Part shown: positions 1 to 23,305 of the stretch, piece after piece | How the letters are laid out: every line of letters begins with the position of its first letter | Numbering within the stretch: the first letter of the stretch is position 1 | Virus record (IMG/VR): IMGVR_UViG_3300037827_001081 | Location: 1 to 23,305 of that record | Source: a virus | Strand: one strand, 5' to 3' | Length of the DNA stretch: 23,305 nt | Made by a program: the position numbers and the translations under genes | The notes under the pieces: model-generated | What the model was told of the DNA's origin: nothing | Databases searched by the model: none | What the model saw: only the letters and a program-made list of their open reading frames with translations

Positions 1-213
1 ATGAGGGCACCGGAATCCGTCGTGCCGCCGGCGAGCGCAGTGGCTCTCATGCTGCGGTTTTTCGTTCACGTCGCCGCCGGCGGGGCTGCCTGGGTGGACG
101 GGACGGCGCCCGCGTGGCAGGTGTTCCGGTGGGAAGCTCTCGCCTGCGGCGCGGTCATCGTCGTGTCCGCCCCGCTGCTGCGCCGCACTCTGCGCAGGGG
201 AGACCACGCGTGA
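1..213 (+). CDS. small predicted membrane protein, unknown function
   Basis: The reading frame is open from the first base of the window and encodes 70 residues from the ATG at position 1. The true start may lie upstream, outside the window. Two hydrophobic stretches (about residues 12-28 and 46-60) suggest a small membrane protein, followed by a basic C-terminus rich in arginine. The stop codon overlaps the GTG of the next gene as GTGA, so translation is probably coupled. I do not recognise the family. The main support is the coupling to a convincing downstream gene; a spurious frame remains possible. Confidence 0.5.
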   Translation: MRAPESVVPPASAVALMLRFFVHVAAGGAAWVDGTAPAWQVFRWEALACGAVIVVSAPLLRRTLRRGDHA

Positions 214-455
214 CCGGCAACCCGCAGCAGGCTGAGGGGCTCCGCCCCGACTTCGCCGCGATCGCCGCGACCGACCCGGACACCCCGGTCGGGCTCACCG
301 AGATCAGGCAGCTGCTCGGCGCGGCGAGAAACACGGTGGACGGCTGGCGGTCGAGGAAGCTGCTCCCGGACCCGGACTGGCCGGTCGGGGGCCGGCCGGC
401 GTGGCGGTGGGCGAAGGTCGAGGCGTGGGCTCGCGCGACGGGGAGACTGCCATGA
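210..455 (+). CDS. excisionase/AlpA-like helix-turn-helix DNA-binding protein
   Basis: This 81-residue protein starts at GTG 210, which overlaps the preceding stop as GTGA and sits behind a GGGGAGA ribosome-binding site. Residues around 32-76 follow the pattern of phage excisionase/AlpA winged helix-turn-helix proteins: GLTEIRQLLG, then NTVDGWRSRKLLP as the recognition helix, then a wing ending in GRPAWRWAKVEAWA. Members of this group bind DNA near attachment sites or act as small regulators. Its place at the head of the accessory block fits a regulator. No integrase lies beside it in the window, so an excision role is unproven. The start is chosen from the GTGA coupling; the frame itself is open further upstream. 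Confidence 0.8.
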   Translation: MTGNPQQAEGLRPDFAAIAATDPDTPVGLTEIRQLLGAARNTVDGWRSRKLLPDPDWPVGGRPAWRWAKVEAWARATGRLP

Positions 456-1867
456 TGCCGCTCCCCGTCGCCGTGACGGTCCCGCCGATCCCGCGCGGCT
501 CGTCGCGGTCGTGGCGGCGCCTCATCACCACGGTTGCGGAGGGGGCCTCCGGCTCGCGCGGGATGGACGGGGCGTGGCTGGACAGCGGCTGCGCGTACGA
601 GATCCCGGTCGGCGCGGTCGTCCTGGCCTGCGACACGTTCAGCATGCAGCGGAACGTGCGGATGTACACCCCGGACGAGTCTGTGCCGGGCGGGCTGCGG
701 CTCGTCAAGGGCTGGGACATCAAAGCGCCGCTGGGGAAAGCCGTCACCGGTTTCATCGCGCGCCGCCTGGCGGCCGGCGCCGCGAATCACAAGGCGGTGC
801 CCGTCGACGGCCTGCCGAACCGGTACGACGGCACCTGCATGCTCTGCTCCCAGCCCGTCGCGCGCCACGAAGGCATCACGGCGAAGGACCGGGACGACGG
901 CCGGACCAGGGTCGCGCACCCCAAGGGCGCCTGCCCGCCCCCGCCGCCGCTACCGGCCCGCGAGGAGCCGAACAAGTACGCCGGCGCGTGCAGACTCTGC
1001 GGCGGCTGGGTCGAAGCTGGCACTGGAGCGGCTGTCCTCGCGAAGTCACCGGAACCGGGGAGCAAAGCCAACTACCAGCCGGTGCACCTCGCGGACTGCC
1101 CCGAACCGCCGCCAGGACCGCTCAACAGCCGTCACGGCTGGTGCTCGGAATGCTTCGAGGAAGTCGGGCAGCGCGAAGGATGCTGGATGCCCGGCCCCGG
1201 AACACCCGCCGCGCGGGTCCTCGTCCACCACCCGCGCTGCCCCAGGCCGGCGGACACCGTGCCGACGTGGGTCGTCCGGGCTCCGGAGGGGTATCCCCGC
1301 GCCGGCGAGGTGATCCGTGCCCGCATCGACACCCGCAACGGCGGCCCGGTCATCTCCGAGGACATCCCCGGCTACCGGGTCCTCACCGAAGACACCGGGT
1401 ACACGCAGATCTACGGGTACATCACCGACGTCATCCCGTCGCCGATGCGCGTCAGGGTCCGCGCCTGCGACGCCGAAGAGGCCTGCCCGCTCATCGAGGA
1501 GGACGCCGCGGCAGCCGCTGCGGTGACCGTGCACGGGCCGGGGTTCCGCGGTCAGTGGGCCGTGGAGCAGATCGGCGACAAGAAGCCGTGGGTCGCGGAG
1601 ATCACCGGCTGGCACCCGTCCTACGGGTTCGAGCGGGCGTTCCGGCGCTGCAAGGTCGACTACAGCGGCACCAACAAGCGCGGCACCCGCGGCACGATGT
1701 TCTGCTGGACGCTCGAGCTGGACACGGTCTACGAAGCCTGGTGGATGCGAAGCTGGAGCGACCATCACCGGGCGTTCCTCCGCGTCACCCCGGACGGGGA
1801 CGTGGAACAGATCGGCCGGGGGGAGGTCGAGGCATGGCTCGCAGTGCAGCAGCAGCCCGCCCGCTGA
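452..1867 (+). CDS. unknown protein with three tandem C-x2-C...H...C metal-binding modules
   Basis: The 471-residue protein starts at ATG 452, behind GGGGAGA and overlapping the previous stop by 4 bases. Residues 129-263 hold three similar modules: C129-x2-C132...H156...C161, C180-x2-C183...H212...C216, and C231-x2-C234...H259/H260...C263. Each has the spacing of a treble-clef or zinc-ribbon site, so three structural zinc ions are likely. The part before residue 125 and the long C-terminal part (about 270-471, rich in Trp and Tyr) match no family I know. The gene overlaps the PP-loop ATPase gene downstream by 34 bases, which implies coupled expression and perhaps a joint role. Zinc modules often bind nucleic acid or tRNA, but that is inference. 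Function is unknown. Confidence 0.85.
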   Translation: MMPLPVAVTVPPIPRGSSRSWRRLITTVAEGASGSRGMDGAWLDSGCAYEIPVGAVVLACDTFSMQRNVRMYTPDESVPGGLRLVKGWDIKAPLGKAVTGFIARRLAAGAANHKAVPVDGLPNRYDGTCMLCSQPVARHEGITAKDRDDGRTRVAHPKGACPPPPPLPAREEPNKYAGACRLCGGWVEAGTGAAVLAKSPEPGSKANYQPVHLADCPEPPPGPLNSRHGWCSECFEEVGQREGCWMPGPGTPAARVLVHHPRCPRPADTVPTWVVRAPEGYPRAGEVIRARIDTRNGGPVISEDIPGYRVLTEDTGYTQIYGYITDVIPSPMRVRVRACDAEEACPLIEEDAAAAAAVTVHGPGFRGQWAVEQIGDKKPWVAEITGWHPSYGFERAFRRCKVDYSGTNKRGTRGTMFCWTLELDTVYEAWWMRSWSDHHRAFLRVTPDGDVEQIGRGEVEAWLAVQQQPAR

Positions 1868-3129
1868 GCGCCACCAAGAAGGGCCTCGGCATCGACGTCC
1901 TCACCGCGGCCCGGCAGCGGATCGCCCGGACCTTCGATGACTTCCCCGTCGTTTACGTGAGCTTCAGCGGAGGCAAGGATTCTACGGTCGCCTATGAGCT
2001 GGCGGCTCAGGAGGCTCGCGCCCGGGGCCGCCGGCTGGGCGTCCTGATTGTGGACCTGGAAGGGCAGTACGCCCACACCATCACGCACCTTCACACGATG
2101 CTGGACCGGCACGCAGACGTCTCCGACGTCTACTGGGTGTGCCTCCCGCTCGCCCTCCGCAACGCCGTGTCCCAGTTCCAGCCGAAGTGGCAATGCTGGG
2201 ACCCCGACCAGCAGGACGCGTGGATAAGGCCCCTCCCCGTCCACCCGGGGGTCATCTCCGACCCGGCGTTCTTCCCGTTCTTCAAGCGGGACATGGAGTT
2301 CGAAACATTCGTCCCCCTGTTCGGCCACTGGATGAGCGAGCAGCACAACGGCCGGATGACCGCGTGCATCGTCGCGATCCGCGCGGACGAGTCGCTGAAC
2401 CGGTACCGCACCATCGCCAGCCGCTACAAACGCAAGCACGAAACCCTCCAGTGGACGACGTTCATCGACGGCGGCCGGGGATCGCTTTACAACATGTACC
2501 CGATCTACGACTGGCGGACCGAGGACATCTGGCGGTTCCACGGCCGCTACAAGGACGCCCCGTATAACCGGATCTACGACCTCATGCACCAGGCGGGGCT
2601 GTCCGTCCACCAGGCCAGGCTGTGCCAGCCGTACGGGGACGACCAGCGAAAGGGACTGTGGCTGTTCCAGGTCCTGGAACCGAAGACGTGGCCGAAGGTG
2701 GTCGCGCGGGTCCAGGGCGCCAACTTCGGCGCCAGGTACGCCCGCGAGACGGGGAACGTCCTGGGGCGCATCACGATCACCAAACCCGGGTCGATCACGT
2801 GGTATCAGTACGCGATGGCACTCCTGGAGTCGATGCCGCCGGAAACCGCCGAGCACTTCCGCGACAAGATCAGCGTGTTCATACGCTGGTACGAGGACAA
2901 CCGCGGCTACGCCGGCGGGGTCATCGACGACGACGGGCCGACCTCGAAGGGGTCGGCGAACTGGAAGCGGATCTGCAAGGTTCTCCTGCAATACGACTAT
3001 TACTGCAAAGGGTTCTCGATGGCACCTCCTGCACATGAGGAAGCACTGAAGAAATACCGGCTTCGGATGCAGCAGAAACGCGGCGAATGGGGCTATGCGG
3101 GGCTGGAGCCCAGGGGGCGCCGTGCCTGA
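1834..3129 (+). CDS. ibrA: IbrA-like PP-loop ATPase (PAPS reductase/DUF3440 family)
   Basis: The 431-residue protein starts at ATG 1834 behind GGGGGAGG; the frame is open far upstream, but this start has the only good ribosome-binding site and leads directly into the domain. The PP-loop SFSGGKDS lies at residues 43-50 and is intact, so ATP binding and substrate adenylation are expected. The C-terminal half has DUF3440 hallmarks: CQPYGDDQRKGLWLF and NWKRICKVLLQYDYYCKG, with conserved cysteines. IbrA was described in E. coli with its partner IbrB as a regulator of immunoglobulin-binding Eib proteins; the biochemical reaction is not established. The matching IbrB gene is 1.4 kb downstream, which strongly supports the assignment. 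The K-x-ECG-x-H motif of true PAPS reductases is not seen, so sulfate assimilation is unlikely. Confidence 0.93.
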   Translation: MARSAAAARPLSATKKGLGIDVLTAARQRIARTFDDFPVVYVSFSGGKDSTVAYELAAQEARARGRRLGVLIVDLEGQYAHTITHLHTMLDRHADVSDVYWVCLPLALRNAVSQFQPKWQCWDPDQQDAWIRPLPVHPGVISDPAFFPFFKRDMEFETFVPLFGHWMSEQHNGRMTACIVAIRADESLNRYRTIASRYKRKHETLQWTTFIDGGRGSLYNMYPIYDWRTEDIWRFHGRYKDAPYNRIYDLMHQAGLSVHQARLCQPYGDDQRKGLWLFQVLEPKTWPKVVARVQGANFGARYARETGNVLGRITITKPGSITWYQYAMALLESMPPETAEHFRDKISVFIRWYEDNRGYAGGVIDDDGPTSKGSANWKRICKVLLQYDYYCKGFSMAPPAHEEALKKYRLRMQQKRGEWGYAGLEPRGRRA

Positions 3130-3517
3130 AATGATCCGGCTCACCAGCAAAGACCCCAGGTTCTACCCGCTGCTGGGTCCGTACCTCGCCCGCAGGGACG
3201 TGGCCCGCGAGCTGGGCGGACGCCCCTGGGATGACCCCGGGAAGCAGTGGTGGGCGGTCACCGCGGCGGACGAGGCCGCCGGGTTCGCCGCCGCAGTCGC
3301 CGGACCCGACCAGGTGTGGCTGTGCAGTGCCTACGTGCTGCCGTCCTGGCGCGGCCAGGGTTTGCATTCGATCCTGGTGGCCGCGCGCCTGGGGTCGTTC
3401 CCGGGTTCGGTGCTGGAGGCGGTGTGCACGCCCGCGGGCCTCCGCGCGTACCGGTCAGCAGGGTTCACGGAGACCAGCGTGAAGGGCCGCTTCACTGTCG
3501 TCCGGCGGCTGCCGTGA
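3122..3517 (+). CDS. GNAT-fold acetyltransferase-like protein (first of two paralogues)
   Basis: The protein has 131 residues from GTG 3122, which overlaps the ibrA stop by 8 bases; ATG 3131 is an alternative start. The acetyl-CoA loop of GNAT enzymes is recognisable at residues 71-90 as VLPSWRGQGLHSILVAA, with RGQGLH at 77-82, and the C-terminal AYRSAGF is the usual final GNAT element. The N-terminus DPRFYPLLGPYLARRDV and the LGG..WDD element are shared with the protein at 4161-4553, so the two are paralogues. Substrate is unknown. Mom, the phage Mu adenine-modifying enzyme, also has a GNAT-like fold, so a DNA substrate is conceivable next to IbrA and IbrB, but nothing here proves it. Confidence 0.85.
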   Translation: MPEMIRLTSKDPRFYPLLGPYLARRDVARELGGRPWDDPGKQWWAVTAADEAAGFAAAVAGPDQVWLCSAYVLPSWRGQGLHSILVAARLGSFPGSVLEAVCTPAGLRAYRSAGFTETSVKGRFTVVRRLP

Positions 3518-3798
3518 CGGGCGGCGATGAGATCGCCGCGGCGGTCATGGCGGTCTTGCCCGGGAACGCCGCGGCCCGGATGCACGGCGAGGCAGTGTGG
3601 CTCGCCGTGCTGGACCGAATTCCCGGCGCCAGGCGAGAGGAGGTCACGGGGGCGCTGCTGCGGCTCACTGCGCAGGGGCGGGTGATCCGGTGGACGCGGT
3701 TCGCGCGTCCGGGGCAGGGCGGCATCGAACGGTGGTACCGGGCGGACTCTCCCGCTGAGGGGGCCGTACCGCCCCGGGCCGCATCCCTGTTCGACTGA
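3514..3798 (+). CDS. small winged-helix-like protein, unknown function
   Basis: The 94-residue protein starts at GTG 3514, overlapping the preceding stop as GTGA. The order of helices around residues 24-60 (AVWLAVLDRIPGARREEVTGALLRL, split here as AVWLAVLDRI, GARREEVTGA and LLRLTAQGRV) followed by a short basic strand RVIRWTRF looks like a winged-helix fold, in which one helix and the wing contact DNA. The C-terminal 20 residues are proline-rich and probably disordered. It is the last gene of the first plus-strand gene string and is followed by the palindromic promoter at 3803. A regulator of that promoter would fit its position, but this is inference. Confidence 0.72.
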   Translation: MTGGDEIAAAVMAVLPGNAAARMHGEAVWLAVLDRIPGARREEVTGALLRLTAQGRVIRWTRFARPGQGGIERWYRADSPAEGAVPPRAASLFD

Positions 3799-3802
3799 CT
3801 GC

Positions 3803-3839
3803 TTGACGCAAAGCTTAACCATGGCTAAGCTTTGCGTCA
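3803..3839 (+). promoter_or_regulatory. predicted promoter of a leaderless transcript
   Basis: A -35 box TTGACG (3803-3808) and a -10 box TAAGCT (3826-3831) are separated by 17 bases, the ideal spacing for the main sigma factor. Transcription would start about 7 bases downstream, at or next to the ATG at 3839, so the mRNA for the 47-residue gene would have no leader. The whole promoter lies inside a palindrome, which suggests a repressor dimer binds over it. Confidence 0.6.
3804..3839. repeat. 36-bp near-perfect palindrome, probable operator
   Basis: Perfect 14-base arms (3804-3817 and 3826-3839, TGACGCAAAGCTTA and its complement) flank an 8-base centre whose inner six bases CCATGG are themselves palindromic, leaving one mismatched pair. 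No T-run follows, so a terminator is less likely than an operator. The palindrome covers the -35 and -10 boxes and ends on the start codon of the next gene. Confidence 0.8.
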
Positions 3840-3982
3840 TGAACGCAGACGAAACCAGGTCCCGGGCGGCAACCGCCGCCGACCAGCTCGCCGCCGCGAT
3901 CCGGGAAGGCCGCGACGCCGACGCCCGCGACCTGCTCGCCGAGGCCGGACGGCTGACCGCCCTCTTGACGGCCGGCGAGTGA
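3839..3982 (+). CDS. 47-residue helical protein at the promoter-proximal end of the second gene string
   Basis: The gene starts at ATG 3839, the last bases of the palindrome, with no ribosome-binding site, as expected for a leaderless mRNA. The product is short, mostly helical and rich in Ala, Arg, Asp and Glu (TAADQLAAAIREGRDADARD). Its stop overlaps the GTG of the antitoxin-like gene as GTGA. The family is not recognised. A small helical protein directly behind an operator could be a self-regulator, but there is no clear helix-turn-helix motif. Confidence 0.65.
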   Translation: MNADETRSRAATAADQLAAAIREGRDADARDLLAEAGRLTALLTAGE

Positions 3983-4164
3983 CCGCCAGCCATGAGCGGG
4001 AGATGGGCATCCAGCAGGCGAGGGCCATCCTCGGGGATCTCACCCGGGACGCGGCAGCGGACGGCACTATCACCTGGCTGACCAGCCACCGCCGCCGCGT
4101 CGCCGCGATCGTTCCCGTTCACGTCGCTGACCGCGGCACCACGGAAGAGGAGGACGGGCTGTGA
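3979..4164 (+). CDS. Phd/YefM-type antitoxin-like protein
   Basis: The 61-residue protein starts at GTG 3979 (GTGA overlap); ATG 4003 is an alternative with a ribosome-binding site placed too close. The segment MGIQQARAILGDLTRDA, then ITWLTSHRRRVAAIVPV, matches the N-terminal Phd/YefM fold: a first helix ending in a conserved Leu, then a strand pair with R-x-VAAIVP. In toxin-antitoxin modules this fold binds the promoter and neutralises a partner toxin. No Doc, YoeB or PIN-type toxin gene is visible next to it. It may therefore be an orphan antitoxin protecting against host modules, or a DNA-binding regulator of this gene string. Confidence 0.75.
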   Translation: MTASHEREMGIQQARAILGDLTRDAAADGTITWLTSHRRRVAAIVPVHVADRGTTEEEDGL

Positions 4165-4553
4165 AGCTCCTGACGATCACCAACCAGGATCCTCGCTTCT
4201 ACCCGCTCCTCGGCCCGTTCCTCGCCTCCCGCGACGTCGTCTCCTATCTCGGCGGCCACATGTGGGACGACGACGGCAAGGCGTGGACCGTCGCCATCGG
4301 CGCCAGCGGAGTCGGGGGATTCATCGGGGCCATCCGCGGTCGCGGCGGCGTCATCAAGGCCCAGTCCTGTTACGCCGTCCCCGGTCACGAGGCCGTCATC
4401 CCGGCGTTGATCCGTGCCGTCATCGACGCGTCATCCCCGTCACCGCTCACAGCGGTAGTCCGCGGCGATCATGCCGGCCCGTGGCTCGCCGAGGGCTTCA
4501 CGTCCGTTCAGGACAAGGGCCGGTTCGCGCACCTCGTCCGCAAGGGAGACTGA
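4161..4553 (+). CDS. degenerate GNAT-fold paralogue
   Basis: The protein has 130 residues from GTG 4161, behind a strong GAGGAGG site and overlapping the upstream stop as GTGA. The N-terminus DPRFYPLLGPFLASRDV and LGGHMWDDDGKAWTVA align with the GNAT protein at 3122-3517, and the C-terminal GPWLAEGF...KGRF matches AYRSAGF...KGRF. The acetyl-CoA loop is not conserved: RGQGLH of the paralogue corresponds here to GHEAVI at about residues 75-80. It may be a catalytically dead subunit pairing with its paralogue, or an enzyme using a different donor. It lies 4 bases upstream of the ibrB-like gene. Confidence 0.85.
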   Translation: MKLLTITNQDPRFYPLLGPFLASRDVVSYLGGHMWDDDGKAWTVAIGASGVGGFIGAIRGRGGVIKAQSCYAVPGHEAVIPALIRAVIDASSPSPLTAVVRGDHAGPWLAEGFTSVQDKGRFAHLVRKGD

Positions 4554-4557
4554 CCCG

Positions 4558-5250
4558 GTGGATCTCCTATCCCAGGCCCTGGTGAACTCGGCGGCAGCGC
4601 TGTTCGAGCAGCTCAGCGAGATCCCCGCAGACGAGCGGATCGACGTCATCAACGAAATCCGCCTCGCGCTCCGCGCACATTCCCCGATGATGGCGGAGCC
4701 GGTCGATTGCGTGCTGTGGGTGGCAGCGGACGAGGTACGGGGCAATGAGTACAACCCGAACGTCGTTGCGCCGCCGGAGATGAAGCTCCTGAACCTGTCC
4801 ATTGAGCAGGACGGATACACGCAGCCCATCGTCGCGTGGCCCGCAGAAGGCGGCTACGAGGTGGTGGACGGGTTCCACCGGCACCGTGTCGGCAAGGAGA
4901 ACAAGAAGGTCCGCGAGCGCGTGCGGGGGCGCCTGCCGCTCACCGTGATGAATGGCGAACGGACTGCCATCGAGGACCGGCAGGCCGCCACGATCCGCCA
5001 CAACCGGGCACGCGGCCAGCACACCGTCGAAGGCATGAGCGACATCGTCGTGTTCTTGAGCCGCAAGGGCAAGAACGACGAGTGGATCGCGCGGGAGCTC
5101 GGGATGGACGCCGACGAGGTGACGCGCCTGCGGCAGGTGTCCGGCCTCGCGGAGATGTTCGCTGACGACGAGTTCAGCGAGGCGTGGGAAGCGGAGCGGG
5201 ATAAGCCGTGGTCCGTGCCGGATGCGGCAGAGCAGGAGGTGCCGAAGTGA
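4558..5250 (+). CDS. ibrB: IbrB-like ParB/sulfiredoxin-fold protein
   Basis: The 230-residue protein starts at GTG 4558, behind AAGGGAG and 4 bases after the previous stop. Residues about 50-150 form a ParB N-terminal domain: NEYNPNVVAPPEMKLL, then DGYTQPIVAW, then YEVVDGFHRHRVGKE, where DGFHRHR (104-110) takes the place of the GERR box of chromosomal ParB. Residues about 165-195 look like a helix-turn-helix (EWIARELGMDADEVTRLRQV). IbrB proteins occur with IbrA; in E. coli the pair activates eib genes. ParB-fold proteins can bind CTP or act as ATP-dependent kinases or nucleases; which applies here is unknown. There is no parA nearby, so plasmid or chromosome partition is unlikely. Confidence 0.93.
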   Translation: MDLLSQALVNSAAALFEQLSEIPADERIDVINEIRLALRAHSPMMAEPVDCVLWVAADEVRGNEYNPNVVAPPEMKLLNLSIEQDGYTQPIVAWPAEGGYEVVDGFHRHRVGKENKKVRERVRGRLPLTVMNGERTAIEDRQAATIRHNRARGQHTVEGMSDIVVFLSRKGKNDEWIARELGMDADEVTRLRQVSGLAEMFADDEFSEAWEAERDKPWSVPDAAEQEVPK

Positions 5251-5522
5251 AATGGGAAAAGATGACCCGCAGGCAGCGTGACGCTGCCCGTGACATCACT
5301 GAGCGGCTGTGGAAGGCCGGGGTGTCCGGGTGCACGGTGAGCCAGGTCGCGAAGTACTTCGACGAGTCAATGGCGTGGGACAAGGGACGGATGCCACTGG
5401 CGGAGCTGCGCGGGTTTCTGCACGTCCCGGTGCAGGTCGGTGATGCGCCGGGAAGCGCCGGACTTGACGCCCTTCTCGACGGCGATGATCTGGCTGAGTC
5501 GGGTCATGGAAACGAATACTAG
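5247..5522 (+). CDS. small protein with a helix-turn-helix-like N-terminus, unknown function
   Basis: The 91-residue protein starts at GTG 5247, which overlaps the ibrB-like stop as GTGA and follows AGGAGG at ideal spacing. Residues 6-45 (RRQRDAARDITERLW, then GCTVSQVAKYFDESM) could form a helix-turn-helix. The C-terminus is acidic. No family is recognised. It is the last gene of the plus-strand accessory block and is followed by the bidirectional terminator at 5553-5602. Confidence 0.75.
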   Translation: MKWEKMTRRQRDAARDITERLWKAGVSGCTVSQVAKYFDESMAWDKGRMPLAELRGFLHVPVQVGDAPGSAGLDALLDGDDLAESGHGNEY

Positions 5523-5552
5523 CCCTAGGTGATCCTTATCCCGGAACGCGCA

Positions 5553-5602
5553 AAAAGCCCGGGCCGCCCCAGTCCCGGAGGACCAGAGCGGGCCGGGCTT
5601 TT
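5553..5602. terminator. bidirectional intrinsic terminator between convergent gene strings
   Basis: A 15-bp stem with one mismatch (arms 5553-5567 and 5588-5602) has four A at its left foot and four T at its right foot, so it can end transcripts from both directions. It sits between the plus-strand accessory block and the minus-strand late genes. Confidence 0.85.
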
Positions 5603-5636
5603 ATGTGCCTCGATACCCCTACCGGATGACCTGAGC

Positions 5637-5915
5637 TTACCCCGCAGACGGCGCGTCCGGGCTCGTCAGGTCCTTGCCCAGCAGGCTCCCGGCGTCCTCC
5701 AGCAGCTTGGTCAGCAGCGCCTCAACGGAGGTCTTCACCTCCGGCTCGACAGCGGCAACAGCGGCCTTGAGATCCGCCTCGAACGCGGTCAGCAGCGGGG
5801 CGAACTTCGCCTCCTGCGCCTTGACGTCATCCAGGGCGTCCTCAAGCTCGGCCTTAGCCTCGCCGCTGAGGTTGGCCCAGTACTGCTTGATCTTGGCTTC
5901 TAGCGCAGCGAACAC
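5637..5915 (-). CDS. small acidic helical protein, unknown function
   Basis: The 92-residue protein starts at GTG 5915 with AAAGGAA about seven bases upstream. It has no hydrophobic segment and reads as almost continuous amphipathic helix (KAELEDALDDVKAQEAKF, then EADLKAAVAAVEPEVKTSVE), probably a helical bundle or short coiled coil. It is the last gene before the bidirectional terminator and follows the cysteine peptidase gene. The family is not recognised. Confidence 0.8.
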   Translation of the reverse strand: MFAALEAKIKQYWANLSGEAKAELEDALDDVKAQEAKFAPLLTAFEADLKAAVAAVEPEVKTSVEALLTKLLEDAGSLLGKDLTSPDAPSAG

Positions 5916-5978
5916 GACGTGTTCCTTTCGGTTTGTGAGAGTTGGTGGCGGGAGCGCTGATCTGCCATCCCTGCGCAG

Positions 5979-6845
5979 TCAGGCGGCGAGCGTGATGGTC
6001 TTGAAATCGGCGTACTGGGACAGGTAGTCCAGCGTGGAAGCGTGAAGCAGGTAATCACCGGCTATCCCAAAGGAGGCCGACCAGCTATTCCGCACCTGGA
6101 TGACGGTGTTCTGCAGGTCCACGTGCCCGCTGGCGGTCTGCGCGAGCTGAGGGATGCCCCGCTGCAGCGTCTCGTGGCCCCCGGCGACACCGGAGGCGAT
6201 CGCGGCCTCGAGCGCGTCTATGCTCCCGTCGCCGTCAACGAACCCCTGGCTGTCCGGCTCGAACCACGACTTGAACCACGGCAGCCCTTGCATCACCGTC
6301 GACGACTGGAGGAGGGACAGCGCACCGAGGACACCGGACGCGGTCTTCCAGATCGTCGCGAACCGCGCCTGTTCCATCTCGGTGCACACGTAATAGCCCG
6401 ACGAACCGCAGTCTGTCGGCGGCCATTCGCTCGCCGGGTCGCCAGTCTGGTCGGTGACCGCGTGGTACAGGACAATCGCGAACTCTTCGGCCGTCTTCGC
6501 GTCGGGCTGCCGCAGGTCGAGTACGACCGAGGCCGCGCCGCTCTCGTTCATGGAGCCGAGACCGACGACCTCACGTCCCGCGGCCGCCATCCGCTCGGCC
6601 AGGTGCGCTGTCCCTGCGTTGCAGGTGCATGACCCGAGGGCGTCCACCTTCGCCGCGCCAGGTACCAGCACGCTGGTGTCGATGCCTTGCGCCAGGAGAT
6701 CCTCTTGGTCGAGTACCGGGAGCGGGATGTCGTGCATGACTTCCTGCAGCGGCGCTCCATCGTGGACGTGGAGGCGGTGGAGCTGCAGCGGGGCGACGGA
6801 CTGAAGCCTGCCGAACTTGGTGGCGGTAGGACCGATGTAGGACAC
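5979..6845 (-). CDS. papain-like (C1-type) cysteine peptidase
   Basis: I place the start at GTG 6845 (288 residues), because GGAGG lies 7 bases upstream; the ATG at 6863 has no ribosome-binding site and would put that GGAGG inside the gene. The catalytic residues of the papain fold appear in order: Cys73 in LGSCTCNAG, His224 in AGGHETL, and Asn253 in VIQVRNSWSASFG, the last matching the usual V-x-NSW-x-x-x-WG-x-x-GY block. The glutamine that normally forms the oxyanion hole six residues before the Cys is replaced by Val. No signal peptide is visible. The gene lies just downstream of the endolysin, so roles in lysis, wall cross-bridge cleavage or processing of a host or phage protein are all possible. 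Confidence 0.8.
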   Translation of the reverse strand: MSYIGPTATKFGRLQSVAPLQLHRLHVHDGAPLQEVMHDIPLPVLDQEDLLAQGIDTSVLVPGAAKVDALGSCTCNAGTAHLAERMAAAGREVVGLGSMNESGAASVVLDLRQPDAKTAEEFAIVLYHAVTDQTGDPASEWPPTDCGSSGYYVCTEMEQARFATIWKTASGVLGALSLLQSSTVMQGLPWFKSWFEPDSQGFVDGDGSIDALEAAIASGVAGGHETLQRGIPQLAQTASGHVDLQNTVIQVRNSWSASFGIAGDYLLHASTLDYLSQYADFKTITLAA

Positions 6846-6864
6846 GGGGTTGCCTCCAGGCATG

Positions 6865-6893
6865 AAAAAAGCCCCAGGCGGTTGTCCCGGGGC
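6865..6893 (-). terminator. intrinsic terminator upstream of the cysteine peptidase gene
   Basis: On the minus strand GCCCCGGG and CCTGGGGC pair around a short loop (6871-6893) and are followed by six T (6865-6870). It would stop transcripts coming from the endolysin gene before the peptidase gene, which would then need its own promoter or read-through. The T-run ends directly at the peptidase leader. Confidence 0.75.
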
Positions 6894-6942
6894 GTACGGA
6901 AACGAGGTGCGAAAGAGGCAGGTCAGCCGGTCACGGCTGTCA

Positions 6943-6965
6943 CACTGTGCGTGGACATCACAGTG
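6943..6965. repeat. short inverted repeat before a plus-strand gene
   Basis: CACTGTG (6943-6949) and CACAGTG (6959-6965) are inverted, separated by 9 bases, and end 2 bases before the ATG at 6968. The layout suits a small operator, but the arms are short and chance is possible. Confidence 0.35.
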
Positions 6966-6967
6966 GC

Positions 6968-7219
6968 ATGACCGTGTGGGGCGAATTCGAGCCCATCGAC
7001 ACTGATGACCTGCCGGTCACCGGCCGCGACGGTTATGACCAGAAGACACCCACCGTCCGCGAGCTGACCGGAATCCTCAAGGCGATCCCCGAGGAATTCC
7101 AGGACTTGCCTGTCGGGCGCTACGCCGGCGAAGGCATCAGGGGAATCAAGTACGACTCGTCGTACCGTCGCGAGGAAGGAGACCTGGAACGCTCGACGCC
7201 GCACGTCCAGCTCTGGTGA
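6968..7219 (+). CDS. small plus-strand protein inserted in the lysis region
   Basis: The 83-residue protein starts at ATG 6968 and runs against the surrounding minus-strand genes, ending 9 bases from the 3' end of the endolysin gene. The central part TPTVRELTGILKAIPEEFQD resembles the T-V-x-EL...L...LP start of a widespread group of small uncharacterised phage and actinomycete proteins. The C-terminus is charged. No convincing ribosome-binding site is present, so a leaderless or weakly translated mRNA is possible. It looks like a moron, a cargo gene with its own expression. The antisense frame over the same interval shows no protein-like features. Confidence 0.62.
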   Translation: MTVWGEFEPIDTDDLPVTGRDGYDQKTPTVRELTGILKAIPEEFQDLPVGRYAGEGIRGIKYDSSYRREEGDLERSTPHVQLW

Positions 7220-7228
7220 CGCGACCGG

Positions 7229-8134
7229 TCAGCCGGTGGTGAAGGTAACCGACGCGTAGGTGTCGGCTCGGACGTGTGAGCCGTCGGCGCCCTGGGCGAC
7301 GACGTGGGCGGTGTAGGTGCCGCCCTTGGTGAGGCTGCCGCCCTCGAACTCGGCGGTCGTTACCTCACGCGGGTACGAGGGGACCAGCGTGGACGTGTCG
7401 CACACGATGCCCTTGTAGACGAAGACGTTGTATGAGGCGGCCTTCTCCGGTGCGCTAGCCGGCTCGGCCCAGGTCAGTTTCACGCTGGTGTGGCCGCCGG
7501 TGGCCTTGAGATCCTGCGGGGCCCCGAACGTCCAGTCAGCCGGCGCAGCCGGGTAGGCGACCGAGTCCAGCCACGCCTTCATCTCGGCCGCAGTGCCGTT
7601 AAACGCGTCTTTGTCAAGGACCGACTCGCTCCACTGCCAGAACTTCCAAGACGTCCACGGAGCTACCGATTCAGGGGCCGTATCACTCGGCCACGCCACC
7701 CACAGGTCGTAATCCGTGCAGGACGTAAGGGCCTTGGCCACGTCCAGATCGGAGTAGATCAGCACCGGGGAGGCAGGCGCTGCGGCATGGACCGCGTCGC
7801 ACCAGGCTTTGACCTCGGCGTCCGTCACGCCGCCGTAATCACTGGCCACGACCGCGAGCATGTCGCCGGGCTCCAGGCCCTGCTCGACCACGGTGGCCAG
7901 GAAGTAGGCGGCCTGCGCCTTCCCGCTAGCGACAGCCGGGGACGCCAGCTCGTGGTACGCGCTGCGACGAACGCCCGCAGCCTTCATGGTGCGCCAGTTC
8001 CGGGCGAAAACCGGATCGGCGAGCGTCGAGCCGTTCGTGGCCTTGCAGAACGCGAAGTCGAGACCTTTCAGGGCGTCGGCGGTGAGCGGGTTCTGGTAGG
8101 CGCTGACATCGATCCCTTGTGCACTAGCGGTCAT
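7229..8134 (-). CDS. GH25-fold endolysin with C-terminal fibronectin-III-like domain
   Basis: The 301-residue protein starts at ATG 8134 with AAAGG upstream. Residues 5-195 match glycoside hydrolase family 25 (muramidase): GIDVSAYQN (with Asp9), DFAFCKATNGSTLADPVF, AGVRRSAYH, PVLIYS, DLWVAW, FWQWSES and LDKDAFNG. Family members cut the MurNAc-GlcNAc bond of peptidoglycan. Residues about 200-301 form a fibronectin type III-like domain, probably for wall binding or spacing. The usual LD-x-E catalytic stretch reads LAVVASDYGG here: the aligned Asp and Glu are Val96 and Ser98, with Asp99 next to them. Either this is a subfamily using Asp99, or activity is reduced. It follows a set of membrane genes, as in a lysis cassette. 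Confidence 0.92.
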   Translation of the reverse strand: MTASAQGIDVSAYQNPLTADALKGLDFAFCKATNGSTLADPVFARNWRTMKAAGVRRSAYHELASPAVASGKAQAAYFLATVVEQGLEPGDMLAVVASDYGGVTDAEVKAWCDAVHAAAPASPVLIYSDLDVAKALTSCTDYDLWVAWPSDTAPESVAPWTSWKFWQWSESVLDKDAFNGTAAEMKAWLDSVAYPAAPADWTFGAPQDLKATGGHTSVKLTWAEPASAPEKAASYNVFVYKGIVCDTSTLVPSYPREVTTAEFEGGSLTKGGTYTAHVVAQGADGSHVRADTYASVTFTTG

Positions 8135-8143
8135 GGGGGCCTT

Positions 8144-8227
8144 TCATGAACGGGGTGGCCTTGGCCACGCGGCAATGACGAAGATGACGGCGCACACGGC
8201 GACGACGATGCAGACCCCGGTGGTCAC
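8144..8227 (-). CDS. 27-residue single-span membrane peptide in the lysis cassette
   Basis: GTG 8227 overlaps the stop of the upstream gene as GTGA, and the frame closes at TGA 8146-8144, ten bases before the endolysin start. The product is one hydrophobic helix (TTGVCIVVAVCAVIFVIAAW) with a short basic tail PRPPRS. A single helix with a positive end suggests an N-out, C-in membrane peptide. Its place between a membrane protein and the endolysin fits a lysis accessory peptide or small holin. The coupling and hydrophobicity support a real gene; its size leaves some doubt. Confidence 0.7.
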   Translation of the reverse strand: MTTGVCIVVAVCAVIFVIAAWPRPPRS

Positions 8228-8808
8228 GCCGGCGAGGGGCCGTCGCCCGCCTGGTCAACGACCTGAGCTACCTGCCGCCCGATCTCGGCCATCTGCTCCG
8301 GTGCGGGCGTCTTCGTGCCGGTGAAGTGGAGGTTGACCACAGGAGGCCCCGCAGTGCTGGATTGCGCGCTGACAAGCTGGCGGACCTCGGCGGTAAGGTC
8401 GTGGACCTGCTGCGTCAGTGCGGTGTTGGCGTCGATGCCCTCCGTGATCTTCGCTTCGGTCTCGGCGTCCCGGTCCTCGGCGGCCTGGATAGCGGCGAGG
8501 GTCGTCTTCAGGTTCCGTTCGCTGCGGTTCGACGCAGCGGCCACCAGAAAGCCGATGAACAGCTCCGCGACGGTCGTTATCAAATTCAGCGGGAAGTTAA
8601 ATCCCTGGCTCGTGAACCATGCGGGCAGCCAGGTTCCGCTTGCTATGCGGGGTCCTCCGAAGGCGAAGATCAGCGTCCACCCGGTCACCAGGATCAGCCA
8701 CACGATGATGTTCTTCGGCCGGCCCATCGCCGCGGACACCCAGTCGGCGACCTTCTCGAACGGCGACTCGCGCGCGAGGTCGTCGTCTTGCTGTGCGGGC
8801 TCGGTCAT
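8224..8808 (-). CDS. membrane protein resembling low-affinity iron permease family, with coiled-coil tail
   Basis: The 194-residue protein starts at ATG 8808 behind GGAGG and overlaps the upstream stop as ATGA. Two membrane helices lie at about residues 33-50 and 71-92. The block FNFPLNLITTVAELFIGFLV followed by AAASNRSERNLK resembles the conserved NT-x-x-T-x-x-x-FL...QN-x-x-NR segment of low-affinity iron permease proteins. Residues about 97-150 are a charged coiled coil, and the C-terminus is proline-rich. Iron transport is doubtful for a phage lysis gene: two membrane helices plus a cytoplasmic coiled coil in this position fit a holin or its regulator. Confidence 0.85.
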   Translation of the reverse strand: MTEPAQQDDDLARESPFEKVADWVSAAMGRPKNIIVWLILVTGWTLIFAFGGPRIASGTWLPAWFTSQGFNFPLNLITTVAELFIGFLVAAASNRSERNLKTTLAAIQAAEDRDAETEAKITEGIDANTALTQQVHDLTAEVRQLVSAQSSTAGPPVVNLHFTGTKTPAPEQMAEIGRQVAQVVDQAGDGPSPA

Positions 8809-9242
8809 GCAGCACCTCCAGGCAGGAACAGGCCGCAGACGATCACGGCAGCGAACGCGACGGCGACAACACCGAACACCTCGGCGAGGGAAATGAACTT
8901 CGAGCGGGACGGCCGGATCAGGGCGATGACGACAGCCAGCGTGACGCACACGGCCACCGACCCGGCCACAGCGGCAGGACCGCGGAACAGCTCGTACGGG
9001 ATGGCGGGGAGGACGCATCCGGTACCGGTCGCCGCACCCAGCAGGCACGACTCGGAAACAGGCCGGCCAGAGTCCGATACGGCATCGAAGCCGGCCATCG
9101 ACACCGCGCTGGTGACCCCGCCGGACATCGCCGCAGGGAGGACGAAGGCGGGGTGCCCGGACAGGTACCAGACGGTCCCGAGCAGGCTCACCATGCCGTC
9201 GCCGATGCCGAAGATCAGCGGGCGTGCGAGGGATGCCTTCAC
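8805..9242 (-). CDS. VIT1/CCC1-like multi-span membrane protein in holin position
   Basis: The 145-residue protein starts at GTG 9242 behind GAGGGG and ends in an ATGA overlap with the next gene. About five hydrophobic segments are visible. The N-terminal FGIGDGMVSLLG, the later SAVSMAGFDAVSDS and the VLPAIPYELF element follow the order of VIT1/CCC1 family proteins (FG-x-x-DG-x-VS-x-LG, SMA...S, P-x-x-PY), which carry iron or manganese in plants, fungi and bacteria. It is shorter than typical members. In a lysis cassette it may act as a holin or antiholin derived from that fold; transport of metal is also possible. Confidence 0.85.
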   Translation of the reverse strand: MKASLARPLIFGIGDGMVSLLGTVWYLSGHPAFVLPAAMSGGVTSAVSMAGFDAVSDSGRPVSESCLLGAATGTGCVLPAIPYELFRGPAAVAGSVAVCVTLAVVIALIRPSRSKFISLAEVFGVVAVAFAAVIVCGLFLPGGAA

Positions 9243-9250
9243 GAATCCCC

Positions 9251-9712
9251 TCAGTGCTTGAGTGCGAGCACCGCGATCAGGACGGCCGCCACGGCGGCGA
9301 CGGCGGTGAGGATCTGGAGCGCCTGCCCTGTGTCAAGGCGGCGTTCCGTGCGGCTCTCAGAAGCGCCACCGGAGCGGCCCTGCTGCGCCACGACGTATTC
9401 GGTTAGCGGAGTGATCTGCGACTGCATCTTGTCGGTGACTGCGGAGAGATCGTCTTTCGTCGGGTACCTGGCGCGTTCCCGGTCGATCTGCTGCAAGAGC
9501 CCGTTGTGCTGCTGGTCCTTGTACGTCTGGATTTCCCGGGCTAGCTGGAGCGCGGCCAGGTCGGCCGTCTCCTTGATCTTGAGGGCCTTCTCGCGCTCGA
9601 CGTTGACCTCGGCGTAACGGCGGTCCCGTTCGGCTGCGAGGGCTGCGTCAGCGGCCCGCAGCGCCTCAAGGTGCTCGCGGAGCGGGACCTGATCGGCTGG
9701 CCGGGGCCCCAT
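9251..9712 (-). CDS. tail-anchored coiled-coil protein
   Basis: The 153-residue product from ATG 9712 has a long charged coiled coil (about residues 10-100, with ERDRRYAEVNVEREKALK) and one C-terminal membrane helix (ILTAVAAVAAVLIAVLALKH). This layout is common just upstream of actinophage lysis genes and may form a holin partner or spanin-like bridge. No ribosome-binding site precedes ATG 9712. The same frame is open back to GTG 9757 apart from one TAG codon at 9719-9721, so the original gene may have started at 9757. Confidence 0.82.
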   Translation of the reverse strand: MGPRPADQVPLREHLEALRAADAALAAERDRRYAEVNVEREKALKIKETADLAALQLAREIQTYKDQQHNGLLQQIDRERARYPTKDDLSAVTDKMQSQITPLTEYVVAQQGRSGGASESRTERRLDTGQALQILTAVAAVAAVLIAVLALKH

Positions 9713-9718
9713 CGGCGG

Positions 9719-9757
9719 CTACGCGGGAATCGCGGGGCGGCCGAAGGATGCCTTCAC
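9719..9757 (-). pseudogene. 12-codon upstream frame ended by an in-frame amber codon
   Basis: GTG 9757 overlaps the stop of the DUF6527-like gene as GTGA, encodes MKASFGRPAIPA and stops at TAG 9721-9719. The next ATG (9712) is in the same frame six bases on. The peptide resembles MKASLARPLIFG, the N-terminus of the VIT1-like protein (9242), and 13 bases around the start (GGATGCCTTCACG on the plus strand) are identical. It may be a leader peptide for re-initiation, a duplicated gene start, or the 5' end of the coiled-coil gene split by a nonsense mutation. Confidence 0.5.
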
Positions 9758-10125
9758 GCGGGCACTAGCTCTCCGTCGCGCAGCCAGTAGTGCCCACCCG
9801 GGCATGTTCCGTGCCGCCAGCCAGGACAGCCCAGCGACGGGGTGAGCGTCGGCGCTTCCATCGTCCCGCTGTTCACCCAGCGCGGGTCGTCCCACCCGCT
9901 GACCGGCTGCTCTCCTATTGGCCCGAAATGCCAGCTAGCGCAGCCGGGACACAACCAGGAGAACCCGCCGTGGTCGCCGTAGTCCGGCTGCCAGAAGAAC
10001 AATGCGGTGCCGCGTCCGGCCAGCTCGGCGCGCTCGAAGTCGTCACGCGAGATGCGGGGATCGATGGCATGGAAACGAGCGTTGCGCTCGGCCACCTCGT
10101 CCATCGTCAGGATCTGGACCTTCAC
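9754..10125 (-). CDS. DUF6527-like small phage protein
   Basis: The 123-residue protein starts at GTG 10125 behind AGGGAG; this GTG overlaps the upstream stop. The region FSWLCPGCASWHFGP...WDDPRWVNSG...PTLTPSLGCPGW...CPGGHYWLRDGE follows the pattern of DUF6527 proteins, with C-x2-C and later Cys residues that may bind zinc and the P-T-x-x-PS signature. Function of the family is unknown. It belongs to a chain of coupled small genes that feeds into the lysis cassette. Confidence 0.83.
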   Translation of the reverse strand: MKVQILTMDEVAERNARFHAIDPRISRDDFERAELAGRGTALFFWQPDYGDHGGFSWLCPGCASWHFGPIGEQPVSGWDDPRWVNSGTMEAPTLTPSLGCPGWRHGTCPGGHYWLRDGELVPA

Positions 10126-10271
10126 GCGGACTCCCTTCCGCAGCACACGCACCGGCTCGGCTCATCCCCTGGCCACTTCTCCAGGAGGTAGGAGTACTTC
10201 ACTTCGGCGAGGCCGGTTCCTGACGGGTGCGCGTCCCACGCGATCTCGCCGTTGTCGCCGACGACGGTGAC
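10122..10271 (-). CDS. small Cys-rich protein with no visible start codon, probably 5'-truncated
   Basis: The frame ending at TGA 10124-10122 reads VTVVGDNGEIAWDAHPSG, then LAEVKYSYLLEKWPGDEPSR and a final CVCCGRESA. It looks protein-like throughout and its stop overlaps the next GTG as GTGA. No ATG, GTG or TTG precedes the conserved-looking N-terminus; the preceding codons are TCA TCG CTG. CTG 10274 or the internal GTG 10202 are the only options. The likely cause is loss of the start where the plus-strand insert at 10277 begins. The C-x-C-C cluster could bind a metal. The family is unknown. Confidence 0.58.
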   Translation of the reverse strand, partial: VTVVGDNGEIAWDAHPSGTGLAEVKYSYLLEKWPGDEPSRCVCCGRESA

Positions 10272-10276
10272 CAGCG

Positions 10277-10498
10277 ATGAGTGATGACCTGACGGCGTGG
10301 CTGCGGAAGGTTGTCGGCGAGCGTCTCGCGCTCGCCCGCATGGCGGTCAGCGTTCAGGCCGACGTCGAGGACGGCGCGCAGCCTAGCTGGAATGGGCCGA
10401 GCGTCATCGCGCAGGCTGGAATTATGATTGGCGGATGTTTCTGGGACTCGACGCTTCCGACTGGACGGCGATCGGCACGCTCACGCTTGCAGCGGTAA
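10277..10498 (+). CDS. DUF6221-like protein, C-terminally truncated (copy 1)
   Basis: From ATG 10277 the 73-residue product begins MSDDLTAWLRKVVGERLALA, the typical N-terminus of the actinobacterial DUF6221 family (M-x-DDL-x-x-FLR-x-x-LDE-x-x-x-A). After about residue 40 the resemblance stops; the HDPARVLREVE and HPDY elements of the family are missing. The downstream part overlaps the promoter and start of the next plus-strand gene. It therefore looks like a gene remnant. It runs opposite to the surrounding minus-strand genes and begins where one of them has lost its start. Confidence 0.55.
   Translation: MSDDLTAWLRKVVGERLALARMAVSVQADVEDGAQPSWNGPSVIAQAGIMIGGCFWDSTLPTGRRSARSRLQR
10424..10435 (+). 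promoter_or_regulatory. possible -10 element of a leaderless gene
   Basis: TATGAT (10424-10429) lies five bases before ATG 10435, the spacing expected when transcription begins at the start codon. No clear -35 box is found 16-18 bases upstream, so the assignment is tentative. Confidence 0.35.
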
Positions 10499-10963
10499 CG
10501 GCTACGCTGGCCGTTTGGGGATGGCGGCGAGACACACGTAAGCGCACCGAGGACACGGCAGACGCTGAGCGACAACGTGCCGTTGAGCGCTGCGAGCGTG
10601 AGGACTTCGAGGCCCGACAGGTCGTAGTGTCTGCCGGCAACGTAATCACTGTGACAACGCCCGTGGCCTATCCAATCAAGCGGGTTGAGGCTTACAAGAG
10701 GGCTACCGACGGCAGATACCAGGGAATACACCTGGATGCTCACGAAGATCCTTACGTGAAAGATGGCCTCACCTATTTACGTCTTCGAGGAGAACGCCTC
10801 CGTAGAACCGCCATGTCGGCCGGTCATCCGGTTCGTGGACTGGCACGGCAACCGCTACTACCAGTACCGGGGTTATACGCGGCGGTTCGGCCAGAACGAT
10901 AAATGGCGTAACGCACTGGAGTGGTTCGACATGTTCCTCAGGAGAGGCCCGTCACCGGACTGA
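10435..10963 (+). pseudogene. single-span membrane protein gene with one frameshift
   Basis: The first frame from ATG 10435 encodes MFLGLDASDWTAIG, a membrane helix (about residues 12-30) and a domain containing VAYPIKRVEAYKRATDG. Protein-like sequence stops near 10774, and the next frame continues with YVFEENASVEPPC and IRFVDWHGNRYYQYRG up to TGA 10961-10963. Removing one T from the TTT run at 10774-10776 would join the two as TYYVFEEN. The simplest reading is a one-base insertion; a sequencing error or programmed shift is possible. The frames together would give about 175 residues. The family is unknown; similar membrane-anchored small proteins are common in actinomycete genomes. Confidence 0.6.
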
Positions 10964-11031
10964 GGGAGTTTGCCGGCTGATCCCACCAAACTGAGCCCGT
11001 GGCACTGGGACGGGCGAGGGACGTGGTTCCG

Positions 11032-11245
11032 CTAGACCGTCCCCTCGGTGGTGGTCGTGGTTGTCGTCGAGGACGTCGGGGCTGGCGCCGGCGGGTTCAC
11101 CGAGGCGGCCAGCGTGCCGACAGTGGCGACAGCGGTGTCCAGGCTGGACTGCGATCGCCGCCTGGAGGCAGTTGCCGTACACGCCGCGGGCGTTGAGCTC
11201 GGGGGCGAAGAGGATGGTCTGGGTGACTTCCCGTATCCCGCTCAT
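11032..11245 (-). pseudogene. broken gene at the edge of the plus-strand insert
   Basis: ATG 11245 overlaps the upstream stop (TGATG) behind GGAGG and encodes a convincing start, MSGIREVTQTILFAPELNA followed by GVYGNCLQAAIA. The G-NC-x-QAA-x-A element is common at the start of a family of phage and actinomycete proteins of more than 100 residues. After about residue 33 this frame turns into arginine- and histidine-rich noise, while a frame one base off reads SSLDTAVATVGTLAASVNPP and a Pro/Thr-rich tail to TAG 11034-11032. It is either one gene with a frameshift or two gene fragments joined by recombination. Confidence 0.5.
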
Positions 11246-11565
11246 CAGACCTGCCTCCAGGTGTTCCCCTCATCGAGGTAGCCGTGCCAGTAGTACGGCT
11301 GCGGACCGCATCCGATCGAGGCGCGGATCTCCAGCGAACCGTCCGGGCACTCGCGGAACGTCCACGGCGGCTCGTACACGCCATGGAGGCCGGAATGCTC
11401 GTCGGGCCGGTCGAACATGTCCGCGCCCTTGTGCGTTGGCAGCAGGAACCAGACGACGCGCTCGGTCTTGTCGCCGCGCTCGATCGGGTGCGGGCCGGTG
11501 TAGTCGCCTGCGCGCTCGAGGTCGTCGAGCGTGGGGACGCGGCGCGCTTGGCTGAGGGCGCTCAC
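11245..11565 (-). CDS. small conserved phage protein, unknown function
   Basis: The 106-residue protein starts at GTG 11565, overlapping the upstream stop as GTGA. The C-terminal half (PPWTFRECPDGSLEIRASIG, then PQPYYWHGYLDEGNTW) resembles small phage proteins of the DUF6527 kind, in which W-x-F, a strand pair and a final WHGY-x-x-x-G-x-W recur. The N-terminal half has HPIERGDKTERVVWFLLP. Function is unknown. It is part of the coupled minus-strand chain. Confidence 0.83.
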   Translation of the reverse strand: MSALSQARRVPTLDDLERAGDYTGPHPIERGDKTERVVWFLLPTHKGADMFDRPDEHSGLHGVYEPPWTFRECPDGSLEIRASIGCGPQPYYWHGYLDEGNTWRQV

Positions 11566-12203
11566 TTCACGGCTTCATGCGGTGCCGGTCCCTGCCGTGC
11601 GAATGCCTGCGTGGCCAGCGGGTGACTCGCGTCGAGAATGTGGGGGATGCCCGCAGCCTCGGCGGCCTGGTGCTCGGCGTGGAGAGCCGACCCGGGCGTG
11701 GCCCACAGGACTCGTACGCGGCTGTCCCCGGAGCCGGGAGGAGCAGCGGGGGCGACCGCGGCCGGGTGCCCTTCCCCGTCGGTGACCCACAACTGGAAGT
11801 CGTCTCGTTTCGTGAGCTGGATGTCCCAGACGCTCTTGGGGTAGTGATGCCAGCCACCGGTGTCCTGATGGTCGGACACGATGCCCTGGTGCATCCCTGG
11901 TGATAGCGGTACGCACGAGTTGAACAAGCTGTCCGTCCAGCGTGCGACACCCGCATGGTCGGTGATCGGCGTGTCCAGGATCGCCCCGCATTCGGTGTAT
12001 CCGAGGCGTTCCAGCTCGGCGACGGTCTCAGGGAACCGCGCGTAGAGACGCTGGGCGTTCTGCCGCAGAGCGTCGACCTTCGCCGGGTCGGCCGACCACT
12101 GGGCGGACCATTCAACCCCGCAGACATTCAAAAGGAGGAACCACCCGTCGCCGTCGAACACCCACAGGCTTCCGGCGTGATGGGCCTGCACCGGCGCGGT
12201 CAC
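11562..12203 (-). CDS. soluble phage protein, unknown function
   Basis: The 213-residue protein starts at GTG 12203, overlapping the upstream stop as GTGA. It has no membrane segment. Trp- and His-rich stretches (SLWVFDGDGWFLLLN, HQDTGGWHHYPKSVWDI) and a helix around FPETVAELERLGY are visible. No family or motif is recognised, and it is one of the larger proteins in the small-gene chain. Its stop overlaps the next GTG. Confidence 0.83.
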   Translation of the reverse strand: MTAPVQAHHAGSLWVFDGDGWFLLLNVCGVEWSAQWSADPAKVDALRQNAQRLYARFPETVAELERLGYTECGAILDTPITDHAGVARWTDSLFNSCVPLSPGMHQGIVSDHQDTGGWHHYPKSVWDIQLTKRDDFQLWVTDGEGHPAAVAPAAPPGSGDSRVRVLWATPGSALHAEHQAAEAAGIPHILDASHPLATQAFARQGPAPHEAVK

Positions 12204-12376
12204 GCGGAGATCGCCGCAATCAGCGCGCCCGGACCGGTCGCCTGCTGTGTCACCGCGGCGAGGATCTTGTGCATCGTCGCCTTCGCCCGGCGGAAGTCCC
12301 GCGACTCCGTGCGGCCAGGATGGTCGGGGATCTCGATCTCCCAGCCGTGGTCTTCGCGTTCCTGGTGCTCACTCAT
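12200..12376 (-). CDS. small protein resembling the DUF6424 family
   Basis: The 58-residue protein starts at ATG 12376 behind GGAGG; a longer upstream frame lies inside the neighbouring gene and lacks support. The segment WEIEIPDHPGRTESRDFRRA, then KATMHKIL, resembles the start of small Streptomyces proteins with W-x-I-x-x-x-DHP-x-RT-x-S-x-x-x-x-R-x-x-x-x-M, which I associate with DUF6424 from memory. Function is unknown. It overlaps the membrane-protein gene upstream by 8 bases. Confidence 0.78.
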   Translation of the reverse strand: MSEHQEREDHGWEIEIPDHPGRTESRDFRRAKATMHKILAAVTQQATGPGALIAAISA

Positions 12377-12707
12377 CGCCGGCCTCCTTCCTGAGCTGGC
12401 GCCTGACCTTGATGTCCAGCGCGGAGTTGACAAGCCAGATGAACTGGACAGCGGACAGGACCACGAGGGCCTCGGCGGTCACGCCGCCCGACCCGGGGAC
12501 CTGGACGTGGCAGGCGTCCAGGAGGGCGACGGTGACGTAGATGCAGGCCGCGGCGACCCTGCAGGCGGCGGTCCTCACGTAGCCGTTCCCGGCGAGCTGC
12601 TCCGCCGCATAGGAGGCCCGTTGCCGTACCAGGTGGATCAGGGCAGCGCCTTGCAGCAGCAGCGATGTCCAGGACACGAGCAGCATCAGGATCAGGAGGC
12701 CATTCAT
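12369..12707 (-). CDS. three-span membrane protein, unknown function
   Basis: The 112-residue protein starts at ATG 12707, overlapping the upstream stop as ATGA. Hydrophobic helices lie at about residues 3-26, 46-66 and 78-98 (LLILMLLVSWTSLLLQGAAL; CRVAAACIYVTVALLDA; LVVLSAVQFIWLVNSALD), followed by a basic tail KVRRQLRKE that should face the cytoplasm. No enzyme motif is seen. Together with the next two upstream genes it forms a small membrane-protein group within the phage late genes. Confidence 0.85.
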   Translation of the reverse strand: MNGLLILMLLVSWTSLLLQGAALIHLVRQRASYAAEQLAGNGYVRTAACRVAAACIYVTVALLDACHVQVPGSGGVTAEALVVLSAVQFIWLVNSALDIKVRRQLRKEAGDE

Positions 12708-13069
12708 GGCTTGGGCGGCTGGCCGAGAAGGCGGCGCAGGGAGGCGACGTCGGTTTCCAGCTCGGTGATCCTGGACGTCGATGCGGCGAGTTTCGCTTCG
12801 TACTCGTCGCGCTGGCGGGCCAGTGCTGCTTCGTAGTCGGAGCGGATCCGGGCGACATCCTGCTGGAGGCGCTCGATCTCGCGGCCCAGCGCCTCGTTGA
12901 GCCCCGCCCAGGACGCGACCCGGGTGGCCTCAGTCTCCTCGGCCGCGTCGGTCTCGCGGTCATGCTCGGTGGCCCTGTCGTGCCGCCGTTCGATGATGAT
13001 CGGGGTCGATGCTCCGATCACTGCGGCGATCGTCCCGACGACCGCGGTGATGACAGTGGGGTCAGCCAT
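12704..13069 (-). CDS. N-terminally anchored coiled-coil protein
   Basis: The 121-residue protein starts at ATG 13069 and overlaps the gene upstream by 8 bases. Residues 5-26 form one membrane helix (VITAVVGTIAAVIGASTPII). Residues about 50-115 are a long coiled coil with regular leucines and alternating charge (EALGREIERLQQDVARIR). A short proline tail ends the protein. Such membrane-anchored coiled coils often accompany phage holins; the exact role is not known. Confidence 0.85.
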   Translation of the reverse strand: MADPTVITAVVGTIAAVIGASTPIIIERRHDRATEHDRETDAAEETEATRVASWAGLNEALGREIERLQQDVARIRSDYEAALARQRDEYEAKLAASTSRITELETDVASLRRLLGQPPKP

Positions 13070-13514
13070 GACCGGTCCCGCGGTTCCGGCGGGAGGGGAC
13101 CCTGACCTCCCCGGCGATGAGGGCGCGGAGCAGGATGTAGGCGAAAACAGCCCAGCTCACCCATGTCTCGGGTGTCGTGTTATCGCTGGTAGCCCACCGG
13201 ACCAGGAACGCTGCGCACCAGGTGAGGGTGATGGCCAGCGCGGCCGACAGGGCGAGCACTGACAGCCAGCGCCGCGCAGGGGCGGCGAGCGTACCGGCGA
13301 GCAGGATGGTGACGGCGGCGAAGCACGCTCCCCACGGCCGGGCCGGCATGATGAGCAGCAGGTCCTTGTAGGCGGGGGTGGCGGACCAGCGGGCCGGCTG
13401 GCAGGTCAGCGAGCAGGCGAACACGGCGTAGGCGATGGTGATGACGAGGATGCTGGCCCGGGCATCGCCGAGGCCTGCGGCGGTGCGGGTGAGCGGCCGG
13501 AACGGGTTGCGCAT
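13062..13514 (-). CDS. four-span membrane protein, unknown function
   Basis: The start is placed at ATG 13514 (150 residues), behind GAGGAGG at 5 bases; the longer frame upstream to 13604 runs into the neighbouring structural gene and has no ribosome-binding site. Membrane helices lie at about residues 20-37, 51-78, 83-105 and 117-134. The N-terminus and C-terminus (RVPSRRNRG) are basic, so both ends should be cytoplasmic. No family is recognised. Confidence 0.85.
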   Translation of the reverse strand: MRNPFRPLTRTAAGLGDARASILVITIAYAVFACSLTCQPARWSATPAYKDLLLIMPARPWGACFAAVTILLAGTLAAPARRWLSVLALSAALAITLTWCAAFLVRWATSDNTTPETWVSWAVFAYILLRALIAGEVRVPSRRNRGTGHG

Positions 13515-13534
13515 GCGGCCTCCTCTCCCGGGGT

Positions 13535-14218
13535 TCAGGGGAAGCCTCCGGCCATCGCCCCGAAGGAATGTCCAGCCGGGGCGCCCGGGACCTGCGCGAT
13601 CCACACGCTCGTCAGCCCGATCGGGTCAGCGACGGCCTTGGCCCAGCTCAGGCCCCCGGTGTCGGTCACGGCCATGGTGACGGTGCTGCTGCCGCTGTAG
13701 TCCGCCGCGACCTGCGCGACCAGCAGTGTCCCGGCCGGCGGGGTGAACGACGCGGTGGTGATCGTTTTGGCCGCCGTCGTGGATACCGCCGCGGGGGTGG
13801 TCGCGTCCTCCGCTAGGGTGCCCGCAGCGAGGATCTCCAGGAGCGCGATGTTGCCTTCACCGCTCGGGACCGTCGGGGCGCTCGCACCCACGGTCACGGG
13901 CGTGCCGGACGTGGTGGTGCCCGTGGTCCGGAACGTCCCGTAGGCGGCGCCGTGGGTCGTATCGGCAATATTGGCGCTGAACGTGGTCCCGGAGACGGCG
14001 GTGAACGTGGTGCTGCTCGCGCCCTGGACGAGTGCGCCGTAAATCCAGGAGCCGGTGGCGGTGGGGGTGATTGCTTTATCGGGCACCGTGAAGGCGTCGC
14101 TGTTCGCCGTCGCCGCCCCGGTCTGCACCGTGGCAGCGTTGTCGAGGACGGCCACCCGCAGCAGGATGCCGTTCGCGCTGCCCGATCCGGACGCGGTCGC
14201 GGTGACAGTGCGGGACAT
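13535..14218 (-). CDS. Thr/Ala/Gly-rich phage structural protein
   Basis: The 227-residue protein starts at ATG 14218, directly after the TAG of the tail fibre gene. It is rich in Thr, Ala, Ser and Gly, nearly free of charge and predicted to be beta-structured (SDAFTVPDKAITPTATGSWI, TFTPPAGTLL, VWIAQVPGAP). This composition and its place right behind the tail fibre suggest an appendage, fibre tip or head decoration protein. No catalytic motif is visible. Its closest functional label is minor structural protein. Confidence 0.83.
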   Translation of the reverse strand: MSRTVTATASGSGSANGILLRVAVLDNAATVQTGAATANSDAFTVPDKAITPTATGSWIYGALVQGASSTTFTAVSGTTFSANIADTTHGAAYGTFRTTGTTTSGTPVTVGASAPTVPSGEGNIALLEILAAGTLAEDATTPAAVSTTAAKTITTASFTPPAGTLLVAQVAADYSGSSTVTMAVTDTGGLSWAKAVADPIGLTSVWIAQVPGAPAGHSFGAMAGGFP

Positions 14219-16222
14219 CTAGAACCCCAGGGCGTAGCCGAGGCACAGCCACTTGCCCTTGGCGCTGCTGTACCGGAAGCTCACGGCGTCGACGTCGGCC
14301 GCCGTGGTGCTTAGTGTGGGCGCGCCGGCCGCGCCGAAGTCGAAGCCGCCGGAACCGGACGCCCACGCCACGGTGAACGAGCCTCCGGTGCCCTGTGTCA
14401 AGTCGAACTCGATCACCTGGCCGGCAACCGGGTTGCTCGGTGCGGCGATCGTGGCCGTCGACGCGGTCAGCGTCAGCGTGAAGACGTTACCGAGCGCCGC
14501 GTTGACCGCGACCGACGTGCCGTACGTGAGGGCCGAGACGGCGGGCGCGAGGTAGCCGGTGAGCGTCCCGCCAGCCCCTGGCGCGCTCGTCCAGGCGGGG
14601 ACACCACCGGAGATCCCGAGGTACTGCCCGGGTGAGCCGGCCGGCAGCCGGGCGGCGGTCCCCCCGGAAGAGTCGTACATCATGTCCCCGGTGGTCGTCA
14701 TCGGGGACAGGGCGTTGAATGCTGCGGCGGCGCTCGCCTGCCCGGTGCCGCCCTGGCTGAGGGGGACGATCGCGCCGGCCCCGCCTGCCGGGAACTGGTT
14801 GGCCAGGACGGTGGTGTTGCTGGCGTCATCGTGGGTGACCCCGGCGGCGGTCTTCAGCCAGCTGCCGGTGAAGCACATCCCCGCTGAGCTGCTCACCTGG
14901 GACGCCCCGTACTGCGGGTAGTCCGTAGTGGAGTCTTCCTGCGCGACGCAGCCGGTCCCGATGACCTGCGCGGTGCAGGCGCTGGCGGCGAACCCCGCGT
15001 AGCCTCCGCTGGTGGACGCCTGGCCGTCCTGCTGGGCGACGCACCCGGTCAGGACGTAGAGCGCACCCGAGCCGCCCCCGGCGGGGCCTGAGTTGTCAAA
15101 GTAAAACCCGTGATGCTGGTTGATGTGCGTCGAGCAGCCGGTGAAGTACTGAGTCTGGTAAGAACCGAGGCCCGTCAGGTGGAAGCCTGAGCCTCCGTTG
15201 TTCTCGCCCTTGCAGTTAATCCAGCGCGATTGCACACCGTAGTTGATGTACCAACCATCGAGGTCATTTTCCGACGACTCGCAGTCGGTAAACCAGGAGT
15301 CGGCCAGTTCGGCGGCGTACACCCCGTAGCCGGCGCGGCTCGCTGAGAACTTGCACTGGCTGATCACCCAGTCATCGGGGATCTTCCCGCTCGTCGTGTC
15401 TGTCACGAACCGGGCGCAGTCGGCCGGGGGCCGGTGGATGCACACGCCGCGAAGGAAGCATGCGCCCCACGCGCCATCCACGAGAAGGCCGTAGATGGTG
15501 CCGGACGACAGCTCGTAGCCCTCGATCGTGATGCCGGAGATGTCCACCCCGTAGTACTGGGTGCCGGTCGTGTTCTGCATGAGGATCGCGGCCGAGCCGG
15601 TGAACCCGGCGACCATGACGATCGTGGTACCGCCGCTAGTGCCCGACCCCGCCGAGTAGTTGTCGTTGGTGCTCCCGGACCACCACTGAGCGCCCCGCAG
15701 GCACGACTGGGATGTGGGCGTGATCGGCGCGTTGATGTAGTAGGGGGCGCTCAAGGGTGCGGGCATCAGCTGGACTGAGCCGCCGCTGGCCAGCCCCGCA
15801 TTGATCGCCGCCGTGTCCTTCGCTCCGGTCGAGTCACCGGAGGGGAAAATGTACTTGAACAGGGCCTTGAGACCGCTCAGCGGCAGGCTGTCATCGGTGA
15901 TGTACCAGATGCCGTACGTCAGGCTGTACTGGTAGATCTGGCCCTGGTTCAGCATCGACAGCGACATGGTGACGCTGCCGCCGGACTCGTTGAACCGGTC
16001 CGTTCCCTGGCAGGTGACCGTCAGGACGTTCGTCGCCGCGGCGTTGGTGGCGATGATTTTCACGGCGACGCGGGTCTGGTCGGCCGGCGCGTCTGGCAAT
16101 GTGATCGTGAAGCCGCCGCCGCTGATGCTGGCCGGGATCAGGTTGCCAGCCGTGGCCGTGCAGGCGGAGGTCTGGACGGCGACCGGCGAGATCGCCAGTT
16201 CAGCATCGGCGATGCCGTACAC
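14219..16222 (-). CDS. tail fibre/tailspike with right-handed beta-helix domain
   Basis: The 667-residue protein starts at GTG 16222; the only purine-rich site (AGAAGGACAGG) is about 20 bases away and no in-frame ATG lies between, so the start is uncertain. Residues 1-115 form the tail-attachment part. Residues 129-165 (GDSTGAKDTAAI, then GGSVQLMP and YYINAPI) are the entry motif of pectate-lyase-type beta-helices. Residues about 170-480 contain repeating short strands with Cys and Gly turns. A fibre motif LSQGGTGQASAAAAFNAL lies near residue 490, and a beta-sandwich ends the protein. It probably binds the host surface and may cleave a polysaccharide, though no catalytic residues can be assigned. 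Confidence 0.9.
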   Translation of the reverse strand: MYGIADAELAISPVAVQTSACTATAGNLIPASISGGGFTITLPDAPADQTRVAVKIIATNAAATNVLTVTCQGTDRFNESGGSVTMSLSMLNQGQIYQYSLTYGIWYITDDSLPLSGLKALFKYIFPSGDSTGAKDTAAINAGLASGGSVQLMPAPLSAPYYINAPITPTSQSCLRGAQWWSGSTNDNYSAGSGTSGGTTIVMVAGFTGSAAILMQNTTGTQYYGVDISGITIEGYELSSGTIYGLLVDGAWGACFLRGVCIHRPPADCARFVTDTTSGKIPDDWVISQCKFSASRAGYGVYAAELADSWFTDCESSENDLDGWYINYGVQSRWINCKGENNGGSGFHLTGLGSYQTQYFTGCSTHINQHHGFYFDNSGPAGGGSGALYVLTGCVAQQDGQASTSGGYAGFAASACTAQVIGTGCVAQEDSTTDYPQYGASQVSSSAGMCFTGSWLKTAAGVTHDDASNTTVLANQFPAGGAGAIVPLSQGGTGQASAAAAFNALSPMTTTGDMMYDSSGGTAARLPAGSPGQYLGISGGVPAWTSAPGAGGTLTGYLAPAVSALTYGTSVAVNAALGNVFTLTLTASTATIAAPSNPVAGQVIEFDLTQGTGGSFTVAWASGSGGFDFGAAGAPTLSTTAADVDAVSFRYSSAKGKWLCLGYALGF

Positions 16223-16245
16223 GTTCGCTGCGATGACCGCTCACC

Positions 16246-16266
16246 TGTCCTTCTAAGCTGACGGGA
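16246..16266 (+). promoter_or_regulatory. TAAGCT promoter element before DUF6221 copy 2
   Basis: TAAGCT (16254-16259) lies six bases before ATG 16266, so the mRNA would be leaderless. The block CCTTCTAAGCTGRCGGGATG is shared with the site at 19500-19519 (one base differs). The CCTTCT half is also the reverse complement of the purine-rich leader of the opposite tail fibre gene. No good -35 box is seen. Confidence 0.5.
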
Positions 16267-16645
16267 TGGACATGGCGGCAGTGATCGCGTTCTTCGAGGC
16301 CCGGCTAGCTGAGAAAGAGGCCCCGGCTCACTTTTCCGGCCCGGCGAAGGTCGCATGGCTCACTTACCTCGACGACCAGGGTCAGATGCTCTACACCACC
16401 GTGGCGGCAGGTGACGATGACCAACCCTGGTGTGCTGACGGGCATGAGCTTCCCGCGCCGGCGTCGGCGAGCGTCGTGTACGACCCGGGCGATCGTGCGG
16501 CGCTGCACGAGGTGGGCCAACGAGATGGACGAGTACCCCCAATGCCCTCGTCTCGCCGCGTGCGCTCCTGGCCCGGCAGCTCCTCGCGGAACTCGGTGCA
16601 GCTTGGAGCGGCCACCCGGATTACCCGGAGGAACTGAAGCCGTGA
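16266..16645 (+). pseudogene. DUF6221-like gene with two frameshifts (copy 2)
   Basis: The first frame from ATG 16266 encodes MDMAAVIAFFEARLAEKE and VVYDP near 16480. The family then continues one base later as TRAIVRRCTRWANEMDEY, and after the C5 run at 16536-16540 one base later again as NALVSPRALLARQLLAELG and GHPDYPEELKP, ending at TGA 16643-16645. That last stop overlaps the GTG of the next gene as GTGA, which confirms the original gene end. Two one-base insertions in C runs explain the breaks. Without repair, the first frame ends at 16637. The intact family has unknown function. It sits opposite the tail operon. Confidence 0.68.
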
Positions 16646-16851
16646 TTCAACCCCTGTGCCAGTACTACGAGACGCCCACCGATGAGCAGATCGCCGAACT
16701 CGGGATAAACGACCCGGACGTCGTGCTCGGCTGCCCTGAAGACCAGGGACCAGGCCCGCTGTACTTCTTCGTCCCGGTCCATGGCGGGGCGGTCCGCGTC
16801 GGGGTCTGCCCGCGTCACGCCGATCTCCTGGCCGAACACCACGCGGGTTAG
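16642..16851 (+). CDS. small Cys-containing plus-strand protein
   Basis: The 69-residue protein starts at GTG 16642, with GGAGG about 10 bases upstream and a GTGA overlap with the ancestral stop of the DUF6221-like gene. It contains IQPLCQYYETPTDEQIAELG and ends VGVCPRHADLLAEHHAG. Three Cys and the C-terminal His residues might bind a metal, but the spacing matches no known site. It forms a two-gene unit with the DUF6221 pseudogene, bounded by the TAAGCT element and the hairpin at 16864. The family is unknown. Confidence 0.7.
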   Translation: MIQPLCQYYETPTDEQIAELGINDPDVVLGCPEDQGPGPLYFFVPVHGGAVRVGVCPRHADLLAEHHAG

Positions 16852-16863
16852 GGCACTGGCTAT

Positions 16864-16883
16864 CCCCGGCCTGAAGGCCGGGG
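16864..16883. terminator. perfect 8-bp hairpin closing the plus-strand unit
   Basis: CCCCGGCC and GGCCGGGG pair around a TGAA loop, 13 bases after the stop of the small gene. There is no T-run, as often in high-GC actinomycete terminators. Similar CCCCGGCC-TTCA-GGCCGGGG hairpins are also known at ends of IS200/IS605 elements, from memory, but no tnpA or tnpB sequence is nearby. Confidence 0.6.
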
Positions 16884-16904
16884 CCTGCGCCAGCCAAGCG
16901 CCGG

Positions 16905-17210
16905 TCACTCGTACTTGCCTATCACAATGTAACTTTGCAGCGCCCCGACCGGTGCAAGGATGACCGTGTCATTCGCTGCCGGCGTGTAGGACGCGAGGTA
17001 CGGGAACGGCCCGCTGAGGGTCGGTGACCCGTTGATGTACACCTGAGGGTTGCCGCTGGTGTACAAGCCGGAGATCACTCCAGGGAGGACCATCAGCGGG
17101 AACCCCGAGTCGATCCCGGCGGTGCGGGTCTTGAGCTTGGCGACGTCCTGCTGGAGTTTCTGCAGCGTGGCCTGGAACCGCTGGAGCAGCGGACGCGGGT
17201 AGGTCGTCAC
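16905..17210 (-). CDS. small baseplate-associated protein with N-terminal coiled coil
   Basis: The 101-residue protein starts at GTG 17210, overlapping the upstream stop as GTGA; a much longer frame in the same register is only a shadow of the baseplate gene. Residues 8-30 are helical (RFQATLQKLQQDVAKLK), followed by a beta-rich domain ending VILAPVGALQSYIVIGKYE, the typical end of small actinophage baseplate or tail-tip proteins encoded next to Gp37-like genes. It is likely a structural part of the tail tip. Confidence 0.84.
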   Translation of the reverse strand: MTTYPRPLLQRFQATLQKLQQDVAKLKTRTAGIDSGFPLMVLPGVISGLYTSGNPQVYINGSPTLSGPFPYLASYTPAANDTVILAPVGALQSYIVIGKYE

Positions 17211-18406
17211 GACGCCACCACCCCGCTGAGGTTCAATTGGTAGTACTCGGATTGCTGCGGGCCCGGGGGATAGCAAGTCCAGCCGGTGATCCGCTGCTCG
17301 CCCTGATATCCCGGCGAACCGTTCGCGGCCGGGGGATGCAGCGGGGAGGTGAGCGCGAGCAGCACGCTGTCGCCGAGCTGAAGATCGGCAAGCTTCGGGT
17401 AGCTCCCGCCGCCGACGTTGACGACCGGGGTTGTCATGCCCGCGGTCAGCATCGCCACCTGGCCCTGGGCGAATGAGTTGACTTGCGCCTGGGATGTGAC
17501 GTACGAGCCTTCCCACGACACGGTGGATTCGAGGACCGGGAACGACGCCAGGTCGGTCAGGTCGGCGCCGTTCGGGTAGAAGGATTCCCAGGTCAGCTCT
17601 GACCCGTTGGGGGGTGCGGTGCCGAACACCATGTTGCTGGACTGGCTGCCGGTTACCGTCCACCCGTAGTCCAGCAGGTTCCCGGGGTAGCTGAGTGAAA
17701 TCCCGGAGTCGGCCTGTGCCCGGCCGAGCGCCGTGTAGCCGAGTTTCACGAATACGGTCAGCTGCCCGGCGGAGTCGAAACCGGGAGTGAACGCGTACTC
17801 GAGGTTCCCGCTGGCAGCCATGTCGGACCAGGCCGAGGACACCTGGGTCAGGTCCGAATAGGTGTAGGACGCGGTCCAGGACACACCGGAGGTGAGACCG
17901 GTGGGGAGGGTGAGCCGGGCGGCTCTGCCCTGGGTGGCGAACATCGCCAGGTAGGCAGGGTCTCGGGTTTCCTCGGGGCTGACACCAGTTTCGATATAGG
18001 AGGACTGCTTGTTCGTCCCGTAGGTGATCAAATCCAGGAACGCGGTGAAGAGATCGACTTCGCCGTATTCGAGGGTGTCGGTGATCAGCCGGTGCGACCA
18101 CAAGGAATCCATGGTCTGCGCGGAGATCGACAGGGTGCCCTGCGCCCGGGTCATGTCCGGCCAGTCCCACACGATCCCGGCCCACACCGGGAAGCCGTCC
18201 GCGAGCGCCCACAGCACGCTGCGGCGCGGCAGGAGCGCCGCGACGAACGGGGCGTTGACCGCATACACCTCGTCGAGGTTCAGCGACGCGGTGAGGGTCC
18301 CTGAGCCGTTGAGGTTCGCCGACATCGACTGGACATTCAGCGGCAGGTCATCACACAGGACCGCGCCGGTCAGGAGGTCTGTTGAGCAGTACGTCCAGAC
18401 GGCCAT
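17207..18406 (-). CDS. Gp37-like siphovirus baseplate/minor tail protein
   Basis: The 399-residue protein starts at ATG 18406, directly after the upstream TAG. The N-terminal segment (DLPLNVQSMSANLNGSGTLT, then LWALADGFPVWAGIVW) and the middle DMAASGNLEYAFTPG follow the ReqiPepy6 Gp37-like family of actinophage tail proteins, in which a strand-rich N-terminal domain is followed by a second domain related to tail-hub proteins. The C-terminus LQLGDSVLLAL...GEQRITGWTCYPP is typical of such hub proteins. It should form part of the tail tip, between the minor tail protein and the small baseplate protein. Confidence 0.86.
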   Translation of the reverse strand: MAVWTYCSTDLLTGAVLCDDLPLNVQSMSANLNGSGTLTASLNLDEVYAVNAPFVAALLPRRSVLWALADGFPVWAGIVWDWPDMTRAQGTLSISAQTMDSLWSHRLITDTLEYGEVDLFTAFLDLITYGTNKQSSYIETGVSPEETRDPAYLAMFATQGRAARLTLPTGLTSGVSWTASYTYSDLTQVSSAWSDMAASGNLEYAFTPGFDSAGQLTVFVKLGYTALGRAQADSGISLSYPGNLLDYGWTVTGSQSSNMVFGTAPPNGSELTWESFYPNGADLTDLASFPVLESTVSWEGSYVTSQAQVNSFAQGQVAMLTAGMTTPVVNVGGGSYPKLADLQLGDSVLLALTSPLHPPAANGSPGYQGEQRITGWTCYPPGPQQSEYYQLNLSGVVAS

Positions 18407-19489
18407 CTACAGGACAACCGGTTCGACACGCAGGTAGGCGTTGCGGGTGGCGCTGGCGCGGATCGTGATCGTGTGACCGCCGCCTACCCCCTGAGCCTTC
18501 CAGTAGACGGTGTGCGACCCCGCTGACGGCGTGTCCCCGGACGCGGAACCGGTGCTGTACGTGTTCGTGTAACCCAGGTGGCTGATGCCCGCGTTGTCGC
18601 CTGAGCTGGTCATCAGGTCGATTTCGTCGAGTTGCGTGCCGTCGATCCAGGTTGAGAAAATCGCCTGCGCTGTCGACGGGGACGACTGGTAGATGCCGAC
18701 GATGTGGGTGGTGATCTTGATGTCGGTGTAGCCGTCGCACACGATTCCGCTACTGAGCAGGGTGCCGGCGCTGGAGGACGCGAGGTTGGTGTCGGCGGCC
18801 AGCGTCGAATACTGGGGCGGCCACGGAAGGACCTTGAACTGCGTGTCACCGGTCTCGTTGCTGTTGTGGTAGAACCGGCCGTTGCCCACGTCGAAGGCGC
18901 CCATGCCCTCGTAGCCGGTCACCGTGCCCGGAGCGGCTACCAGGATGCCGCCCGTGGTGGTCGTGAACGGGCGCACATCAGTGATCAGCCCGGTCGTGAT
19001 CGTTGTGGTGGACGCCGGAACACTGATCTGCGCGAGGATTATCGAGTTCGCCGGGGCCGACGGGGCGACCGGGGATGAAGCGGCGGTCCCGGCCAGGTAC
19101 TGCACCGCGCCGCTGGACGACGACGTGCCCAGGTCGTTGACGCCGGCGTACACGATGTCGATGCGGGGGTTGGACGGGTCGGCGGTCTGGACGGTGAGGG
19201 TGCCCTGCTGGGCGAGTGTCGCCGTGTAGCCGCCGGAGACGGGCGAGGCGGTGTTGGCAACCGCGATCGAGCCGGGCTGCACGTGCACCGTCATCCCGCC
19301 GGCGGCCGACACCTCAAGCCCCGCGCCGCCGATCACGCCGCCGAGGACCCCGATCACCGACCCGGTGACGATGCCCTCGTCATAGAACATCGCGGTGACA
19401 GTGCTGTTGCGCAAGTCATTACCCGCATCGGCGTCATAGGTGCAGCCCGTGAGCGCCCACGGGAGTGACATGGCGAGAGAGGTGGCCAA
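18407..19489 (-). CDS. minor tail protein
   Basis: The 360-residue protein is given a TTG start at 19489, because GAAGGGGG lies eight bases upstream; ATG 19471 (six codons later) lacks a ribosome-binding site. The N-terminal part (STVTAMFYDEGIVTGSVIGV, then GGMTVHVQPGSIAVAN and DPSNPRIDIVYAGVND) is a pattern seen at the start of many siphovirus minor tail or fibre proteins. The C-terminal half is a beta-sandwich with GDTPSAGSHTVYWKAQGVGG, resembling carbohydrate-binding folds, so it may contact the host. The Shine-Dalgarno site overlaps the promoter element of the opposite DUF6221-like gene. Confidence 0.86.
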   Translation of the reverse strand: MATSLAMSLPWALTGCTYDADAGNDLRNSTVTAMFYDEGIVTGSVIGVLGGVIGGAGLEVSAAGGMTVHVQPGSIAVANTASPVSGGYTATLAQQGTLTVQTADPSNPRIDIVYAGVNDLGTSSSSGAVQYLAGTAASSPVAPSAPANSIILAQISVPASTTTITTGLITDVRPFTTTTGGILVAAPGTVTGYEGMGAFDVGNGRFYHNSNETGDTQFKVLPWPPQYSTLAADTNLASSSAGTLLSSGIVCDGYTDIKITTHIVGIYQSSPSTAQAIFSTWIDGTQLDEIDLMTSSGDNAGISHLGYTNTYSTGSASGDTPSAGSHTVYWKAQGVGGGHTITIRASATRNAYLRVEPVVL

Positions 19490-19497
19490 AGGGATGC

Positions 19498-19517
19498 CCC
19501 CTTCTAAGCTGGCGGGA
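19498..19517 (+). promoter_or_regulatory. TAAGCT promoter element before DUF6221 copy 3
   Basis: TAAGCT (19505-19510) lies six bases before ATG 19517 in a block shared with 16246-16266, suggesting a leaderless mRNA. No convincing -35 box is found. The adjacent CCCCCTTC is the Shine-Dalgarno site of the divergent minor tail gene. Confidence 0.5.
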
Positions 19518-19809
19518 TGGAAGAGGCGCTGATCGCGTTCATCAGGGCGCGCCTGGCAGAGGACGAAGCGGCCGCTCAGGCAGCTGGTGACGGCTGCGCG
19601 GGTGATTACTGCTGGCAGGAAGCCGACCCGGTCCGGCAGCCCGGACTCATCGGGACGAGCAACGGCGATGTCGTCACCTTCAACCGCGGCACCGCCGCAT
19701 ACGCTGCGTCGCCGTCACCCGGGCAGGCAGCCCACATCGCCCTCCACGACCCAGACCGCGCGCTGGAGCCGGTGCGCATCCGGGCTACCGGGACGCCGGA
19801 GACCTAAGC
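19504..19809. repeat. CTAAGCT direct repeats bounding DUF6221 copy 3
   Basis: CTAAGCT occurs at 19504-19510 (promoter side) and again at 19803-19809, where it includes the TAA stop of the DUF6221-like gene. The 300-bp interval between them is the plus-strand cargo. The repeat could be an insertion-site duplication, but seven bases is short. Confidence 0.35.
19517..19807 (+). CDS. DUF6221-like protein (copy 3), C-terminally shortened
   Basis: The 96-residue product from ATG 19517 begins MEEALIAFIRARLAEDEAAA and contains AAHIALHDPDRALEPV near residue 75, both hallmarks of DUF6221 (N-terminal helix, then HI-A-x-HDP-x-R-x-L). It stops soon after, at TAA 19805-19807, so the C-terminal LVSPRALLARQLL...HPDY element seen in copy 2 is missing. 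The last 93 bases are antisense to the 3' end of the distal tail gene. It has its own promoter-like element and runs against the tail operon, as a moron would. Family function is unknown. Confidence 0.7.
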   Translation: MEEALIAFIRARLAEDEAAAQAAGDGCAGDYCWQEADPVRQPGLIGTSNGDVVTFNRGTAAYAASPSPGQAAHIALHDPDRALEPVRIRATGTPET

Positions 19810-21052
19810 TCCACGCATCGGCAAAGTAGAGCATCGCGCTGCACCCGGATCCGGTTTCGCCGCCGAGCTGGATGGCGTTGTTCCCCGGTGCGAGCTGCCA
19901 CCAGGCGGAGCCGACAGCAGCGGACCAGTACGTCCCGGTACCAGACGGCATCCCCGGTGTGGTTGAGATGACCGACGGGTTGACCCAGGTCTGCCGTGTC
20001 GAGAAGTCGATCACCGCGACATCCCCGGCATCGAGGGTGAGCGTCGGCCACGACACGGTTTCGCCCGTGGTCAGGTTCGACAGGGACGGACCGGCGACAG
20101 GGCCTGAGAGGACCGCCACCGGAGGTGACTCGAAGTTCCCGAGGTTCTGCGCGATCGCGCTTCCCGGCGCCGGCGCGGCCGCGAGCGAGAACGGGACCGT
20201 GAACGGCACCACCATGTCCCCGCCGCCGCCGGACGGCATCGGGGTGATCGTGATGGTCTTGCCGCCCGCAGCGTATTTGCGCATGTCCGGGGCGACCAGG
20301 CCGACAGTGAACGTGACGTCCGCGAGCGTCGGATACGCCTCCGTGACCTGCCCTGAGCGCCGCACGTAGGCGACCTTCGGGATCGGCTCGTCATACCGGA
20401 GCGTCGCCAGGTCGCTCACCGGAACAGCTTGCTGGAGCAGCGCCCGCGCCACGTCTCTCAGTGCCTGCGTCGGCGCCGACGCTGTGACAGTCCAGGTAAG
20501 CGTCCTGGCCGCGTAATACTGGGGACTGGCCCACGCCCCGTGGTCACCGGATTTGGGGATGACCCCGGCGCCCTGCACCGCGGGACCGTCCCAGCCGGTG
20601 AGCTTCTGCCACAGCCACGCGATGCCGTTCGCGTCGACCTGCCCGAACTCGATATCCAGGCCGCCATAGATGATCCCGCCGGTCCAGTACCCGATATCCC
20701 CCGCGGGGACAGCAGGTGAATACCCGCCGCTGACCCAGAAGTTCTCGGGGCCGAGCCACTCCGACCCCTCGTAGGTGCAGGTCCAGTTCGCGACATACGA
20801 CCCGGCGGGGGAAGACTGCGGGATCTGCCAGGTGAACGCGTAGAGGCCCGCTCCCAGCCGGTACACCTGCCCGTAGGCCGGGCTGCTCGCACCCGAATAG
20901 GTGAACGGCCCCGCGACGTCCGGGGCGAAACCCAGTTCCGCGCCGTAGGTGATGTCCAGCTGCACCGCGGACGGGTCAGTCAGTGCCCCGCCGACCCAGA
21001 AATTCATGAGGAGGGTCACGGGGTAGCCGGCTGTTCCGAGCGTCTCAGTCAC
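19715..21052 (-). CDS. distal tail (Dit)-like protein with aberrant C-terminus
   Basis: The 445-residue protein starts at GTG 21052 behind GGGGGTGA, 15 bases after the tape measure stop. An N-terminal beta domain (residues 1-105) is followed by the siphovirus distal-tail core: GGLDIEFGQVDANGIAW, then SPQYYAARTLTWTVTASAP, ALRDVARALLQQAV, PKVAYVRRSGQ and TFTVGLVAPDMRKY. A C-terminal sandwich ends in GNNAIQLGG and MLYFADAW. The last 30 or so residues (SLGLRRPGSPDAHRLQRAVW...) are antisense to the DUF6221-like gene and do not look like tail protein; the ancestral stop was probably just after DAW. Dit forms the hexameric hub at the end of the tail tube. Confidence 0.87.
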   Translation of the reverse strand: MTETLGTAGYPVTLLMNFWVGGALTDPSAVQLDITYGAELGFAPDVAGPFTYSGASSPAYGQVYRLGAGLYAFTWQIPQSSPAGSYVANWTCTYEGSEWLGPENFWVSGGYSPAVPAGDIGYWTGGIIYGGLDIEFGQVDANGIAWLWQKLTGWDGPAVQGAGVIPKSGDHGAWASPQYYAARTLTWTVTASAPTQALRDVARALLQQAVPVSDLATLRYDEPIPKVAYVRRSGQVTEAYPTLADVTFTVGLVAPDMRKYAAGGKTITITPMPSGGGGDMVVPFTVPFSLAAAPAPGSAIAQNLGNFESPPVAVLSGPVAGPSLSNLTTGETVSWPTLTLDAGDVAVIDFSTRQTWVNPSVISTTPGMPSGTGTYWSAAVGSAWWQLAPGNNAIQLGGETGSGCSAMLYFADAWSLGLRRPGSPDAHRLQRAVWVVEGDVGCLPG

Positions 21053-21067
21053 AGGTCACCCCCGCGC

Positions 21068-23305
21068 TTACGTGCCGCCGCCGAGTGCAAGGGCAAGCTG
21101 GCGGTTCATCTCCGCCGTCTGCTCCTGACCTGGCATCTGCGGTCCGTAATAGTTCTGGATGACCGCCGGGCCTGACGAGCCGCCGGACGCGCCTGAGGTC
21201 AGGTGGTTCACGAGCGTCTCGAACGCCTGCGACTGCTGCGGGTCCAGCACCCTCTCTGGCTGCCCGGTGCCGTTGACCATCAGCGTCGGCCCGGGTGGCA
21301 GCTCACCGCCGGAGTCATACGATCCCCAGCCCATCGCGTGGGCCACCGCGTTCGCGCTGGACATCCGGGTCGCGAGTGACGCGGTGTCCGATGCGGGGCG
21401 CTCATAGTCGTCCTGGTAGATCAGGGCCGCGTTCGACGGGGACGTTGCCTTGTTCACGACACCGAGGCCGCCGCCGAAGCTGAGGATCTCGGCGAGCTGC
21501 GTCATCAGGTCCTGACTCGCGTTTCCGGTGATCAGCGGCCCGTACGCCTGCCACGGCGTCCACTGGATGAGGCCGCCTCCGCCTCCGCCGCCGACCTCGA
21601 GGATCTCCGGGTCACCGCCGGATTCGGCCGTGATGTTCCCCGCGATCCCGGCTGCGGCATACTTCGTCGCCCCGTGACCGAAGAGGTACGAGGCGATGGC
21701 ATGCCAGTTCTGCGGCAGGCTCCCCATCGCGTTCGACCCGCCGGACGGCACTGACCCGCCGCTGCCGGCGAACAGGCCGACGAGGGACTTCACCATGTCA
21801 CCGGCGAGGGTCTTCGGGACGCCCAGCATGACCTTCGCCAGGTCACCCGCCGCATCGGTCGACACGAACTTCCCGAGGGCGTTCACCATCGCCGTCGTGT
21901 TCCCCGTCGCCAGCGCCGCCACGAGCTTCCCCGCGTCGGCCGCGCCGGACACCACGGAGCCGATCGCCGACCCGACGTCCCCTACAGCACTCCCGATGTC
22001 GCCGGCGATCCCGCCGCCGGAGAACGTCCCCAGCGTCGCCGCGTGCTCCGCGGGGCGTTCGACCAGGTGCTTGCGGAGCTGCTTGCCTGCTTCCTTCCCG
22101 ATGAGGCTGTGACCGCCGCCGGACGGCGGGTACGCCTTGTTCAGCGCGTTGACCGTGGACGAGCCGCCGATCGCCTTCGTCGCGTCCGGGGTGAGGACCG
22201 CCTCGCCCTTCGAGAGCATCGCAGGCTCCGTGTCGTGGCCCGGGTTGTAGCCGGGAACCACACCACCATGGGCGAGGCCGCCAATCGGCTTCAGCGCGAT
22301 GCTGCCGAGGCCGATGTGGTCGACGACAGAGTTCCAGAGCTTCAGGATCCCGTCGTCGTAGACGGTGTTGATCAGGAAGTTCACCGGGCTCTTGAAGACG
22401 TTCTCCAGCGTCGACCAGATCCGGCCGAGATCCGAAACGCCCGAGTTGAACACTGAGCGGGTGTCGGACCAGAACGTGTCCCACCAGCCAGGAATGGTAG
22501 ACGTGAAAAACGTCTCTATTTTCGCTCCGAAATCGGACCAGATCCAGTTATAGAAATCCTGTCCTACATCCTGGATGGCGCCCCAGATCGTCTGCCAGTG
22601 CTGGTACAGCTCGATCGCGCCGAGCGCGATCAGCCCCACTGGCCCCAGGAGCGGCAGGAGGTATTTCCCGAACCCGTTGTAAATGAAGTTCCAGGCGTCT
22701 TCGCCGATCTTCTGGACGTCACCCCAGACCTGCTTCCAGTGGGTGCCCAGGTAGATCGCGACTCCGACCAGCGCGGTGATAGCACCGGCGATCCCGAGGG
22801 TCGCCGCGTTCTCCGCGATGAACGCGGCCGTCGCCGACGCGGCCTGTGCCACGTTCTCTGTGATGAACGCCGCCGTGGCCACCGTGTGCTCGGCGATCCA
22901 CGTCCCGGTCGCTATGGCTGCCTCGCCGAGCTTGGAGACGAACCCGGACACGAACGTGGCGACCGACCCTGCCGCACTTGACATGGCATTGCCGATGTAG
23001 CCTGCGATCTTGCCGCCGATGTCCTTGAACGGGCCCGCTAGCTTCTCGGCGCTCTTGGCGCCCAGCTTCCCCAGCGGCCCGGTGATGAAATCCGGCAGGA
23101 TCTTCTGCAGGCCCTTGATGGTGATCAGCCCGGCGGCCACGTCGCCGAGGATCTTGACGACCGTCCCGTTAGGGTGCTTGTCCAGGTAGCTAGTCAGCGG
23201 CCGGAGAGCACCCGCTACGAGCCCGATGATGTTGGCCAGCGGAGGGCCGATCGCCGCGATCACGTTCCCGGCCGCCTTCAGGAACGAGTTCAGGGACGGG
23301 ATCCA
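21068..23305 (-). CDS. tape measure protein with tail-lysozyme domain, 5' part outside the window
   Basis: The frame is open to the window edge, so the N-terminus lies beyond 23305; at least 745 residues are seen. The right part has hydrophobic helices (ALIAxxAxFIAEN-type stretches and LGPVGLIALGAIELYQHW) as in siphovirus tape measures, followed by GGLAHGGVVPGYNPGHD and LSKGEAVLTP, a signature of their C-terminal half. About 21620-21700 (upstream half of a domain at roughly 21330-21700) encodes AAAGIAGNITAESGG and GGGGLIQWTPW, typical of the phage tail lysozyme domain, with the Glu of AES as candidate catalytic acid. The protein sets tail length and the domain probably opens peptidoglycan during DNA injection. 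Confidence 0.95.
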   Translation of the reverse strand, partial: WIPSLNSFLKAAGNVIAAIGPPLANIIGLVAGALRPLTSYLDKHPNGTVVKILGDVAAGLITIKGLQKILPDFITGPLGKLGAKSAEKLAGPFKDIGGKIAGYIGNAMSSAAGSVATFVSGFVSKLGEAAIATGTWIAEHTVATAAFITENVAQAASATAAFIAENAATLGIAGAITALVGVAIYLGTHWKQVWGDVQKIGEDAWNFIYNGFGKYLLPLLGPVGLIALGAIELYQHWQTIWGAIQDVGQDFYNWIWSDFGAKIETFFTSTIPGWWDTFWSDTRSVFNSGVSDLGRIWSTLENVFKSPVNFLINTVYDDGILKLWNSVVDHIGLGSIALKPIGGLAHGGVVPGYNPGHDTEPAMLSKGEAVLTPDATKAIGGSSTVNALNKAYPPSGGGHSLIGKEAGKQLRKHLVERPAEHAATLGTFSGGGIAGDIGSAVGDVGSAIGSVVSGAADAGKLVAALATGNTTAMVNALGKFVSTDAAGDLAKVMLGVPKTLAGDMVKSLVGLFAGSGGSVPSGGSNAMGSLPQNWHAIASYLFGHGATKYAAAGIAGNITAESGGDPEILEVGGGGGGGLIQWTPWQAYGPLITGNASQDLMTQLAEILSFGGGLGVVNKATSPSNAALIYQDDYERPASDTASLATRMSSANAVAHAMGWGSYDSGGELPPGPTLMVNGTGQPERVLDPQQSQAFETLVNHLTSGASGGSSGPAVIQNYYGPQMPGQEQTAEMNRQLALALGGGT

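Follow-up and report, generated by a model that had tools for sequence, protein, structure and literature searches.

A narrow GNAT family and a K domain accompany the phage IbrA-IbrB pair in a cassette from a probable actinophage

The occurrence of IbrA and IbrB in one gene cluster with two GNAT genes and a zinc-module gene raises the question of whether these proteins form a system and, if so, what that system does. The DNA analysed here (the window) is the 23,305-base IMG/VR virus record IMGVR_UViG_3300037827_001081, which has 67.7% GC and is probably a fragment, so that genes missing from it are weak evidence. Its minus strand carries genes for tail, tape-measure and GH25 endolysin proteins. 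About 25% identity links one of the tail proteins to its counterpart in Streptomyces phages mu1/6 and SV1, a resemblance that makes an actinobacterial host likely, not proven. A DUF6424 protein is encoded between the lysis and tail genes (11562-12203, minus strand, E = 3e-49) and a peptidase-like protein near the endolysin (5979-6863, phrog_16701, E = 1e-12). A tRNA scan and a sigma-70 promoter scan both came back empty. The plus-strand cluster consists of ten open frames (GC3 0.75-0.93), neighbouring frames of which overlap by 4-34 nt, mostly by 4 nt, bearing out the two tightly coupled gene strings described in a first-pass annotation of this DNA. The first string encodes, in order, an HTH protein, a zinc/K protein, IbrA, GNAT1 and a wHTH protein. 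The second, beyond a perfect 14-bp palindrome, encodes a 47-aa ORF, a Phd-like protein, GNAT2, IbrB and, closing the string, a window-specific 91-aa protein (5247-5522).

IbrA (1834-3129) is a PP-loop ATP pyrophosphatase matching DUF3440 (PF11922, 85.7 bits, cut-off 25), PAPS_reduct (PF01507, 37.1 bits, cut-off 22.5) and phrog_2302 (E = 8e-75), with the PP-loop SFSGGKDS at aa 43 and conserved cysteines at positions 121, 264, 381 and 391. IbrB (4558-5250), a ParB/Srx-fold protein (phrog_2159, E = 5e-67), begins 1.4 kb past IbrA, with the GNAT genes in between. The DUF3440 and phrog_2159 matches confirm the intact PP-loop ATPase and ParB-fold protein recognized in the first-pass annotation. A canonical ParB identity for IbrB was rejected (TIGR00180, 17.5 bits against a cut-off of 58.45), DGFHR standing in place of the GERR-type box. 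At the DGFHR position, SerK has DGHHR and Srx has GCHR.

We compared 171 IbrA loci drawn from viral and genome collections and phage records, representing 159 clusters at 90% IbrA identity; L183, from one Streptomycetales genome, encodes a distant relative of IbrA (190 bits) with IbrB not nearby and was excluded as an IbrAB locus. IbrB lay within 3 kb of IbrA at 169 of the 171 loci, and phage records with relatives numbered 208 for IbrA and 218 for IbrB. The window proteins are 44% and 54% identical to the annotated IbrA-IbrB pair of phage PhiR5_2. Given its occurrence at 169 of 171 loci, the pair itself is not new: IbrA-IbrB is a known pair that is common in phages, and the proposal of an undescribed system is to that extent not supported. 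E. coli IbrA-IbrB and YbdN-YbdM (DUF3440 plus ParB/Srx) share the core families and their adjacent arrangement with the window, whereas genes for K, zinc, H and GNAT proteins are all absent from those enteric loci that were examined. Enterobacterial chromosomal copies directly adjoin a LysR-type regulator gene (17 clusters; for example, L136 6832-7845), as in E. coli ybdO-ybdN-ybdM. Among 173 IbrAs, the ATP-type PP-loop was among the near-invariant residues; C264, C381 and C391 occurred together in 144 and all four cysteines, including C121, in 127, two of the conserved cysteines being missing from a deep-branching group. The IbrB motifs DGFHR (aa 104) and RHNRARG (aa 147) were near-invariant across the 171 loci.

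GNAT1 (3122-3517), whose gene overlaps that of IbrA by 8 nt, matches Pfam Acetyltransf_1. Its AF2 model (pLDDT 96) had 289 matches in the PDB at E ≤ 0.001, of which the ones listed were acyltransferases of the GNAT family, and the protein retains the acetyl-CoA motif as RGQGLH, the sixth residue of which is atypical with respect to R/Q-x-x-G-x-G/A. GNAT2 (4161-4553) is 35-38% identical to GNAT1, as expected of the paralogues previously reported, was matched by the family profile and not by Pfam, and has lost the acetyl-CoA-binding R-x-x-G motif; its closest relative is the single GNAT of L015. The profile was built from GNAT1, GNAT2 and the GNAT beside IbrA in L010, a 279-kb jumbo-phage contig. 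It detected the family at 13 of the 171 loci, each time beside IbrA/IbrB, and, as the window and L010 had seeded it, the remaining 11 loci are independent. With A, G and B standing for IbrA, GNAT and IbrB, and K and H for the partners described below, the gene orders were K-A-G-B, A-G-B, H-A-G-B, B-G-H-A and G-A-B. Two further close actinobacterial IbrAB loci picked by IbrA alone (L182 and L184) both had the GNAT, in the order K-A-G-B. The human-gut phage contig MT839645, the only match of the L042 GNAT in the GenBank phage collection, was G-A-B with the GNAT about 26 bp from IbrA, bringing the IbrA/IbrB-adjacent family to 16 loci in several phyla. In L010, the gene immediately preceding this cassette (4323-5546) encodes a protein that, judged by eye, resembles a LAGLIDADG-type homing endonuclease.

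Bit scores in six genomes or records were 122-169 for the linked GNAT and at most 37 for any other GNAT. Scans of 396, 398 and 398 genomes from three phyla found no family member away from the index genomes; as the best candidates, ten at most, were scored in each genome, the exclusivity of the family is strong, not absolute. Viral scans with GNAT1 and GNAT2, and with the GNATs of L042, L030 and L097, returned already known loci or nothing. On the basis of adjacency at the loci, the bit-score gap and the empty scans of about 1,190 genomes, we rejected the GNAT as a chance neighbour. Other phage GNATs, such as RimI-like proteins and Mu Mom, have the same fold; unlike them, the window GNATs belong to a narrow family of their own that is linked to IbrAB, and the Mom family gave no match in Pfam or PHROGs scans, which are family scans rather than direct comparisons. 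A text search for the combination returned no report of GNAT-linked IbrAB, and an earlier mention may exist. Most IbrAB loci lack the GNAT, and most lack both it and the zinc proteins, a situation that the first-pass annotation had named as refuting its proposal; the GNAT is thus a dedicated module that is optional, one that IbrAB does not always include. The R-x-x-G motif is kept in GNAT1 and in the GNATs of L097, L027, L140, L042, L023 and L142, and is absent from GNAT2 and those of L015, L096, L182, L184, L109 and L110, suggesting that the family may be part enzyme and part scaffold. With seven members lacking the motif, acylation cannot be general.

The second recurrent partner is part of the 471-aa zinc/K protein (452-1867), which comprises an N-terminal region, three zinc-type modules of the form CxxC...H-x(n)-C beginning at 836, 989 and 1142, and a C-terminal K domain (approximately 1580-1867). 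The description of a three-module metal protein in the first-pass annotation was accurate as to the modules and omitted the C-terminal domain, which is the conserved part. Homologues of the N-terminal region occur in L182 (E = 2e-67), in L096 (E = 3e-38) and, as a separate gene, in L097; the zinc modules recur in actinobacterial relatives, some of which encode them as a separate gene. The K domain, an Ibr-associated beta domain, lies directly 5' of IbrA, the two genes overlapping by 34 nt. Of the 171 loci, 22 carry K, which at 21 of them stands directly 5' of IbrA, and, counting L182 and L184, this placement holds in 23 of 24 K-bearing loci. Since these loci were chosen by IbrA, we do not claim that K is exclusive to it; Streptococcus phage PH15 has a stand-alone copy near its lysis genes, downstream of the endolysin (L186 3007-3321), and the 5.9 kb examined there contain neither IbrA nor IbrB. 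Sequence likeness to K was found in phrog_26647 (E = 4e-12) and, at only E = 0.03, in PF07410 (Streptococcus phage Gp111). The AF2 model of K is confident (pLDDT 93) and all-beta, a fold search of the PDB gave no match better than E = 0.05 (best TM 0.25), and the domain as modelled may represent an unsolved fold.

The commonest IbrA-linked partner is H, a probably helical protein of 130-140 aa present at 73 IbrA loci (for example, L011 7774-8196, L003 4622-5020 and L005 4549-4974), scanned members of which had no Pfam or PHROG match. K and H occur together at none of the 171 loci and look like alternative IbrA partners. An ectoine-synthase-like cupin was also observed in the slot of the GNAT, between IbrA and IbrB or fused to IbrB (L007 6308-6700; L006 6308-7207).

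Both extras track the phylogeny of IbrA. GNAT distances follow IbrA distances (Mantel r = 0.63, p = 0.0002), as do K distances (Mantel r = 0.66, p = 0.0001). In a quick IbrA tree, with SH-aLRT as the only support measure, the six members of an actinobacterial clade that includes the window are all K-A-G-B, with 99% support. On the same tree, GNAT presence requires at least nine gains or losses spread across several branches, and repeated gain and repeated loss are each compatible with a functional link between the parts. The narrow GNAT family and the K domain are real partners of IbrA-IbrB, which is the new result. Their presence beside IbrA-IbrB in unrelated phages and bacteria suggests that IbrA, IbrB, GNAT and K probably act as one unit.

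The small genes of the cluster behave differently. The excisionase/MerR-like HTH gene (216-455; phrog_597, E = 6e-7; phrog_66, E = 8e-5), which overlaps the zinc/K gene by 4 nt at the start of the string, has no homologue near IbrA at other loci. The putative winged-helix protein (3514-3798), recognized by reading the sequence, has no Pfam match and no homologue at other loci. The Phd/YefM-like protein (3979-4164), whose match to PF02604 (E = 0.07) is below cut-off, likewise has no homologue there. As conserved cassette parts, the wHTH, Phd-like and small ORFs were rejected, having no homologue at any other locus. The idea that the whole cluster is one system therefore stands for the GNAT and for one portion of the metal protein, which are specific recurrent partners, and falls for the wHTH, Phd-like and small genes. 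The palindrome (3804-3839, strand not assigned) has the arms TGACGCAAAGCTTA and TAAGCTTTGCGTCA, perfect over 14 bp around an 8-nt spacer; it is AT-rich within a GC-rich region, spans a promoter-like TTGACG-17-TAAGCT and was found in the window alone among the loci compared. From its sequence, it is probably an autoregulated promoter-operator, a candidate for driving the second string. The ATG of the 47-aa ORF (3839-3982) lies on its edge, and this ORF is possibly leaderless.

Because the Phd-like gene follows a palindromic promoter region of its own and shares 4 nt with GNAT2, the two could be read as a toxin-antitoxin pair inserted in the cassette and unrelated to IbrAB. This is very improbable, since GNAT2 belongs to the IbrAB-linked family, its nearest relative in L015 has no Phd-like neighbour and GNAT2 itself is devoid of the acetyl-CoA motif, which GNAT toxins require in order to acetylate. 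A TacT/AtaT-type pair was rejected, the GNAT beside the Phd-like gene being the motif-less copy and the Phd-like gene not being conserved elsewhere.

Dnd, Ssp and BREX-4 likewise have a PAPS-reductase-like PP-loop protein (DndC, SspD, BrxP) near a ParB-superfamily protein (the ParB-fold DndB), so a phosphorothioate-like modification of the DNA backbone was considered, with IbrA in the part of DndC/SspD and IbrB in that of DndB. IbrA does share the PP-loop group of DndC (PADLOC DndC, E = 3e-5), its cysteines are conserved and early DNA-metabolism genes surround IbrAB. However, it scored 16.9 bits against the cut-off of 290.4 for the DndC equivalog TIGR03183, and its accessory proteins are other than those of Dnd, Ssp and BREX-4. 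No DndA, DndD or DndE was found among the ten cassette proteins or the recurrent neighbours, nor any DndD-/DndE-like protein or cysteine desulfurase among the latter, the contig being a fragment. We consider this explanation improbable, in agreement with the first-pass annotation, which had set the cluster apart from a normal phosphorothioate system. Still less credible is that IbrA is a phage PAPS reductase raising sulfite production. This is its usual database name, PF01507 matches, and the cys regulon shifts upon derepression of E. coli ybdN-ybdM, but TIGR02057 reached 17.6 bits against a cut-off of 254.2, the loop is the ATP-type SGGKDS, and sulfate assimilation is ill-suited to a near-fixed ParB/Srx partner and to K, H and GNAT modules. 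Both identities for IbrA were rejected as far under curated cut-offs.

We thus read the cassette as an actinophage version of IbrA-IbrB with two dedicated accessories, K/zinc and GNAT, and a target-modifying mechanism, a reading to which we assign a probability of about 45%. Its function is probably an ATP-dependent modification of the cysteine/sulfur type acting on nucleic acid or a nucleotide, as favoured by the PP-loop, the cysteines, the IbrB pocket, the replication or recombination genes often neighbouring phage IbrAB (DnaB, RecA-like AAA, PD-(D/E)XK, recombination) and a cys response. The latter comes from E. coli K-12, in which deletion of ybdO raised the IbrA/IbrB relatives ybdN and ybdM by log2 5.5 and 2.5, respectively, and cysH, cysI, cysA, cysC, cysD and cysN by log2 2.4-3.2 (PMC9068703). 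We infer that the cys rise is tied to YbdN-YbdM derepression, a link not drawn by the authors of that study, and the response may be indirect. The conserved IbrA cysteines would be compatible with a persulfide or iron-sulfur site; they could instead be structural.

In the mechanism that we propose, K, here fused to the three zinc modules and made together with IbrA, would be a targeting or docking subunit that selects the target. Acting early in infection, the system would probably be directed at a nucleic acid of the phage or host, or at a nucleotide. IbrA would adenylate the target with ATP, and its conserved cysteines would help to transfer a sulfur- or nitrogen-containing group. IbrB, through its Srx/SerK-like DGxHR pocket, would bind or spend a nucleotide, gating or completing the step; in a 2025 survey, the ligands reported for ParB folds are CTP, ATP or GTP, with GTP the one bound by a ParB-acetyltransferase fusion (PMC12704722). 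A GNAT with an intact acetyl-CoA site would acylate the product and one without it would be a binding subunit, this step being the least certain part of the mechanism.

Against a modifying role counts the fact that the only role known for E. coli ibrAB is to activate gene expression. IbrA-IbrB and its partners might thus co-activate phage or prophage genes, the zinc modules of K and IbrB binding DNA and the GNAT modifying a transcription protein. Activation of the prophage eib genes by ibrAB in ECOR-9, as Sandt 2002 is related in PMC7649339 and PMC10434257, agrees with this explanation, DNA binding fits both the zinc modules and the ParB fold, and proteins are the presumed substrates of phage RimI-like GNATs (PMC5512222). 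We nevertheless regard a regulator as unlikely, if less so than a phosphorothioate-like system, as the near-invariant PP-loop implies catalysis, the pair occurs in highly diverse phages of other hosts and IbrB is the sole conserved DNA-binding partner.

Under the modification reading, the cassette may act in nucleic-acid modification or counter-defence. A bolder proposal, which we hold to be doubtful, is that K/zinc, IbrA, GNAT and IbrB make up a four-part phage enzyme by which DNA, RNA or a nucleotide acquires a novel sulfur- or acyl-bearing modification that would protect the phage or reprogram host expression, IbrAB elsewhere being the bare core to which modules are exchangeably added (K or H, GNAT or cupin). 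The exchangeable partners recast what is annotated as "PAPS reductase + ParB" as a defined multi-subunit system, correcting a misleading annotation, and the specific partner proteins provide handles for the purification and genetics of a pair that is present in hundreds of phages and, as YbdN-YbdM, in E. coli.
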